This document shows positions 1-64,000 of a stretch of DNA of 64,000 nucleotides, one piece after another; position 1 is the stretch's first letter; every line of letters starts with the position of its first letter. The stretch lies in NCBI RefSeq assembly GCF_001605885.1, contig NZ_LRPE01000007.1, forward strand, positions 1-64,000, in the 5' to 3' direction. Origin of the DNA: Acinetobacter lactucae. Its GTDB lineage: Bacteria > Pseudomonadota > Gammaproteobacteria > Pseudomonadales > Moraxellaceae. Position numbers and translations under genes: made by a program. Under the pieces are notes generated by a model that saw nothing but the letters and a program-made list of their open reading frames with translations, was not told the DNA's origin and did not search any database.

Positions 1-144
1 TTACACTACTATAAAAATATGAAATTAATAAACTAATTGTATAACAATCAATAAGTGAAGATCTAAAAGTATTTTTTTATTTTAATTTACTTTATTAGAC
101 ATACTTCACATTACTCTAAGGGATAAGAAAGAGGGGGCATGGCT

Positions 145-729
145 ATGCGTATTTATGCATATATGCGAATAAATCCAAATATTGAGGATTTACAAAAAGA
201 AAAAGAATCTTTTACTTCTGTACTAGCAAGCTTTAATCATAAAGTTCATCCAAATAGAGTTATTCTTGAATTAGTATCAGTAGATAAATCTATTATTATA
301 CGGAGTATTTTTTTTAATCTAATTAATTATTCCTTGGAGGAGGGTGACTTTTTAATTGTTAAAGGTATTGATTGTTTAGGAAATAGTTTTAAAGAAATAT
401 TATCTACAATTATTTTAATTGAAAAAAAGGAAATTAAATTAATTATATTGGATTATACAAATAGTGAGTTGAAAGGAGATACTAAAAATAGCTTTATTCA
501 TTTTATCGAAATTAATATTGGTTTTGAAAAACTTTTCATATCTGATCAATCTGTACAAAAAAACTATAGATTATCTAAAAAGGTTGGTAGACCTGAAAAA
601 TTAACGAATGATCAAAAACAGGATGTTATTAATAAGTTTAAAAAAGGATTTAGTGTATATTCTTTAGCTAAGGATCTTGCTGTTTCAAGGACTGTAATCC
701 AAAGAGTAATTGAAAAATCCAATGATTAA
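145..729 (+). CDS. Degenerate serine-recombinase-like DNA-binding protein
   Basis: The layout is that of a small resolvase/invertase. The N-terminal fold begins IYAYMR, a central segment reads GDFLIVKGIDCLGNS, and the C-terminus has a resolvase-type helix-turn-helix (GRPEKLT followed by a VSRTVIQRVI recognition helix). The active site is gone. The nucleophile position in the family's R-V-S-T motif reads R-I-N-P, and the D-R-L-G-R arginines read D-C-L-G-N. I therefore infer a DNA-binding protein without recombinase chemistry. An ATG at 139 lies only one base after the AGGGGG Shine-Dalgarno (132-137), while the ATG at 145 is spaced by 7, so I chose 145 (194 aa). Codon use is far more AT-rich than in the genes to the right, which suggests acquisition. 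No partner gene is visible. Confidence 0.7.
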   Translation: MRIYAYMRINPNIEDLQKEKESFTSVLASFNHKVHPNRVILELVSVDKSIIIRSIFFNLINYSLEEGDFLIVKGIDCLGNSFKEILSTIILIEKKEIKLIILDYTNSELKGDTKNSFIHFIEINIGFEKLFISDQSVQKNYRLSKKVGRPEKLTNDQKQDVINKFKKGFSVYSLAKDLAVSRTVIQRVIEKSND

Positions 730-781
730 TTATATGAGTAATATTAAATTTAATAATGGATTGAAATAATTTAGTTTTTGT

Positions 782-837
782 TGCGTATTAAATTGTGTTT
801 TAATTTTTAATTTAATGCGTATTAAATTAAAAATTAA
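782..837. repeat. AT-rich inverted and direct repeat
   Basis: A perfect 17-bp inverted repeat lies at 800-816 and 821-837 with a 4-base spacer (gcgt). A 13-base direct repeat (tgcgtattaaatt) occurs at 782-794 and 816-828, the second copy overlapping the spacer and right arm. The stretch lies between the recombinase-like gene and the small orphan. It has no U-tract or GC stem, so it is a poor intrinsic terminator. It could be a binding site for the upstream HTH protein or simply AT-rich chance structure. Confidence 0.5.
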
Positions 838-928
838 TTTTAAAATTAAATTCATATTGATATTTTTATTTTTTATTCATATTGTTGTATGTGTTATATA
901 AAATAATTTTAATTTATTAACAGTTATA

Positions 929-1267
929 TTGGATAGCTATGTAGTTGGTTTTTATGATCTGGTAAAATTAAATATGGATAATAGTATTGATTTAGAGAAA
1001 TGGAAGTGCTCTAAATGTAATGGTTTTATTGTAGTTGATCATTCAAAAATTCAAAAAGAAGATTCTGTGCAATTTGTATATAGACGAATAACTAATAATG
1101 ATTCTATTTATTTTATTTATAGAGTTGGCATGGTGGTAGACCGAAAAGAAAAATTATTAACTATTAAGTATAAGAGTAGGTTATATAAGGTGCTGGATAG
1201 TGGTACTTATCCTGTAAATGCGCCAGCTCTTATTGTCTATAATATGTTTTGGATTTGTGGTTGTTAG
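929..1267 (+). CDS. Hypothetical cysteine-containing small protein
   Basis: I do not recognise this gene. The 112-residue reading starts at TTG. An in-frame ATG at 974 would give 97 residues, and neither start has a clear Shine-Dalgarno. A CSKC pair near residues 27-30 and a terminal C-G-C could form a small zinc-binding site, but the second half-site is minimal. The rest alternates lysine/isoleucine/tyrosine stretches with no membrane segment. It sits in the same very AT-rich patch as the recombinase-like gene and on the same strand, 200 bases downstream. It could be a small DNA- or RNA-binding protein or a decayed fragment. Confidence 0.45.
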   Translation: MDSYVVGFYDLVKLNMDNSIDLEKWKCSKCNGFIVVDHSKIQKEDSVQFVYRRITNNDSIYFIYRVGMVVDRKEKLLTIKYKSRLYKVLDSGTYPVNAPALIVYNMFWICGC

Positions 1268-1390
1268 TGTCTGAATATTAAAAAGGCTTATTTTAGCCAG
1301 TTAAAATTAATATAAATTTTAAATTTCTATATTGTTGATTTTTCTTTATTTTATCTGTTGTTTTCTAATTTAATGAAATATGTCTTAAAT

Positions 1391-1420
1391 AAAAAACCGC
1401 TATAGATATAGCGGTTTTTT
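1391..1420. terminator. Bidirectional terminator between nrdB and the orphan
   Basis: A 13-bp A/T-flanked stem around accgctat, with loop agat, has T-runs on both strands. It lies 20 bases past the nrdB stop on the minus strand and also closes the plus-strand transcript of the preceding small gene. Confidence 0.85.
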
Positions 1421-1439
1421 ATTTAACAGATGCTTAAAC

Positions 1440-2723
1440 TTACCAGCTTAACGCACCACCAGTTTGGTAGTCAGTTACGCGTGTTTCAAAGAAGTTCTTC
1501 TCTTTACGTAAGTCCATCATCTCAGACATCCACGCAAATGGATTAGTTACACCAGCAAATTGCTCTGGTAAACCTAACTGAGATAAACGACGGTTACAGA
1601 TGAATTTCAAATATTCTTCCATCATGCTTGCGTTCATACCCAATACACCGCGTGGCATTGTGTCACGTGCATATTCGATTTCAAGCATCGTACCTTCAAC
1701 AATCATTTGAACCACTTCTTGTTGGAACTCAGCAGTCCAAAGGTGAGGGTTCTCAATCTTGATTTGGTTAATCATGTCGATACCAAAGTTCAAGTGCATA
1801 GATTCATCACGCAAGATGTATTGGAACTGCTCAGCAACACCGTTCATCTTGTTACGACGACCCATACTCAAAATTTGAGTAAAGCCACAGTAGAAGAAGA
1901 TCCCTTCAAGTACACAGTAGAACGCGATCAGGTTACGAAGTAAACGCTGGTCGTTTTCAGGTGTGCCCGTATGGAAATTAGGATCAGTTAAAGACTGAGT
2001 ATATTTCAAGCCCCAAGCTGCTTTACGTGCAACAGATGGAACTTCACGGTACATGTTGAAGACTTCGCCTTCGTCCATACCTAAAGATTCGATACAGTAT
2101 TGGTAAGCGTGAGTGTGAATCGCTTCTTCAAACGCTTGACGCAAGATGTACTGACGGCATTCAGGGTTAGTAATGTGACGGTAAATCGCCAATACCAAAT
2201 TGTTTGCAACCAAAGAGTCCGCAGTCGAGAAGAAACCTAAAGAACGCATAACAATAGTACGCTCATCTTCGGTCAAGCCATTTTCAGACTTCCAAAGCGC
2301 GATGTCATGGTTCATGTTAACTTCTTGAGGCATCCAGTGGTTTGCACACCCGTCAAGATATTTCTGCCAAGCCCACTCATATTTAAATGGTACAAGTTGG
2401 TTCAAGTCCGCACGACAGTTAATCATTGCTTTGTCGTCAACTTGAACACGTTGAGCTCCCATTTCTAGCTCTTCAAGGCCAGGGGCAACGTCTAAATGTT
2501 CTAAGGCTTGAGCGGCTCTAGCCACTGTATCGGAGGCAACTGTTGGTCGCACGGAATGGGTTCCAGCGGATTGTGGAGCTGCCATGCTCGGCGATGATGG
2601 CTGCGCAGTAGATACATTCTGCGAATCTGACGCTTTTTCCGATTGGACGGGCGCAGACTTGTGTTCAGGTGTAGTCGGTTTTTGCGAATCATCTTCAAAA
2701 TCGTCCCAACTAAGGATAGACAT
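1440..2723 (-). CDS. nrdB: Ribonucleoside-diphosphate reductase class Ia, beta subunit
   Basis: NrdB houses the diiron-tyrosyl radical that initiates dNTP synthesis in the cytosolic NrdA-NrdB complex. The hallmark E-x-x-H-x3-Y (EAIHTHAY) places iron ligands E200 and H203 with the radical tyrosine Y207. A second E-x-x-H (DESMH) supplies the other ligands. I chose the ATG at 2723 because GAAGAGAG precedes it at good spacing. An upstream in-frame ATG at 2762 lies inside a hairpin stem and has no Shine-Dalgarno. The protein is about 427 aa. Residues 14 to about 80 are a low-complexity Ser/Pro/Gln/Ala extension absent from the E. coli enzyme (376 aa), before the conserved core. It lies downstream of nrdA and a small membrane protein gene, probably in one operon. 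Confidence 0.96.
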
Positions 2724-2757
2724 TTTTGTTCTCTCTTCGTTGTATATATCTATATTT

Positions 2758-2780
2758 GACATCTCTTAAACGAAGATGTC
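2758..2780 (-). promoter_or_regulatory. Hairpin in the nrdB leader
   Basis: A perfect 7-bp inverted repeat (gacatct / agatgtc) with a 9-base loop lies 35 bases upstream of the nrdB start. It buries an upstream in-frame ATG. On the minus strand the bases just before it (tttacacattaaaagcgtatagt) contain a TATAGT -10-like hexamer without a good -35, so an internal promoter for nrdB is possible but weakly supported. Confidence 0.4.
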
Positions 2781-2861
2781 CCTACTATACGCTTTTAATG
2801 TGTAAACAAAATTAAGTTTTATTGATGCATGACCAAATTTTGGGCCTTTGGTCTCTACTCA

Positions 2862-2996
2862 CTACAACTTATTTTGTTTACGCTGCTGCTTACGTATTGT
2901 GATAAATGCGTAAACCATCGGCATATAAAAGAAAATAAAGGCAAAGATTAAAACTCCAACACCAAGCATATAGTTATGGCTGAGATGAGAAAGCAT
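2862..2996 (-). CDS. Small single-span membrane protein between nrdA and nrdB
   Basis: This 44-residue frame has an ATG preceded by GAGG eight bases upstream and a TAG stop. It begins MLSHLSHNYML, carries one hydrophobic helix (about residues 10-33, rich in L, V, I, F) and ends in a strongly basic tail (IRKQQRKQNKL). That pattern predicts an inner-membrane protein with a cytoplasmic C-terminus by the positive-inside rule. It lies 56 bases after nrdA and 138 before nrdB on the same strand, so it is probably cotranscribed with them. I do not recognise a family. The good ribosome site, coherent topology and spacing argue that it is real. Confidence 0.65.
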   Translation of the reverse strand: MLSHLSHNYMLGVGVLIFAFIFFYMPMVYAFITIRKQQRKQNKL

Positions 2997-3052
2997 AATC
3001 TTTACCTCTTTTAAGATTGCTCTTTAGTGAAAAAGAGCAACCTTATTGAATG

Positions 3053-5887
3053 TTATTGGCAAGCTTCACAATCAGGGTTGTCGATTGAACAAGCCATTGG
3101 TACTGGAGCTGCTTGAGTAAAGCCTTCTTCTTCAACCGCTGCTTCTGGTTTCTTCGCTTCTACCACAGGGGCAGCAACCGCCGCTGCTTCAACAGTCGCA
3201 GGTTTAACTGCGTTTAAAGCACCTGTGTTGATTGTAGATTTTTCAGCAGAAGTTGCACCTAAAGCTCGGAGGTAATAAGTCGTCTTAAGACCACGTAACC
3301 ATGCCATCTTATAAGTGATGTCAAGTTTCTTACCGTTTGCACCAGAGATGTAAAGGTTAAGCGATTGAGCTTGATCAATCCATTTTTGACGGCGTGATGC
3401 AGCATCAACGATCCAACGTGTATCTACTTCAAACGCAGTAGCAAAGATTGCTTTTAATTCTTCAGGAATACGAGCAATTTTTTGTACTGAACCTTCAAAG
3501 TGTTTAAGGTCATTCACCATTACAGTGTCCCAAAGACCACGATCTTTTAATGCACGAACGAGGTAAGGGTTAATTACAGTGAACTCACCAGACAAGTTAG
3601 ATTTCACATATAAGTTTTGGAATGTTGGCTCAATAGACTGAGAAACACCACAAATGTTAGAGATGGTTGCAGTTGGAGCAATTGCCATCACGTTTGAGTT
3701 ACGCATACCGTCTTTTTGAACTTTGGCACGTAAAGTGTCCCAGTCTAAACGTTGAGTACGGTCAACTTCGAACATGCGCTCTGGACGAGACTTCGCAACA
3801 ATTTCTAAAGAGTCGATTGGAAGGATACCTTGATCCCACAATGAACCTTTGAATGTTGAGTAAGCACCGCGTTCAACAGCCAAGTTGCTTGAAGTTTCAA
3901 TCGCGTAGTAGCTAATTACTTCCATTGATTCATCTGCAAAATCAACAGCAGCGTCTGAACCGTAAGCAATACCCATTTCATATAGAGCATCTTGGAAGCC
4001 CATGATACCCATACCCACAGGGCGGTGTTTCAAGTTCGAGTTTTTTGCTTGTGGTACAGCGTAGTAGTTAATGTCGATCACGTTATCGAGCATACGTACA
4101 GCTGTTTTAATGGTGCGAGCTAATTTCTCACGGTCTAACACACCACCTTGAACGTGTTGTACAAGGTTGATCGAACCCAAGTTACATACTGCAATTTCGT
4201 CTTGATTTGTGTTCAAGGTAATTTCAGTACATAAGTTAGATGAGTGAACTACGCCAACATGTTGTTGTGGTGAACGTAAGTTACATACATCTTTGAACGT
4301 AATCCACGGGTGACCAGTTTCAAACAACATAGAAAGCATTTTGCGCCATAAATCTTTAGCACGTACTTTCTTGTGTAGCATGTTGGTTTCTTTCGCTACA
4401 GACTCATAGTAAGCATAACGCTCGGCAAATTCAGCACCAGTTAAGTCGTGCAAGTCTGGAGTTTCAGAAGGAGTAAATAATGTCCATTCACCATCTTCAA
4501 ATACACGTTGCATAAACAAGTCTGGAACCCAGTTCGCAGTGTTCATGTCGTGAGTACGGCGACGGTCATCACCCGTGTTTTTACGAAGCTCTAAGAACTC
4601 TTCGATGTCTAAGTGCCAAGTTTCCAGGTATGCACACACAGCACCTTTACGCTTACCACCTTGGTTTACTGCAACAGCTGTATCGTTCGCAACTTTCAAG
4701 AATGGAACAACACCCTGAGACTTACCGTTGGTACCTTTAATATAAGAGTTCAAGGCACGAACAGGCGTCCAGTCATTACCTAAACCACCAGCCCATTTAG
4801 AAAGCATTGCGTTGTCACGCATTGCGCCATAAATGTCATAAAGGTCATCGCCAATTGTTGTTAAGTAACAACTTGAAAGCTGTGGACGTAATGTACCTGA
4901 GTTAAACAGGGTAGGCGTAGAAGCCATGTAGTCGAAGCTAGACAATAAGTTATAGAACTCAATTGCACGCTCTTCTTTATCTTGTTCATTGAGTGCAAGA
5001 CCCATCGACACACGCATGAAGAATAATTGTGGTAATTCGAAGCGAACGCCGTTTGAGTGAATGAAGTAACGGTCAAATAAAGTCTGTAAACCTAAGTAGG
5101 TGAACTGATTAGAACGTTCTGGCTGAATTGCTGCAGATAATTTTTCTAAGTCGAAGTCAAGCAAGTCAGGAGAAAGCAAATCAAGCTCAACACCTTTTTT
5201 CAAGAATGCTTCAAGTGCATTATTTTCAGGTGTATCTGTTGATAAGCCTAAGAACGTTAAACCAGTGCTCACTAATTCGTTACAAAGCAAACGTGCAGTC
5301 ACGTAAGTGTAGTTTGGTTCTTGTTCAATACGGGTACGTGTTGCCATCATCATTGTAGTGGCAATATCACTTTCTTTTACGCCGTTATATAAGTTTTTAA
5401 CGGTTTCATCGACAATCGCTTGAACGTCAATACCTTCCAAACCTTCAGCTGCTTTAGAAACAGTTGCTTGCAATGCACTTAAATCAAGTGGCTGAAGCTG
5501 ACCGTTTATGTCGGTAACTTGTAAAGTAGGGTGGTGGTTTGAGTTCGTTTGCTGACGAGCGCTAGCACGTTGTTCACGGTAAATCACATAAGCACGGGCA
5601 ACCTTTTGTTCCCCAGTACGCATTAAAGCAAGTTCTACTTGATCTTGAATTTCTTCAATATGGATCGTACCGCCTGATGGTAAACGGCGAGTAAAAGTAT
5701 TTAAGACCATTTCCGTCAACTGGGTAATACGGTCATGAATACGGCTAGAATCCGAACTCTGTTGACCTTCCACAGCAAGAAAAGCTTTACCAATCGCAAC
5801 TGAAATTTTCTCTGCATCAAATGCAGCAACATCTCCAGTGCGCTTAATCACCTGAATTTGACCGGGAGTCGAAGTAATTACGCTCAT
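3053..5887 (-). CDS. nrdA: Ribonucleoside-diphosphate reductase class Ia, alpha subunit
   Basis: This is the catalytic subunit reducing ribonucleoside diphosphates. At 944 aa it is longer than E. coli NrdA (761 aa) because it carries a duplicated N-terminal regulatory region. A clear ATP-cone spans roughly residues 10-115 and a second, divergent cone roughly 120-215. Catalytic features are the N-x-C-x-E loop (NLCTEI), the partner cysteines in LSSCYL and AVCNLGS, the radical-transfer pair in TTYYLR, and a C-terminal redox-shuttle tail ending in a C-x6-C-x2-C pattern. The start ATG begins MSVITSTPG. It heads the operon with the 44-aa membrane protein and nrdB. Upstream DNA shows a promoter overlapped by candidate NrdR boxes and a DnaA box. 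Confidence 0.97.
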   Translation of the reverse strand: MSVITSTPGQIQVIKRTGDVAAFDAEKISVAIGKAFLAVEGQQSSDSSRIHDRITQLTEMVLNTFTRRLPSGGTIHIEEIQDQVELALMRTGEQKVARAYVIYREQRASARQQTNSNHHPTLQVTDINGQLQPLDLSALQATVSKAAEGLEGIDVQAIVDETVKNLYNGVKESDIATTMMMATRTRIEQEPNYTYVTARLLCNELVSTGLTFLGLSTDTPENNALEAFLKKGVELDLLSPDLLDFDLEKLSAAIQPERSNQFTYLGLQTLFDRYFIHSNGVRFELPQLFFMRVSMGLALNEQDKEERAIEFYNLLSSFDYMASTPTLFNSGTLRPQLSSCYLTTIGDDLYDIYGAMRDNAMLSKWAGGLGNDWTPVRALNSYIKGTNGKSQGVVPFLKVANDTAVAVNQGGKRKGAVCAYLETWHLDIEEFLELRKNTGDDRRRTHDMNTANWVPDLFMQRVFEDGEWTLFTPSETPDLHDLTGAEFAERYAYYESVAKETNMLHKKVRAKDLWRKMLSMLFETGHPWITFKDVCNLRSPQQHVGVVHSSNLCTEITLNTNQDEIAVCNLGSINLVQHVQGGVLDREKLARTIKTAVRMLDNVIDINYYAVPQAKNSNLKHRPVGMGIMGFQDALYEMGIAYGSDAAVDFADESMEVISYYAIETSSNLAVERGAYSTFKGSLWDQGILPIDSLEIVAKSRPERMFEVDRTQRLDWDTLRAKVQKDGMRNSNVMAIAPTATISNICGVSQSIEPTFQNLYVKSNLSGEFTVINPYLVRALKDRGLWDTVMVNDLKHFEGSVQKIARIPEELKAIFATAFEVDTRWIVDAASRRQKWIDQAQSLNLYISGANGKKLDITYKMAWLRGLKTTYYLRALGATSAEKSTINTGALNAVKPATVEAAAVAAPVVEAKKPEAAVEEEGFTQAAPVPMACSIDNPDCEACQ

Positions 5888-5972
5888 GCCAGCATAGCTC
5901 CATTGTCACTTTTGTTATGTTCATAGACCGTTTGAACCGAGCAAAAAACATGCCACGATATTTGAGGGATAA

Positions 5973-6020
5973 ACACAAGACTTAGTAGTTAAAGTTTATT
6001 TTCAACACAAGATACGGGAT
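5973..6020 (-). promoter_or_regulatory. Two candidate NrdR boxes upstream of nrdA
   Basis: Two 16-base sites share the left half ACACAAGA, at 5973-5988 and 6005-6020, with starts 32 bp apart (three helical turns). Each matches about 11 of 16 positions of the NrdR-box consensus acaCwAtATaTwGtgt as I recall it; the right halves are degenerate. Paired boxes at this spacing upstream of nrd operons are the usual NrdR arrangement. The distal box covers the predicted -10. Confidence 0.5.
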
Positions 6021-6037
6021 TTTTCATAGCAGATCAA
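6009..6037 (-). promoter_or_regulatory. Predicted sigma70 promoter of nrdA
   Basis: On the minus strand, TTGATC (6037-6032), a 17-base spacer and TATCTT (6014-6009) match the -35/-10 consensus at 4 of 6 positions each. Transcription would start near 6002, leaving a leader of about 115 bases. The -10 lies inside the candidate NrdR box at 6005-6020. Confidence 0.45.
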
Positions 6038-6122
6038 TCTTGACTTTTTAGTAATTTTTTATCTGTATGATTTGATGGGAGATAGCATAGCAAAGCTGTT
6101 AAAAATCACTTATAGATAAGTT

Positions 6123-6131
6123 TGTGGATAA
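6123..6131 (-). promoter_or_regulatory. DnaA box upstream of nrdA
   Basis: tgtggataa is the exact complement of the strict DnaA box TTATCCACA. It lies about 85 bp upstream of the predicted nrdA -35. DnaA is known to regulate nrdAB in E. coli through boxes upstream of the promoter, so a similar role is plausible here. Confidence 0.5.
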
Positions 6132-6322
6132 CTCAAAAAACAAACACTTAAATAAATTTAAACTAAACAGAGAAATAATTTGTTTAATATTCATACATTG
6201 GAAATATGAATAGAATATGAAATTTAATAACAATAAATAAATCTTAAAAACACGTGAAAATTCAAAGGTTAATAAAATGCAACAAAATACGATTGTCATG
6301 TATCAGTTTGGTGAACGCCTAC

Positions 6323-6350
6323 TTGTTTACAATGTAAACGTGTGTATATT
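6323..6350 (+). promoter_or_regulatory. bfmR promoter with operator-like palindrome
   Basis: A perfect 7-1-7 palindrome, GTTTACA-a-TGTAAAC (6325-6339), sits between a TTGTTT -35-like hexamer (6323-6328) and a TATATT -10-like hexamer (6345-6350), spacer 16. A site in this position would block RNA polymerase. BfmR is known to bind its own promoter, which makes it the first candidate ligand. Confidence 0.5.
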
Positions 6351-6419
6351 GCAAATGATAAACGAATGTATCTGCAAGATTTTTAAGATGCATGAAACGA
6401 GATTTATAGGGGCAATGAT

Positions 6420-7136
6420 ATGAGCCAAGAAGAAAAGTTACCAAAGATTCTGATCGTTGAAGATGACGAGCGCTTAGCGCGTTTAACTCAAGAATATTTA
6501 ATTCGCAACGGTTTAGAAGTTGGTGTAGAAACTGATGGTAACCGTGCAATTCGTCGTATTATTAGTGAACAACCAGATCTAGTGGTCTTGGATGTCATGT
6601 TGCCGGGTGCCGATGGCTTAACAGTTTGCCGTGAAGTTCGTCCACATTACCATCAACCGATTCTTATGTTGACTGCACGTACAGAAGATATGGATCAGGT
6701 ACTTGGTTTAGAAATGGGCGCAGATGACTATGTCGCTAAACCTGTTCAACCGCGTGTTCTTTTAGCGCGTATCCGTGCACTCTTACGTCGCACAGACAAA
6801 ACTGTAGAAGATGAAGTTGCACAGCGTATCGAGTTTGATGACCTTGTCATCGACAATGGCGGTCGTTCTGTAACGCTAAATGGTGAACTTGTTGACTTCA
6901 CTAGCGCAGAATATGACCTATTATGGTTGCTTGCATCAAATGCTGGTCGTATCTTATCGCGTGAAGATATCTTCGAACGTTTACGTGGTATCGAATACGA
7001 TGGTCAGGACCGTTCAATCGATGTCCGTATTTCACGTATTCGTCCAAAAATTGGCGATGATCCTGAAAACCCAAAACGTATTAAAACAGTACGTAGTAAA
7101 GGTTACTTGTTCGTTAAAGAAACCAATGGGTTATAA
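6420..7136 (+). CDS. bfmR: Response regulator BfmR
   Basis: This is an OmpR-family response regulator of 238 aa, the length I recall for A. baumannii BfmR. The receiver domain (about residues 9-122) shows the acidic pair in VEDDERLA, the phosphoacceptor D58 in LVVLDVMLPG, T/S at LTARTED and the lysine in VAKPVQP. The winged-helix effector domain (about 135-235) ends with a typical RTVRSKGYLF-like wing (KTVRSKGYLF). AGGGG lies 7 bases before the ATG. It precedes bfmS by 32 bases in one operon. In A. baumannii BfmRS controls biofilm and Csu pili, envelope stress, capsule and virulence. Confidence 0.95.
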   Translation: MSQEEKLPKILIVEDDERLARLTQEYLIRNGLEVGVETDGNRAIRRIISEQPDLVVLDVMLPGADGLTVCREVRPHYHQPILMLTARTEDMDQVLGLEMGADDYVAKPVQPRVLLARIRALLRRTDKTVEDEVAQRIEFDDLVIDNGGRSVTLNGELVDFTSAEYDLLWLLASNAGRILSREDIFERLRGIEYDGQDRSIDVRISRIRPKIGDDPENPKRIKTVRSKGYLFVKETNGL

Positions 7137-7168
7137 GATCGGAATAAACTTCCTATAAGGTTGGTCGA

Positions 7169-8818
7169 GTGTTTAAACACAGTATATTCCTGCGAATATA
7201 TGCGGGACTGGTAATTCTTGTTGTTTTGGTTGCTGTCTTTGGTTATTTGCTTGTACAAATTATCAATTATCAACGGGCACAAGAATACCGAGAATCTTTA
7301 ACCGATGGTATTTCTTATGTCATTAGTGAGGGAGTCGCTCGACAACCGGGGAAGCAACAGAAAATAGATTGGGTTTCTGATGCGTCAGATTTATTGGAAC
7401 TTCCAATTTACTATACTGATGCAAGTAAGGTTGAGTTATCTCGTACCGAGAAAAAACGAATCGAAGCTCAAAAATCTGTTGTCCGTTACGATGCCAGTAA
7501 TAGTATTGCGTATATCATTATTGGCTTACGTGACGACCCACAACATTATTTATCTATAAAAGTAGACAAAATTAGTGAGCGCCAAATGAAGGCTCTCCCT
7601 ATTTTTGTACTTGATTATCTAATGTTTTATCCGGGGCAAGAACAAGAATATCTTGCCAAGATTCAAAAACATTTCTCTTATCCAATTAATATCTACAATA
7701 TTCAAGATATTAATCTGGACTCTGAGCAAATTGGCCGTTTGCGCCAAGACCAAAGTGTCATGTTGTACAAAGATAGTGCAACAATGCGTGGCACAACCAT
7801 TTCAATCGTATCTCCAATACCAAGTCATCCTACACAAGTTCTCGTGCTTGGACCGGTTCCAATGTTTAACTGGATGCCTTTACAGCTTTCGGCAGGGATT
7901 ACCTTATTTAGCCTATTCTTACTGAGCTTAGGTGTTTATGGGTTGATTTTGCCGCTAGAGCGTAAAATTCGCCAAGTACGTTATGCATTAAACCGCATGA
8001 AGTCTGGTGATTTGTCATTGCGTGTTCCTATTGAAGGAAGTGACGAAATGGCAAACTTGGCATCAAGTTATAACAACATGTCTGATCATATTCAGCGTTT
8101 AATTGAGGCTCAGCGTGAGTTAATGAGAGCTGTATCTCATGAGCTTAGAACGCCAGTTGCCCGCATTCGTTTTGGTACAGAGATGTTGGCTGAAGAAGAC
8201 GATTACAATCATCGTATGCATCAGGTCGATATGATTGATAAAGATATTGAAGCACTCAATACTTTAATTGATGAAATCATGACTTATGCAAAACTAGAGC
8301 AGGGCACACCTTCACTAGATTTTGATGAAATTACTTTATTTGATGTATTGGATCAGGTTGCGGTCGAAACCGAAGCTTTAAAAACGCAAAAAGAAATTGA
8401 ACTTGTTGCTCCGCCACTTTATGTGAAAGTAGACGCAGAGCGTCGTTATTTACATCGTGTTGTTCAAAACTTGGTGGGTAACGCGGTTCGTTATTGCGAT
8501 AATAAAGTTCGGATTACCGGTGGTATCCACAGTGATGGCATGGCCTTTGTTTGTGTTGAAGATGATGGCGCAGGTATTCCTGAACAAGACCGTAAAAGAG
8601 TATTTGAAGCTTTTGCCCGTTTAGACGATAGCCGTACTCGTGCGTCAGGTGGTTATGGTTTAGGGTTGTCTATTGTAAGTCGTATTGCTTACTGGTTTGG
8701 TGGTGAAATTAAAGTGGATGAAAGCCCAACTTTGGGTGGCGCTCGTTTTATCATGACATGGCCAGCAAAACGCTTTAAACAGCCTCCTTTAAAAGCCAAT
8801 AAAAAAGCACCTTCATAA
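7169..8818 (+). CDS. bfmS: Sensor histidine kinase BfmS
   Basis: This 549-aa membrane kinase is the partner of BfmR. It has a transmembrane helix at about residues 8-30, a periplasmic sensor region of about 205 residues and a second helix at about 240-262. A HAMP linker follows, then a dimerisation/phosphoacceptor motif with H324 in SHELRTP. The ATPase domain has the N box (VQNLVGNAVRYC), G1 (DDGAGIP) and G2 (GYGLGLSI). The start is GTG at 7169 with AAGG about 9 bases upstream, and no alternative ATG fits the first helix. The last codons form one arm of the terminator. BfmS is reported to restrain BfmR activity in A. baumannii. Confidence 0.95.
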   Translation: MFKHSIFLRIYAGLVILVVLVAVFGYLLVQIINYQRAQEYRESLTDGISYVISEGVARQPGKQQKIDWVSDASDLLELPIYYTDASKVELSRTEKKRIEAQKSVVRYDASNSIAYIIIGLRDDPQHYLSIKVDKISERQMKALPIFVLDYLMFYPGQEQEYLAKIQKHFSYPINIYNIQDINLDSEQIGRLRQDQSVMLYKDSATMRGTTISIVSPIPSHPTQVLVLGPVPMFNWMPLQLSAGITLFSLFLLSLGVYGLILPLERKIRQVRYALNRMKSGDLSLRVPIEGSDEMANLASSYNNMSDHIQRLIEAQRELMRAVSHELRTPVARIRFGTEMLAEEDDYNHRMHQVDMIDKDIEALNTLIDEIMTYAKLEQGTPSLDFDEITLFDVLDQVAVETEALKTQKEIELVAPPLYVKVDAERRYLHRVVQNLVGNAVRYCDNKVRITGGIHSDGMAFVCVEDDGAGIPEQDRKRVFEAFARLDDSRTRASGGYGLGLSIVSRIAYWFGGEIKVDESPTLGGARFIMTWPAKRFKQPPLKANKKAPS

Positions 8819-8828
8819 GGTGCTTTTT
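8802..8828. terminator. Terminator overlapping the bfmS stop
   Basis: A 12-bp perfect stem (aaaaagcacctt / aaggtgcttttt) encloses a 3-base loop, with T-runs on both strands. It serves bfmS and the convergent gene ending at 8840. The bfmS stop codon falls at the loop. Confidence 0.9.
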
Positions 8829-8839
8829 TATTGAGCTAT

Positions 8840-9193
8840 TTATAATTGAGTCGCATCTGGTTCCAAAATAGGTTTCCCGCTTCTTAAGCTGGTTAACGCC
8901 TCGGAATTAAAGTCGATCAGTAATGAATTATTTTTTGCATCAATCTGGTATTTTTGAATAAGAGGTTGATCTCCATTAATTGTTTCTATTTTATATTCAT
9001 CTGCAATATGCAAAATACCTTCTAGGTTTGTTGTGGTTGACGCAAAATCCTGTCTAAATATTTCATAGACATCCCGCAAGTCAAAAATTGCATTGTTAGC
9101 ATCTGGATGTTTGTGAATATAGCTTTCTATATGTCGCACAAGTAGCTGTGCAAACAAGTAGTAATTTGGTTTATGCGTATATTCTAGAGTCAT
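8840..9193 (-). CDS. Hypothetical 117-aa cytosolic protein
   Basis: I do not recognise the family. The protein begins MTLEYTHKPNYYLFAQLLVRHIESYI and appears mixed alpha/beta with no signal peptide, membrane helix or cysteine motif. A helical N-terminal part (residues about 10-60, including DLRDVYEIFRQDF) is followed by a strand-rich middle (LIQKYQIDAKNNSLLIDF). A ribosome site (AGGAGAAAAATGC-type, minus strand) supports the ATG at 9193. It is a single gene, convergent with bfmS and sharing its terminator, with about 90 bp before the next minus-strand gene. Codon use is like its neighbours, so it is probably a resident Acinetobacter gene. Confidence 0.75.
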   Translation of the reverse strand: MTLEYTHKPNYYLFAQLLVRHIESYIHKHPDANNAIFDLRDVYEIFRQDFASTTTNLEGILHIADEYKIETINGDQPLIQKYQIDAKNNSLLIDFNSEALTSLRSGKPILEPDATQL

Positions 9194-9285
9194 GCATTTT
9201 TCTCCTTATTATCTGTTATTAGCATACATGGCAAAACACAGGTTATTGTATAAAATTCATTACACTAGATGATGAAATGAAAAAA

Positions 9286-10704
9286 TTATAAAGATATAAA
9301 GACTCGATTACGCCCTTGGCGCTTTGCTTGATATAAAGCATCATCTGCTTCTTTAAATAAACTTTCAATCGCTCGATGAGAAGATGGGGAATATAAGCTT
9401 ATACCAATACTGACTTGTATAAAAATGGGTAATTTCCCATAAATATAAATGGGTTGCTGGCTAATTTTAATTCGTATTTGTTCTGCAAGTTCAAAAGCAC
9501 TTTCCTTAGTGGTATCTGCAATAAAAATGGCAAATTCTTCACCGCCCAAGCGGCCCAACAAATCATGAGGATGCAGAATATTTTGAATCGTGGTGACACA
9601 AGTCTGTAGCGCACGATCACCGATTTGATGCCCGTAGTTGTCGTTGACTTGTTTGAAATGGTCGACATCCAACATGAAAAAAGCTGAGGTTTTATTTTCT
9701 TTTTGTACTTTTTCTTGAAGTAATCTGACTGACTGTAAAAACTGACGTCGAGTCAGACTTGAAGTTAGTTCATCATGTGCAATCGCATGTTGAAGCTTTT
9801 GAATTAACTCTGAATGCAAAACACTAATACTCGAAACTGTCAGAGGGGCAATCGTCATCATGATTAACCCTATACGGATTGAAATCGTATTGCTGAAATA
9901 GTCATTCGGGTAGAGTAAAAGGTAGTGCCCAGAGACATGATAAATAATATAAGCACTGGTAAAGCTTGTAATGAGTGCAACAACAATAGGTTTGTAGCGA
10001 ATAGCACACCAGATGAGTGCAGCAATTGGGTAGAGGAGTGAACCGGGACCAGAATCATAATAACTGGCTGCGATAGAAATAAGGACAGCCACGAAAGGTA
10101 AGAGGTCGGTTGCGTGTAAACCACGATTTCTTGAGAAGGAATGTTTTATCTGACTATATTGAGGGATGTTCAGTATGATTGGTAAAAGAAGTAAGGCATT
10201 TTGCAATTCTGAGGTAAACCAGTAACCAAATTCATCCAACAAGCCACCAAGCATAAATTTAGTATTAAACATAGGCACAAAAGTTGCTGCAAACAATCCG
10301 CCTACTACGCTACCGACCCCACATAAAGCAAATAAAAATAAGTAAGAATAACCTCGGTAAGCGGCTTTAATATACTGATTAAAAAACATGTAGAGCGCAA
10401 ACGTAGTAACAACATAAAGAAAGTTTGAAGTTGTTAAAACGAGTGTGAGAGCAAATGGCGTACCCTGAAATAGATCGGCAATAACATAGCCGCTATATGC
10501 ACCTAAAAATGTACCTAGTCGGCGTGTGCTTGGAAAGCGAATGAGTAACCCAAGCAAAACCGAGTTGGCAGGCCAAAAAAATGCGAGAAAACTTAAAGGA
10601 CGAGATGCGATGCCGATGAAACAACATACTGCAATAATGAAGCTAAAGAGGAGAAAAAGTTTTAAAAAGGAGAGAAATGAAAATTCACGAAGTGAGTATG
10701 GCAT
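9286..10704 (-). CDS. MASE1-domain diguanylate cyclase
   Basis: This is a 472-aa inner-membrane protein predicted to make cyclic di-GMP. Residues about 10-300 form a multi-span MASE1-type sensor (motif FFWPANSVLLGLL near the start). Residues about 305-470 are a GGDEF domain with the metal/substrate motif LDVDHFKQVNDNYGH and the signature RLGGEEF, so the catalytic loop is intact. The allosteric I-site R-x-x-D upstream reads H-P-H-D, so product inhibition at that site is probably lost. AAGGG lies just ahead of the ATG. It is monocistronic and divergent from nuo. The protein should act at the membrane, linking an unknown signal to surface attachment or motility. Confidence 0.88.
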   Translation of the reverse strand: MPYSLREFSFLSFLKLFLLFSFIIAVCCFIGIASRPLSFLAFFWPANSVLLGLLIRFPSTRRLGTFLGAYSGYVIADLFQGTPFALTLVLTTSNFLYVVTTFALYMFFNQYIKAAYRGYSYLFLFALCGVGSVVGGLFAATFVPMFNTKFMLGGLLDEFGYWFTSELQNALLLLPIILNIPQYSQIKHSFSRNRGLHATDLLPFVAVLISIAASYYDSGPGSLLYPIAALIWCAIRYKPIVVALITSFTSAYIIYHVSGHYLLLYPNDYFSNTISIRIGLIMMTIAPLTVSSISVLHSELIQKLQHAIAHDELTSSLTRRQFLQSVRLLQEKVQKENKTSAFFMLDVDHFKQVNDNYGHQIGDRALQTCVTTIQNILHPHDLLGRLGGEEFAIFIADTTKESAFELAEQIRIKISQQPIYIYGKLPIFIQVSIGISLYSPSSHRAIESLFKEADDALYQAKRQGRNRVFISL

Positions 10705-11129
10705 CAGCTGCCCTTAATGATAAATACTCTTATCCAAGAGTAATAAAATATTATGCATGATTAAACATTCATCATAATTCAGAGGAGAAGCTGAATACAA
10801 TAAAAAACAAACTAATATTATAAAAAAGTAAGTTATAAAAACTTAATCAGGGCTTCAACTGTGTAAATATTCTAAAATTAAAAAATGAAAAAAATCATCA
10901 TAAACAAAAAAACTATTAAATAAACCGATTATGTGCGGTGAAACCCCCCTTACAACACATAGATGAATAGTTTTGTCTATAAAATCATCCGAAAGACTAA
11001 GACGCTTCAACTAGCATGGGAAATTAGAAATCAGGTACAATTGGCGGGATTAATTTTGTGTTTGGTGTATTTGAAGGCCAATACATACATTCTTTGTTAA
11101 ATAATAGGCCTGCCAGGAGTTATCCCCGC
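10705..11129. other. Intergenic region upstream of nuoA
   Basis: This 425-bp AT-rich region separates the cyclase from nuoA and must hold the nuo promoter. A TATAAA hexamer at 10978-10983 is a possible -10, but I found no matching -35 at 16-18 bases. A GTG at 11058 is in frame with nuoA but has no ribosome site. No convincing small gene was seen. Confidence 0.5.
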
Positions 11130-11681
11130 ATGAGTGCCATTACTCCATACGACTGGGCGATTATCGCCTTCGTGATCGGCGTTACATTTCTTTGCGTCTT
11201 TATGCTCACAGTTCCCTTACTCCTCGGGGGAAAATCGTGGGGACGTGCTAAGCAAGAGCAGTTTGAATCAGGTGTCGTGAGTGCTGGTGGCGCTCGCATT
11301 CGCCTGTCTGCAAAGTTCTATTTAGTTGCAATTTTCTTTGTTGTCTTCGACTTAGAGGCTCTTTACCTCTATGCATGGTCTACTTCTGTGCGTGAAGTAG
11401 GGTGGTTGGGATATACCACTGTTGTGATCTTTGTCGTTGATTTATTGATTGCGCTTGTTTATGCCTTCTCTGTAGGTGCTCTAAGTTGGTCGCCAGCAGA
11501 TCGCCGTAAATCAGCAGGTGAGGCGATTAAAGTCGGTTCACCAACAATGAACATTGCTGAAATTACACGCTTTAACTCTATTGAAGAGCTCGTAACTGAC
11601 CCTACAGGCCAGATTCCAGCTCAATCATCAGGTCGTGTTAAGTCAAAAACTACACCTGCATTGTCATCTGAAAAGGAGTAA
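11130..11681 (+). CDS. nuoA: NADH-quinone oxidoreductase subunit A
   Basis: NuoA is a small three-helix membrane subunit of complex I at the junction with the hydrophilic arm. Helices lie at about residues 10-35, 65-90 and 95-120. The conserved loop contains KFYLVAIFFVVFDLEALYL with the acidic F-D-x-E signature. I start at ATG 11130 (183 aa, MSAITPYDWAI), with AGGAG upstream. A longer reading from GTG 11058 adds 24 residues with no family likeness. The C-terminal tail beyond about residue 130 is a poorly conserved hydrophilic extension, longer than in E. coli (147 aa). It is the first gene of the thirteen-gene nuo operon, 6 bases before nuoB. Confidence 0.95.
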   Translation: MSAITPYDWAIIAFVIGVTFLCVFMLTVPLLLGGKSWGRAKQEQFESGVVSAGGARIRLSAKFYLVAIFFVVFDLEALYLYAWSTSVREVGWLGYTTVVIFVVDLLIALVYAFSVGALSWSPADRRKSAGEAIKVGSPTMNIAEITRFNSIEELVTDPTGQIPAQSSGRVKSKTTPALSSEKE

Positions 11682-11687
11682 GTCGGG

Positions 11688-12365
11688 ATGAAATATACTC
11701 TGACCCGCGCGAATCCGGATGCTGATCAATACCCATTGCAAGAACGTCAAATTGTGACGGATCCGCTTGAAGAGGAAGTGAATAAAAACGTATTCATGAC
11801 TCGTTTAGAGGATGTCTTGCATACAGCAGTAAACTGGGGACGTAAAAACTCCTTGTGGCCATTTAACTTTGGTACCTCATGTTGTTACGTCGAATATGCA
11901 ACGACCTTAACAGGCGTGCATGACTTGTCACGTTTCGGTGCAGAGGTTATCCGTGCTTCACCTCGTCAGGCTGACTTGATGATTGTTGCAGGGACCTGTT
12001 TCGTAAAAATGGCACCAGTTATTCAGCGTCTGTATGAACAGATGTTAGAGCCTAAATGGGTCATTTCGATGGGTGCTTGTGCAAACTCTGGAGGTATGTA
12101 CGACATCTATTCAGTAGTACAAGGTGTAGACAAAATTATTCCTGTTGACGTGTACGTCCCAGGTTGTCCGCCTCGTCCTGAAGCATTAATTCAAGCTTTA
12201 ATGCTTTTACAAGACCAGATTCAATTAGAGCGACGCCCGCTTTCTGCCGTGATCGGTGATGATCTTCAGCCAGTGTATAAGCCAAAGATGATGCCAGAAC
12301 GTGATCGTAAGAATGCAGAGCGTATTGCCGTTAAAAACTTACGCTCTATGGATGAGATTAAATAA
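11688..12365 (+). CDS. nuoB: NADH-quinone oxidoreductase subunit B
   Basis: NuoB carries the terminal [4Fe-4S] cluster N2 that passes electrons to quinone. The ligand cysteines are visible: the tandem pair in GTSCCYVEY, the one in VAGTCFVKM and the one in PGCPPRPE. The length of 225 aa fits the family. It starts 6 bases after nuoA. An 84-bp gap follows before nuoCD, the largest gap in the operon. Confidence 0.97.
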
Positions 12366-12449
12366 TTTTTTGACGGTGTTTTGACATATCTAACTGATAT
12401 GTTCATCGAGAAAATTGACAGAATTTGTATTAAATAGGAAGCCAAGCCA

Positions 12450-14237
12450 ATGGCTGAAACTGACATTGCTATGCCAGAGTCAACAGCAGTTGATTCACGC
12501 CCAGCATTTGCAATCGTAGAAGAGCTCAAAACCAAATTTGGTGAGAACTTTTACGTGCAGGCGACTTTTGAAGAGTTTCCAACAGTCTGGGTTGAGCGCG
12601 CACGCGTGCACGAAGTCCTTATGTTCCTGCGTAAAGTGGAACGTCCGTATGTAATGCTGTTTGACTTATCTGCGATGGATGAACGTTTACGTATTCATCG
12701 TGATGGCTTACCAGCATCTGACTTCACTGTGTTCTATCATTTATTATCGCTTGAGCGTAATAGTGACATTCGTATCAAGGTTGCCTTGAACGAAAATGAT
12801 CTTAACATTCCGACAGCGACAAATATCTGGCCAAATGCCAACTGGTATGAACGTGAAGCTTACGATATGTTCGGTATCAATTTCGAAGGGCATCCAATGC
12901 TCCGTCGTATTTTGTTGCCAACCTATTGGGAAGGTCATCCGCTTCGTAAAGAATATTCAGCACGTGCGACAGAATATACGCCGTACATGCAAGACAAAGC
13001 GAAACAAGACTTTGAACAAGAGCACTTACGTTTTGTGCCGGAAGACTGGGGTCTTAAGCGTGGTAACGCTGATGAAGACTTCATGTTCTTGAACTTGGGT
13101 CCTAACCATCCATCTGCACATGGTGCGTTCCGTGTTGTATTGCAGCTAGATGGCGAAGAAGTGAAAGACTGTGTACCTGATATCGGTTATCACCACCGTG
13201 GTGTGGAAAAGATGGCTGAACGTCAAACATGGCATTCTTTCATTCCTTATACTGACCGTGTTGACTACTTAGGTGGTTGTGCTCAAAACATGCCGTATGT
13301 GATGGCTGTCGAGCAAATGGCTGGTATTAAAGTTCCTGAACGTGCGCAAGTGATTCGTGTCATGTTGAACGAATTGTTCCGTATCAATAACCACTTATTA
13401 TTCTGTGGTACGGCAATTCAGGATGCCGGTGGTATGACACCAGTATTCTATATGTTCGCAGACCGTCAAAAAGTTTACGACATTGTTGAAGCAATTACGG
13501 GTTACCGTATGCATCCAGCATGGTTCCGTATTGGCGGTACAGCACACGATCTTCCAAACAACTGGCAAAAGCTTGTGAAAGAATTGCTAGAGTGGATGCC
13601 TAAACGCTTAAACGAATACTACACAGCAGCATTGAAAAACTCTGTGTTTATTGGTCGTACGCGTAATGTTGCACAATACGATGCCAAATCTGCACTCGCA
13701 TGGGGTGTAACTGGTACTGGTTTACGCGCAACAGGTATCGATTTTGACGTACGTAAATATCGTCCATACAGCGGCTATGAAAACTTCGATTTTGATGTGC
13801 CGGTTGAGTATGAAGGCGATGCTTATGCACGTGTGCTTGTTCACTTCCGTGAAATTACCGAGTCGCTAAAAATTATTCAACAGTGCTTGGATAACATGCC
13901 TTCTGGTCCATACAAAGCGGATCATCCATTGGCTGTTCCACCACCGAAAGATAAGACATTACAAGATATTGAAACCTTGATTACGCACTTCTTGAGCGTT
14001 TCATGGGGTCCTGTCATGCCAGCGGGCGAGTCATCATTTATGACTGAAGTGGTTAAAGGTGCAAGTACTTACTACTTGACTTCAGATAAAGCGACTATGA
14101 GTTACCGTACTCGTATTCGTACACCGACGTTTACTCACTTACAGCAAATGCCGTCAGTGATTAACGGAAGTTTAGTATCTGACTTAATCATTTATCTGGC
14201 GACCATTGACGTGGTTATGGCTGACGTGGATCGCTAA
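12450..14237 (+). CDS. nuoCD: NADH-quinone oxidoreductase fused subunit C/D
   Basis: A 595-aa natural fusion of the 30-kDa (NuoC) and 49-kDa (NuoD) subunits, as in other gammaproteobacteria. The NuoC part (about residues 20-190) ends with the signature [13 protein letters not shown] and HPLRKEY. The NuoD part (about 205-595) holds the quinone-site motif [22 protein letters not shown] and the invariant C-terminal region through VMADVDR. It forms the quinone-binding pocket with NuoB. AGGAAGCC upstream of ATG 12450 supports the start. Confidence 0.97.
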
Positions 14238-14250
14238 GAGGTAACACATA

Positions 14251-14760
14251 ATGATGATTTTGACTGATAAAAAACCACGTGTGAATGTTGAAGGAATTTT
14301 GACTGCGGAAGAAATTCACGACATCGAACATCACATTGGTCACTATCCATACCCTCGTGCAGCCTCTTTGGATGCATTGAAGTGCGTACAGCGCCGTAAT
14401 GGTTGGGTAGATGACGCTCAGATGAATGCCATCGCACAGATGTTGTCGATGAGTGTTGCTGATTTGGAAGGTGTTGCAACATTTTACAACCGTATCTATC
14501 GCCATCCGGTAGGTCGTCACGTGATTTTGCTTTGCGACTCAATTGCTTGCTTCTTAATGGGTGCAGAAACTCTTGCTGAAGCATTCCAGCGTGAATTAGG
14601 AATTCAGTATGGTCAAACGACACCAGATGGTCGTTTTACACTGCTTCCAATTTGCTGCCTAGGCAACTGCGACAAAGGCCCAACTTTAATGATTGATGAA
14701 GATACTCACGGTTTAGTGGAAGTGACATCAATTAAACAGTTATTGGAGAAGTATGTATGA
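14251..14760 (+). CDS. nuoE: NADH-quinone oxidoreductase subunit E
   Basis: This is the 24-kDa subunit with the [2Fe-2S] cluster N1a. The four ligands are seen as C-x4-C in [10 protein letters not shown] and C-x3-C in CLGNCDKGP. At 169 aa it has normal length. An N-terminal helical bundle (residues about 15-80) precedes the thioredoxin-like ferredoxin fold. GAGGTAACACATA lies ahead of the start. Its stop overlaps the nuoF start by four bases (ATGA), implying translational coupling. Confidence 0.96.
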
Positions 14761-16088
14761 ATACTGAACCAAAACCAATTTATGGCGACGGTAATCCGGA
14801 AACTCATCCGCTCACTTGGCGTTTAAGCAAACAAGAAGCGGTACGTAGTGCTGATGATTACGAAGCACTTGAAGGTTATGCAGGCTTTAAAAAAGCATTA
14901 GGCATGAAACCTGCTGAAGTGTTAGACGTCATTAAAGCTGCAACTGTAAAAGGTCGTGGTGGTGCGGGTTTCCCAGCGGGTATTAAATGGTCATTGATGG
15001 CACCAAATGATGGTGGTCCACGTTACTTGATCTGTAATGCCGACGAAATGGAACCGGGTACCTTTAAAGACCGTTTGTTGATGGAAAAACTTCCACATCA
15101 ATTGATCGAAGGGATGTTAATTGCGGGTTATACCTTAGAAGCAACTCAAGGTTATATCTTTATCCGTGGTGAATACATCGAGGCTGCTCAATATCTAAAT
15201 GAAGCATTAGAACAGATTCGTGCTAAAGGTTATTTAGGCGAAAACATCTTAGGTTCTGGCTGGAATTTTGATCTGCATGTACATACGGGTGCAGGGCGTT
15301 ATATCTGTGGTGAAGAAACTGCATTGATTAACTCGCTTGAAGGCCGTCGTGCTAACCCACGTACTAAGCCACCGTTCCCGCAAGTTGCAGGAGCATGGGG
15401 CCGTCCGACGATTGTGAACAACGTTGAAACTTATAACAACTTGCCAGCAATCATGCTTCGTGGACCAGAATGGTATATCGGTTTATCAGCGGGTAAATCA
15501 AAAGATCCAGGCACTAAAATTTATGGTGCATCGGGTAAAGTTAAATTCCCGGGTCTTTGGGAATTGCCGTTTGGTACAACTGCACGTGAAGTGATTGAAG
15601 ATCATGCAGGTGGTATGCGTGAAGGCCTGAAGCTTAAAGCATGGTTACCAGGTGGTGCTTCAACTGACTTTTTACCAGCAGATACCATTGATTTACCAAT
15701 GGATGCGGACACGATTATGAAAGCAGGTTCTCGTTTGGGAACATGTTTGTTAATGGTGGTAGACGAAACTCAATGTATGGTATCGCTCACTCGTAACTTA
15801 GAAGAGTTCTTTGCGCGTGAATCATGTGGTTTCTGTACACCGTGCCGTGATGGTTTGCCATGGGCTGTTAAAGCGCTTAAAGCACTTGAAGCAGGCGAAG
15901 GTAAGAAAGAAGATATCGACCATTTACAAGAACTAACTCGTAAATTATGGATTGGTAAAACTTTCTGTGCCCACGCACCAGGTGCGATGGAGCCGCTTAT
16001 GGGCGCACTCAAACATTTCCGTGGTGAGTTTGAAGCGAAAGTGACGAATCGTCCTGTCGTGCAAACCAGCAACGTAGAACAAGCTTAA
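14757..16088 (+). CDS. nuoF: NADH-quinone oxidoreductase subunit F
   Basis: The 51-kDa NADH-oxidising subunit binds FMN and cluster N3. The glycine-rich NADH/FMN loops appear as [10 protein letters not shown] and [18 protein letters not shown]. The N3 ligands lie in [12 protein letters not shown] plus a later cysteine in [10 protein letters not shown]. Length is 443 aa. It overlaps nuoE by four bases and is followed 11 bases later by nuoG, which has AAGGAATTC as its ribosome site. Confidence 0.97.
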
Positions 16089-16099
16089 GGAATTCGACT

Positions 16100-18784
16100 A
16101 TGGCTACAATTCATGTCGATGGAAAATCGTATGAAGTCAACGGCTCGGAAAACTTGCTACAAGCATGTTTGAGTCTGGGCATCGACATCCCATATTTTTG
16201 TTGGCATCCATCCTTAGGTTCGGTTGGTTCTTGCCGTCAATGTGCTGTTACGCAATATGCGAATCCAGAAGATACGCGTGGTCGTTTGGTCATGTCTTGC
16301 ATGACACCAGCATCTGACAATACCTATATCTCAATTGAAGACAAAGAAGCAACGGATTTCCGTGCATCTATTGTTGAATTTTTGATGACCAACCACCCGC
16401 ACGACTGTCCAGTTTGTGAAGAGGGTGGTCACTGTCATTTACAAGATATGACTGTAATGACAGGTCATGACCGTCGTCGCTATCGTTTTACAAAACGTAC
16501 GCATTACAACCAAGAACTTGGCTCATTCATTGCACATGAAATGAACCGCTGTATTGCTTGTTACCGTTGTGTTCGTTACTACAAAGACTATGCAGGCGGT
16601 ACAGATTTTGGTGTCTATGCCAATGCATCTCGTGTTTACTTTGGTCGTCCAGAATCAGGTACTTTAGAATCTGAATTCTCTGGTAACTTGACTGAAGTAT
16701 GTCCAACAGGTGTATTCACTGATAAGACTCATTCAGAGCGTTATAACCGTAAGTGGGACATGCAGTATGCACCAAGCGTGTGTCAAGGCTGTTCTTCTGG
16801 CTGTAACATTTCTCCGGGTGAACGCTATGGTGAAATTCGTCGTGTAGAAAACCGTTTCAATGGTTCGGTTAACCAATACTTCCTTTGTGACAAAGGTCGT
16901 TTTGGCACAGGTTATGTAAACCGTGCAGACCGTCCACGCCAGCCTCAGTTCCGTAATGGTGAAACTGTTGCAACTGTTTCTGTCGATCAAGCTCTCGATC
17001 AAGCGATTGCGAAGCTTCAAGGCAAAAAAGTTTTGGGTATTGGTTCTCCTCGCGCAAGCTTGGAATCAAACTACGCATTACGTGAGCTTGTAGGTCAGGC
17101 AAATTACTCAACTGGTATTGCACAAAAAGAGCAAAAACTTGTTGAGCTTGCTGCATCTATCATGCAAACCGAGGGTATTTACAACCCGAACATGCGTGAA
17201 ATTGAAAGCTATGATGCTGTTCTGATCTTAGGCGAAGACCTCACTCAAACTGCACCTCGCATGGCATTGTCTGTTCGCCAAGCTGCGAAAAACAAAGCAC
17301 GCGAAATGGCTGCAAAAACACGTACACCAGATTGGTTAGCTGAGCCTGTACAACGTATTGGTCAAGAAGCAAAATCTCCGGTTTACATTTTAGCTGCAAC
17401 TCAAACTCGTCTTGCCGACGTTGCAACTGGTGAAGTTGTTGCTTCTCCTAATGACATCGCACGTTTAGGCTTTGCAGTTGCTGCGGCAGTTAATGGTGAA
17501 GTTGTAAGTGGTTTAGATGAAGATGCAAAAGCATTTGCTCAATCCATTGCCGACACTTTAAAAGCAGCAAACAAACCATTAATTATTGCGGGTACAAGCT
17601 TGCAAGATGCTTCTATTATGGAAGCTGCAGCACAGTTAACTCAAAACTTAGGTTCTAAAGCTGGTTTAAGTCTTGTAGTTCCTGAAGTGAACTCTATGGG
17701 CTTGGCATTGTTTGGTGGTTTAAGCCTTGAACAAGCATTTGCTCAAGACTACGACACGCTTGTTATTGTTGAAAATGACTTGTTCCGTCGCTTACCTGCT
17801 GCACAAGTACAAGCCGCATTAGATAAAGCTGAAACAGTAATTGTGCTTGATCACAGTGAAACTGAAACTGTGAAACAGGCTGATATCGTTCTTTCAGCAG
17901 CAAGCTTTGCAGAGGGTGACGGTACTGTTGTAAGCCAAGAAGGTCGTGCACAGCGCTTCTATCAAGTTTACGATCCAAGTTACTACAAACCTGAATACGC
18001 AATTAAAGAATCATGGCGCTGGTTACATGCCATTGAAACTGGCATTAAAGGTAAAGCTGTAGATTGGACATTACTTGACGATGTCATTGAAAGCATCGTG
18101 AAAAATGTACCAGTACTCGAAGCTATCCAAGATGTAGCACCTGATGCAGGTTATCGTGTACATGGCTTGAAAATCGCGCGTGAACCACGTCGTTATTCAG
18201 GTCGTACAGCAATGCGTGCGCCGTTATCGGTTCATGAGCCTAAACAGCCTACCGATCCAGATTCAGCATTAACATTCTCAATGGAAGGTTATGTTGGCCC
18301 GCAAAAAGCATCATCATTAGTACCATTTGCATGGGCGCCGGGTTGGAACTCTCCACAATCTTGGAACAAATACCAAGATGAAGTTGGTGGTCACTTAAAA
18401 GGTGGCGATTCTGGTGTTCGTTTATTCGATCGCTTGGCAAAACGCCCTGCACGTAGCTATGTTGCTCCAGTGCCGGTTGTTGCAAACCCTGAAAGTTTCC
18501 GCTTAGTACCAATGCATCATATTTTTGGTTCTGGTGAATTCACGATTAAAACACCTGCAATGGAAACTCGTATTCCTGAAGCTGTATTTGCAGTGGGCGA
18601 ACAAGATGCAACTCGTTTGAACCTTCAAGAAGGTCAACGCATTACAGTAAAAGCAGGCGAAACAACTGTAAGCTTGCCAGTACAAGTAATTGAATATTTA
18701 CCTACAGGTTATATTGGTTACCCAGTTGGTCTAGCACCAATGGTGTCACTAGCTGAGCCTGTTTCAGTGGCTTTAGGAGTGTAA
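16100..18784 (+). CDS. nuoG: NADH-quinone oxidoreductase subunit G
   Basis: The 75-kDa subunit carries the electron-transfer chain of the peripheral arm (894 aa). The N-terminal ferredoxin has [2Fe-2S] N1b ligands ([15 protein letters not shown] and a later cysteine). The His/Cys cluster N5 follows in [16 protein letters not shown], and a cysteine-rich set for N4 follows ([11 protein letters not shown] and CPTG). The extra C-x2-C-x3-C set (CQGCSSGC, then a distal cysteine in FLCDKGRFG) indicates that the off-path N7 cluster is retained, as in E. coli and Thermus. The C-terminal molybdopterin-oxidoreductase-like domain is structural only. Confidence 0.96.
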
Positions 18785-18787
18785 TTC

Positions 18788-19804
18788 ATGAATCAAGAAA
18801 TTATACGTCAAACGCCACTTTGGGCTGAAAACTGGCCGATTGCCTACGCTGTTGTTCAAGCAGTTGTGATTTTGCTTGTTGTGGTTTTAGTTGCAGCATT
18901 GATGTCTTTTATTGAGCGTCGTTTACTTGCTTGGTGGCAAGACCGTTATGGTCCAAACCGTGTTGGTCCTGGTGGTATGTTCCAGATCGTTGCCGACATG
19001 CTTAAGATCATGTTCAAAGAAGACTGGACCCCAAAATTTGCTGACAAACTTACATTCCGTTTAGCACCAGCTGTTGCAATGGCAACAGCGGTTCTTTCGT
19101 TCATGGTGATCCCAGTGAGTCCTTCACTGGGTGTTGCCGACATGAGTATCGGTTTATTGTTCTTCATGGCAATGGCTGGTATTGCTGTCTACGCAGTTTT
19201 ATTTGGTGGCTGGGCTTCAAATAACAAATACTCATTGCTTGGTGGTTTACGTTCAGCTGCTCAAACCATTTCTTATGAAGTGTTCTTGGGTATTTCATTG
19301 ATGGGTGTGGTTGCAATTGCAGGCTCATTTAACCTTCGTGAAATTGTTGAAGCACAACGTGATGTTTGGTTTGTCATTCCGCAATTCTTAGGTTTCTTGA
19401 TTTTCGTAGTTGCTGGTGTTGCGGTAACTCACCGTCATCCATTTGACCAACCAGAAGCAGAACAAGAATTGGCAGAAGGTTATCATGTTGAATATGGCGG
19501 TATGAAATGGGGTATGTTCTTCGTTGCTGAATATGTCAACGTAGTACTAATCTCTGCATTGATCGTGACTTTATTCTTTGGTGGCTGGTTAGCACCATTC
19601 AATTTAGAAATTCCATTTGTTCCACAAGTATTCTGGTTTGTGATTAAAACAGCATTCTTTGTAATGATGTTTGTATTGGCACGTGGTTCTTTAATGCGCC
19701 CACGTTATGACCAAGTCATGAACTTTGGTTGGAAAATTTGTTTGCCATTGGCGTTGGTCAACTTGTTAGTGACTGGTGCTGTGATTCTGATGAATCAGGC
19801 CTAG
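18788..19804 (+). CDS. nuoH: NADH-quinone oxidoreductase subunit H
   Basis: This eight-helix membrane subunit builds the quinone cavity with NuoB and NuoD. Signature loops include [19 protein letters not shown] near residue 43 and the acidic loop [18 protein letters not shown]. Length is 338 aa. It begins 3 bases after the nuoG stop, with TTAGGAGTG overlapping the nuoG end. Confidence 0.97.
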
Positions 19805-19822
19805 GACAGCAGGGAGTACAAA

Positions 19823-20365
19823 ATGTATAAATTTCTAGCTGGATTCGGATCAATTGTACGTACGTTACTCATGGTATTTAGCCATGCAACGCGTAAACGT
19901 GACACGATTTTATATCCAGAAGTTCCGGCTGAACAGATTGTGCCGCCACGCTTTCGTGGTCGTATCGTATTAACGCGTGACCCTGATGGGGAAGAGCGTT
20001 GCGTAGCATGTAACCTATGTGCGGTTGCATGTCCGGTTGGCTGTATCTCACTACAAAAAGCAGAAACAGAAGATGGTCGTTGGTATCCGGAGTTTTTCCG
20101 TATCAACTTCTCACGTTGTATTTTCTGCGGTATGTGTGAAGAAGCATGTCCAACAACTGCGATTCAGCTCACACCAGACTTCGAGTTAGGCGAATATGTA
20201 CGTCAAGACCTTGTTTATGAGAAAGAAAACTTACTCATTTCAGGTCCGGGCAAATACCCAGACTACAACTTCTACCGTGTAACGGGTATGGCGATTAACG
20301 GTAAAGAGAAAGGTCAAGCACAAAAAGAAAGTGCACCAATCGATGTACGGAGTCTATTACCATGA
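19823..20365 (+). CDS. nuoI: NADH-quinone oxidoreductase subunit I
   Basis: This subunit carries the two [4Fe-4S] clusters N6a and N6b that connect NuoG to NuoB. The two C-x2-C-x2-C-x3-C-P motifs are [15 protein letters not shown] and [16 protein letters not shown]. Length is 180 aa, with an N-terminal amphipathic segment for membrane contact. GGGAG lies 9 bases before ATG 19823. It overlaps nuoJ by four bases. Confidence 0.97.
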
Positions 20366-20883
20366 TGTGGCCGTTTTATTTGATGGCACTCGTGGCCATC
20401 GTTTCTACGGTTCGTGTAGTGACTAACACGAACCCTGTACACGCTTTACTTAGTCTAATTGTTTCATTGCTTGCTGTTGCTGGTATTTTCATGATCGTGG
20501 GGGCGCCTTTTGCAGGTGCTCTTGAAATCATCGTTTATGCCGGAGCGATTATGGTTCTGTTTGTCTTCGTGGTGATGATGTTGAATTTAGGTCAACACAC
20601 CGTTGAACAAGAACGTAAATGGCTTTCTTCAGATGCTTGGGCATATCCAGCACTCATGAGTTTCTTGCTCGGCTTGCTTTTAGTTTGGATGCTTGGTGGC
20701 GAATACACCACTATTTCAGCACCGCTTGGGGCACAAGTGATTGGACCAAAAGTCGTTGGTCAAGCACTCTTTACTCACTATTTATTATTGGTTGAAGTTG
20801 CCGCGATGTTATTGCTAGCAGCCCTTGTTGCAGCATACCACTTAGGTAAACGTGAACCAGGTGCAGAAGAGGAAAAAGAATAA
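20362..20883 (+). CDS. nuoJ: NADH-quinone oxidoreductase subunit J
   Basis: A 173-aa membrane subunit with five predicted helices. The conserved third-helix region [21 protein letters not shown] contains the pi-bulge segment important for proton pumping. It overlaps nuoI by four bases and nuoK by one base (TAATG), consistent with tight coupling in the membrane-arm block. Confidence 0.95.
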
Positions 20884-21191
20884 TGGGCCAGATTCCTTTA
20901 GAACATGGTTTGATTGTTGCAACCATCCTTTTTGCACTCGGTTTTTACGGTGTAATGGTGCGACGCAACCTATTATTTATGTTAATGAGCCTTGAGATCA
21001 TGATGAATGCTGCAGCATTGGCATTTGTTCTTGCGGGTAGCGTATGGGCACAACCAGATGGGCAAGTGATGTTCATCCTGATTTTGACCCTTGCAGCAGC
21101 AGAGGCATGTATCGGTCTTGCGATTGTCCTTCAGTTCTATCATCGCTTCCATCATTTGGATGTGGATGCTGCTAGTGAGATGCGCGGATGA
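20883..21191 (+). CDS. nuoK: NADH-quinone oxidoreductase subunit K
   Basis: A 102-aa, three-helix membrane subunit. The conserved glutamates of the central hydrophilic axis appear in [11 protein letters not shown] (helix 2) and [11 protein letters not shown] (helix 3). The start codon shares one base with the nuoJ stop and the end overlaps nuoL by four bases. Confidence 0.96.
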
Positions 21192-23077
21192 GTTATTTAT
21201 ATCTAACAGTATTATTTCCGCTAATCGGTTTTATTTTATTGGCGGCGGGACGAGACAAACTCTCTGAAAACGTTGCAGCAATTATTGGTGTAGGTTCTGT
21301 AGGCTTATCTGCATTATTTGCACTCATTGCTGGAATGGCATTTACCACGAGTGGTCAGCAAGTTTTTGTTCAAAACTTGTGGACATGGTTCAATGTTGGC
21401 GGTTTTGCTCCTGGCATTAGCTTACATCTAGACGGCTTATCTTTACTCATGATGGGCATGATCACGGGTGTTGGTTTCTTAATCCACATCTTTGCATCAT
21501 GGTACATGCGTGGTGAAGAAGGCTATGCGCGTTTCTTCTCTTATTTCAACCTGTTCGTTGCCAGCATGCTTGTGCTTGTATTGGGTGACAACTTAGCGTT
21601 GTTATTCTTGGGTTGGGAAGGCGTAGGTCTTTGCTCTTACTTGCTGATTGGTTTCTATTATGCAAACCCTGCAAATGGTTGGGCTGCGATCAAAGCGTTT
21701 ACAGTGACCCGCGTTGGTGACGTATTCTTACTTATTGCTTTATTCTTGCTTTACCAACAATTTGGCACGCTAAATACTCAGTACATCGTTGAACACGCAG
21801 CAGAAGTAATGACGAAGAGCTCGTCACTTACTATTTGGACTGCATTAATGTTGTTCTTGGGTGCTGCTGGTAAATCTGCTCAAATTCCATTGCAAACATG
21901 GTTGGCAGATGCGATGGCAGGTCCAACACCTGTTTCTGCATTAATTCACGCTGCAACAATGGTAACAGCTGGTGTGTACTTATGCTGTCGTCTATTTAGC
22001 GTATTTGAACTTGCTCCTGAAGTGATGCAATTCATTTCAGTAACAGGCGCAGTAACTTTGTTAGTTGCAGGTTTTGCTGCACTCGTTCAAACAGACATCA
22101 AACGTATCTTAGCTTACTCAACAATGAGTCAGTTAGGTTATATGTTTATGGCTGTAGGTGCGGAAGCTTATCAAGCTGGTTTGTTCCACATGTTGGCTCA
22201 CGCATTCTTTAAGGCATTATTATTCTTGTCTTCTGGTGCGGTTATTCTGGCTTACCATCACGAGCAAAACATTTTCAAAATGGGTGGTTTGTTCAAACGT
22301 AACAAATTCCTGTTCGCTTGTTTCGCGATTGGTGGTGGTGCATTAGCAGCTATTCCATTCTTAACAATTGGCTTCTTCTCTAAAGATGCGATTCTTGGTG
22401 AAGTTTGGGTACAAGGTCAATCAGTTGCTTTATATCACACCTTATATTGGGTGGGTGTAGCAGGTGCATTCCTGACTTCAATCTATACATTCCGTTTAAT
22501 CTGGGTTGTATTCTTTGGTCAAGAAAACACGCCTTACCATGAAATTAAAGGTGCAACTTACTGGGCTCCATTGGGTATTTTAGCTGTACTGTCTACTTTT
22601 GTTGGTGCCGTATTAAAAGCACCTGTAGCTGGTATTCTTAATACTGCAAAAATTCCTGAATTCCATGTGGCTGAACAATTTGTAGAAGGCATGCATGGGG
22701 CAGAGCATTTAGCAGTAGGTATTGCGCTAGTTGGTCTAGTTGTTGGTATAGCATTATTTACATTTGCTTATGGTGCAGTGAAATCATTCGCTCAAACAAG
22801 TTTGGGTGCAGGTCTGGCACATATTTGCCGTACTGCTTTTGGTTTTGATGCACTGTATGACATCGTTTTTGTTAAACCTTATTTATTCTTCGCCAAAATC
22901 TTTGGCCGTGATCCGATTGACGGTTTGTGGTTGGTTCTTCCTGCACTCGTGAAAGGCGGAAACAGTTTTACAAGCTCACGTCAAACAGGTTCATTGCGTG
23001 AATACGCATCAAGCATGTCACTCGGTGTAGTGGTGTTATTGATGATCTTGATCGTTATTCAGGTAGTGGGGAAATAA
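21188..23077 (+). CDS. nuoL: NADH-quinone oxidoreductase subunit L
   Basis: The distal antiporter-like proton pump subunit (629 aa). Conserved features include [10 protein letters not shown], the helix-5 glutamate in [16 protein letters not shown], and the helix-7/8 lysine and histidine region in [18 protein letters not shown] and [14 protein letters not shown]. The C-terminal lateral helix is present. It starts inside the end of nuoK and is followed one base later by nuoM. Confidence 0.97.
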
Positions 23078-23078
23078 A

Positions 23079-24677
23079 ATGGAAAACAATTTAATTTTAC
23101 CCGCGCTGATCCTTGTTCCGTTCATTGCCGGTTTTATTTGTTGGTTAGTCGATAAGCTCGACAAAACTCTGCCACGCTGGATTGCCTTAATTGGTATGCT
23201 CATTACTTTGGGCTTAGGTCTTGCACTTTGGCAAAGTGGAACTTATAGCTACGAGTTGGGTTCTAAAATCCCAACTTGGTCTGCTGAGTTCTATTTACCG
23301 TGGATTCAATCACTCGGTATTGGCATTCACTTAGCTGTGGATGGTTTATCTTTACTCATGGTGTTATTAACAGCGTTACTTGGTGTACTTGCTGTTGGTT
23401 GTTCATGGGGTGAGATTCAAAAGAACGTTGGTTTCTTCCACTTAAACCTCTTATGGAGTTTAGGTGGTGTTATCGGTGTATTCTTAGCGATTGACTTGTT
23501 CTTGTTCTTCTTCTTCTGGGAGATGATGCTTGTACCAATCTACTTCTTGATTGCGTTATGGGGTCATAAAGGTTCAAACGGTCGTTCACGTGTTTACGCG
23601 GCTACTAAGTTCTTCCTTTACACGCAGATTGCTGGTCTAGTGATGTTAATCGGTATCCTAGGTCTTGTGGTTTATGGCTACATGATGACAGGCATGATCG
23701 GTTTCGATTACAACTATTTATTAGCTGTAGCTAACCACTTACCTGCAGGCTTAGCATACGGTTTCATGATCTGTTTCTTCATCGGTTTTGCGGTGAAGTT
23801 ACCAGTATTCCCATTACACGGTTGGTTACCAGATGCACATGCTCAAGCACCTACAGCGGGTTCTGTAGACTTAGCGGGTATCTTGATTAAAACAGCTGCG
23901 TATGGCTTACTTCGTTTTGTTATTCCTTTCTTCCCGACCGCTTCTGCACAGTTTGCAGACATTGCGATTATTTTCGGTTTGATTGGTATTTTCTACGGCG
24001 CATGGTGTGCTTACCAGCAAACTGACATGAAACGTTTACTTGCGTATACGTCGATTTCACACATGGGCTTTATCTTACTTGCAATCTATGCAGGTAACAT
24101 TTTGACCTTCCAAGGTCTAATGATCATGATGTTGGCACATGGTTTGTCATCAGCTGCATTGTTCATTATGTCTGGTCAAATCTACGAACGTTTACATACA
24201 CGTGATTTACGTTTAATGGGTGGTCTTCGTGGCCAGCTTCAGTACTTGCCATTTTTCTTGATGTTCTTTGTTGCTGCTCTTGTAGGTGTACCGGGTCTAG
24301 GTAACTTTATTGGTGAATTCCTGATTTTGATGGGTTCATTTAATAAATATCCTGTCTTCACGATCCTTGCTTCTATCAGCCTTGTGTTCGCAGGTTTATA
24401 TGGCTTGATCTTGATTCACCGTGCTTTATTCGGTGAACCAAATCCTGAACAAAAGCAACATTACACTAGTCCATTGAAAGACTTATCTGCTCGTGAAGTT
24501 GGTATTTTGATGATTTGTGCGATTGGTCTCGTTTGGCTTGGTATCTACCCACAAACATTCTTGGATGTATCTCATTCAAGCATGCAGTGGTTAGTCAATA
24601 GTTATGTGCCAGTACAAGAAGTCGTTGAAACTGTTCAGCAAACAGCTACTCAACTTGACCATGTGGAGATCCAATAA
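23079..24677 (+). CDS. nuoM: NADH-quinone oxidoreductase subunit M
   Basis: The second antiporter-like proton-pumping subunit (532 aa, 14 helices). The helix-5 glutamate is in FFFWEMMLVPIYFLI, and the transport-core lysine is in VKLPVFPLHGWLPDAHAQAP. It is preceded by GGGGAAATAAA overlapping the end of nuoL and ends two bases before nuoN. Confidence 0.97.
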   Translation: MENNLILPALILVPFIAGFICWLVDKLDKTLPRWIALIGMLITLGLGLALWQSGTYSYELGSKIPTWSAEFYLPWIQSLGIGIHLAVDGLSLLMVLLTALLGVLAVGCSWGEIQKNVGFFHLNLLWSLGGVIGVFLAIDLFLFFFFWEMMLVPIYFLIALWGHKGSNGRSRVYAATKFFLYTQIAGLVMLIGILGLVVYGYMMTGMIGFDYNYLLAVANHLPAGLAYGFMICFFIGFAVKLPVFPLHGWLPDAHAQAPTAGSVDLAGILIKTAAYGLLRFVIPFFPTASAQFADIAIIFGLIGIFYGAWCAYQQTDMKRLLAYTSISHMGFILLAIYAGNILTFQGLMIMMLAHGLSSAALFIMSGQIYERLHTRDLRLMGGLRGQLQYLPFFLMFFVAALVGVPGLGNFIGEFLILMGSFNKYPVFTILASISLVFAGLYGLILIHRALFGEPNPEQKQHYTSPLKDLSAREVGILMICAIGLVWLGIYPQTFLDVSHSSMQWLVNSYVPVQEVVETVQQTATQLDHVEIQ

Positions 24678-24679
24678 TC

Positions 24680-26173
24680 ATGAACTTCACAGTATCATTC
24701 TCTACGCTTATGCCTTTAACTCCGGTGATGATTGTTGCTTTGACAACAATCGTCGTCATGTTGTTAATTTCTATTAAGCGTAATCATAATTTAATCGCAA
24801 CGACTTCTGTTGTTGGTTTAAACCTCGCTGCACTTTATATTTTATTTGCAGTATTTGGCGGTAAGTTTGTTCCGGCAAATGTGATGGGCATGTTTATGGT
24901 TGATCCATTTACCATGTTCTATCAATTTATGATTTTGATTGCGGCATTGGCTTGTTGTACTTTGTCTCATGCCTATATCGAAACTTATAAAGATAACCGT
25001 GAAGAGTTATACCTTTTGTTACTTGCTTCAGTAGCAGGTGCAATGTTAATGGTTGCAAGCTCTCACTATGCATCGTTCTTCATTAGCCTTGAGTTAATGT
25101 CGATTCCTGTATATGGCTTACTTGCTTATACTTATCAACGTAGTAATTCACTTGAAGCGGGTATTAAATATCTCGTACTTTCAGCAACAGCTTCTGCAAT
25201 GTTGTTGATGGGTATGGCATATATCTATGCATATACTGGTTCGCTTTCATTCTATGATTCTGTACAAGCATTATTTGAAGCAATCAAACAGCCAATGGTG
25301 TTATTAGGTTTAGCACTTATTATCTTTGCTGTTGCATTTAAATTGTCGCTTGCACCGTTCCATAAATGGACACCGGATGTATATGCAGGTGCACCAGCAC
25401 CAATGGCAACTTTCTTAGCAACTGCTGCTAAAGTTGCAACAATTGGTTTATTCGTGCGCTATATGCTTGCTTCGGGCGCAATGATGGTGAACTCGTTAGT
25501 AACTATTTTGACAATCATTGCTGTTTTGTCGATTTTGGTTGGTAACTTACTCGCTGTTCGTCAAGTTAACTTAAAACGTATTCTTGGTTATTCATCTATT
25601 GCTCATTTTGGTTATTTGTTAATTGCTTTAATTAGCATGACTTATGCAAGCTTGGGTAGCGTAACTGTATATGTGGTGTCTTATGTATTAACAACTATCG
25701 GTGCCTTTGGTGCGGTAGCGTTAATGTCTAGCCCATATAACAACGTAGATGAAGCACAAAGTCTTGCAGACTACCGTGGTTTGTTCTGGCGCCGTCCAGT
25801 ACTTACAGCAACTTTAACAGTCATGATGTTGTCTTTGGCTGGTATTCCATTAACAGCAGGCTTCATTGGTAAGTTCTTGGTGGTAATGGCAGCTGTAACA
25901 ACTCAACACTGGTTCTTAGCTGCAATGATTATTGTGGGTAGTGGTATTGGTTTGTACTATTACTTACGTGTGATGGTTGTCATGTATATGACACCACCAG
26001 AAACTCCTCGTATTGATGCGGATGCTCATTGGGGACAAAAAGTGGGTGGTTTAATGGTATTAGCTGCTGCTGCATTAGTTATTATTTTGGGTGTTTACCC
26101 AGATCCAATGATTAATTTGGCATTAAAAGCAGAAATTTTATCTCCATTACATTTCATGCTTTCACAACAGTAA
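24680..26173 (+). CDS. nuoN: NADH-quinone oxidoreductase subunit N
   Basis: The third antiporter-like subunit (497 aa) and last gene of the operon. Conserved motifs include SLELMSIPVYGLLAY, LSLAPFHKWTPDVYAGAP and YSSIAHFGYLL. An intrinsic terminator follows 12 bases after the stop. Together with nuoA-M it gives a complete complex I with no missing or broken subunit. Confidence 0.97.
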   Translation: MNFTVSFSTLMPLTPVMIVALTTIVVMLLISIKRNHNLIATTSVVGLNLAALYILFAVFGGKFVPANVMGMFMVDPFTMFYQFMILIAALACCTLSHAYIETYKDNREELYLLLLASVAGAMLMVASSHYASFFISLELMSIPVYGLLAYTYQRSNSLEAGIKYLVLSATASAMLLMGMAYIYAYTGSLSFYDSVQALFEAIKQPMVLLGLALIIFAVAFKLSLAPFHKWTPDVYAGAPAPMATFLATAAKVATIGLFVRYMLASGAMMVNSLVTILTIIAVLSILVGNLLAVRQVNLKRILGYSSIAHFGYLLIALISMTYASLGSVTVYVVSYVLTTIGAFGAVALMSSPYNNVDEAQSLADYRGLFWRRPVLTATLTVMMLSLAGIPLTAGFIGKFLVVMAAVTTQHWFLAAMIIVGSGIGLYYYLRVMVVMYMTPPETPRIDADAHWGQKVGGLMVLAAAALVIILGVYPDPMINLALKAEILSPLHFMLSQQ

Positions 26174-26185
26174 TTCTGGTGTACA

Positions 26186-26213
26186 AAAAAGCCTCCAAAA
26201 CTGGAGGCTTTTT
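26186..26213 (+). terminator. nuo operon terminator
   Basis: An 11-bp stem (aaaaagcctcc / ggaggcttttt) with a 6-base loop runs into a T8 tract, 12 bases after the nuoN stop. Confidence 0.93.
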
Positions 26214-26236
26214 TTTATTGGGCGTTAAAAAAAGAT

Positions 26237-26242
26237 TATAAT
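26237..26242 (+). promoter_or_regulatory. Possible upp -10 element
   Basis: A perfect TATAAT lies 31 bases before the upp start. No good -35 is visible 16-18 bases upstream, where the nuo terminator sits, so this is a weak call. Confidence 0.35.
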
Positions 26243-26273
26243 AAATACGTTTTTATATTTTTAGGTAACATCT

Positions 26274-26909
26274 GTGGCCATTCAAGAAATTCGTCACCCA
26301 CTTATTCGTCATAAATTAGGTTTGTTACGCCGTGCTGACATCAGTACTAAGAATTTCCGTGAGCTTGCTCAGGAAGTGACTATGTTGTTGACGTATGAAG
26401 CAACAAAAGATTTACCCGTTGTGGATTGCGAAATTGATGGATGGGCTGGAACTGTTACTACACAGCGTATTGCTGGTAAGAAAATAACGATTGTACCGAT
26501 TTTACGTGCCGGAATTGGTATGTTGGATGGAGTACTTAACCTAATTCCAAGCGCAAAAGTGAGTGTTTTAGGTCTTGAGCGTAATGAGGAAACTTTAGAA
26601 GTTCGTACTTATTATAAAAAACTAGTTCCAGATGTCGCTAACCGTCTTGCGATGATTATTGACCCAATGTTAGCAACAGGTAATTCTTTAGTTGCTGCTA
26701 TTGATGTGTTAAAGGCGAGTGGTTGTAAAGATATCCGTGTTATGGTGTTAGTTGCTGCTCCTGAAGGCGTTGCTAAAGTTGAAGCAGCTCATCCTGATGT
26801 GCAAATTTATACAGCATCTATTGATAATGGCTTAAATGAACAAGGTTATATTGTTCCTGGCTTGGGCGATGCTGGCGATAAAATTTTTGGTAGTGTACAA
26901 AAAGATTAA
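26274..26909 (+). CDS. upp: Uracil phosphoribosyltransferase
   Basis: Converts uracil and PRPP to UMP in pyrimidine salvage. At 211 aa it is full length, with the PRPP-binding loop [18 protein letters not shown] and the uracil-site segment [11 protein letters not shown] near the C-terminus. The start is GTG (26274) with TAGGTAACA ahead of it, and no nearby ATG matches the family N-terminus ([15 protein letters not shown]). It is monocistronic, bounded by terminators on both sides. Confidence 0.96.
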
Positions 26910-26926
26910 TTTTTTGAAATCGCATT

Positions 26927-26983
26927 AAAAAGAGACTTCATTAAACCGTATAATTTTAAAAACGGAATCGTGAGTCTCTTTTT
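26927..26983 (+). terminator. upp terminator with a long loop
   Basis: An 11-bp stem (aaaaagagact / agtctcttttt) encloses about 35 bases with a small inner ccgt/acgg pairing, followed by a T-run. The right arm covers bases that a longer reading of the downstream cold-shock gene would have to translate. Confidence 0.75.
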
Positions 26984-27026
26984 TTATTTACTGCAACGAC
27001 TGGATTGGAAAAGTAGGGGAAAGATC

Positions 27027-27320
27027 ATGAAGCAAGAGTTTTATACTGGAAGGGTAAAACAATATAACGCTGATAAAGGGTTTGGTTTTATTGAAACTAC
27101 CGAAGGAGATATTTTCTTTCATATTTCTGATTTCCCTGCATCAGAGGGCGAACCGAAAAGAAATGAAAAAGTGAGATTTCTTGCCGCAGATAATCAGGGC
27201 AAATTTAAAGCGATCAAAATTGAGCGTGTTGACCCGAATCCTGCGAAAACCAAGAAAAATAAAATTGCTGATCACAATAAAGCGATCACAAGCGAATTGT
27301 TGTCAAATTTTCGACGTTAA
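27027..27320 (+). CDS. Cold-shock domain protein
   Basis: A 97-aa single-stranded nucleic acid-binding protein. The cold-shock fold occupies about residues 5-70, with RNP1 KGFGFIE and RNP2 DIFFHISDF. A basic tail rich in lysine and asparagine (about residues 72-97) makes it longer than CspA (70 aa). I start at ATG 27027 with AGGGG at good spacing. An upstream in-frame GTG at 26970 would lie within the upp terminator. The likely role is an RNA chaperone or transcript antiterminator, but no target is evident. Confidence 0.88.
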   Translation: MKQEFYTGRVKQYNADKGFGFIETTEGDIFFHISDFPASEGEPKRNEKVRFLAADNQGKFKAIKIERVDPNPAKTKKNKIADHNKAITSELLSNFRR

Positions 27321-27330
27321 TTAATGAAAA

Positions 27331-27351
27331 GATCAGGTTTTAAACCTGATC
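27331..27351. terminator. Hairpin between the csp gene and the LysR gene
   Basis: A perfect 10-bp stem (gatcaggttt / aaacctgatc) with a one-base centre sits at the convergent 3' ends and covers the LysR stop codon. The U-tract is short on the minus strand (tttt) and nearly absent on the plus strand, so termination is more likely for the LysR gene. Confidence 0.6.
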
Positions 27352-28224
27352 TTCACAAAATTGTAAGAATGCTTTGAGGCCTGGACCCTGATACTTTTGA
27401 CGGTGTACCAGCATATAAAGCGGACGGGTAAGTTGCCAGAATGGTGTATCTAAAATTACTAATTGTCCCTTTTCAATTAAAGGTTCAATGGCAAGTTTAG
27501 AAATACATGACATACCTAAACCACCAGCAACGATTTTTAAAATTGCTTCATTGTGACCTAAAGTTAGGCGAATATTCGCGTCTGGCAGATCTTGCAATAT
27601 AGCATTATCAAACACTTCACGAGTTCCTGAACCTTCTTCACGTAAAATCCATTCAACTTGAAGAAAATCATGTGCTGTTAAAGGTCTATTTAAACGTGCT
27701 AATGGGTGATTTGGGGAACAGCAGACTGCAAGCTCATCATCACGCCAATGGATACATTGGAGCTGAGGTAAGTGACATGAGCCTTCAATTAAAGCTAAAT
27801 CAAGTTGGAATTGATTAACTGCTTCAATCATTTGGCGTGTATTACCCACCTGTAATTGCAAATGTGCTTTAGGGTGATGTTGTAAAAAGTTTGCCATTAA
27901 ATCTGGCATGAGGTAATCACTAATTGTTAAAGTGGCCCCAATACGTAAATCAATACTTTGCAACTCACCTTTTGCAGCTTGCTCAAAAGCTTCACAGCGA
28001 CCTAATATTTCTAGGGCTTGTGGTAACAGAAAGCGACCTAAATCATTAAGTTGTAAGCGTTTACCTAAACGGTCAAATAGAGGAGCACCAAGGCCATCCT
28101 CTAAATCTGCTAAAGCCATACTTGCTGCACTTTGCGTCAGTCTGACCGCATCACTGGCTTTAGTGACAGTTCCTTCTTGAGCGACTGCTACAAAAACAGC
28201 CAACTGGCGTAATGTCATGCGCAT
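27340..28224 (-). CDS. LysR-family regulator divergent from fpr (FinR-like)
   Basis: This 294-aa LysR-type regulator has an N-terminal winged helix (residues about 3-62, with TVTKASDAVRLTQSAASMALADLE) and a periplasmic-binding-protein-like effector domain (about 90-290). It is divergent from fpr with an 86-bp shared control region. The same pairing, with the regulator called FinR, controls fpr in Pseudomonas under oxidative stress. By analogy I infer that it activates the neighbouring ferredoxin-NADP reductase gene. The inferred pairing rests on synteny and general family likeness only. Confidence 0.85.
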   Translation of the reverse strand: MRMTLRQLAVFVAVAQEGTVTKASDAVRLTQSAASMALADLEDGLGAPLFDRLGKRLQLNDLGRFLLPQALEILGRCEAFEQAAKGELQSIDLRIGATLTISDYLMPDLMANFLQHHPKAHLQLQVGNTRQMIEAVNQFQLDLALIEGSCHLPQLQCIHWRDDELAVCCSPNHPLARLNRPLTAHDFLQVEWILREEGSGTREVFDNAILQDLPDANIRLTLGHNEAILKIVAGGLGMSCISKLAIEPLIEKGQLVILDTPFWQLTRPLYMLVHRQKYQGPGLKAFLQFCEDQV

Positions 28225-28268
28225 GTTTAAAAAGCCTTAACGTTTAAAAGTATTCATTATTTCGGCTG

Positions 28269-28282
28269 TCATGCTAACATGA
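28269..28282. promoter_or_regulatory. Candidate LysR-type operator
   Basis: The interrupted dyad TCATG-ctaa-CATGA lies near the middle of the 86-bp gap between the LysR gene and fpr. Its size and dyad symmetry suit a LysR-type half-site, though it is short. Confidence 0.35.
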
Positions 28283-28310
28283 GCGCACTATTTCATGCCA
28301 CGTTGAAATC

Positions 28311-29072
28311 ATGTCAATTGAAAAATTTAGCGTAGAAAAAGTTTTATCTGTACACCGTTGGACCCCAACTCTTTTCAGTTTCACCATGACTCGCCCTGCA
28401 CATTTTAAATTTACGGCTGGGCAATTTGCACGTATTGGGCTGAAAGTTGGAGAAGAACTTGTTGTTCGTGCTTATTCTGTAGTTTCTTCTCCATTTGATG
28501 AAACGCTTGAATTCTTTTCGATTGTGGTACCCGATGGCGCATTTACTTCAAACCTTCAACATCTAAAAGTAGATGATGAGCTTTACTTAGAAAAAATACC
28601 ATATGGCTATTTGACCTTAGCTCGTTATCAACAACCTTTACCGCATGATTTATGGTTATTGGCAACAGGTACAGGTTTAGCTCCATTTTTATCGATGCTA
28701 CAAGACTTTGAAACTTGGTCTAATTATCAAAAGATTAATTTGGTTTACAGTGTCCGTACTGCAGATGAATTGGCTTATGTCGATCGTATTCAAGAGATTG
28801 CTGAAACTTTTGGAGAAGGACATAACGGATTTAAATTTATTCCGATTATTACTCGAGATCCATCTGCACCATTGCATGATCGTTTGCCGATTCTGATTGA
28901 AAACGGGGAACTGGAAAAATCTGCTGGTATAGAACTGAACCCTACCACAAGCCATGTCATGCTTTGTGGAAATCCACAAATGGTGGATGACACTAAAGAG
29001 GCTTTAAAGCGCCGTGGTTTGACGATGAATCGTCGAGGTGAGGGAAATATTGCGGTAGAAAATTACTGGTAA
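28311..29072 (+). CDS. fpr: Ferredoxin/flavodoxin-NADP+ reductase
   Basis: This FAD enzyme exchanges electrons between NADPH and ferredoxin or flavodoxin, supporting Fe-S enzymes and oxidative-stress recovery. The FAD-binding motif R-x-Y-S (RAYSVVSSP) lies at about residues 54-62. The NADP pyrophosphate loop is GTGLAPFLSML at about residues 123-133, and the late C-G motif is MLCGNPQMV. The C-terminus VENYW with its terminal tryptophan is typical of bacterial subclass enzymes. At 253 aa it is full length. Its likely regulator is the divergent LysR gene. Confidence 0.93.
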   Translation: MSIEKFSVEKVLSVHRWTPTLFSFTMTRPAHFKFTAGQFARIGLKVGEELVVRAYSVVSSPFDETLEFFSIVVPDGAFTSNLQHLKVDDELYLEKIPYGYLTLARYQQPLPHDLWLLATGTGLAPFLSMLQDFETWSNYQKINLVYSVRTADELAYVDRIQEIAETFGEGHNGFKFIPIITRDPSAPLHDRLPILIENGELEKSAGIELNPTTSHVMLCGNPQMVDDTKEALKRRGLTMNRRGEGNIAVENYW

Positions 29073-29121
29073 TAAATCTTATTTTGAAAGTACTTTAAAA
29101 TTAATTTTATGGATATGTTTA

Positions 29122-29544
29122 TTAGTGGACAAACATATCCATAAATTCGCGAATTTCTGCAATTGCACTATCTACATCAGTTGAAAGCCAAGTTGGCTCA
29201 AAAAGACCTGCATAATGTTCCAAACGATCTTGTGGAACCACTAGGCGAACTGGACAATCTTCTTCAAGTAAACGCCAAGGTAAAATCGGAACTTCATTGT
29301 CCAAAAAAATATTGATATTACGAATATCAACAATCATGGCATTAATGCAGTCAGGAAACGGCATAACAGAAAATTCTTCAGTACGGCGACGAAAATACTC
29401 TAAATCACCCCATTTGAGTTCATAGCTTGGTTTATTAAATTCAATAATACCAATGAGATGTTCGTCTCTCGTCTGATGTAAATAACATTGATGTGTGACG
29501 TCAGTGTCGAGATCAAGTGTTACGTTTTGCTGACGATACATCAT
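29122..29544 (-). CDS. Hypothetical 140-aa cytosolic protein
   Basis: I do not recognise the family with confidence. There is no signal peptide or membrane helix. A central strand-like segment (CINAMIVDIRNINIFLDN) is followed by VRLVVPQDRLEHYAGLF and a C-terminal helix (DVDSAIAEIREFMDMF). This alternation vaguely recalls STAS or SpoIIAA-like folds, but that is only an impression. It is convergent with fpr and monocistronic. A duplicated initial methionine leaves the exact start uncertain by one codon. Confidence 0.75.
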   Translation of the reverse strand: MMYRQQNVTLDLDTDVTHQCYLHQTRDEHLIGIIEFNKPSYELKWGDLEYFRRRTEEFSVMPFPDCINAMIVDIRNINIFLDNEVPILPWRLLEEDCPVRLVVPQDRLEHYAGLFEPTWLSTDVDSAIAEIREFMDMFVH

Positions 29545-29664
29545 AAAATAGAGCAGCTTTAAAATAAGGGGGCTTATTATAGCCTATTTTATAAAAAGTA
29601 AGCGCTAAAACATATTGTATTACAAATAGAACATTAAAGAAGTTCGAGCATAACTGGTCATTAT

Positions 29665-29703
29665 TTTTATACAGCTAAATAATTTTGCATAAATTTTATA
29701 CAG
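29665..29703. repeat. Ten-base direct repeat upstream of a small membrane protein gene
   Basis: ttttatacag occurs at 29665-29674 and 29694-29703, 29 bases apart, in the AT-rich 287-bp gap 29545-29831. It could be a paired regulator site or chance in AT-rich DNA. Nothing else was recognised in the gap. Confidence 0.3.
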
Positions 29704-29831
29704 TTTTTATTGTTTTAATAGTAGAGTTTTGCAACTACAGACACCTTAGCATAATGCTTTTTCACACAATGCAACAAACCAAATTGCTATGATGATTATA
29801 AAGTTAATGAAAAAAGAAGAGGGGAAAGAAG

Positions 29832-30059
29832 ATGCATGATTTTTCAAAACCACCTCATGTGACGAGTCCTGAAGAAACTGCGAAAAAAAGAAGATTGCCA
29901 GTTTACATTTTAATTATTGTTGGGCTTTTTCTTATAGCACTCATCGTCTACATGGTCGCTGATCACAGCACAACACCTAAAGAAGAAGCCGCTTTTCAAC
30001 ATGAGGCCATACCACATGTCATTAAGAGCACTTCAGATTTAAATATCTATAAAGGGTAA
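29832..30059 (+). CDS. Small single-span membrane protein
   Basis: A 75-aa protein with a basic stretch (KKRRLP) before one transmembrane helix (about residues 24-44, VYILIIVGLFLIALIVYMV) and a short polar C-terminal tail. The topology is predicted N-in. GAGGGGAAAGAAG precedes the ATG. No known domain was recognised. It has its own terminator and lies upstream of the MscS-like gene without sharing its transcript. Confidence 0.75.
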   Translation: MHDFSKPPHVTSPEETAKKRRLPVYILIIVGLFLIALIVYMVADHSTTPKEEAAFQHEAIPHVIKSTSDLNIYKG

Positions 30060-30081
30060 GCTAACCAGTATAGCTTGATAG

Positions 30082-30115
30082 AAAGCCTTTGGGACGTGAC
30101 CTGAAGGCTTTTTTT
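30082..30115 (+). terminator. Terminator after the 75-aa membrane protein gene
   Basis: Arms aaagcctt (30082-30089) and aaggcttt (30104-30111) are followed by a T7 tract, 22 bases after the stop. Confidence 0.8.
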
Positions 30116-30281
30116 GCAACCTTTTGCATCAATTTGTTGTATTTATGCAGAACTGTGTTGATTAGAAAATACTCAAAACATAAGGTGAGATAGACCGCAT
30201 TTATCGTCATTTTTAACAACGAATGGTGTTTTTCATAATTGATGGCACTGAAAAGAACATAACAATTGAGGACATAACAAT

Positions 30282-31985
30282 ATGAATGAATTTTTTGATG
30301 GGCCTCGCGGCGCTCAGTTTGATGCGATGTATTACTGGGATCAGTTTCATCCTATATTAGCTGCAATCGTCATCTTACTGGTTGGCTGGATAATCGCTTT
30401 ATTAGTTGCGGCAGGTGTAAAAAAACTTCTGCAAAAAGTAAATACCAATGCAAAATTATCTTCAGCAACTGGGCGTGCTCCAAACATAGAAGGTCTTATT
30501 TCAAAAGTTGTATTCTGGTTTATTTTAATTTTAGCTGTTGTCGCAGCTCTCAATGTACTTAACATTAGTGGAGTAAGTGGCCCGTTCAGCAATATGGTGA
30601 ATCAGGTACTCGTCTATATTCCAAATATTATTGCTGCTGTTGTGGTGGGTTTTATTGGTTGGATCGTTGCTCGACTGGTGCGAGCGGGGGTGACCAATGT
30701 TTTATCCCGAACTCAACTCGATGATAAGTTAAGCAGTGAAGTGGGTGTAGGTGGAATTAGCCAGAATATTGGTGAAATTCTTTACTGGCTTGTATTGTTA
30801 CTTTTCCTTCCGATTGTTCTTTCAATACTAGGATTAACAGGCTTACTGATTCCAGTTCAAAATATGGTAAATGATGCAGTAGCGTTCTTACCAAATATCT
30901 TTATTGCTGGTGTTATCGTTTTTGTTGGTTATATCTTGGCAAAAATTGTACGCGGTATTGTTGAAGGTTTAGTAAATAGCTTGGGTGTTCAGGCGCAAGC
31001 TGAAAAAATTGGTCTTTTTAAAAGCTCTAACGTAGGCAAATTCTTAGGTTCATTTGTTTTCGCAATCATCATTATTACAACATTGATTGTAGCGTTTGAA
31101 GCTTTAGGCATTGAGACAATTTCTCAGCCAGCAACAGCTATGCTCAATGAAATTTTGCAGGCGATTCCAAACATTATTGCTGCTGGTTTAATTCTACTGG
31201 TTGCTTATATTGTTTCTCGTTTTGTTGGTCGCTTAGTCGCTGAATTAATTGCAGGTACAGGTGTTGATGAAATTCCTGCAAAGTTAGATGTACAACGCTT
31301 TTTAGGTCAAACTAAAGTTTCTAATGCAGTTGGCTGGCTAATTGTATTCTTTACGATGCTGTTTGCGGTTTCTGAAGCTGCGGATCGTCTTGGTTTCGAT
31401 CAGATTAGTAGTCTAATCGCAATGTTTATCCATTTCGGTGCAAACATTCTATTGGGCGCTGTAATTTTAGTGATTGGTTTCTGGCTTGCCAATGTTGTGG
31501 CAAATGTGGTTCAACGCGGCGAATATAATAGCTCGCGTTGGTTGGGTAGTTTAGTTCGTGTGTTAATTATTGGTCTTGTACTTGCGCTTGGTTTAAGAGC
31601 GATGGGTATTGCAGATTCAATCGTTAATCTTGCATTTGGTTTGACTCTAGGCGCCGTTGCTGTTGCTTTTGCTCTTGCATTTGGTTTAGGTGGTCGTCAA
31701 CCAGCAGAAAGACTGTTGAGTGATTTGCTAGATAAAGCTAAAAAAGAAGCGAATGAACCAAATCCTCTATACCAACCACCTTCTACTACGACAACGAGCA
31801 GTCCATCTGCTGGTAGCTCATCTGCAACCACTACTTCGTCAACATCTACAGTTACACCAACGTCTACAACTTCACCATCAACGGTTTCATCTGATGCAAA
31901 ACCAGCTGATTCTGCGCAAGTAAATCCAGCACAACCACCAGTAAATAAACCGTTTGGATCTACTGGAGAAAATGACGAAATTTAG
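30282..31985 (+). CDS. MscS-type mechanosensitive channel with repeated TM helices (CmpX-like)
   Basis: A 567-aa inner-membrane protein built of about five repeats of one unit. Examples start at NMVNQVLVYIPNIIAAVVVG, NMVNDAVAFLPNIFIAGVIV, AMLNEILQAIPNIIAAGLIL and AMFIHFGANILLGAVILVIG. This matches the conserved TM-helix repeat of proteins such as Pseudomonas CmpX. A short glycine/alanine-rich pore-like helix (AVAVAFALAFGLGG) lies near residue 465. The last about 85 residues are a Ser/Thr/Pro low-complexity tail. A true beta-domain after the pore, as in MscS, is not visible. The likely function is osmotic or membrane-tension sensing. Confidence 0.8.
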   Translation: MNEFFDGPRGAQFDAMYYWDQFHPILAAIVILLVGWIIALLVAAGVKKLLQKVNTNAKLSSATGRAPNIEGLISKVVFWFILILAVVAALNVLNISGVSGPFSNMVNQVLVYIPNIIAAVVVGFIGWIVARLVRAGVTNVLSRTQLDDKLSSEVGVGGISQNIGEILYWLVLLLFLPIVLSILGLTGLLIPVQNMVNDAVAFLPNIFIAGVIVFVGYILAKIVRGIVEGLVNSLGVQAQAEKIGLFKSSNVGKFLGSFVFAIIIITTLIVAFEALGIETISQPATAMLNEILQAIPNIIAAGLILLVAYIVSRFVGRLVAELIAGTGVDEIPAKLDVQRFLGQTKVSNAVGWLIVFFTMLFAVSEAADRLGFDQISSLIAMFIHFGANILLGAVILVIGFWLANVVANVVQRGEYNSSRWLGSLVRVLIIGLVLALGLRAMGIADSIVNLAFGLTLGAVAVAFALAFGLGGRQPAERLLSDLLDKAKKEANEPNPLYQPPSTTTTSSPSAGSSSATTTSSTSTVTPTSTTSPSTVSSDAKPADSAQVNPAQPPVNKPFGSTGENDEI

Positions 31986-32044
31986 TAAATAAAATCAATT
32001 TTCAGATAAACCGTACAAAAAATCTTTGATTTTTGTGATAAGTT

Positions 32045-32076
32045 CGACCACTCTATATTGAGTGGTCGTCCTTTTT
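32045..32076 (+). terminator. Terminator after the MscS-like gene
   Basis: A 9-bp stem (cgaccactc / gagtggtcg) with a 6-base loop is followed by tcctttttt. Confidence 0.85.
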
Positions 32077-32112
32077 TGGCCGTTATAAAAACAAATAAGT
32101 GAGGAAAATACG

Positions 32113-32283
32113 ATGAAGAAACCAGGTCGTTTTTTAGCACCGATTGTCATTGCGGGAATTACTGTCGGTTTTTTGGCAAGTGCTTATAAGTTTGTATTTA
32201 ACAAATCTAATTCATCAAAACAGACAACAACGCATACGCGTAATTCTGAAAATTCGTCAAATGATTCGAAAGCGTCAAATTAG
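32113..32283 (+). CDS. Small membrane protein with an Asn/Ser/Thr-rich tail
   Basis: A 56-residue frame with GTGAGG 8 bases before the ATG. It begins MKKPGRFLAPIVIAGITVGF, giving a basic start and one hydrophobic helix (about residues 8-28), then a Ser/Thr/Asn/Lys tail (about residues 30-56). It lies between a terminator and a convergent oxidoreductase gene. No known family was recognised. The ribosome site and N-terminal topology support it as real. Confidence 0.6.
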   Translation: MKKPGRFLAPIVIAGITVGFLASAYKFVFNKSNSSKQTTTHTRNSENSSNDSKASN

Positions 32284-32295
32284 CTAATTCATCAT

Positions 32296-33495
32296 TTAAA
32301 CGTATTGTGCTGCTGCATAAGCGGAAGACCAAGCCCATTGGAAGTTATAACCTCCTAAGTGGCCAGTCACATCAAGTACTTCGCCAATAAAAAACAAACC
32401 TTTTTGCTTTTTACTTTCCATGGTTTTAGAAGATACTTCAGTTGTATCAACTCCACCTAAAGTAACTTCGGCAGTACGATATCCTTCTGTACCTGATGGT
32501 TTGACGGTAAAGCCATGTAGCTGCTCAGCAATATGATCTAGCTGTGCATCACTGATATTACCAATCGCTGTTTCACTCTGCTCTGGCCAGATGAGTTGCT
32601 GTAACTCTTGAACAATACTCTTGGCAGTAAAATCACTAAGAAGGGTACGCAATAAAACTTTAGGTTGAGTTTTCTTTTTATCTTTTAAATAAGTTGCTAA
32701 ATCTTGGCTTGGGAAAAAGTCAATTTTAAAATTTTCACCAGTATTCCAATAGTTTGAAAGCTGTAAAGAACTTGGACCACTCAAACCACGATGGGTAAAT
32801 AATAATGCTTCAGTAAAGCTATTTTTCGAGTTACTGAGTGTCACATCTAAAGCATTACCACTTAGACGTGTAGTGACTTCTTTAATATGATCTGAAAAAG
32901 TAAATGGAACCAAACCTGCGCGAGTTGGGAAAACCTGATGTCCAAATTTTTGTGCCAGTTCATAGCCAAAACCAGAACCACCCAAAGTTGGAATGGATAA
33001 GCCACCTGTAGCTACGACTAGGGACTCACAGCTAAATCGACCTTGATTTGTGTGTACAGTAAAACCACCTTGTTCTAATGGATTAATCTGGACAGCTTCG
33101 CATTGAGTTTGAATATCCACATTGTTAGTTTTATTACATTCACTCACCAGCATTTCTAAAATTTCTTTAGAGCCATTTAGCGTGAATAACTGTCCGTGTT
33201 TTCGTTCTTCATAAGCAATTTTATAATCACATACCAAACCGATAAAGTCCCAGTTGCTATAGCGTGACAGGGCTGAAATAACAAAGTGTGGATTATGAGA
33301 AATATAGTTGTCAGGCTCTACATAAAGGTTGGTAAAGTTACATTTACCGCCGCCTGACATTAAAATCTTTTTACCAATTTTATTGGCTTTTTCTAAAATT
33401 AAAACCGAGCGACCTCGTTTAGCAGCATGTGCAGCCAACATGAGTCCAGAAGCACCTGCACCTAAGACAATGACATCAACATGACTGTTAGACAT
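32296..33495 (-). CDS. BaiN/HI0933-family FAD-dependent oxidoreductase
   Basis: A 399-aa flavoprotein of the family that includes E. coli YhiN. The N-terminal Rossmann motif is GAGASGLMLAAHAAKRG at residues about 12-28, followed by the family signature KIGKKILMSGGGKCNFTN. A second nucleotide motif (VVATGGLSIPTLGGSGFGYE) lies in the middle. The C-terminal FFIGEVLDVTGHLGGYNFQWAWSSAYAAA closes the FAD site. The physiological substrate is not known for this group. The genes around it give no pathway hint. Confidence 0.88.
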   Translation of the reverse strand: MSNSHVDVIVLGAGASGLMLAAHAAKRGRSVLILEKANKIGKKILMSGGGKCNFTNLYVEPDNYISHNPHFVISALSRYSNWDFIGLVCDYKIAYEERKHGQLFTLNGSKEILEMLVSECNKTNNVDIQTQCEAVQINPLEQGGFTVHTNQGRFSCESLVVATGGLSIPTLGGSGFGYELAQKFGHQVFPTRAGLVPFTFSDHIKEVTTRLSGNALDVTLSNSKNSFTEALLFTHRGLSGPSSLQLSNYWNTGENFKIDFFPSQDLATYLKDKKKTQPKVLLRTLLSDFTAKSIVQELQQLIWPEQSETAIGNISDAQLDHIAEQLHGFTVKPSGTEGYRTAEVTLGGVDTTEVSSKTMESKKQKGLFFIGEVLDVTGHLGGYNFQWAWSSAYAAAQYV

Positions 33496-33611
33496 AAGAG
33501 GTTCTCGATTAATCGTGAAAATTTAAAAGGGGCATATACTATCATGCCGAGCCTTAGTCATGCTAAAGACATTTATTATGGTAGTGAACAATGCGACCTA
33601 AAAATGATAAG

Positions 33612-34523
33612 TTATTGATGTGATTTATTTCTTATATCTGCCTGTAAACCACCAGAATGAATTGCCAAAATACGAGTTCCTTTAGGGAAGTAATTATTTT
33701 TTATAAGATCAAACAGACCAAACACCATCTTTCCCGTATAGATCGGTTCAATTGGTAGGGCATGTTGCTCTTCAAAATTTTCTATAAATGCCAATAGTTC
33801 GGGTGAGGTTTTTGCGTAGCCGCCACAGCAGTAGGCATCTGTCAGAGACCAATTCTGTTTTTTGGTCCAATGCCGAATTTCTTGTGGTAAAAAATCACCT
33901 TTTAGAGCCGAAAATCCTAAGACTTCTTGATCTGCTGAACTTCGTTCAATAAGTCCCGAAATCGTTCCACCAGTTCCTACTGCACAGCAAATCACATCAT
34001 ATTGTTCTAAATCGCTTTGACTGAGAATTTCCTGACAGCCTTGAACTGCGAGTTCATTAGTCCCACCTTCGGGAATAATGAAAGTTTTAGGAAACTGCTG
34101 ATGTAACTGTTGAAGATAGTTTGCATCATCTCGTAAGCGATATTCACTGCGTGAGACAAAATGTAGATGCATTCCTAAACTTTGAGCTTTTGCTAAGGTT
34201 GGATTAAGAGGTCTGTCAGCTAACTCTTCTCCACGAATAATTCCTATACTTTTTAAGCCAAAAAGATGAGCTGCATAGGCAGTCGCGGCAATATGATTTG
34301 AATAGGCCCCTCCAAAAGTCAAAATGCTTGATAAATTTTGCTGTTTTGCGGCAAGAAAATTGTATTTTAATTTGAAAAACTTATTGCCCGAAATTTGAGG
34401 ATGAACTAAATCTAATCGTTTAATGTCGAGATGAACTAAAGAGGGGAGTTCAATGTGCTGGTAGGAGATGGGCTGGGCAATGTGATCAAACATTAGAAAT
34501 TGAGAAAAATAATGATTGATCAC
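33612..34523 (-). CDS. PLP-dependent D-cysteine desulfhydrase / ACC deaminase family enzyme
   Basis: A 303-aa fold-type II PLP enzyme. The PLP lysine lies in the motif GNKFFKLKYN near residue 46, followed by LTFGGAYSNHIAATAYAA, the phosphate-binding region and the IPEGGTNELAVQG glycine-rich loop. The family covers D-cysteine desulfhydrase and 1-aminocyclopropane-1-carboxylate deaminase, and I cannot decide between them from sequence. The first 10 residues before the second methionine may not be translated. It is monocistronic. Confidence 0.82.
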   Translation of the reverse strand: MINHYFSQFLMFDHIAQPISYQHIELPSLVHLDIKRLDLVHPQISGNKFFKLKYNFLAAKQQNLSSILTFGGAYSNHIAATAYAAHLFGLKSIGIIRGEELADRPLNPTLAKAQSLGMHLHFVSRSEYRLRDDANYLQQLHQQFPKTFIIPEGGTNELAVQGCQEILSQSDLEQYDVICCAVGTGGTISGLIERSSADQEVLGFSALKGDFLPQEIRHWTKKQNWSLTDAYCCGGYAKTSPELLAFIENFEEQHALPIEPIYTGKMVFGLFDLIKNNYFPKGTRILAIHSGGLQADIRNKSHQ

Positions 34524-34558
34524 ATTGTAGCTTTTTAATGAGGTTTTTAAAAAGCAGT

Positions 34559-35692
34559 TTACGAACCTGTATCGACAGAAGTAATTACTGACATGCCAGG
34601 GCGTAAGTGTTCCATTCCTTCCTGATTTGGATCAATGGTAATACGTACCGCAATTCGTTGAACCACTTTGGTAAAGTTTCCTGTTGCATTGTCAGGTTTC
34701 AATACACTGAACTCAGAACCTGCAGCTGGTGAGATCTGCTCAACATGTCCTGTAAATTTTTTATGTTTCATGGCGTCGACTGTGAACCATGCTTTTTGAC
34801 CGATTCGCATATTAGCAATTTGGGTCTCTTTGAAGTTAGCGATTACCCAAGTTTGCTGTGGAATCAGATAGAGTAATTGTGAACCTGCTGCTACATATTG
34901 CCCAACACGAGGGTTCACCTCACCAAGTTGACCATCCATTGGAGCAACAATAACACTGTAGTCTTTAGTAGTTTGCGCCTGATCTAATTGTGCTTTAGCG
35001 CTAGAAACTTGTGCTTCTAAGCCAGCTTCTGCGACCTGCGCCGTTTTAAGTGCTTCTTTGGCAACTAAAACGTTAGCCTCTGCCTGTTTAAGGGCTGCAA
35101 GATTATTTTCAGCATCTGCTGCGGCTTTATCTTGTTCAGATTTAGAGGCAGCGCCACTATTTCCTAACTGTTGATAGCGTCTAAGCTGGGCTAAAGAGAG
35201 TTCATATTGAGCTTTAACTTGTTCTACTTTAGCTTGTGCAGCCACAATATCAGCTTGTTTTTGAGCAATAGACTGTGTCTGATTGGCTAAAGTATTTTTA
35301 GCTTGCTCAACACCTGAAGCGGCTTGCGCTACTTTTTGGTCGTAAGTCGTTGCATCAATATGCATTAATACTTGACCCTTCTTAACGTAGTCAAAGTCCT
35401 TAACTAATACATCTTTAACGTAACCATTAATTTGTGACGATAAAATCGTGGTTTTACCTTTGACATAGCTATTGTCAGTTTGCTGAACACTCGTTGCGAA
35501 AGGTCCGATTCTCCATGCCCATAAAATCACTAAAATACCGACAATGAGCACAACCAGCATCCATAATAAAGTTGAACGTTTTGTCGGAATCAGTTTACTT
35601 GCAGGTGCAGGTGCAGGTGCAGGTGCAGGTGTTGGCTCGTTGGCAGGTGCCTGAGCAGGTGTTGGTTCTGGTTTGTTTTGATCATCTGACAT
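34559..35692 (-). CDS. HlyD/EmrA-type membrane fusion protein
   Basis: The periplasmic adaptor of a tripartite efflux pump (377 aa). A proline/alanine-rich N-terminus with an Ala-Pro run (residues about 11-32) is followed by one transmembrane helix (about 42-64), a lipoyl-type barrel (NSYVKGKTTILSSQINGYVK) and a long coiled coil (about residues 110-225). A C-terminal barrel segment follows (IVAPMDGQLGEVNPRVGQYV). It is the third gene of the tetR-MFS-hlyD operon, starting 39 bases after the MFS stop. No outer-membrane channel gene is adjacent, so it probably uses a TolC homologue encoded elsewhere. Confidence 0.9.
   Translation of the reverse strand: MSDDQNKPEPTPAQAPANEPTPAPAPAPAPASKLIPTKRSTLLWMLVVLIVGILVILWAWRIGPFATSVQQTDNSYVKGKTTILSSQINGYVKDVLVKDFDYVKKGQVLMHIDATTYDQKVAQAASGVEQAKNTLANQTQSIAQKQADIVAAQAKVEQVKAQYELSLAQLRRYQQLGNSGAASKSEQDKAAADAENNLAALKQAEANVLVAKEALKTAQVAEAGLEAQVSSAKAQLDQAQTTKDYSVIVAPMDGQLGEVNPRVGQYVAAGSQLLYLIPQQTWVIANFKETQIANMRIGQKAWFTVDAMKHKKFTGHVEQISPAAGSEFSVLKPDNATGNFTKVVQRIAVRITIDPNQEGMEHLRPGMSVITSVDTGS
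35601..35630 (-). repeat. Five-copy hexamer repeat encoding Ala-Pro
   Basis: The hexamer gcaggt is repeated five times without interruption inside the membrane fusion protein gene. It encodes Ala-Pro dipeptides before the transmembrane helix. Changes in copy number would keep the frame and only lengthen or shorten the linker. Confidence 0.8.
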
Positions 35693-35731
35693 ATATCAAT
35701 CTCAATTTCTATTTCATCAATAAAGAAGCTA

Positions 35732-37375
35732 TTAAGGACGGCTAATTCCTCTGCGTTGTAGATATTTACTCCGTGCAATATTAAATCCACCCCACAAAAG
35801 TAGTGCGACAGCAAAAATACCGTTTAATGCAATAACATCATTGTAGGCACGCACTTGCGCTTCACGAGTGACTACTTGATTAAGTGAGCGCATGGATTGA
35901 GCTGTTTGTAATGCTGGGTCAGTCGTAGTAACTGATGCGCTGCGTTGATAGGTAGAGAGTCTTTGAGCGACCAGAGGGTCTGCTTGTTCTAAATCTTTAA
36001 TAATTTCGGCTTGATAGTTTTGCGTCCGATGTTGTTGATAGGTCGAGAAGAACGAAGACCCGACAAGACCACCGAAAGTTTGGGTTGCAGAAAATAATAC
36101 GATGAAGGTCACCACATAAGATGGACCTTTAGCAAGTGTTTGCGCAAAGCCAATTAAAAGCAATGGTCCAATAAATAGACCACCAGCAAAGCCGACTAAA
36201 AACTGACTTGCAAAGAAATTCACAGGTCGGACATCACTGGTTAAGTGATAATCTAGTCCACACGCGACTAAAATTAAAAACTCTGCAAAAAGTAAGTGGA
36301 AGATAATTCTTTCACGTGAAAAAGTAAGCGCACTAAAAAGTGTTCCGCTTAAAATCCCCACTAATATGACCACATAGAGGGGAACAAATTGGTCAGGACC
36401 CATTCCCATAGTTTTTAAGAAGTTAACCGCTGCATAACTTTGTTCTGACATTAAAAGTCGAATGGCAAAGGCACCAAAAATGAAACGTAAGGTGGAAGCG
36501 GCCCCTAACCAGCGCGTCATAATTAATGGATTGGCGCGATAATGTTCATACAGCAAACCTAAAACAACTAAGCTAAAACCTGCAATTAATACATAAGCAA
36601 GCCACTCGCTATTAAACCACCATAAAATTGGACCTTGTGTGAGCACAATACATAAACAGGCAAAGCCGGGAGCGAGTAAAGCAAAGGTGAAAAAATCTTG
36701 CTTCTCAAAAACATATATTCGTAAGCTACGTGGTAATTTCAATGAAACAACCATAGCTAAACAACAAAGTGCTAAACCAAGCTCAAAAGTGTAAAGAACA
36801 GACCAACTGTCTGTACTGACAAGAAATGGAGAAATAATCCAAGCCAATGGTACGCCGAGTTGCTGAAAGCCGAAGGCGATATATATTCCTTTTGCCATGT
36901 CTGCTTTTTTAAAAGCTTGCATGGTGTAATACATACCTAATGAGCTCAGTGGCGCGCCAGCTAAACCTGCCACAACCCGAGCGAATAGCGCCATTTCATA
37001 GGTATGCACAAAAATATGTAATACCAGAACTGCAATAAAAATCACGAGTCCTATTTCTGAAAACACTCTCAGACCATACTGTTGTCGAGCTTTAAACAAA
37101 ATCAGGTTTGAGCTGACATTTGCCATAACATAGGCCGCAGGCAGCCAAGCAGCTTCGGAAGGAGTTAGTCCATACTCACCTTGGATTAAGGGTAAGTTTG
37201 CTGTAATAAAACCATTACTTAAGCTTGCTGAAAGAGCGACGAATAAACCGATAAAAAAGTAAATAAACCGCTTAGGTACAGAATGCGCAATAGCTGCTGG
37301 TGAACCAGGTAAAGTCGGTTGCTCTTCAGGCGTCCAGTCGGGTGGTGTTTCTAAATAACGAGGCGTTTTACTCAT
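35732..37375 (-). CDS. MFS drug efflux transporter, DHA2/EmrB-like
   Basis: A 547-aa proton-driven exporter of the 14-helix DHA2 class, judged by length and its pairing with an EmrA-like adaptor. The N-terminus is hydrophilic (about 30 residues). The first helices carry the family pattern ending in LNGFI-like text (SLSNGFITANLPLIQGEYGL) and the motif WLPAAYVMANVSSNL. Its start overlaps the tetR stop by four bases (ATGA), so expression follows the regulator. The substrate is unknown. The C-terminal residues about 430-510 form a long loop with a Gln/Thr-rich stretch. Confidence 0.88.
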   Translation of the reverse strand: MSKTPRYLETPPDWTPEEQPTLPGSPAAIAHSVPKRFIYFFIGLFVALSASLSNGFITANLPLIQGEYGLTPSEAAWLPAAYVMANVSSNLILFKARQQYGLRVFSEIGLVIFIAVLVLHIFVHTYEMALFARVVAGLAGAPLSSLGMYYTMQAFKKADMAKGIYIAFGFQQLGVPLAWIISPFLVSTDSWSVLYTFELGLALCCLAMVVSLKLPRSLRIYVFEKQDFFTFALLAPGFACLCIVLTQGPILWWFNSEWLAYVLIAGFSLVVLGLLYEHYRANPLIMTRWLGAASTLRFIFGAFAIRLLMSEQSYAAVNFLKTMGMGPDQFVPLYVVILVGILSGTLFSALTFSRERIIFHLLFAEFLILVACGLDYHLTSDVRPVNFFASQFLVGFAGGLFIGPLLLIGFAQTLAKGPSYVVTFIVLFSATQTFGGLVGSSFFSTYQQHRTQNYQAEIIKDLEQADPLVAQRLSTYQRSASVTTTDPALQTAQSMRSLNQVVTREAQVRAYNDVIALNGIFAVALLLWGGFNIARSKYLQRRGISRP

Positions 37376-37941
37376 TCTATCCCTCGAATTTTTTGTATTT
37401 GAATACCATGAAATAGTAATTCAATTGCTCGTTTTGCTAAGCGAGTCTGTTCTTCTGGCTCATGTCCTTGAAATGAAGAACCTAACATTGCAGTGACCAT
37501 TGCATAGTCGTCCGCAGTTAGATCGGCTCGGCACAATTTTTGTTTTATCGCATTTTCAATCAGTGGGTTAAGTGCATTATTTCGCCGTTCATAAATTTTT
37601 AACATAATTGGATCTTGTCGATCAATCACTCTCCAAAAATCTTGCAAAATTGCAAGCTTGGGAAGTTGTGCAATATGTCCTTCAATTAAACGAAATAAAC
37701 CATCCTCGAATTGTTGAAAATGAGCTGCTTTTTGCTCTAGCTGTGTAATCGCACGCTCTAAAAGGGCGCTAATTAAAGCTTTGCGATCACAAAAGTTGCG
37801 GTAAAAAGTTGCTCTACCAACACCAGCGTGGTCAATTACAACTTGTAAGGGGACATTAATGCCATGGATACGAAAACATTCTTCGGCTGCATTGAGTAAT
37901 TCATCCCGATTATGGGCAGCGATTTTTTGACGTTTACTCAT
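37372..37941 (-). CDS. TetR-family repressor of the efflux operon
   Basis: A 189-aa regulator with an N-terminal helix-turn-helix (residues about 8-55, with VPLQVVIDHAGVGRATFYRNFCDRKAL) and an all-helical ligand domain. It is the first gene of the operon with the MFS pump and adaptor, and overlaps the pump gene by four bases. A perfect palindrome lies 35 bases upstream of its start, so I infer autorepression relieved by a pump substrate. Confidence 0.9.
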   Translation of the reverse strand: MSKRQKIAAHNRDELLNAAEECFRIHGINVPLQVVIDHAGVGRATFYRNFCDRKALISALLERAITQLEQKAAHFQQFEDGLFRLIEGHIAQLPKLAILQDFWRVIDRQDPIMLKIYERRNNALNPLIENAIKQKLCRADLTADDYAMVTAMLGSSFQGHEPEEQTRLAKRAIELLFHGIQIQKIRGIE

Positions 37942-37976
37942 GTCATTGATTGAGGAGTTTTAAAGGTTATATATTT

Positions 37977-37996
37977 AACGGACATTTTTGTCCGTT
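37977..37996. promoter_or_regulatory. Operator of the TetR-MFS-HlyD operon
   Basis: A perfect 8-bp inverted repeat, AACGGACA-tttt-TGTCCGTT, lies 36-55 bases upstream of the tetR start. It is the only strong palindrome in the gap between tetR and the divergent LysE gene. Its size fits a TetR dimer site. Confidence 0.75.
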
Positions 37997-38119
37997 GTGA
38001 AGATATAAATTGTAAAAACATGAAAATTCAATTTTCATCATTTATATCTTCTGCATTTTTATATGTGTCATAAAAAGCTGTTAGAATACCGCGCAATTGC
38101 GTGATGCTAGGTCAATACA

Positions 38120-38743
38120 ATGTTTGAGTCCCTTATTCCTCTTTTTTCAATTGCGATGGCATTGATGCTTGGAGCAATAAGTCCTGGGCCAAGCTTTATT
38201 TATGTTGCACAAAATTCAATTTCTAAATCACGTAAACATGGGTTGTTTACCGCTTTAGGGACGGGGACAGGCGCAGCGCTTTTTGGTCTATTAGCAGTAA
38301 TGGGATTACAAGCAGTTTTATTGGCGGTACCTTCTGCTTATCTAATTTTAAAAATTGGTGGTGGGCTATATTTGCTTTGGCTGGCTTTTAAAATTATTAA
38401 ACATGCTAAAGAACCAATTGCAATGGAAAACGATGGGAAATCGAAAATGACTTATAAACAGGCATATCGATATGGCTTAATTACCCAGTTAAGTAACCCG
38501 AAAATTGCAGTCGTGCTAGCAAGTGTATTTACAGCTTTACTGCCAAAAGAAATCCCAAATTATTACTATGTCGCATTGCCAGTGATTTGTTTTATGATTG
38601 ATGCTGGCTGGTACTCATGTGTTGCGATGCTGCTATCTTCAGAGAAGCCTCGAAAAATGTATTTAAAGGCAAAAACAGGTGTTGATCGAGTTACTGGAAG
38701 CATTGTTACGCTATTAGGTTTAAAACTGATCTTTTTCAAGTAA
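38120..38743 (+). CDS. LysE/RhtB-family amino acid exporter
   Basis: A 207-aa inner-membrane exporter with six predicted helices. The family signature is ALMLGAISPGPSFIYVAQNSISKS near the N-terminus, followed by GTGTGAALFG and ITQLSNPKIAVVLASVF. It is divergent from the tetR operon, with a 178-bp gap holding the operator and a perfect palindrome cgcaattgcg (38092-38101). The substrate may be an amino acid or small metabolite. Confidence 0.88.
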   Translation: MFESLIPLFSIAMALMLGAISPGPSFIYVAQNSISKSRKHGLFTALGTGTGAALFGLLAVMGLQAVLLAVPSAYLILKIGGGLYLLWLAFKIIKHAKEPIAMENDGKSKMTYKQAYRYGLITQLSNPKIAVVLASVFTALLPKEIPNYYYVALPVICFMIDAGWYSCVAMLLSSEKPRKMYLKAKTGVDRVTGSIVTLLGLKLIFFK

Positions 38744-38773
38744 ATAAAGTTTAATTCAAATATCTAAAAAATA

Positions 38774-38806
38774 GAAAGCCGGACAATGAAAGTCAGGCTT
38801 TCTTTT
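38774..38806 (+). terminator. Terminator after the LysE gene
   Basis: Arms gaaagcc (38774-38780) and ggctttc (38796-38802), with an extra gac/gtc pairing inside, are followed by tttt. Confidence 0.7.
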
Positions 38807-38904
38807 GTGTAAAATATATACAAATTGAAATATCTTTTTTAGCATTTAAACACTTAAAAAGTGGTAACTTAATAAATAAAACAAAAAGAAATGAGGATCA
38901 CGTT

Positions 38905-39093
38905 ATGAAAAAACTAATGGTGAGCATTTCTGTAGTTTTTCTCATCTTAACGACTGGATGTGAGATGAGAACGATGAGCAAGCAGCAACCGGCAAATGAA
39001 CGGTCCATGAGTATTGTGGGTACACCTGTTCATGAAAAAGATTATAAGATTTCTGATTTACAAACCAATAATCATGAGCTATCCAACTATTAA
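38905..39093 (+). CDS. Small lipoprotein
   Basis: A 62-aa protein with a basic N-terminus and hydrophobic core leading to a lipobox-like L-T-T-G-C (cysteine at residue 19). The -3 position is Thr rather than Leu, which is slightly unusual but tolerated. The mature part is about 43 polar residues without a recognised domain. GAGGATCACGTT precedes the ATG. The 3' end overlaps the start of the EF-hand gene by 20 bases in another frame, so the two are cotranscribed and perhaps coupled. Confidence 0.7.
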   Translation: MKKLMVSISVVFLILTTGCEMRTMSKQQPANERSMSIVGTPVHEKDYKISDLQTNNHELSNY

Positions 39094-39409
39094 ATTATTT
39101 CTAGGCTGCATCACTTACTTCATTTTAAATGGGGTAAGTGCATGTGAGCCTGCGTCTTTAGATTGGAAACTTTTTCAGGAAAAATATGATCTAAATCATG
39201 ATGAAATGTATAGTTTAAAAGAATTTCAACGGGTTGAAGACTTTTATCCTTATAACTGGCCGAGTGATAAGCGCTTTCAAGGCGAAAATAAGCAAACGAA
39301 GCTATTCAATTATTTAGATGAAAATAAGAATGGTTATTTAACAAATGAAGAGCTAGGTAATGTTCATGTTTTATTTAAAAATCCTTGTGAAGGATGGCCA
39401 TGGTCATAA
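39074..39409 (+). CDS. Exported EF-hand calcium-binding protein
   Basis: A 111-aa protein with a signal peptide (residues about 1-23, MSYPTIKLFLGCITYFILNG) and two EF-hand loops. The first is DLNHDEMYSLKE (D1, N3, D5, E12) and the second is DENKNGYLTNEE (D1, N3, N5, G6, E12). I start at ATG 39074. A longer reading to 39014 adds residues that overlap the lipoprotein gene and spoil the signal peptide. Three cysteines include one near each end of the mature chain (SACEP and NPCEGW), a possible disulfide. It should bind calcium in the periplasm or outside the cell. Its partner may be the upstream lipoprotein. Confidence 0.75.
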   Translation: MSYPTIKLFLGCITYFILNGVSACEPASLDWKLFQEKYDLNHDEMYSLKEFQRVEDFYPYNWPSDKRFQGENKQTKLFNYLDENKNGYLTNEELGNVHVLFKNPCEGWPWS

Positions 39410-39452
39410 TTTGATATGGCTAGTTTAAAAGCATTGAAGATTCTTAAATATA

Positions 39453-39480
39453 AAAAAGCTCCCAATTTAGGGAGCTTTTT
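39453..39480. terminator. Bidirectional terminator between the EF-hand gene and metG
   Basis: An 11-bp stem (aaaaagctccc / gggagcttttt) with a 6-base loop has T-runs on both strands and serves the two convergent genes. Confidence 0.92.
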
Positions 39481-39493
39481 TTATGAACCTAGA

Positions 39494-41569
39494 TTAAGAA
39501 ACTTTATCGCCAGGTTTCGCACCGCTATCTGGTGAAATAATGAAAATACCTTCACCATTTCCGGCAGCAAGTACCATACCGTTTGAAATACCAAAACGCA
39601 TTTTACGTGGTGCAAGGTTAGCAACCATCACGACCAATTTACCTTTTAGATCTTCTGGTGCATATTGGCTACGGATACCACTAAATACATTGCGTGGTTC
39701 AGCTTCACCAACGTCTAAAGTAAGTTGAAGTAACTTATCTGAACCTTCAACTGTACCTGCTTCAACAACCTGAGCAACACGTAAGTCAACTTTTAAGAAG
39801 TCTTCAATACCGATAATTTCAGCTTCACCCACTGCTGGAGTAGGCGCTGCTTTTTTCTCTGCAGATTTCTCTTTTTTTGCAGCGGCTTTTGTTGCTTGTG
39901 GAGCGGGAGTACCCAAAGACTCTTTAGAAGCATCAACCATGGCTGCAACAGCTTTCGGATCAACACGCTGCATGAGAGGTTGGAACTGCGCAATCTCATG
40001 GCTTACAAGAATTTGTTTACGCGATTCAAAATTAAAGCTGTCAAGTTTTAAGAAATCTTGAACTTGTGCAGCCAAAGTTGGTAAAACAGGCGCCAAGTAC
40101 ACAGCTAATTGACGGAATAAGTTGATACCAACCGAACATACATCAAGAACTTGTTGTTCTTGACCTTCTTGTTTCGCAAGTGCCCAAGGCTTTTTCTCAT
40201 CAATATATTGGTTTGCACGGTCAGCTAGCGCCATAATTTCACGAATAGCCGTAGAAAATTCACGTGCTTCATATGCAGCAGCAATTGAATCACCTGCATC
40301 AATAAAACTTTGTACTAAGTCAGATTCTGCACAGTCAGCAGATAAAGTATTGTTAAAGTTGCTATTGATGAACTTCGCACAGCGGCTAGCAATATTGACA
40401 ACTTTACCCACTAAGTCTGAATTTACTTTTTGAACAAAATCATCAAGGTTCAAGTCAGAGTCTTCAACTTTATCTGAAAGCTTAGAAGCAAAGTAATAGC
40501 GTAAATATTCTGGATTTAAATGCTGTAAGTAAGTCTCGGCCTTAATGAAAGTACCACGTGACTTAGACATTTTTTGACCATTTACAGTCAGGAAACCGTT
40601 TACAAACAAGCCAGTTGGGGTGCGGTAGTTCGCGCCTTCAAGCATTGCCGGCCAGAATAAAGCATGGAAATAAACAATGTCTTTACCAATGAAATGATAA
40701 ACATCATTTTGGCTATCTTTTTTCCAGAAATCATCAAAGTTTAAATCTGGGCGTTTAGTTTTGATGTAGTTTTCAAAACTAGACATATAACCGATTGGGG
40801 CATCTACCCAAACATAGAAATATTTGTTTGGCGCATCTGGAATTTCAAAACCAAAATAAGGGGCATCGCGAGAAATATCCCAGTCTGCTAAACCGGCTTC
40901 AAACCATTCATCAAGTTTGTTTGCAATCGAAACTGGTAAGCGACCTTCATCACGGGTCCATTTCTGCAAATATTCAGCGAAGTTAGGAAGTTTGAAGAAG
41001 TAGTGATCTGATGATTTTTCAACTGGTGTTGCACCACTTAAAGTCGAACGAGGGTTAAGTAACTCGGTCGCATTATAAGTTGTACCGCAGACTTCACATG
41101 AGTCGCCGTATTGATCTTCTGACTTACATTTTGGGCATGTACCCTTAATGAAACGGTCGGATAAGAACATACCTTTTTCTGGGTCAAATAATTGAGTTAC
41201 AGGACGAACTGCAATATTTCCAGCTTCACGGTTTTTAATATAGATATCTGTTGAACGTGCTTTGTTGGCATCGCTATGTGTAGAATCGTAATGATCGAAA
41301 TGTACGCCAAAACCATCAAAATCACGGATATGTTCTTTTTGAACATTGGCAATTTGTTCTTCTGGGCTAATACCATTTGCTTCGGCACGTAGCATAATTG
41401 CTGTACCGTGAGCATCATCCGCACATACATAAGTCACATCATGACCCATTGCTCGCATGGCACGAACCCAGATATCTGCCTGGATGTAACCGAGTAAATG
41501 ACCCATATGAATTGGACCATTAGCATAAGGGAGGGCATTAGTGACTAAAATTTTACGCACGGATTTCAT
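39494..41569 (-). CDS. metG: Methionyl-tRNA synthetase
   Basis: Charges tRNA-Met, including the initiator. At 691 aa it is full length. The class I HIGH-like motif is [14 protein letters not shown] (residues about 14-27). Zinc-binding cysteines are in [17 protein letters not shown], and the KMSKS loop is intact ([12 protein letters not shown]). A C-terminal tRNA-binding OB domain (from about residue 590, [20 protein letters not shown]) is joined by an Ala/Lys-rich linker. It is monocistronic and ends at a shared terminator. Confidence 0.97.
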
Positions 41570-41843
41570 TCTCTCATTCGTATTTATAAGGTGGAAGATT
41601 TTAACTGATGCAGGGAGATAAGCAAAGATTAATAATCTTGGGCTTGGCGTAAGAGGATTCTATGAAAATGAATTTTAGTCATTGATAGTTTCCTTTAGAA
41701 CAGATAAACAAATCAAAAAATATTTGAATCATCCTGTATTGTCTTTGTTTCAAATTGCAGTTACGGTCAGAAAATAAGCCATAACGATGTATAACTAATA
41801 ACTTATTCAGGTAATTTTTTAATTAGCTATGAGGATAACAACG

Positions 41844-42344
41844 ATGACTACTGAAAATAAATTAGACGAATTAAAGGCAAAAGCGGCTGATGCAAAAGTA
41901 CAAGGTGAAAAAGCTTTGGACGATTTAAAAGAAAATGTAAAAGAGAAACAAGCTGCTGGTAAAGAAGCAGTTGAAGAGAAAGTAGACCAATTAAAGGCAA
42001 AAGCAGCTGATGCAAAAGTACAAGGTGAAAAAGCTTTGGACGATTTAAAGGAAAATGTAAAAGAGAAACAAGCGTCTGGTAAAGAGGCTGTTGAAGATAA
42101 AGCAACTGATTTAAAAGGCAAACTTGAGGATGCTCAGCATACTCTACAAGACAAGTTCGATCATTTACGTACTGAGGCAAGCCATAAACTTGATGATGCC
42201 AAAGTTAAAGCTGCGGAACTAAAGCAAGAAGCTGCTACAAAATTTGATGAGTTAAAAACTCAAGCAACAGCAAAATTTGACGAGTTAAAGAAAACAGCAA
42301 CTGATAAGTTAAATAAATTAAAAAATCATGATTCTGCTGAATAA
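41844..42344 (+). CDS. LEA-like hydrophilic repeat protein
   Basis: A 166-aa, highly charged Lys/Glu/Ala/Asp protein with no Cys, Trp or Pro and almost no bulky hydrophobics. Two 40-residue repeats (residues about 10-89, unit beginning LKAKAADAKVQGEKALDDLK) are followed by shorter 11-residue-like units (KFDELKTQATA, KFDELKKTATD). It predicts an amphipathic helix or a disordered chain like group 3 LEA proteins and hydrophilins. GAGG lies 9 bases before ATG 41844, preferred over ATG 41829. LEA-like hydrophilins have been linked to desiccation tolerance in A. baumannii. I do not know whether this gene is one of those. Confidence 0.75.
   Translation: MTTENKLDELKAKAADAKVQGEKALDDLKENVKEKQAAGKEAVEEKVDQLKAKAADAKVQGEKALDDLKENVKEKQASGKEAVEDKATDLKGKLEDAQHTLQDKFDHLRTEASHKLDDAKVKAAELKQEAATKFDELKTQATAKFDELKKTATDKLNKLKNHDSAE
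41871..42110 (+). repeat. Tandem 120-bp duplication inside the LEA-like gene
   Basis: Two adjacent 120-bp units (41871-41990 and 41991-42110) are nearly identical in the first 90 bases and diverge towards the end of each unit, in phase with the codon frame. This looks like a recent in-frame duplication. Confidence 0.92.
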
Positions 42345-42364
42345 GCTGATCTAAACTAAAATCT

Positions 42365-42428
42365 GCACTCCTCACCTAAAAGATGAGATTGTAAGTGAGT
42401 AATTATTCATCCCAAGGTGAGCGAGTGC
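42365..42428. repeat. Imperfect inverted repeat upstream of apbC
   Basis: gcactcctcacct (42365-42377) pairs with aggtgagcgagtgc (42415-42428) apart from one bulged base, across a 37-base loop. There is no T-run, so it is not a simple intrinsic terminator. It lies between the LEA-like gene and apbC and may shape the leader or the end of either transcript. Confidence 0.45.
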
Positions 42429-42489
42429 GGACCAATACTGTTACACTATCTCCATTAAGCTGTAATGATCTGTTTTTGGAGTAAACAAT

Positions 42490-43680
42490 ATGTCTTGGCT
42501 TTCTTCATTAAAGTCCGTTTTTTCACCCGCACAAGAAGTGAAAGAAGATGAAATCCAAACCGTACTCCAGAATTATTTATTACCGCATTCAAAAGATGCT
42601 CTAAAAGAGCGCATTAGTCAGCTTCAAGTTCAAGGTCGTGTATTACAACTTACGATTAATACATTTCCAGATGAAAAAGAGCATTTGCAGCAAATTCATG
42701 ATGATTTAGCGAGTGCATTAGAAAAGTGCGGTATTGAAGAACTTAACCTGCATGTGGTTCAACAAAAACGCCCTACACCAGAAAATTCAAATTTACCTCC
42801 TGTGCTGGATGCTTCACCTAAATCAGAACCAGATCCAAATAATCCACCGATTCAAAAAGCCGCTCCGCAACAAAGAGAGGTTCCACTTCACCCTCGTATT
42901 AAAAATGTCATTTTAGTTTCATCTGGGAAAGGCGGTGTTGGTAAATCGACAACTACAGTCAATTTAGCACTTGCCTTGCAAAAAATGGGACTTAAGGTTG
43001 GGGTATTAGATGCTGATATTTACGGCCCAAGTATTCCGACCATGCTAGGTAACGCTGGTAAAACTCCTCTTATTGAAAGTGAAAATTTTGTACCTTTAGA
43101 TGCTTATGGTATGGCTGTACTTTCTATTGGACATTTAACTGGTGATAACAACACACCTGTTGCATGGCGTGGACCAAAGGCAACAGGCGCTCTAATGCAA
43201 TTGTTTAATCAAACGCTTTGGCCAGATTTAGATGTACTTATGATTGATATGCCACCGGGTACTGGTGATATTCAGCTTACACTTGCTCAGCGTATTCCTG
43301 TTACAGGTTCAATCATTGTGACTACTCCACAAAATGTTGCTTTGCTAGATGCCACTAAAGGAATTGAGTTATTTAATAAAGTTGGTATTCCAGTATTAGG
43401 TGTCGTTGAGAACATGTCGACCCATATTTGTTCGAACTGTGGGCATGAAGAGCAAATTTTTGGTATTGGTGGTGGTGAGAAGCTCTCCGAGCAATACCAT
43501 ATTCCATTATTAGGTCGGTTGCCTCTAAATGCTCAAATACGTGAACATGCTGATCAGGGTAAACCGAGTGTTGTAGCAATGGATGATGCGGCTGATAGCT
43601 ATATTGAGATTGCTAAAGCAGTCTGGCAGCAGATTGAAAAAATCCCTCAACGCACACGTGATGATAAGCGTATTTTCTAA
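42490..43680 (+). CDS. apbC: Mrp/ApbC-type iron-sulfur carrier ATPase
   Basis: A cytosolic P-loop ATPase that carries [4Fe-4S] clusters to target enzymes (396 aa). A DUF59-like N-terminal domain (residues about 20-90) and a Pro/Asn linker precede the Walker A GKGGVGKSTTTVNLA at about residue 148 and a DMPPGTGDIQLTL switch. The metal-binding C-x2-C (CSNCG) lies near residue 316. The family is also called mrp. It is followed by a terminator. Confidence 0.95.
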   Translation: MSWLSSLKSVFSPAQEVKEDEIQTVLQNYLLPHSKDALKERISQLQVQGRVLQLTINTFPDEKEHLQQIHDDLASALEKCGIEELNLHVVQQKRPTPENSNLPPVLDASPKSEPDPNNPPIQKAAPQQREVPLHPRIKNVILVSSGKGGVGKSTTTVNLALALQKMGLKVGVLDADIYGPSIPTMLGNAGKTPLIESENFVPLDAYGMAVLSIGHLTGDNNTPVAWRGPKATGALMQLFNQTLWPDLDVLMIDMPPGTGDIQLTLAQRIPVTGSIIVTTPQNVALLDATKGIELFNKVGIPVLGVVENMSTHICSNCGHEEQIFGIGGGEKLSEQYHIPLLGRLPLNAQIREHADQGKPSVVAMDDAADSYIEIAKAVWQQIEKIPQRTRDDKRIF

Positions 43681-43686
43681 TTTATT

Positions 43687-43713
43687 AAAACCCGGCTTTA
43701 AGTCGGGTTTTTT
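43687..43713 (+). terminator. apbC terminator
   Basis: An 8-bp stem (aaaacccg / cgggtttt) with a 9-base loop is followed by a T-run, 7 bases after the stop. Confidence 0.85.
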
Positions 43714-43823
43714 ATCATCTGATTAAAATAAAAAATTAAATTACTGAATCCTAATAACAAAGCTGAACTTGAAATTGGCATGTAGATTGCTACCTTACAC
43801 TTTTTAAAAAGAAAGGTTAAAAA

Positions 43824-44696
43824 ATGCAATTTAAGTATAGTTTGGGCGTAATCAGTTTATGTAGCGCTTTATTTTTAGTGGGATGTAATGATGACAACTC
43901 ATCCGTTTCACAAACACCAACAGTTCAGGAACAAAAACAGAAGTTACAGCCAATTATTATTCAGGGTGCTTTACCCGTAGAGTCGGAAAGAATGGCTTCA
44001 AAGTTAGAGAATAAGACTGTTGAAAAAGTTGGTGGGTGGACCTTCTGGAAAGGAACCTATAACGGCTATCCAATGATTATTTCTAAAACCCGCATGGGTA
44101 TGAGTAACTCGGCTGCCGCAACAGCTTTAGCGATTGAACGTTATAAACCGATTGCGATCATTAATCAGGGAACATCAGGTGGACACGACCCAGATCTACA
44201 TGTCTACGATATTGTTTTAGGAAAATATACAACCAATATTGGTGCATTTAGAACACCTAAACAGCCAGTAGGTGGTGGTTCAGACTCACTCACCTGGGTT
44301 GAGGCTTTCGATGTTTTACCAACAGATGAATCTGACCCAGAACCGATTGCAATACGCAAATTTGAAGGTGACCAAGAGTTGTTAATGGCGGCACATAAAG
44401 TTCGTTATGATAAAGGCGAAGTAGTTGAAGGAACGATTGGTTCAGCAGATGTTTGGAATAACGAACTTGATCGTATTCAATTTTTCCATCAGCGTTATGG
44501 TACTTCTGTTGAGGAAATGGAAGCAGCATCAGTTGCACAAATCGCAAGCCAGTTTAATGTTCCGTTTTTAGGCATTCGAATCTTATCCAATAATATTACC
44601 AATAATGGAGCTTATGACCCAGGTACGGGAGAGGCTTGTCAAGAGTATGTGCTTAATGTGGCTGAAGAGTATATGAAATCAAAACTGCCAAAATAA
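43824..44696 (+). CDS. Lipoprotein of the nucleoside phosphorylase / MTA-SAH nucleosidase family
   Basis: A 290-aa member of the PNP/MTAN superfamily carrying a lipoprotein signal (canonical L-V-G-C, Cys21). It should be anchored on the periplasmic side of a membrane, unlike the usual cytosolic enzymes. By alignment in my head to E. coli MTAN, E53 in GALPVES and E233 in EEMEAAS match the catalytic E12 and E174. The residue aligned to the catalytic D197 reads Asn (N256 in RILSNN). Asn is the base used by mammalian PNP for 6-oxopurines. The sequence therefore suggests purine nucleoside processing of uncertain specificity in the periplasm. It is monocistronic. Confidence 0.8.
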   Translation: MQFKYSLGVISLCSALFLVGCNDDNSSVSQTPTVQEQKQKLQPIIIQGALPVESERMASKLENKTVEKVGGWTFWKGTYNGYPMIISKTRMGMSNSAAATALAIERYKPIAIINQGTSGGHDPDLHVYDIVLGKYTTNIGAFRTPKQPVGGGSDSLTWVEAFDVLPTDESDPEPIAIRKFEGDQELLMAAHKVRYDKGEVVEGTIGSADVWNNELDRIQFFHQRYGTSVEEMEAASVAQIASQFNVPFLGIRILSNNITNNGAYDPGTGEACQEYVLNVAEEYMKSKLPK

Positions 44697-44710
44697 TGAT
44701 TTAAACTTAT

Positions 44711-44754
44711 GCAAGAAGAGAGGAACCTTTATAAAACCTCTTCTTGCTTCTTTT
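44711..44754. terminator. Hairpin at the nucleosidase / DUF2062 convergent ends
   Basis: A 10-bp stem (gcaagaagag / ctcttcttgc) is followed by ttctttt on the plus strand. It covers the stop codon of the convergent DUF2062 gene. Confidence 0.6.
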
Positions 44755-45295
44755 GACGATGTCTACTTTTCCAGTTTTTAATGACCATCCAGCGCCAGAA
44801 AATTTCTGTGCATATATATAAAATGACGGCAAATACAAAAGCTTCTACAACAAGACCTGTCATTAAGATTTTCGCAAGACTAAAGTCAATGTGTCCATGC
44901 CCGAAATGAGTAATCCAGCGCGAAATTTGGTGCAATACACCTAGCAACATTTCTTTATTGATCATATGCACATGAAAAATGTGTGCACCGAACCAAAAAC
45001 CAATATATAAAATAGGAACTAATGTAATAGGATTACTTAGCCAAGCCAGCATTAAGCTAATGGGTAAATTTACTTCAAATAGTAAGACCGCCATCACAAT
45101 AAATACGCTGTGAAAAGGGATAGGCAGTAAACCAAAAAAAGTTCCGACAAAAACAGCACGAGTAATTGATTTTCGATTGACGTACCAAAGCACAGGATTC
45201 AGGGTCTTTTTACCAAAAATCCTTAGAAATTTCATATTTGAAACTTTCTCGGGGGAGGGAAGCCAAGATTGAAAAAAATGCTTTGCCATAATCAT
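44729..45295 (-). CDS. DUF2062 membrane protein
   Basis: A 188-aa inner-membrane protein of the DUF2062 family. The family signature runs AVFVGTFFGLLPIPFHSVF to LPISLMLAWLSNPITLVP, covering the first two helices. A further helix lies at about residues 105-125 and another at about 140-165, and the C-terminus is strongly basic (KNWKSRHRQKKQ). The exact start is uncertain because ATG 45295 and ATG 45289 both lack a clear Shine-Dalgarno. Function is unknown for the family. It is convergent with the nucleosidase gene. Confidence 0.85.
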   Translation of the reverse strand: MIMAKHFFQSWLPSPEKVSNMKFLRIFGKKTLNPVLWYVNRKSITRAVFVGTFFGLLPIPFHSVFIVMAVLLFEVNLPISLMLAWLSNPITLVPILYIGFWFGAHIFHVHMINKEMLLGVLHQISRWITHFGHGHIDFSLAKILMTGLVVEAFVFAVILYICTEIFWRWMVIKNWKSRHRQKKQEEVL

Positions 45296-45657
45296 TAAGG
45301 GTATTAGAGCGCGATGCTCTATATAAAAAATCAGAAATAATATAAGAATCGAAACTTATTAAAAGCTTAAAATTTAAACTTACCATTGCTATATATTTTT
45401 TATTATAAAGACTTTTGATGGAAAAATAGACTTAAAATAAAAATACTTATGTTACTTAATGCGTAATCTATTTGAAAAGCATCACAACTGACCGTAAAGT
45501 TTTCTTCTCTATTTTTTGAAATAATTTTATAAATATTTGTTTTTATAAATTTTATTGAGAGGATAAAAATAATTTTAAAAATTTTGTCTTACAATTACCT
45601 TTTGCCTTGTAACAGGATATCTATTAATCTGAGATGACTATATTATGAGGTCATTCA
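45296..45657. other. AT-rich intergenic region
   Basis: This 362-bp region lies between the divergent DUF2062 and LysE genes. It contains a small agagc/gctct dyad near the DUF2062 start and AT-rich stretches with partial inverted symmetry around 45530-45555. I see no convincing gene, and promoters could not be fixed. Confidence 0.5.
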
Positions 45658-46251
45658 ATGATTTCATGGCTTTTTATTGGCTTAGTAGCCACAATTTTAC
45701 TTACTCCTGGTCCAACCAATACACTACTCGCTTCTTCAGGCGTGCAAGTGGGCTTAAGGAAATCAGTAAAACTTATTCCAGCAGAAGTTTTGGGCTATGT
45801 GATCTCTATTTCTGCATGGGGAATGCTGATTGGGAAAGTGTCTAACACACTGCCAATGCTGCCGCCTATTCTAAAGCTATTGAGTGCTTGCTATATTATT
45901 TTCTTGGCCATTAAGTTATGGCATACGGCGAATCAAGAAGTTGAATTAAATCAGCCGACGATACGTGCTCGTGAGTTATTTTGCGCCACTTTATTAAACC
46001 CAAAAGCCTTACTCTTTGCCTCAGCAATTTTCCCGGTAGCTGCGTGGAGTAATTTTCATATTTATTTAATTCATATGATTGCTTATTTAGCGCTTATTAC
46101 ACCAATTGCGTTGTTATGGATTTTCTTGGGATCGGTTTTAGCTTCTAAAAAAGTAGGTTGGCTAAATCAAACTAACTTGCAAAAAACCGCTTCACTTGTC
46201 TTGGTCAGCTTTTCAATTCCAATTAGTTATTCTGCTTTACTTAACCTTTAA
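45658..46251 (+). CDS. LysE/RhtB-family exporter (second copy in the window)
   Basis: A 197-aa, six-helix exporter whose N-terminal motif is VATILLTPGPTNTLLASSG, with LLNPKALLFASAIFP in the middle. It is only distantly similar to the family member at 38120. GAGGTC lies 6 bases before ATG 45658. Another frame starting at 45645 overlaps but has no family content. The substrate is not predictable. Confidence 0.87.
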   Translation: MISWLFIGLVATILLTPGPTNTLLASSGVQVGLRKSVKLIPAEVLGYVISISAWGMLIGKVSNTLPMLPPILKLLSACYIIFLAIKLWHTANQEVELNQPTIRARELFCATLLNPKALLFASAIFPVAAWSNFHIYLIHMIAYLALITPIALLWIFLGSVLASKKVGWLNQTNLQKTASLVLVSFSIPISYSALLNL

Positions 46252-46365
46252 ATGTACCGCCGAGCTATTCTTATTTGTTTGAGTAGCTTTGTGTTGTTTT
46301 CATAATTGGTTTTTTAAGTTAAAGTACGTCGCAATCAATGAATTTACCTTTTGGATAGAAAATAC

Positions 46366-46935
46366 ATGGCCATTAAGTCTGATCGTTGGATTCGCGAAAT
46401 GAGCGAAAAACACGGCATGATTGAACCTTATGCAGAGAATCAAGTCCGTTTTGATAAAAATGGTGAAAAGTTGATTTCCTACGGGGTCTCTAGCTATGGT
46501 TATGATGTACGCTGTGCCCGTGAGTTCAAGGTTTTTACAAACGTACATTCTGCAATTGTCGATCCGAAGAATTTTGATGACAAAAGTTTTATCGATATTG
46601 AGTCTGACGTTTGTATTATTCCGCCAAACTCATTTGCTCTAGCACGTACAATTGAATATTTCCGTATTCCTCGCAATGTGTTGACTGTTTGTCTAGGCAA
46701 GTCGACCTATGCTCGCTGCGGTATTATTGTAAATGTGACTCCCTTAGAACCTGAATGGGAAGGTCACGTTACGTTAGAATTCTCAAATACCACTAACTTA
46801 CCTGCACGTATTTATGCTGGGGAAGGCGTAGCACAAATGCTATTCTTTGAAAGTGATGAAGTGTGTGAAACATCTTATAAAGATCGTGGTGGTAAATACC
46901 AAGGCCAAACAGGTGTTACACTTCCTAAAACATAA
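46366..46935 (+). CDS. dcd: dCTP deaminase
   Basis: Deaminates dCTP to dUTP, feeding dTMP synthesis. At 189 aa it matches the family length when started at ATG 46366 ([12 protein letters not shown]). A TTG at 46351 would add five residues. Motifs include [30 protein letters not shown], the nucleotide-binding [10 protein letters not shown] and the catalytic-region [24 protein letters not shown] upstream is a modest ribosome site. It is functionally linked to the nrdAB and upp genes in the window, but not an operon partner. Confidence 0.95.
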
Positions 46936-47237
46936 TTTTCTTAGCTGAATAATAGTTTTAATATGATGGGTCACTTAGGTGGCCCAATTTTATAAATAAA
47001 ATTTTTGTGAAAAGCGTTTATCGGAATTATGATAAACGACAGTTTCCTTTTGTAAAAAATGATATAAAATGATCAATGATGGATTTGTTTTTTGCTCTGC
47101 ATCACAGAATTTAAAAGCAAATGTGGTTGATATAGGCGCTCTTTGATAATGTTTAGTTAAATACATGATCAAATGTAGATAGGCCAAATAAAAAGAAATT
47201 AAACAGGATTATGCCCCCACGGATACGGAGGTCGGCC
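46936..47237. other. Intergenic region upstream of the exported-protein cluster
   Basis: This 302-bp region carries an 8-bp inverted repeat cgtttatc / gataaacg at 47015-47022 and 47031-47038 (8-base spacer). It could be a regulator site for the first exported gene or a weak dcd terminator stem without a T-run. A minus-strand frame at 46990-47187 has no ribosome site and I do not accept it. Confidence 0.45.
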
Positions 47238-48551
47238 ATGCGACAGTTTACGTCTCTTCGAGTAGCACTTTTGACACTCGGAAGCTTATGCTTTTCTTCA
47301 GCTTATGCTGCTTCGACATTAGTTCCTATGTCAGATGCTGAATTATCAGCGACCCGTGGCCAAGCCTTGATGAGTATGTCATATGTTGCGCCTACCGATT
47401 CTGCAAACTTAGAAAAACTACGTGACAGTAATAGTAATGTAGGCTTTTATAAATTAGGCCTAGATGCTGATTTAGAATTGAACGCGAATATTAAAAAGTT
47501 ACAGCTTGGCTGTGGTGGGGCTAACGGTGCAGGTGCTTGTGATATTGATATTGATAACTTAAGTCTAAGCGGCATTTCAGATACTAACGATGGCCGTGCG
47601 AGTTCTTCGGCAAAATTAACCAATCCATTTATTGAGTTTGCGATTAAAAACCCTAACAGTGCATCGACTCGTGAAGTAGCGGGGGTGAGATTAAGTGCCG
47701 AATCTATTCAGGGCCTACTTACTTTTGGTTCGGAAAATACGACTACAAAAAATGGTATTAACTCTTTTAGTGGTTATATGGTAACTCAAGCGACTGGAGG
47801 AACTGTTAGTACTTTACAAGCAGTGTCAGGACAAGCTGGCTTAACTCAGACAAATTTAGGCACAGCAATTACGGGGAAAGTAAAAAGCACGACAGGGTTA
47901 GTCACCGCAGATTTCCAGACAACAAGCTATGATTTAGGTTTAAGTAGTGCATCTGGTAGTTTATTTTTACCTTCCCAGGTTATTTCTGGAAAACGTATTA
48001 CCACAGCTAATCTAACTGGTACCGCTGTAGTTAGTGGAATTAATTTATCGGGACCTATTCAAGCAAATGCCCAAGCATGGGGGGCTATCCCGCTTACTAT
48101 TAGTGGGAATCTATCAGGGACAATTAATAATCTAGGTGTAAATGTAGCAGTTAATGAGGACTTAGGATATTTCCATAAAGTTAATTTGAATGGGACTGCG
48201 GCCTCTCTTTCCTTACAAGGACAAAATTTACAATGGACAGGAGCAAAATCAGTTTCTCAGGCTGGTTGGTGGTTAGAACTCTCAAATCCAATTGATATTG
48301 GTGACGTGACCCCACAATCACAGGTCAAAATTACAGACGATGTTGTCAAAGCAACTTTAGGTAAAGTGAGTCAGTATTTAACGGCTAATCCAATTGAATG
48401 TGGGATTCTTGCTACTTCTTGCTTATTGGGAGATATCAATGTTCAATCAGTTGATTTAACAGGTCAATATGTTCCTATGAATTTGACGAATTTGGTCTTA
48501 AAAAACCAAAGTTTTGCTCCGAACTGTTATGGTAGCCTAAAGTTCTGCTAA
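47238..48551 (+). CDS. Exported surface-type protein, first of five (Fil-like)
   Basis: A 437-aa protein with a signal peptide (residues 1-24, cleavage near SSAYA-AS). The mature chain opens with the shared motif M31-S-D33-x-x-L36-x4-G41-Q42. It is rich in Ser, Thr, Asn and Gly in alternating strand-like segments, with a C-x8-C pair in LGCGGANGAGACDIDIDN, C-x6-C near IECGILATSC and another C-x6-C at the C-terminus. The style resembles FilA-type surface proteins of Acinetobacter, from memory only. GGAGG lies 6 bases before ATG 47238, so I prefer it to ATG 47211. It starts a five-gene same-strand cluster. Confidence 0.72.
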   Translation: MRQFTSLRVALLTLGSLCFSSAYAASTLVPMSDAELSATRGQALMSMSYVAPTDSANLEKLRDSNSNVGFYKLGLDADLELNANIKKLQLGCGGANGAGACDIDIDNLSLSGISDTNDGRASSSAKLTNPFIEFAIKNPNSASTREVAGVRLSAESIQGLLTFGSENTTTKNGINSFSGYMVTQATGGTVSTLQAVSGQAGLTQTNLGTAITGKVKSTTGLVTADFQTTSYDLGLSSASGSLFLPSQVISGKRITTANLTGTAVVSGINLSGPIQANAQAWGAIPLTISGNLSGTINNLGVNVAVNEDLGYFHKVNLNGTAASLSLQGQNLQWTGAKSVSQAGWWLELSNPIDIGDVTPQSQVKITDDVVKATLGKVSQYLTANPIECGILATSCLLGDINVQSVDLTGQYVPMNLTNLVLKNQSFAPNCYGSLKFC

Positions 48552-48616
48552 CTTGAAAAGAAAGTAGCTATTGCTATTTTACATTCATCGGAAAAGTAAA
48601 TTTTTACATGCTTTTT

Positions 48617-48645
48617 TTTGCATTTGTGCAAATATTCCGCATAAT
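48617..48645 (+). promoter_or_regulatory. Promoter with dyad before the second exported gene
   Basis: TTGCAT (48618-48623), a 16-base spacer and CATAAT (48640-48645) form a plausible sigma70 promoter 138 bases upstream of the next start codon. A perfect 6-4-6 dyad tttgca-tttg-tgcaaa (48617-48632) overlaps the -35 and could be an operator. Confidence 0.5.
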
Positions 48646-48783
48646 AGAAATGTGGAAAGGTTGGCAATATCTTTTAGATTTGCCTCTTTGTCTAAGGTGA
48701 AAAGGATAGCTTCACCTGGCATCAGGGATTGTTAAAGAAAAATAAATATGGTGCGCGGCATCGTATAAAACAGGAAGGTCAAG

Positions 48784-50826
48784 ATGACTACACTTAATTA
48801 TACGGTAAGGTTTCAAAAAACCGTTTTGGCAAGTTTAATCGGGCTTTGTATAAGCCAACCTAGTTTCGCACTCGAAGAACTTTCTGATGCGGGCTTGAGT
48901 GAAACGACAGGTGAAGGTATTGCTATCTTGCCACAGAATACTTATATGGTATTTCGTGGTGCAGGTGCAAATGAAACCTCAACCCAGATTTTAACTGATC
49001 GTACTAAAGATACAGGTTATATCAATTATGTACCGGTTGGCCCTTTAAGTATGACAGCCGCTGATACCAATAAAAATGGTTCTATTGATTCAGGTGACCG
49101 TGCGGTAGGTAAAGCAGATATTTTTCTTTATGGCTTAGCACTTTCTAAATCTGATAATAATACCAATACTCGCCTTGCTTCTACCGATGCAGCTGCTGCA
49201 ATCTCAAGTTGGGGTACTGCTGTTAACCCGTGGATTTTCAAAGTTGCGACTGAAAACTCAGTGCCGAATTTTAGTGCAAATAATTGTACAGGTGCGACTG
49301 ACCCAACATGTCAGGTAACTTACTTAGCTTTAGAAGCCCCTTTATATGAAGTCGGAACAAAGGATTCTGCAGGTATTGACGCTTATAAGCTGAAATTAGG
49401 CTTATGGACAGATATTTTTGTCCGTAATCCAAATAAAATAAATGGCGTCACAGATCAATTTAATTATGGCGATTCAAATGGTCTAATTGGCACGAGTACT
49501 GACGCAACTCGTGCAAACCGTCTTCGTTTACAAGGAGTGTGGAATAACTTTAGCTTAAATGGCAGCCGCTTACAGCTTTTCCAAACATTAGGTGGAGCGA
49601 CATCTGCTGGAGGAATGAGTCCTTTCTATAACGATACTTTAGGCTTTGCTGGAGTAGTACGTTTAAATAGTGGTGATGCCTCTAATTTAAGAGCAACGAT
49701 TACTTCAAATACTCCAACGTCTACAGTAGGGCCATGGGTAAATCGTTATAGCACTCAATATACTGGCGCACCGAGTAATAACTCCCCAAGTTCAGATTGG
49801 TTATATCGTATTCGTAGTCAGACCACGACTGTGACATCAACAGGGTCATGGACTGCCCCAACTGACAGTGCTATGAATAATGTTTTACGTTTAAGTACGC
49901 GCGAGTCAGGGACTACACAAGGCAATTTGGTAACACCTGCAATTAATGGTGGAACTGCTCCAACTTTTGATGCAAATGAAGGGTTATATCTCTATAACCC
50001 GAATATTAACCTTGTATTGGGTTCTTTATATCAGCCATTAGTTTTAAGCTCGGATGGCAAGAACTTTAGTATAGAACTCGCTCGTATTCCAAATAAACCT
50101 GAAATTTATAAGAAAATCTATACAGACTATAGTGGAGCAGATACGAGTTATTTAGGTTCTACTTGTAATATTTATCAATGTGGTACGAACGTAACATTAG
50201 GTGGAAAAACTTATCAGGGCTCTAGCGCCACTCATAGTAGCATTTCAATTGGTTCAACTGTCTATAATGCAACCAATAATACTTTAGAAGCATTTAAAGG
50301 AAATAGCACACAAGATGCGGTTGGTATTTCATTTGGTAAATTACCTACAGGCACTGTGGCTGCGATCACGCAAACTAAAAACTTCTACCAATTGCAAAAT
50401 CAAGAACGCCGTGCTGGTAGCTATAGCTGCGGATTTTTGAATTTAAGTACTTGTTATGATACATGGCAATATCGGACAGCAACAGGCTGGACTGGCAATG
50501 CTGGCTCAGGTTTAAAATTTGATTCTCAGGGTGCGAATTGGGCAAATGTAGAGAGTACTGCTTATTATAATCCTACTGTGAATAATACAGGTTATACCTT
50601 AGCTGATGCCGGAAATGGCGCTCAGTACACAGTACCGAATGGTACGCCTTTGCCAGATGCCCGTTATGAGGGTGGGCGTTGGTACACGACCACGCCAAAT
50701 GCAGATTTGAACACGTATAAGTTATCTGGAGCGCAAATTAGCTCAGCAATTACGAATAATATGGGTTCTGCTGTTATTGATGGTGTTTTAATTCAGCACT
50801 TAAAACTCACAACTAAAGGCCTATAA
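48784..50826 (+). CDS. Exported surface-type protein, second of five
   Basis: A 680-aa protein with signal peptide (residues 1-29, cleavage near PSFA-LE). The shared motif appears as L33-S-D35-x-x-L38-x4-G43-E44-x-G45. A calcium-binding-style loop, DTNKNGSIDSGD at residues 94-105, has acidic or amide ligands at positions 1, 3, 5 and 12. Cysteine pairs appear as C-x7-C (NNCTGATDPTCQV), C-x4-C (STCNIYQC) and C-x7-C (YSCGFLNLSTCYD). The body is Thr/Ser/Asn/Gly-rich and strand-like, as in extracellular adhesins. GGAAGGTCAAG precedes the ATG. I do not recognise a catalytic domain. Confidence 0.75.
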   Translation: MTTLNYTVRFQKTVLASLIGLCISQPSFALEELSDAGLSETTGEGIAILPQNTYMVFRGAGANETSTQILTDRTKDTGYINYVPVGPLSMTAADTNKNGSIDSGDRAVGKADIFLYGLALSKSDNNTNTRLASTDAAAAISSWGTAVNPWIFKVATENSVPNFSANNCTGATDPTCQVTYLALEAPLYEVGTKDSAGIDAYKLKLGLWTDIFVRNPNKINGVTDQFNYGDSNGLIGTSTDATRANRLRLQGVWNNFSLNGSRLQLFQTLGGATSAGGMSPFYNDTLGFAGVVRLNSGDASNLRATITSNTPTSTVGPWVNRYSTQYTGAPSNNSPSSDWLYRIRSQTTTVTSTGSWTAPTDSAMNNVLRLSTRESGTTQGNLVTPAINGGTAPTFDANEGLYLYNPNINLVLGSLYQPLVLSSDGKNFSIELARIPNKPEIYKKIYTDYSGADTSYLGSTCNIYQCGTNVTLGGKTYQGSSATHSSISIGSTVYNATNNTLEAFKGNSTQDAVGISFGKLPTGTVAAITQTKNFYQLQNQERRAGSYSCGFLNLSTCYDTWQYRTATGWTGNAGSGLKFDSQGANWANVESTAYYNPTVNNTGYTLADAGNGAQYTVPNGTPLPDARYEGGRWYTTTPNADLNTYKLSGAQISSAITNNMGSAVIDGVLIQHLKLTTKGL

Positions 50827-50841
50827 GAGGAGGAAAGTGAT

Positions 50842-51567
50842 ATGAAAAAAATAAGTACTTTAATCCTCGCTCTTTGTGCAACGGTCACTCATGCAGAGCT
50901 ACAAACTTTAGATAATGAAGCATTACAAGCCATCAATGGTCAGGCTGGTGCGGATTTATCGTTAATGCTTAATTTAAACCAGACAGCTAACGGTGTGTTT
51001 GACAATGGTAGTGGTGGTGTCTGTGAGAACGTAGAGTTTTGCCATATTGGTTTGGCAATTAATAAGCGTTTTGTACAGGCTGATGCAACGAAACCAAGTG
51101 GCTGGGCCGAAAATAGTGATAGTGGTAATAAACTTTGGCTCGTATTTAAAGGCGTACAAGGTACTTTAAATATTCAAAAGATGGGTTTGGATGGTGCTGA
51201 TTTAAAGTATTTGGATAAAAACAATACTGAAATGATTAAGCCTGCTATTCAACTGAGTTTTAGTGCAGCACAGCCAATTTTAATTCGTAACTTTGGTTTT
51301 AATGCTTTATCAATTGAGCAAGATAACTTTACCAGCTCAACAACAGCGCAAGGTTCGAGCGCAAATATGTATGATTATGCATATTTCAAAAAGCCAACTT
51401 ATGCAGCAACTGCCAATAGTGCAAACCAGCAAGTGGCTACTGCAACACCATCGGTGTATGACCATGGGCGTGAAACTGGTTTTATGGGCTTAATGATGAA
51501 CGGAAACTTGGCTATTCAAGGAAAAGTCATGGTCTTTAGCTGTGATGGCAGCCATCCTCGTTGTTAA
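50842..51567 (+). CDS. Exported DUF6160-type protein, third of five
   Basis: A 241-aa exported protein. The signal peptide is residues 1-18 (MKKISTLILALCATVTHA), followed at once by L23-D-N25-x-x-L28-x4-G33-Q34-x-G36. A C-x5-C pair (VCENVEFCHIG) and a C-terminal C-x6-C (FSCDGSHPRC) suggest disulfides. The middle is strand-like (LWLVFKGVQGTLNIQKMGL). It begins 15 bases after the second gene with GAGGAGGAAAGTGAT ahead of the ATG, so it is cotranscribed. The N-terminal pattern matches proteins annotated as DUF6160 in Acinetobacter, from memory. Confidence 0.78.
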   Translation: MKKISTLILALCATVTHAELQTLDNEALQAINGQAGADLSLMLNLNQTANGVFDNGSGGVCENVEFCHIGLAINKRFVQADATKPSGWAENSDSGNKLWLVFKGVQGTLNIQKMGLDGADLKYLDKNNTEMIKPAIQLSFSAAQPILIRNFGFNALSIEQDNFTSSTTAQGSSANMYDYAYFKKPTYAATANSANQQVATATPSVYDHGRETGFMGLMMNGNLAIQGKVMVFSCDGSHPRC

Positions 51568-51599
51568 GGGTTAATGTAGATTTCAAAGGAACTGAAGTG

Positions 51600-54011
51600 A
51601 TGAAAAAAAATAAAGAAAATCACAGCTCAAAGTTTATTTTAAATGCATTAACAACCAGCATGTTGTTAGTGAGCGGACACGTTTTTGCTTTAGAAGCTTT
51701 AACAGATGCTGATTTGAGTGCTGTTAATGGACAAGATGGAATTTCGATTCAAACGACGTTTAATGAAATCAATATTGATAATGCTTACTGGGATGACCAT
51801 GCGGGTACATCTAGCAGTGCTGATCAGGTTTTAAGGGCGCAAGCCGGTGGCATAAAAGTTCAAAAAAGTAATGCATCTAGTCAGCCTTTAAGCACAAATT
51901 ATCGGTTAGATGTAGGGAGCAATCCAACTACGGGTAAAACTGGACTCGACTTTTCTATGCAAAGCAGTCCCTCACTTATTACTGTGAATAGTTTTAAGGT
52001 ATGTAATAACTCTGCTACTTGCTCACCGACTATGGGGCAGTTGGCTATTCAAACAACTTCTCCACTAAATTTGGCACTTACCACCCAAGACGGTCTATTT
52101 AATGCAAATAGTCAGTCAAGCATGACGCTCGGAATTAATAATGCCAATATTTATTTAGGGCAAGTCGATGCGCGCAGCCAGTTAAATCAATTAATTTTAA
52201 GAAATTTTAACTTTAATTTTGTCGGTAAAGGGGCGATGTTAATTGACCCAACTCGTGGCCTAGTTTTACAGACAAATACTGGAACTAACGTCGCTAGTGT
52301 AGGTCAAACCCCGAATAATACCTATGGATATGTTGATTTTAACCGTGTAGCAGATTCAGCTTCTGGTTTAACAGCAGGCACATATGTAGATAGTAGTGGA
52401 AAAGTAACCAATTCGGGCCTGAACATTGAGGTCATGTTAAGTTCTAATGTTGATAAAACTAATCCTTATGCTTTAGATGCCACCAATAGTCCACAAAATG
52501 CGAAAGGTTTGATTCGTTTAGGTGCTAGTGGACGTATGGTAAATAGTTATTTACAAGTCCGTGGTATGGATGGTACGTCAGATACAACAATATTAGGTAC
52601 GGCAAATACCGCTTCGGGCACCAGTTCAAGTAATAGTATTTTAGGTAATTCTGGAATTGCCTTTCGTATGAAAGGTGAGTTCACTAAAGATAATGACTCA
52701 ATGCTAGGTTCAGATGGTAAAGCAACCACGTTAGAAATTGGTGGAGCAGGTCTGAATGCTTATGGGTTCGAATTTGGTAATTTAACAGGTCTTAATTCTG
52801 CTACGCGCGGTTATTTCGACAGCGGAAATATTTATTTAAATCTCGCTGATACAAAAACGTTATTAATGCCAAACAACGCGACTTTAAATGCAATTCGTTT
52901 AGGGTCGGGTACTTTAACTACAGCTGCTGATTATCAGCATAATATTCATCGTGATACGATGACTAATCCATTTAGCTTAATTCTTGCGATGCGTGGAGCA
53001 GAGTTTCAAGCATTTTCAAGACGCGGTCGTTTTACGACAAGTGCGAATGTCGCTGCTGCCAATCAGTTTGCAGACAACGGTGCAAATAACCAGTGGGGCT
53101 TAGCCTTACCTTTTTATAATTTGAATGCTAACGCTGCTGTATATGGTTTAGATGCACCAGCAAATAGTGCTTATTACTATACAAAAGATGCAAATGGTAA
53201 GCCTGTTCGAAATGTTGTGGCTACATCTGGAACGACTTCGCGTTTAGGTTTTGGGATTGCTGCCGGAACTACTGGACGTGATGCGACTGGAACCAAAACA
53301 ACCTCAATTTTATTAATTGATGGTTCTCCAAATGCTAATAATGGTGGTAGTCCTACTGATTATTACATGGGCTTACGTAATATCGACATGTTCCTCAAAG
53401 GCAATGGAACTATTGGTTTAGAAAATGGCAGCCTCAATGTTAGTTTAAAAGAGATGCTGCTTGCTTTATCAACAGAAATTGCAGCAGGTTATTTACCAGG
53501 TGCTAAATATAAAACTTGTCCAGCGACAGGTTCATGTACTTCACCTATCGATAATTTTGCCAAAAATAATGATGTTTTATTTGGTTTAAAACTACGTTTA
53601 GGTGGCGATCTTAACTTATCGATCGTTCCAAATAGTTCTATTGCAGATGGTAGTGCTTTAACTGTACTCGGCGATTTCACAATGCCGGCGACAGCAACTG
53701 GAAATACAGTTCAAATTAGTGATCCGATTGATGGTTCTGCAATTGGCTTTGATAATATTACCGGAAAGCTAGCATTTAATACCGCTTTGGTTGTGGGTAA
53801 AGATACAACGAGTGGTTTAGGTAAAGTTGGCGTAAATACGGCGGTTTATTTTAACCCTGATAAGAGTATTGATGGCGCGTTACGTGTTAAAGATATTAAT
53901 TTCTATCCACCTTCAACAGGAGCTGGAGCGCGTTTAGGTGAGCTTGCAATTACTGGTGGACGTTTAAATAGTAGCTTTAGTATTGTGCCTAGAAATGGAG
54001 CCTTTAACTAA
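51600..54011 (+). CDS. Exported DUF6160-type protein, fourth of five
   Basis: The largest of the group, 803 aa. It has an unusually long, basic signal peptide region (residues 1-30, cleavage near GHVFA-LE), then L34-T-D36-x-x-L39-x4-G44-Q45-x-G47. Two C-x5-C pairs are seen (VCNNSATCSP and TCPATGSCTS). Repeated strand segments carry many N-G and G-N turns. The last 60 residues end in GRLNSSFSIVPRNGAFN, without an obvious barrel signature. I start at ATG 51600 with AGGA 9 bases upstream. The longer TTG start at 51561 would overlap the third gene's end. It lies 32 bases after that gene and is followed by a terminator. Confidence 0.77.
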   Translation: MKKNKENHSSKFILNALTTSMLLVSGHVFALEALTDADLSAVNGQDGISIQTTFNEINIDNAYWDDHAGTSSSADQVLRAQAGGIKVQKSNASSQPLSTNYRLDVGSNPTTGKTGLDFSMQSSPSLITVNSFKVCNNSATCSPTMGQLAIQTTSPLNLALTTQDGLFNANSQSSMTLGINNANIYLGQVDARSQLNQLILRNFNFNFVGKGAMLIDPTRGLVLQTNTGTNVASVGQTPNNTYGYVDFNRVADSASGLTAGTYVDSSGKVTNSGLNIEVMLSSNVDKTNPYALDATNSPQNAKGLIRLGASGRMVNSYLQVRGMDGTSDTTILGTANTASGTSSSNSILGNSGIAFRMKGEFTKDNDSMLGSDGKATTLEIGGAGLNAYGFEFGNLTGLNSATRGYFDSGNIYLNLADTKTLLMPNNATLNAIRLGSGTLTTAADYQHNIHRDTMTNPFSLILAMRGAEFQAFSRRGRFTTSANVAAANQFADNGANNQWGLALPFYNLNANAAVYGLDAPANSAYYYTKDANGKPVRNVVATSGTTSRLGFGIAAGTTGRDATGTKTTSILLIDGSPNANNGGSPTDYYMGLRNIDMFLKGNGTIGLENGSLNVSLKEMLLALSTEIAAGYLPGAKYKTCPATGSCTSPIDNFAKNNDVLFGLKLRLGGDLNLSIVPNSSIADGSALTVLGDFTMPATATGNTVQISDPIDGSAIGFDNITGKLAFNTALVVGKDTTSGLGKVGVNTAVYFNPDKSIDGALRVKDINFYPPSTGAGARLGELAITGGRLNSSFSIVPRNGAFN

Positions 54012-54017
54012 TTAAAG

Positions 54018-54046
54018 AAAGCAGCGTTAATCGCTGCTTTTTTATA
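54018..54046 (+). terminator. Terminator after the fourth exported gene
   Basis: A 9-bp stem (aaagcagcg / cgctgcttt) with a 5-base loop and T-run closes the transcript 7 bases after the stop. The fifth paralogue is therefore probably expressed from its own promoter or by read-through. Confidence 0.88.
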
Positions 54047-54172
54047 TAAATTTTATTTTAGTGTGATTGGATTTGCATTCGTCGGGTTATAGAGATAATT
54101 GCTTTGTACTTGAATATTATTCTGATAGTCTGAACAAATAATAAGCGTTTGTCTCTTAAGGATTAGAGCGAC

Positions 54173-55126
54173 ATGAAGAATAAAAATATAGGGTTCTGGC
54201 TGCTACTTGCCAGTAGTTCAAGTGTTTTTGCAATGCAACCTTTGGATGATCAAAGCCTTGCAGCAGCGACTGGCCAAAATGGCTTAACCTTAGGCATTCA
54301 GGCCGATAGCGTTAAATTTAATCAAGTCGCTCTCATTGATACTAACGGTATTGCCTCAACGTCTTATAACAGTAAAGCTGGTTTTGTCATTGCGGGAAAC
54401 TCTACTAATCCAGTTCCTGGCATAGAATTTATTAAGGCTGCTGTATCGGGTAATCCTTCTTTTAATATTGCAATGGATGCCGATGCTGGTGGTGGAAATC
54501 CGTTTTTAAATTTAGCTATATCTATGGGGAATGATGTAAACGGTATTCGACTTTTACCTTTTTCAGTTTATTTAGCCCCAAGTGCATCTTTATCTAGCCC
54601 ATCCGATTATGCATTAACAAGTTATGCACCCAAATCAATTTTTAGTTCGGGAACGACAGTAAATACGGGTGTAAAAGAACTGATCCGTTCTACTGGAAAT
54701 CTAGATATTAACTTTGTACAAACCAATAAACCCCGCTTAAATATTCAACTTGGCCATGCTGCGCAGTCCGTCATGGTTAAATTTGGTGGGGCAATTCAAT
54801 CTATTTGTTCTGCTGCCTCTGGCTGTCCAATTACTTTGGTGTCCGATAATACAGGCGCAACATTTGGGTTTAAGTTTGCAGGAACAAATACTTCAACGGG
54901 TTTTGTGTTAGATGGTTTTTATGCAGGGGTTGATTCAACTGGATTAGCTTTTGGCAATACAGGCGCATCTAGTAAATTTGATGCTTCACTTAACAATGTC
55001 ACTTTAGGAAATATGGGTACACAAAATACAACAACGTTTAATAATTTACCTAATGGCTCTATGGGGAGTTTTGGTGTCACTGGCGTTTCTGTAACTGACT
55101 TTAAAATGAAAGTAAGCGGCTTTTAA
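54173..55126 (+). CDS. Exported DUF6160-type protein, fifth of five
   Basis: A 317-aa protein with signal peptide (residues 1-20, cleavage near SVFA-MQ) and the motif L24-D-D26-x-x-L29-x4-G34-Q35-x-G37. It has a single C-x5-C pair (ICSAASGCPI) at about residues 216-222. Its last residues alternate hydrophobic and polar and end in Phe (TDFKMKVSGF), loosely like an outer-membrane strand, though the rest gives no clear barrel. TAAGGATTAGAG lies ahead of the ATG. It is separated from the fourth gene by a terminator and 160 bases. Confidence 0.75.
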   Translation: MKNKNIGFWLLLASSSSVFAMQPLDDQSLAAATGQNGLTLGIQADSVKFNQVALIDTNGIASTSYNSKAGFVIAGNSTNPVPGIEFIKAAVSGNPSFNIAMDADAGGGNPFLNLAISMGNDVNGIRLLPFSVYLAPSASLSSPSDYALTSYAPKSIFSSGTTVNTGVKELIRSTGNLDINFVQTNKPRLNIQLGHAAQSVMVKFGGAIQSICSAASGCPITLVSDNTGATFGFKFAGTNTSTGFVLDGFYAGVDSTGLAFGNTGASSKFDASLNNVTLGNMGTQNTTTFNNLPNGSMGSFGVTGVSVTDFKMKVSGF

Positions 55127-55155
55127 AAAAGAATAATAGCTTAACCTGAAATACG

Positions 55156-55190
55156 AGAGGGAGACTATGAAAATAATCGCCCTCTTTTTT
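55156..55190 (+). terminator. Terminator after the fifth exported gene
   Basis: Arms agaggg and ccctct with an 18-base loop precede a T6 run, 30 bases after the stop. Confidence 0.65.
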
Positions 55191-55204
55191 ATGGCTATAC
55201 CAAG

Positions 55205-56161
55205 TTAAATATTGTCTGATCTGGTGTGTTCTAATTGTTGAACAATTTCATCTAAAGCTTTAATCCGTTTCACTTGATCCCATAATTCTTTCGCTTGTGG
55301 ATAGGCTTTGGTCATCATACCTAACCATTGCTTATAACGACCTACCATCCCAATTTCTGTTTTTGCTTGACCGTTTAAAAAGCGAATTTGTAAGTCAACG
55401 AGCTGTTCCCAACTGAATAATGCCTCATTCATATTTTCACGAATGCATTGTGTTAAATCAGGAGTCGTCACCGCACCACGGCCAATCATTAAGTCTTCAC
55501 AGCCAGATTGTTGCTGACAGGCTCTAGCATCAGCATTGGTCCAGATTTCACCGTTAGCAATGACATTAATTTTTAAAGCTTCTTTAATCGGTAGAATTTT
55601 TTCCCAATAAGCGGGTGGCGTATAGCCATCTGCTTTAGTTCGAGCGTGTACGGTTAACCAGCTTGCACCCGCATCTTCAACAGCGTGGGCATTTTCCATC
55701 GTATGGTTTTCATCGAGATAACCTAAGCGCATTTTTGCTGAAACAGGGATGTGCGCAGGTACTGCATCTCGGACTGCCTTAATCAATAGATGTACAACAT
55801 CCGGTTCATCAAGAAGTACTGAACCACCGCGATGTCGATTAACAGTTTTTGCGGGACAACCGAAATTAAGGTCGATTGCAGGTGCACCAAGCTCTACAAC
55901 TTTTGCCGCATTGGCTGCCAGCATATCTGGGTTGTTACCTAAGAACTGAACATGAACAGGCGTACCAGCGGCTGTTTTACCGTCATTTTTTAATTCTGGA
56001 CAAAAACTATAGTAAATATGGTCTGGCAAAATACTGTCTGTAACGCGAATAAATTCGGTCACACACCAGTCGAAATCACCAACAGATGTGAGTGTATCCC
56101 GCATGATCGGGTCAGTTAAACCTTCCATTGGAGCGAGTATGAGTTTCACAGTCTGTGTCAC
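55205..56161 (-). CDS. dusC: tRNA-dihydrouridine synthase
   Basis: This FMN enzyme reduces uridine in tRNA (318 aa). The N-terminal FMN motif is LAPMEGLTDPIMRD, the catalytic cysteine is in LNFGCPAKTVNRHRGGSVLL, and the later signatures are SAKMRLGY, LTVHARTKADGY and VIANGEIW. The start and the short C-terminal domain match the DusC subgroup (U16-specific), as opposed to DusA or DusB. The hairpin upstream of it belongs to the preceding ypjD. It faces the exported-protein cluster in the opposite orientation. Confidence 0.9.
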   Translation of the reverse strand: MTQTVKLILAPMEGLTDPIMRDTLTSVGDFDWCVTEFIRVTDSILPDHIYYSFCPELKNDGKTAAGTPVHVQFLGNNPDMLAANAAKVVELGAPAIDLNFGCPAKTVNRHRGGSVLLDEPDVVHLLIKAVRDAVPAHIPVSAKMRLGYLDENHTMENAHAVEDAGASWLTVHARTKADGYTPPAYWEKILPIKEALKINVIANGEIWTNADARACQQQSGCEDLMIGRGAVTTPDLTQCIRENMNEALFSWEQLVDLQIRFLNGQAKTEIGMVGRYKQWLGMMTKAYPQAKELWDQVKRIKALDEIVQQLEHTRSDNI

Positions 56162-56176
56162 CTGAATAAAACGAAA

Positions 56177-56207
56177 ACAGCGTTATACGGGATATGTATA
56201 ACGCTGT
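56177..56207 (-). terminator. Terminator between ypjD and dusC
   Basis: A perfect 11-bp stem (acagcgttata / tataacgctgt) with a 9-base loop is followed on the minus strand by ttttcgtttt. It ends the ypjD transcript 27 bases after the stop and lies 16 bases before the dusC start. Confidence 0.75.
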
Positions 56208-56233
56208 CTAGTATCGATTAAATTTTAATTTAT

Positions 56234-57043
56234 CTAGCGACCCAAGATCATCTCAAGCACAAATTTACTACCAATAAAGCCAATCGCCAAAAGCACAAAA
56301 CCGATCAAGGTAAAGCGAATCGCTTTTTGACCTCGCCATCCTAGTTTGTAATGGCCGATCAATAGTGAGCCATAGATAAACCAAGAAATAATACTAAAAA
56401 CGGTTTTATGAGCGAGATGTTGAGCAAAGAAGCTATCAATAGTTAAAAAACCAAATGCAAGCGCAATTGTTAATAGAATGAAACCAGTAATAATCAGATC
56501 AAATAATAAAGATTCCATCGCCTGAATTGGCGGAAGTAAGTTGACCCAGAAACGTTTTTTTTGTTTCTTTTTGAGTTCACGGTTTTGAAACCATATTAAG
56601 ATCGCATGTATGGTTGCCATTAATAAAACAGCATAGGCAGAAAGCGAAAGAATGATATGAGTATCAAGTCCTAGAGAATGCTGCTCAATAAATTGATCTG
56701 GTCGGCTAAAGGCAAAACCTAAAATAAGACCAATAGCTGCGACAGGTATGCCTAATAAATTTAACGGCAGAATTGGGCGGAAAGTACTAAAAATTAAGCT
56801 TAACAGTAGCATAAGCCCCGATGTGAAAGACATCAGGTTAAATACATCGTAGTTAATTCCTGCTGGCGTAAGCATAGCATCGCACAAAACTGTACCGTGT
56901 AGTGCTAGTGCCAAGAGAGCAACAAAAGCAAATAACCATGGGTTTGGTTCACGTTTTGACATTAAACGAATAAACAGATACCAGAAAGAAGTGGTATATG
57001 CGATGAGTGCCAAAATTGTGTAAACCAAGGGGAGGCTAATCAT
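56234..57043 (-). CDS. ypjD: CcsA-like cytochrome c assembly family membrane protein (YpjD)
   Basis: A 269-aa inner-membrane protein with eight predicted helices and the family's helical pattern (HIILSLSAYAVLLMATIHAIL at about residue 126). It is divergent from ffh, as in E. coli where ypjD neighbours ffh, which supports the symbol. The family resembles CcsA haem handling, but a direct role in cytochrome c biogenesis is not shown for YpjD. Confidence 0.85.
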   Translation of the reverse strand: MISLPLVYTILALIAYTTSFWYLFIRLMSKREPNPWLFAFVALLALALHGTVLCDAMLTPAGINYDVFNLMSFTSGLMLLLSLIFSTFRPILPLNLLGIPVAAIGLILGFAFSRPDQFIEQHSLGLDTHIILSLSAYAVLLMATIHAILIWFQNRELKKKQKKRFWVNLLPPIQAMESLLFDLIITGFILLTIALAFGFLTIDSFFAQHLAHKTVFSIISWFIYGSLLIGHYKLGWRGQKAIRFTLIGFVLLAIGFIGSKFVLEMILGR

Positions 57044-57183
57044 GTCAAACCTTTTTCAGGATTAATTCATCTATATAAGATATAAATTCGCTGCGAACTA
57101 AAGTATCCTATAGCATTCTATGCATAAATTTTCTATTTCGAGAAAGATTTTTTTGCAACTAGCCATTTTAAGCGGATTTTGCA

Positions 57184-58596
57184 ATGTTTGATACCTTAAC
57201 AGAACGACTCACACAGAGTTTAAGAAATGTTACTGGCTCAGGGCAGCTGACCGAAGACAATATTAAAGATACCTTACGTGAAGTACGTATGGCACTTCTT
57301 GAAGCCGATGTCGCGTTACCTGTAACTCGTGAATTTATCGCGAAAGTTAAGGAAGAGGCATTGGGCCAAGAAGTGATGACTCAGTTATCACCAGGCCAGG
57401 CATTTGTAAAAATTGTTTATGACGAACTCACCAAGATGATGGGTGAGGCGAATGAAACACTAGATTTAAGTGCGAAACCTCCTGTTGTAGTATTGCTTGC
57501 TGGTTTACAAGGTGCAGGTAAAACAACAACTGCTGCCAAGTTGGCACGTTTCTTAAAAGAACGTCAAAAGAAAAAAGTAATGACTGTTTCTGCCGACGTT
57601 TACCGTCCAGCAGCAATTAAACAGTTAGAAACTGTTTCAAATGAAGTTGGCGCAGGCTTTATTCCTTCAGATCCTTCTGAAAAGCCAATTGATATTGTTA
57701 ATCGTGCAATTGAACAGGCAAAAATCCAATTTGCTGATGTATTGATTGTCGATACGGCAGGTCGTCTCCATGTCGATGAAGATATGATGGACGAAATTAA
57801 AGAATTGCATGCAGCAGTTAAGCCGACTGAAACCCTGTTTGTGGTTGATGCCATGACAGGTCAGGATGCTGCAAATACAGCAAAAGCATTCAATGATGCT
57901 TTGGCACTTACAGGTGTGATTCTTACTAAAACTGATGGTGATGCACGTGGTGGTGCTGCGCTTTCTGTGCGTGCCATTACTGGTAAGCCAATCAAGTTCC
58001 TAGGTATGGGTGAGAAGCTTGACGCTTTAGAACCATTCCATCCGGACCGTGTTGCTCAACGTATTTTAGGCATGGGTGACGTACTTTCTTTAGTCGAAGA
58101 AGTTGAACGTAAAATCGACAAAGAAAAAGCCGAAAAAATGGCGAAAAAATTGCAAAAAGGCGGTAGCTTCAACTTTGAAGATATGCTGATGCAATTTGAG
58201 CAAATGAAAAAAATGGGCGGCATGATGGGCTTCTTAGATAAGTTGCCTGGCATGAGCGGTGCAGGAATTCAGCAAGCAATTGAGCAAGCGAACCCTGAAA
58301 AACAAGTCAAGAAGATGGAAGCTATTATCCAGTCAATGACTGTTAAAGAGCGCCGTAATCCGGACTTAATGAACCCAAGTCGTAAAAAACGTATTGCGGC
58401 AGGTTGCGGTATGGATGTTGCTGAAGTGAACAAACTTATTAAGCAACAAGCGCAAATGGCCAAAATGATGAAGAAGTTTGCGAATCCATCTGGTATGAGC
58501 AAAATGATGCGTTCATTAGGCAATATGCAAAAGCAATTTGGCGGCGGCGGTGGCGGAATGGGGCCACTCTTTGGTAATAATGACCAAAAGAAATAA
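57184..58596 (+). CDS. ffh: Signal recognition particle protein Ffh
   Basis: The SRP GTPase that targets inner-membrane proteins co-translationally (470 aa). The N-domain (residues about 1-95) precedes the G-domain with P-loop GLQGAGKTTTAAKLA (about 106-120), the RPAAIKQL switch region, DTAGR and TKTDGDARGGAAL. The methionine-rich M-domain (about 300-450) includes GGMMGFLDKLPGMSG and the RNA-binding RKKRIAAGCG. The C-terminus is glycine- and methionine-rich. The start begins MFDTLTERLTQSLR. Confidence 0.97.
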   Translation: MFDTLTERLTQSLRNVTGSGQLTEDNIKDTLREVRMALLEADVALPVTREFIAKVKEEALGQEVMTQLSPGQAFVKIVYDELTKMMGEANETLDLSAKPPVVVLLAGLQGAGKTTTAAKLARFLKERQKKKVMTVSADVYRPAAIKQLETVSNEVGAGFIPSDPSEKPIDIVNRAIEQAKIQFADVLIVDTAGRLHVDEDMMDEIKELHAAVKPTETLFVVDAMTGQDAANTAKAFNDALALTGVILTKTDGDARGGAALSVRAITGKPIKFLGMGEKLDALEPFHPDRVAQRILGMGDVLSLVEEVERKIDKEKAEKMAKKLQKGGSFNFEDMLMQFEQMKKMGGMMGFLDKLPGMSGAGIQQAIEQANPEKQVKKMEAIIQSMTVKERRNPDLMNPSRKKRIAAGCGMDVAEVNKLIKQQAQMAKMMKKFANPSGMSKMMRSLGNMQKQFGGGGGGMGPLFGNNDQKK

Positions 58597-58607
58597 ATCC
58601 ATAAAAT

Positions 58608-58634
58608 AAAAGGCGCATATAGCGCCTTTTATTT
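58608..58634. terminator. Bidirectional terminator ffh / coaX
   Basis: A 9-bp stem (aaaaggcgc / gcgcctttt) with a 5-base loop serves the convergent ends of ffh and coaX. Confidence 0.88.
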
Positions 58635-58645
58635 TGTTCTGTATT

Positions 58646-59380
58646 TTAGTCTTTAGGATAATGAGCAATATATTGCTGTAATCCTTTGAGCAAAAGATCA
58701 GTTTCTACAACAGGATCATATTTTTGTAAGAACTTGGCAAATAGTGTTGCATCGCCACCAGTCAGCAGCAGCTTTTTAGGAGATTGCTGCATAATATTTT
58801 CGATGGTACTAATAAGGCCCAATAAAATACCGTGGTGTACTGCATCAACTGTGTTATTGCCGGGATTTAGATTATCGAAAGCTGAGTCTGGAATTTTAAT
58901 GCCCTTTGTATTTTGAATCAGAGCATCTCGCTGCAAATATAAATTAGGAAGGATGTAACCTCCTAAATGTTGTTTACCTTGCGTTAGATCAATCGTGAGT
59001 GCTGTCCCGCAACCAATAATGCAATAGTTTTCATCAGTTTGAGCTACGGCTAAGACTTGTAACCAGCGGTCTATACCGAGCTGACTGGGAACTTCATAAC
59101 CACAGTGTAAACCTGCATATTCAGAGTGAACTTTGGCAAAGACCACTGGAATTTCAAGCCATTTTAAAATCTGCTGAATACGTTGATTGTTTTCGGTATC
59201 GAGTACCGAAGAAATCCCGATTCGATGCAAACCTTGATGCTTAAAGTGTTGAATTAATCCAAGTAGTAAATCGGCAGGTGACTGCAAGTGCAGCTCAGCT
59301 GCATGCTCAATTGTTTGATTATTTTCAGTAATCCAGTACTTTAAACGGGTGTTTCCGATATCAAGCCATAAACTTTTCAT
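58646..59380 (-). CDS. coaX: Type III pantothenate kinase
   Basis: Phosphorylates pantothenate in CoA biosynthesis (244 aa). The ASKHA-type phosphate loop is [14 protein letters not shown] at the N-terminus. The substrate region contains [10 protein letters not shown] and [10 protein letters not shown], and [10 protein letters not shown] is near the end. It is downstream of birA with a 15-base gap, a conserved pairing in many gammaproteobacteria. The order birA-coaX implies cotranscription. Confidence 0.94.
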
Positions 59381-59395
59381 GGAGAAAACACCTAT

Positions 59396-60148
59396 TTACT
59401 GAGTAGTCTGTGGTCTTAAACGACCTTGATAAAACTGCTGTGGTTCTGGTGTTTCAAGAATTACCGCACCTTCATTGGAAATCCCAACAAAACGACCATG
59501 TACCAGTCCCTGACTATGTTCGAACTGTACCAACTGATTAATCCATGCAGCATGGTGATTAAAACGTCCTGCCAAATTGTAGCAGCCATGATCAAACCAG
59601 CGAGCAGCATTTTGAATTGCAACATAAAGCTCTGAAATTAACTCAAGACGGCCCATTTGCTCTAAACCTAAATCTTCTAGAGACGTAATCGATTGATCAC
59701 TATCAGTCACTGGTGGTGTTTTTAAATTAATACCTACACCTACAATAGCCTGATGCTGAGACAGGGGTTCGACTAAAATTCCACCCCATTTACCCTGAGT
59801 ACTATATAAATCGTTTGGCCATTTCACTTGTAGATTTAGAGCTAGTAACTGCGGAATTTGCAGAATATTTAGAGCAACTTCAAGTGCTAAGCGACCATCT
59901 AAGGGTGTTCGAGTTTGCACCAATGTGCTTAAATAAATGTTTCCTTCAGGTGAAATCCATTGCCGTTGATGTTGGCCTCGCCCTTGAGTTTGTTGAGCAC
60001 TGCAAACCAAGCCTGTTGTAATGCCTTTTTGGGCAATTTCACGAATATCATCATTGGTCGAAGTTGTGGTTGCTTTTAATAAAACCACTTCTGGAAGCTG
60101 GTTTTTTGCGCTTAAAAGTTGTTGTAGTTGGCGAGTCTCTAAATCCAT
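59396..60148 (-). CDS. birA: Biotin-[acetyl-CoA-carboxylase] ligase without a repressor domain
   Basis: A 250-aa biotin protein ligase. The biotin/ATP motif TTSTNDDI, GRGQHQRQWISPEGNIYLS and KWPNDL are present. It lacks the N-terminal winged helix of the E. coli BirA (321 aa), so it should be a ligase only and not repress the biotin operon. It precedes coaX in the same orientation and is divergent from the TauE/SafE gene by 30 bases. Confidence 0.93.
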   Translation of the reverse strand: MDLETRQLQQLLSAKNQLPEVVLLKATTTSTNDDIREIAQKGITTGLVCSAQQTQGRGQHQRQWISPEGNIYLSTLVQTRTPLDGRLALEVALNILQIPQLLALNLQVKWPNDLYSTQGKWGGILVEPLSQHQAIVGVGINLKTPPVTDSDQSITSLEDLGLEQMGRLELISELYVAIQNAARWFDHGCYNLAGRFNHHAAWINQLVQFEHSQGLVHGRFVGISNEGAVILETPEPQQFYQGRLRPQTTQ

Positions 60149-60178
60149 GTTGAATATGAGCAGAGTGGTAAAACATTT

Positions 60179-60982
60179 ATGGAGTTAATCATATATTTAC
60201 TCATTGGCGCAATTGCTGGTTTTACTGCCGGATTGTTTGGAGTTGGTGGTGGACTAATTATTGTACCAATCCTCTATGTCGTTTTTACCCAGTTAAATTA
60301 TGACCCAGCTGTAATCATGCATATTGCAGTCGGAACATCGCTTGCAACCATTATTGTGACATCTTTTAGTTCAGTCTCGGCTCATCATAAAAAGGGTGCG
60401 GTACTCTGGCCCGTTTTTCGTAATTTAGCGCCAGGGTTAGTATTAGGTTCATTTTTAGGAGCGGGTATTGCCGACTTGATGTCTGGTCAGCATTTGCAAC
60501 TTCTTATTGGAATTTTTGCGGTTGTGATGGCCTATCGGATGTTTAAAGGGGCACATGTCGTTGTTGACCCAACACGTCAGCTTCCTTCAACACCCATGCA
60601 ATTTATGGCGGGTGGCGGTATTGGCATTGCCTCTGCAATTTTTGGAATTGGGGGAGGAAGCTTAACCGTGCCATATTTAAATCGTCATGGTGTTGTCATG
60701 CAAAAAGCAGTTGCGACTTCTGCCGCTTGCGGTTTACCGATTGCAGTTGCAGGAGCGATTGGATTTATGTGGTTTGGTGCTAAAGAACACATCTCTGTAC
60801 CTAACACGATCGGTTATGTGCATATCTATGCTTTTATTGGTATTAGTATCATGAGTTTTGTCACAGCGAAGTTTGGAGCAAAGGTTGCTCATGCCTTGTC
60901 GCCGCAGATGTTAAAAAAATGTTTTGCTTGCCTGTTAGTGGTGGTAGGCAGTTATTTTATTTATAAAGGCATTATGCATTAG
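60179..60982 (+). CDS. TauE/SafE-family sulfite/organosulfur exporter
   Basis: A 267-aa inner-membrane protein with eight predicted helices in two halves. The first half has the motif GAIAGFTAGLFGVGGGLIIVP and the second GGGIGIASAIFGIGGGSLTVPYL, so the internal symmetry typical of the family is clear. The substrate in this family varies (sulfite, sulfoacetate, others). It shares a 30-bp divergent gap with birA. Confidence 0.88.
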   Translation: MELIIYLLIGAIAGFTAGLFGVGGGLIIVPILYVVFTQLNYDPAVIMHIAVGTSLATIIVTSFSSVSAHHKKGAVLWPVFRNLAPGLVLGSFLGAGIADLMSGQHLQLLIGIFAVVMAYRMFKGAHVVVDPTRQLPSTPMQFMAGGGIGIASAIFGIGGGSLTVPYLNRHGVVMQKAVATSAACGLPIAVAGAIGFMWFGAKEHISVPNTIGYVHIYAFIGISIMSFVTAKFGAKVAHALSPQMLKKCFACLLVVVGSYFIYKGIMH

Positions 60983-61020
60983 AGACTAAAATCTTAAATT
61001 TAGTAAGAAGATTATGTAAG

Positions 61021-61052
61021 AGCTTGAATTTTTAGGAATTCGAGCTTTTTTT
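61021..61052 (+). terminator. Terminator after the TauE/SafE gene
   Basis: A 10-bp stem (agcttgaatt / aattcgagct, one non-Watson-Crick pair) with a 6-base loop is followed by a T7 tract. Confidence 0.8.
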
Positions 61053-61239
61053 GTTCATAAAATATAAGAATGTTCTAGGCTTTTATTCATCTGATTTTGG
61101 TGTTGTTTTTAAATGAGTTGGCTTAAAATGCAATGAAATTGTCAGACAATGACATAGTTTTTAATCGATGGGATCAGTTAAAAACAAGGATGCGAAAGAA
61201 AAGCATGGATTAATGCATATAAAAAGTAGCGGGTGATTT

Positions 61240-61935
61240 ATGAATCTCGAAGAGACAGAAAGTCTTTCTGAGCAAATTGTCAAATATATTAGCGAACAGA
61301 TCATTAGTGGTGAACTAGTTGAAGGCGAACGTATTCAAGAGCTGCGTATTGCCAAAGAACTTGACGTCAGCCGAGGATCAGTTCGTGAAGCATTGTTACT
61401 ATTAGAGCGTACTCATTTAATTGAGATATTTCCGCGCCGTGGGGCAATTGTCTCAGAAATGTCTGCACAACAAGTTAAAGCGTTGTTTGATACAAATATG
61501 ATGTTATTGGGGCATATTGTACAACGCATGAGCGAAACATGGCGTGCGCATGAAGCAGATCAATTACAGTTGCTATTAGAGCAACTTCTTGAGCATGTTA
61601 AAGCAGGTGATATCGAAAAATTTTATGATGGAGTCTTCCAATATTTAGCTGAACAGCAAGATATGGTCGGGAATCCTTATCTAATGAAGTTTTATAAAGA
61701 GCTATTGCCTTCATTACGTCGTAGTTATTTTTTGACCTTAAATACCTCTAAGCGGGAACTACAAGAAGCATTTGCATTATTTAAACTCGTGACTGATGCA
61801 ATTTTAATCCGAAAATCACAACAAGCCGCTTTATTTATGGAAGATTTTTGTCGACACTTACGTAACCTTGTGTTGGAATCGCTGACACGAATGAAACAGA
61901 TTGAATTGGCTTGGGCAAGACGCTCACGCCGCTAG
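61240..61935 (+). CDS. GntR/FadR-family regulator
   Basis: A 231-aa regulator with an N-terminal winged helix (residues about 8-75, RIQELRIAKELDVSRGSVREALLLLERT) and a C-terminal all-helical FCD-like domain. The usual FCD metal-binding His following a D-x3 pattern is missing here (the helix reads FYDGVFQYLAE), so ligand or metal binding may differ. It precedes smc by 10 bases on the same strand. The target genes are unknown. Confidence 0.85.
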   Translation: MNLEETESLSEQIVKYISEQIISGELVEGERIQELRIAKELDVSRGSVREALLLLERTHLIEIFPRRGAIVSEMSAQQVKALFDTNMMLLGHIVQRMSETWRAHEADQLQLLLEQLLEHVKAGDIEKFYDGVFQYLAEQQDMVGNPYLMKFYKELLPSLRRSYFLTLNTSKRELQEAFALFKLVTDAILIRKSQQAALFMEDFCRHLRNLVLESLTRMKQIELAWARRSRR

Positions 61936-61945
61936 TTAGGGCATT

Positions 61946-64000
61946 ATGCGTTTAAGCAGTTTAAAACTTTCAGGCTTTAAATCTTTTGCAGATAGTACAA
62001 CCTTAAATTTTAAGGCGAACCGCACAGCAGTGGTTGGTCCAAACGGTTGTGGCAAATCCAATGTAATCGATGCGATCCGCTGGGTGATGGGGGAATCAAA
62101 TGCCCGTCAGCTTCGTGGTGGTAGCATGCAAGATGTTATTTTTACAGGAACTTCCAAACGCAAGCCCGTTGGTGTGGCCAGTGTTGAGCTACGCTTTGAT
62201 AATACTTATGGAAAGTTGGGCGGATCTTATAATGCGTATAATGAGTTAGCCGTTCGCCGTCAGGTGACTCGCGAAGGTAAATCCGAATATTTCTTAAATG
62301 GTACACGTTGCCGCCGTCGTGATATTACCGATATTTTCTTGGGAACAGGCTTAGGGCCACGTTCTTATGCGGTGATTGAACAAGGCATGATTAACCGTTT
62401 GGTTGACGCCAAGCCCGAAGAAATGCGTGTGTTTATTGAAGAAGCAGCAGGTGTTTCACGCTATCAAGCGCGTCGACGCGAAACATTGCAACATCTTGAA
62501 CATACAGAGCAAAACCTTTCACGTTTAGAAGATATTGCGCTTGAGTTAAAATCGCAGCTTAAAACGCTTAAACGCCAGTCAGAAGCGGCAGTTCAATATA
62601 AAACGTTAGAAAGCCAGATTCGTACGCTGAAAATTGAAATTTTGTCTTTTCAGGCAGATAAAAGTGTACGCCTACAAGAAGAATATACAGTTCAAATGAA
62701 TGAACTGGGTGAAACCTTTAAATTGGTTCGTTCAGAGCTAAGTACAATTGAACATGATTTAGAAGCAACTAGTGCTTTATTTCAGCGACTCATTCAGCAA
62801 TCTTCACCACTACAACACGAATGGCAGCAAGCTGAGAAAAAACTGTCTGAACTGAAAATGACTCTGGAACAAAAACAGAGTTTATACCAGCAAAATAGTA
62901 CCACTCTCGTTCAGTTAGAACAGCAAAAATTCCAAACTAAAGAACGTTTACAGCTTTCTGAATTGCAACTTGAAACTTTGAATAATCAGTTAGATGAACA
63001 AACTGAAGCCTTAACTGCAATTGAGCATACAGCAGCCGAAGCTGAACAAAACTTTGCTGATTTACAATCCCAGCAAAAACAAGCACAACAACAGTTTGAA
63101 CAAGTAAAAGCTCAGGTTGAAAAACAACAGCAACAAAAAATGCAAATGTCAGCTCAAATTGAGCAGTTAGACAAAAATGTTTTAAGAATTGAGCAGCAAA
63201 AAGAAACGTTGCAACATCAAGCAAGTCAGATTCAATCGCATGTTCATGAAGATGAACAGGGCGAGCTTGAACAGCTACAACAGCAGCTTTGTCGTGAAAT
63301 TTCGGTGCTTGAAATTGAAATTGAGCAACAATTGCTAAGTTTAGAGCAATCTCAACAGCAACATCAGTTAAGTAAAAATCAACAACAAACCCTGAAAACT
63401 GAGATTCAAGTTTTATTATCAGAGCAGAAAAACCTAAGTCAGCTTGTTGCAAAGCAAAGCCCAAAGCAGCATCAAGATGCGTTACGTTTAATGCAGGCTC
63501 TACAGTTAAGTGAGCAAGGTAAACCGCATGCGCAGATTGTTGAGAAGTTTTTAGCAAAATGGTTGCAGGCGCATATTGTTGAAACTGAACAAGCCTTTCA
63601 GGAAGGAATTGCTCGCCAGTTAAAACCTTCCGAGTACACAAGTAAATTTAAAAGTAGTTTGCCTTGTTTAAATGAGTGGATTGCGTCGCCACAACTATCA
63701 ATATTTTCAAATGTAGCGATTGCACAAGATTTGACTCATGCTTTAAATGAGCAAAAGCAACTGCAACATGGTCAGTCTATTTTGACTTTAGATGGTTATT
63801 ATGTTGGGCAGGATTGGGTGATCGCCCTTATGTATGATGACGAAAGTCAAAGTGCACAAGGTATGCTGAGCCATCGTATTCGTTTAGATGAAATTGAACA
63901 GGCTCTTGAAAAGCAGCAACTTGAATTACAAGCATTAGATCAAATTGTAGTACAGCAAAAGGATGAGTTAGGGCAGTTACAGGCTGATGTGCAGCACAAA
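61946..64000 (+). CDS. smc: Chromosome segregation protein SMC (partial, runs off the window)
   Basis: The first 685 codons of a structural-maintenance-of-chromosomes ATPase that organises and segregates DNA. The Walker A loop is GPNGCGKS at residues 31-38, followed by the N-lobe signature VIDAIRWVMGE and a Q-loop region (SMQDVIFTGT). From about residue 165 onwards it is a Gln/Glu/Leu-rich coiled coil. The hinge and C-terminal ATPase are beyond 64000. The start ATG has TTAGGG about 8 bases upstream. There is no stop before the right edge. Confidence 0.95.
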   Translation, partial: MRLSSLKLSGFKSFADSTTLNFKANRTAVVGPNGCGKSNVIDAIRWVMGESNARQLRGGSMQDVIFTGTSKRKPVGVASVELRFDNTYGKLGGSYNAYNELAVRRQVTREGKSEYFLNGTRCRRRDITDIFLGTGLGPRSYAVIEQGMINRLVDAKPEEMRVFIEEAAGVSRYQARRRETLQHLEHTEQNLSRLEDIALELKSQLKTLKRQSEAAVQYKTLESQIRTLKIEILSFQADKSVRLQEEYTVQMNELGETFKLVRSELSTIEHDLEATSALFQRLIQQSSPLQHEWQQAEKKLSELKMTLEQKQSLYQQNSTTLVQLEQQKFQTKERLQLSELQLETLNNQLDEQTEALTAIEHTAAEAEQNFADLQSQQKQAQQQFEQVKAQVEKQQQQKMQMSAQIEQLDKNVLRIEQQKETLQHQASQIQSHVHEDEQGELEQLQQQLCREISVLEIEIEQQLLSLEQSQQQHQLSKNQQQTLKTEIQVLLSEQKNLSQLVAKQSPKQHQDALRLMQALQLSEQGKPHAQIVEKFLAKWLQAHIVETEQAFQEGIARQLKPSEYTSKFKSSLPCLNEWIASPQLSIFSNVAIAQDLTHALNEQKQLQHGQSILTLDGYYVGQDWVIALMYDDESQSAQGMLSHRIRLDEIEQALEKQQLELQALDQIVVQQKDELGQLQADVQHK

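Follow-up and report, generated by a model that had tools for sequence, protein, structure and literature searches.

The window analysed here, a 64,000-nucleotide stretch of the Acinetobacter lactucae genome (contig NZ_LRPE01000007.1, positions 1 to 64,000), carries between positions 47238 and 55126 five consecutive plus-strand open reading frames (ORFs), whose products we call P1 to P5 (Table 1). An earlier sequence-only reading had described five consecutive exported proteins of just these sizes; the ORFs are confirmed, and each product begins with a signal-peptide-like N-terminus according to a simple hydropathy rule rather than SignalP. P1 is present in at least one copy in 78 of the 80 loci of relatives and has a paralogue elsewhere in this genome (L008:6409-7680), and four cysteines of P3 (Cys61, Cys67, Cys234 and Cys241) are invariant among 19 sequences.

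Table 1. Coordinates of the five genes and of the N-terminal tags that they encode.
Feature	Position	Strand	Remarks
P1, predicted exported protein, 437 aa	47238..48551	+	beta-rich body, C-terminal NCYGSLKFC
Tag of P1, residues 31-42	47328..47363	+	MSDAELSATRGQ
P2, predicted exported protein, 680 aa	48784..50826	+	homologues in 30/58 relatives
Tag of P2, residues 33-44	48880..48915	+	LSDAGLSETTGE; E at -1, 97% conserved in family
P3, predicted exported protein, 241 aa	50842..51567	+	DUF6160 6.9e-07
Tag of P3, residues 23-34	50908..50943	+	LDNEALQAINGQ
P4, predicted exported protein, 803 aa	51600..54011	+	DUF6160 4.6e-09
Tag of P4, residues 34-45	51699..51734	+	LTDADLSAVNGQ
P5, predicted exported protein and FilA homologue, 317 aa	54173..55126	+	pilus_FilA 5.1e-29, under that model's cut-off
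Tag of P5, residues 24-35	54242..54277	+	LDDQSLAAATGQ

The resemblance to DUF6160 and Fil proteins that the first reading had named was right: P3, P4 and P5 pass the DUF6160 (PF19657) gathering cut-off of 27 bits (29.9, 36.9 and 31.4 bits, respectively), and P5 matches the FilA model. The DUF6160 model fails on P1 (15.4 bits) and P2 (no match), though both carry the tag. Against the FilA model NF050077, P5, P4 and P2 score 101.6, 53.6 and 18.1 bits, all below the cut-off of 220 bits, which the FilA of this genome's fil operon exceeds with 334 bits. P5 and that FilA align over 177 profile columns, and P5 is a FilA homologue over the body, not an orphan. Structural comparison yielded no match that could be used: the AF2 model of P1 has a pLDDT of 87, the best Foldseek E-values against solved structures are 0.073 for the P1 body and 0.26 for the P5 body, and VIA Z reaches at most 4.9 for P1 and 5.6 for P5. 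For P5, beta-barrel and FapF structures appear at a VIA Z of about 5, a weak score that chance arrangements also reach, and these rows were set aside.

Directly behind the Sec signal, P1 to P5 have in common a 12-residue block, here called the tag and numbered -12 to -1, which corresponds to the N-terminal end of the Pfam family DUF6160. All five window proteins fit the pattern [LMIV]-x-[DNES]-x-x-[LM]-x4-[GA]-[QE], and the spacing is fixed as claimed, with L to G five residues in every copy; the originally proposed motif holds for this core, whereas its trailing x-G occurs in only three of the five (P1 has GQAL, P2 GEGI). Among 205 other signal-peptide-like ORFs, taken from the rest of the window and from the flanks of 80 relatives' loci, none shows the pattern at a distance of up to 25 residues from where its signal is predicted to end, so the tag aligns better than random signal-peptide junctions do, the point on which the sequence-only reading could have fallen. 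One control (L273:15025-16437) looks P1-type with its tag farther from the signal, and was kept, slightly inflating the control counts for looser patterns. A slightly wider form of the tag occurs in 393 of 400 cluster proteins from 80 loci. Conservation was assessed in families collected by BLAST and not by the tag pattern: across the five, G(-2) is conserved to 90-100% and Q/E(-1) to 96-99%, which ranks both among the uppermost 14% of columns, or higher, in every family; the commonest residue reaches 53-88% at -12 and 73-100% at -7.

Beyond the tag, the proteins part ways. Profile alignments of P5 with P1, P3 and P4 span 24, 44 and 47 columns, that is, the signal peptide plus the tag (the one with P4 runs a few residues further), bearing out the view that the proteins share the motif only; with P2 the alignment is weak (probability 11.7) and in the same place. 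The tag could in principle be the leftover N-terminus of an old exported beta-protein family, with common descent as its sole explanation and no role for any peptidase. The body homology of P5 and FilA and the full-length paralogue of P1 show that duplication did occur, and among 18 tagged proteins of two genomes rich in them, G195 and G307, five of 153 pairs are alike behind the tag at an E-value of 0.01. The other 148 pairs show no similarity there, however, and P1 to P4 show no body similarity to P5, yet G(-2) and Q/E(-1) are 90-100% conserved; we therefore judge descent alone to be very unlikely.

Known C39 peptidases cut behind GG, GA or GS. All five window proteins have hydrophobic residues at -12 and -7 and G at -2, while the -1 residue, Q in four and E in one, departs from the G/A/S of C39 leaders. 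Judged by these positions, the tag stands in the register of a C39 leader, with L/M(-12), L(-7) and G(-2), but with Gln/Glu at -1. The C39 leader consensus is given in excerpts of two papers as L(-12)xxxE(-8)L(-7)xxxxG(-2)G(-1), with a helix from -10 to -4 and with V-4, L-7 and L-12 sitting in a groove (PMC6959990, PMC6363468). We compared 154 tagged N-termini, close relatives included (156 were found and two without a signal peptide dropped), with a search pattern that fixed -12, -10, -7, -2 and -1 (the last as Q/E only). At positions left free by this pattern, the tags agree with C39 leaders: outside Acinetobacter, -15 is L/M/I in 37 of 39 (115 of 115 inside the genus), -4 is V/I in 33 of 39 and -8 is E in 21 of 39. 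Counting against this reading, -4 is often Thr (43/115) and -8 seldom Glu (26/115) in Acinetobacter tags. AF2 places a short helix at -10 to -3 of P5 (residues 26-33), with low confidence in the tag, and at -10 to -5 of P1 (residues 33-38). Nor is the tag picked up by the GG-leader models of Pfam and NCBIfam, PF10439 matching 1 of 36 at an E-value of 2.5 and no NCBIfam model matching.

A canonical fil operon lies on another contig of this genome; the genes of the five presumed cargos are not linked to that of its peptidase, FilB. FilB scores over the NCBIfam FilB cut-off, matches FapD (1.3e-31) and Peptidase_C39, and its profile matches LahT (6MPZ), PCAT1 and ComA; all 15 FilB/FapD sequences that were aligned share Cys72, His157, Asp173 and Gln66. 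On this sequence evidence, FilB is a C39 peptidase with intact catalytic residues and a relative of FapD. FilC matches FapF, an amyloid-type outer-membrane channel, and is a relative of it, although both FilB and FilC are only distant Fap relatives, falling below the FapD and FapF equivalog cut-offs. The N-terminal hydrophobic segment of FilB is, by eye, without a clear positive n-region, which leaves its topology unsure. An excerpt of the literature describes fil as a putative pilus assembly operon of unknown exact role (PMC4751259); a pilus found no support here, as no pilin, usher or chaperone family was matched among the fil proteins.

Tag and peptidase occur together well beyond this genome. 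Among 58 relatives, FilB is present in 32 of the 33 genomes with DUF6160, and FilC in the same 32. A class-level survey of 258 genomes found DUF6160 in six, which are the six best of 36 FilB-model matches (212-549 bits, against 130 for the next). In an order-level survey, 13 of 15 DUF6160 genomes have a FapD-model match compared with 20 of 115 overall (p 1.5e-10, not corrected for phylogeny), and one genome (G348) has a sub-threshold DUF6160 match without a peptidase. In 28 of the 29 Acinetobacter genomes that have FilB, a FilA match is found less than 2 kb away from it, and in the 29th the two are on separate contigs; nine further genomes that were inspected have a FilC-type gene directly beside FilB, and in G067 a FilC-type protein is encoded two genes on, behind an OmpA-like gene. 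G195 and G307 have 15 and 17 DUF6160 matches, respectively, over many contigs, and one FilB each. Counting against the pairing, G012, a genome in a single contig, retains four of the tagged proteins of the cluster with no FilB and no FilC; its one weak C39 match of 185 aa has weak counterparts of similar size in G000, G005 and G035.

To follow the register beyond FilB, we used FapD-type loci (L079-L102), the 24 of 30 class-survey loci left after the six DUF6160 genomes were excluded; dropping L100, which has no C39 ORF by pattern, gave 23. A same-strand signal-peptide ORF with L-12/L-7/[GA]-2 is present in the 3.4-kb locus at 20 of these 23; when every same-strand signal-peptide ORF of the locus is counted, three patterns occur at 20, 12 and 11 loci. 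Among neighbours within 400 bp, three other patterns of rising strictness are found at 14, 11 and 7 loci, so this rule leaves only 14/23 with L-12/L-7/G-2 and 7/23 with the fullest pattern. By ORF, L-12/L-7/[GA]-2 occurs in 31 of 56 at FapD-type loci and 47 of 206 controls (p 5e-6), and a stricter core in 15 of 56 and 6 of 206 (p 3e-7), with controls that come from Acinetobacter and near relatives and are unmatched in composition to the largely GC-richer FapD-type loci. Outside this set, the loci L196 and L202 were read strand by strand. The C39-leader register with other -1 residues is thus present in proteins beside FapD-type peptidases, FapE included: a bona fide FapE (347 bits, cut-off 250) has IELKDQELAQLRGK behind its signal. 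This recurrence beside FapD likewise speaks against common descent alone.

We consider it likely that the tag is a C39-type leader that follows a Sec signal and serves processing and export, being read by FilB, with exit through FilC. Sec would carry P1 to P5 into the periplasm, where signal peptidase would cut at A-x-A; the shortened proteins would then begin with a leader about 15-18 residues long. As a short helix from -10 to about -4, this leader would dock its -12, -7 and -4 residues in the C39 groove of a FilB oriented towards the periplasm, and the cut would fall behind Gly-Gln (Gly-Glu in P2). The beta-rich bodies might then cross the outer membrane via FilC, or pass to FilC/D/E/F for surface display. 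Of the shared sorting or anchoring step first suggested, sorting or processing is supported by the C39 register and by the co-occurrence of FilB and a FapF-like channel in distant genera; anchoring is unsupported.

The co-occurrence of tag, FilB and FilC would also fit if the tag docked uncut and stayed on the mature protein, its partner being either FilB, in the manner of a chaperone-like C39 domain, or FilC through its periplasmic part, and if docking thereby steered the cargo to the channel. C39 cuts behind a Q are unusual, and some C39 domains of secretion systems are described as non-proteolytic in excerpts of PMC5557850 and PMC5135000. Docking alone is nonetheless unlikely in our view: all 15 aligned FilB/FapD sequences keep Cys, His, Asp and the Gln that precedes Cys, FapC secretion is reported to require the catalytic Cys of FapD (PMC5557850, excerpt), and G(-2) and Q/E(-1), being among the best conserved columns, are easier to reconcile with a cleavage site than with a docking helix. 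That the tag serves another route, for instance type II secretion or BAM, could be argued from FilF, the last fil protein, described in part of PMC12802150 as a T2SS/GspN-dependent surface lipoprotein of A. baumannii. FilF has a lipobox instead, both in that species (PMC12802150) and in its sequence here, is absent from the tag-profile matches in this genome, and the tag tracks FilB and FilC across genera, which makes such a route extremely unlikely.

More broadly, periplasmic stand-alone C39 peptidases (FilB, FapD) and N-terminal C39 leaders that follow the signal peptide of Sec-exported proteins might form a general Gram-negative sorting dyad that directs cargos to a FapF-like channel, a proposal on which we are evenly divided; if it holds, FapE would be the long-sought substrate of FapD. 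In such a dyad, the leader would end in xGQ for FilB and in RG-K/R/G for FapD, and one peptidase would serve many dispersed, unlike cargos. In the excerpts concerned, the FapD target is called unclear, the Fap proteins are said to be without canonical C39 sequences and FapC to have no known sequence for its targeting (PMC5557850, PMC6173800); a passage of a 2025 review gives FapE and FapF as the presumed substrates of FapD (PMC12822426). Among the literature matches listed, in the portions covered, no paper names such a leader. The register shared by FapE and proteins beside FapD makes the FapD substrate question testable, and the tag recasts the open FapD/FilB question as a peptide-cleavage assay. 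In a genus of clinical importance, FilB and FilC would exchange the label 'putative pilus' for a likely function, and the cargos of FapD/FilB-type systems could be listed from sequence via the tag.

Other tag-enzyme dyads include LPXTG with sortase and PEP-CTERM with exosortase. As in these, a short terminal tag stands on many unlike proteins with one enzyme per genome (G195, G307), but here the tag is N-terminal and the enzyme a C39 peptidase. The bacteriocin and quorum leaders of ComA, PCAT1 and LahT are alike in the -15/-12/-7/-4/-2 register and in a predicted short helix; the tag differs in its Q/E at -1 and follows a Sec signal, so that a stand-alone peptidase of the periplasm would have to read it; its cargos are proteins of about 100-850 aa, unlike bacteriocin or quorum peptides. 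FilB resembles the C39-ABC exporters of that group in being a C39 peptidase with intact catalytic residues, but has 277 aa and no ABC transporter part. Relative to the FilA-F/DUF6160 annotation, whose DUF6160 cut-off P3 to P5 pass, the tag also takes in P1 and P2, unrecognised by DUF6160. The Fap system offers relatives of FilB (FapD) and FilC (FapF) and, in FapE, a leader in the same register behind a Sec signal; neither the five proteins of the window cluster nor the six fil proteins gave an NCBIfam FapB, FapC or FapE match, and, unlike in Fap, the cargos here are DUF6160-tagged with beta-rich bodies (two modelled), have Q/E rather than K/R/G at -1, and are encoded away from their putative peptidase.

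The block of 12 residues shared by five consecutive exported proteins (P1–P5) behind their signal peptides is real and conserved, and it most likely serves as a processing tag read by the peptidase FilB; the tag, its register, the protein relationships and their co-occurrence were computed here. All five proteins have a signal-peptide-like N-terminus, and the block begins 3-6 residues after an A-x-A-like cut, as judged by eye. The fixed motif spacing proposed in the sequence-only reading is exact in P1–P5, and the motif stands except for its final '-x-G', which is missing from P1 and P2. Among 205 other signal-peptide-like ORFs, none carries it at a distance of up to 25 residues from the point where the signal is predicted to end. 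Profile A5, built from 80 tagged N-termini (including FilA, P3, P4 and P5 of this genome as four rows, with P1, P2 and a P1 paralogue absent), matched seven proteins of this genome clearly (E 9e-6 or better; next match E 0.04), namely P1–P5, the contig 16 protein FilA and the paralogue of P1 (contig 7:104408). Pfam DUF6160 (PF19657) scores above cut-off in P3, P4 and P5 and weakly in P1, with no match to P2.

Coordinates and sequences of the tagged proteins, the fil operon and related loci
Feature	Location	Strand	Description
P1–P5 genes	47238-55126	+	437, 680, 241, 803, 317 aa; exported
P1 block			MSDAELSATRGQ
P2 block			LSDAGLSETTGE
P3 block			LDNEALQAINGQ
P4 block			LTDADLSAVNGQ
P5 block			LDDQSLAAATGQ
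filA-F	contig 16, same genome (L007)		
FilA			DUF6160, tagged
FilB			C39 peptidase
FilC			resembles FapF
FilD			FadL-like
FilE			fil operon member
FilF			lipoprotein
G012 intact tagged cluster	L119:5766-12224		
Leader near FapD-type peptidase			VSNQELDQLRGG
Leader near FapD-type peptidase			LDDDTLDTLRGG
Leader near FapD-type peptidase			LTSEEMAALRGG
Leader near FapD-type peptidase			LSDEELGGLRGR
G385 loci	L196:6613-7467; L202:6070-8652	-; +	fap operon with FapE leader (RGK) and FilA-B-C set with GQ tag

The host genome belongs to the Acinetobacter calcoaceticus-baumannii complex, and A. pittii ATCC 19004 (L213) encodes an identical P3. Named genomes were scanned for relatives of P3; of the 105 obtained, the best 80 loci, including two from Alkanindiges and one from an Alcanivoracaceae bin, were retained. 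In these 80 loci, P3 and P4 are always present, P2 occurs in 79, P1 in 78 (one to four copies at varying positions in the gene order) and P5 in 46, with 393 of the 400 cluster proteins bearing the block. The commonest residue accounts on average for 36-64% of a signal-peptide column and 46-63% of a body column, and for 90-100% at G(-2) and Q/E(-1), numbered back from the proposed C39 cut, in the P1–P5 families. Profile alignments of P5 with P1, P3 and P4 end at the block end or slightly beyond, the P5-P2 alignment is weak and covers the same region, and the P5-FilA alignment spans 177 columns. The earlier claim of one tag on otherwise unlike bodies therefore holds.

Among close relatives (L213-L221), identity is 46-87% for P1, 51-98% for P2 and 87-100% for P3–P5. 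This divergence or replacement of P1 and P2 (47238-50826) suggests diversifying selection or recombination, and such quick turnover fits surface exposure without proving it. P1 copy number varies from 0 to 4 among relatives' loci. The only two bodies modelled with AF2, P1 and P5, are beta-rich, and neither gave a usable match to solved structures. P3 (50842-51567) has invariant Cys pairs C61/C67 and C234/C241, and P1 (47238-48551) has one in its extreme C-terminus, NCYGxLKFC; these pairs possibly form disulphides. Separately, a lipoprotein at 43824-44696 has the lipobox CNDDNSSV, which is shared by an A. baumannii nucleosidase that PMC12802150 lists as T2SS-dependent.

According to PMC6959990 and PMC6363468, C39 leaders follow the consensus L(-12)xxxE(-8)L(-7)xxxxG(-2)G(-1), with a helix from -10 to -4 and V-4, L-7 and L-12 filling the peptidase groove. 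We compared 154 tagged N-termini, close relatives included, found with a pattern preset at -12, -10, -7, -2 and -1. At positions left free, L/M/I occupies -15 in 37/39 sequences outside Acinetobacter and 115/115 inside, V/I occupies -4 in 33/39 and 50/115 (Thr in 43/115 inside), and E occupies -8 in 21/39 and 26/115; the free positions also agree with a C39 leader. AF2 places a short helix over the tag, outside the beta-rich body (P1 33-38; P5 26-33, at low confidence).

FilB exceeds its NCBIfam cut-off and is similar to FapD, and FilC is similar to FapF, including a direct sequence match to the solved FapF structure. In 15 aligned FilB/FapD sequences, Cys72, His157, Asp173 and Gln66 of FilB are invariant, and their profile matches the peptidase domains of LahT, PCAT1 and ComA. 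In the Pseudomonas functional amyloid (Fap) system, FapD is the peptidase and FapF the outer-membrane channel; the catalytic Cys of FapD is required for secretion, its target being given as unclear (PMC5557850). FapD and FapF are described as likely members of larger families (PMC3792158), and they also co-localise in five additional phyla (PMC6173800).

DUF6160 occurs in 33 of 58 relatives, 32 of which have FilB and FilC. The seven Acinetobacter genomes without DUF6160 (one just 65% complete) yielded no FilB and no FilC bar one weak match, and P2, invisible to the DUF6160 model, is missing from the same seven. In a class survey of 258 genomes, the six with DUF6160 are the top six of 36 FilB-model matches. 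Across 115 genomes of the order, the peptidase is found in 13 of 15 with DUF6160, the exceptions being G038 (75% complete, FilC present, FilB match weak) and G348 (DUF6160 match below cut-off). A FilC-type gene adjoins FilB in nine further genomes inspected and lies one gene apart in G067. In G067 (L112:7113-9860), FilB is followed by an OmpA-like protein and then by a FilC-type barrel whose N-terminal part also resembles OmpA, possibly a peptidoglycan-anchored channel variant. G195 and G307, from one family, have 15 and 17 DUF6160 matches on scattered contigs and a single FilB and FilC each; among 18 of these proteins compared, similarity extends behind the tag in 5 of 153 pairs. They are mostly short, with largely unrelated bodies (L049, L051, L054, L055, L059, L060, L063-L066, L068, L069, L071-L073). 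An exception to this co-occurrence is the one-contig genome G012, which has four tagged proteins without FilB or FilC. Elsewhere, very large exported proteins of 1541 aa (L103:1165-5790) and 2064 aa (L109:2308-8502) were seen, one in a fil-type neighbourhood and the other behind a tagged gene, the second with a GR tag variant.

In other genera, signal-peptide proteins near FapD-type peptidases show leaders in the same register, at 20 of 23 loci under the loosest pattern and 11-12 under stricter ones, all above controls; under a 400-bp rule, the count runs from 14 down to 7 of 23, again above controls each time. G385 encodes FapC, D, E and F above NCBIfam cut-offs, and its FapE reads ..FRPIELKDQELAQLRGKYV.. 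after the signal (RGK leader). Of the Fap proteins, FapE alone lacks its mature N-terminus (~70 residues) among whole-cell peptides (PMC5557850). G385 also holds FilA, B and C as a separate set, with GQ at the end of the FilA tag; each peptidase type therefore stands beside its own tag type. In G351, a FapD-type gene set is tandemly duplicated (L198:3988-9370), near-identical by eye, each copy with two leader-bearing neighbours.

We infer the recognition, the cut, the membrane topology of FilB and the export route as follows. On the preferred interpretation, Sec would export the tagged proteins, and signal peptidase would expose the leader as a new N-terminus, which FilB would recognise and cut behind G-Q; the cargo would then pass through FilC. 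Two features disagree with a C39 leader: library models of GG leaders did not detect the tag, and it has Q or E at -1 in place of G, A or S. Like C39 leaders, it has the -12/-7/-2 register, with hydrophobic residues at -15 and often at -4. Most likely, the tag is a novel form of C39 leader, relocated to the periplasm.
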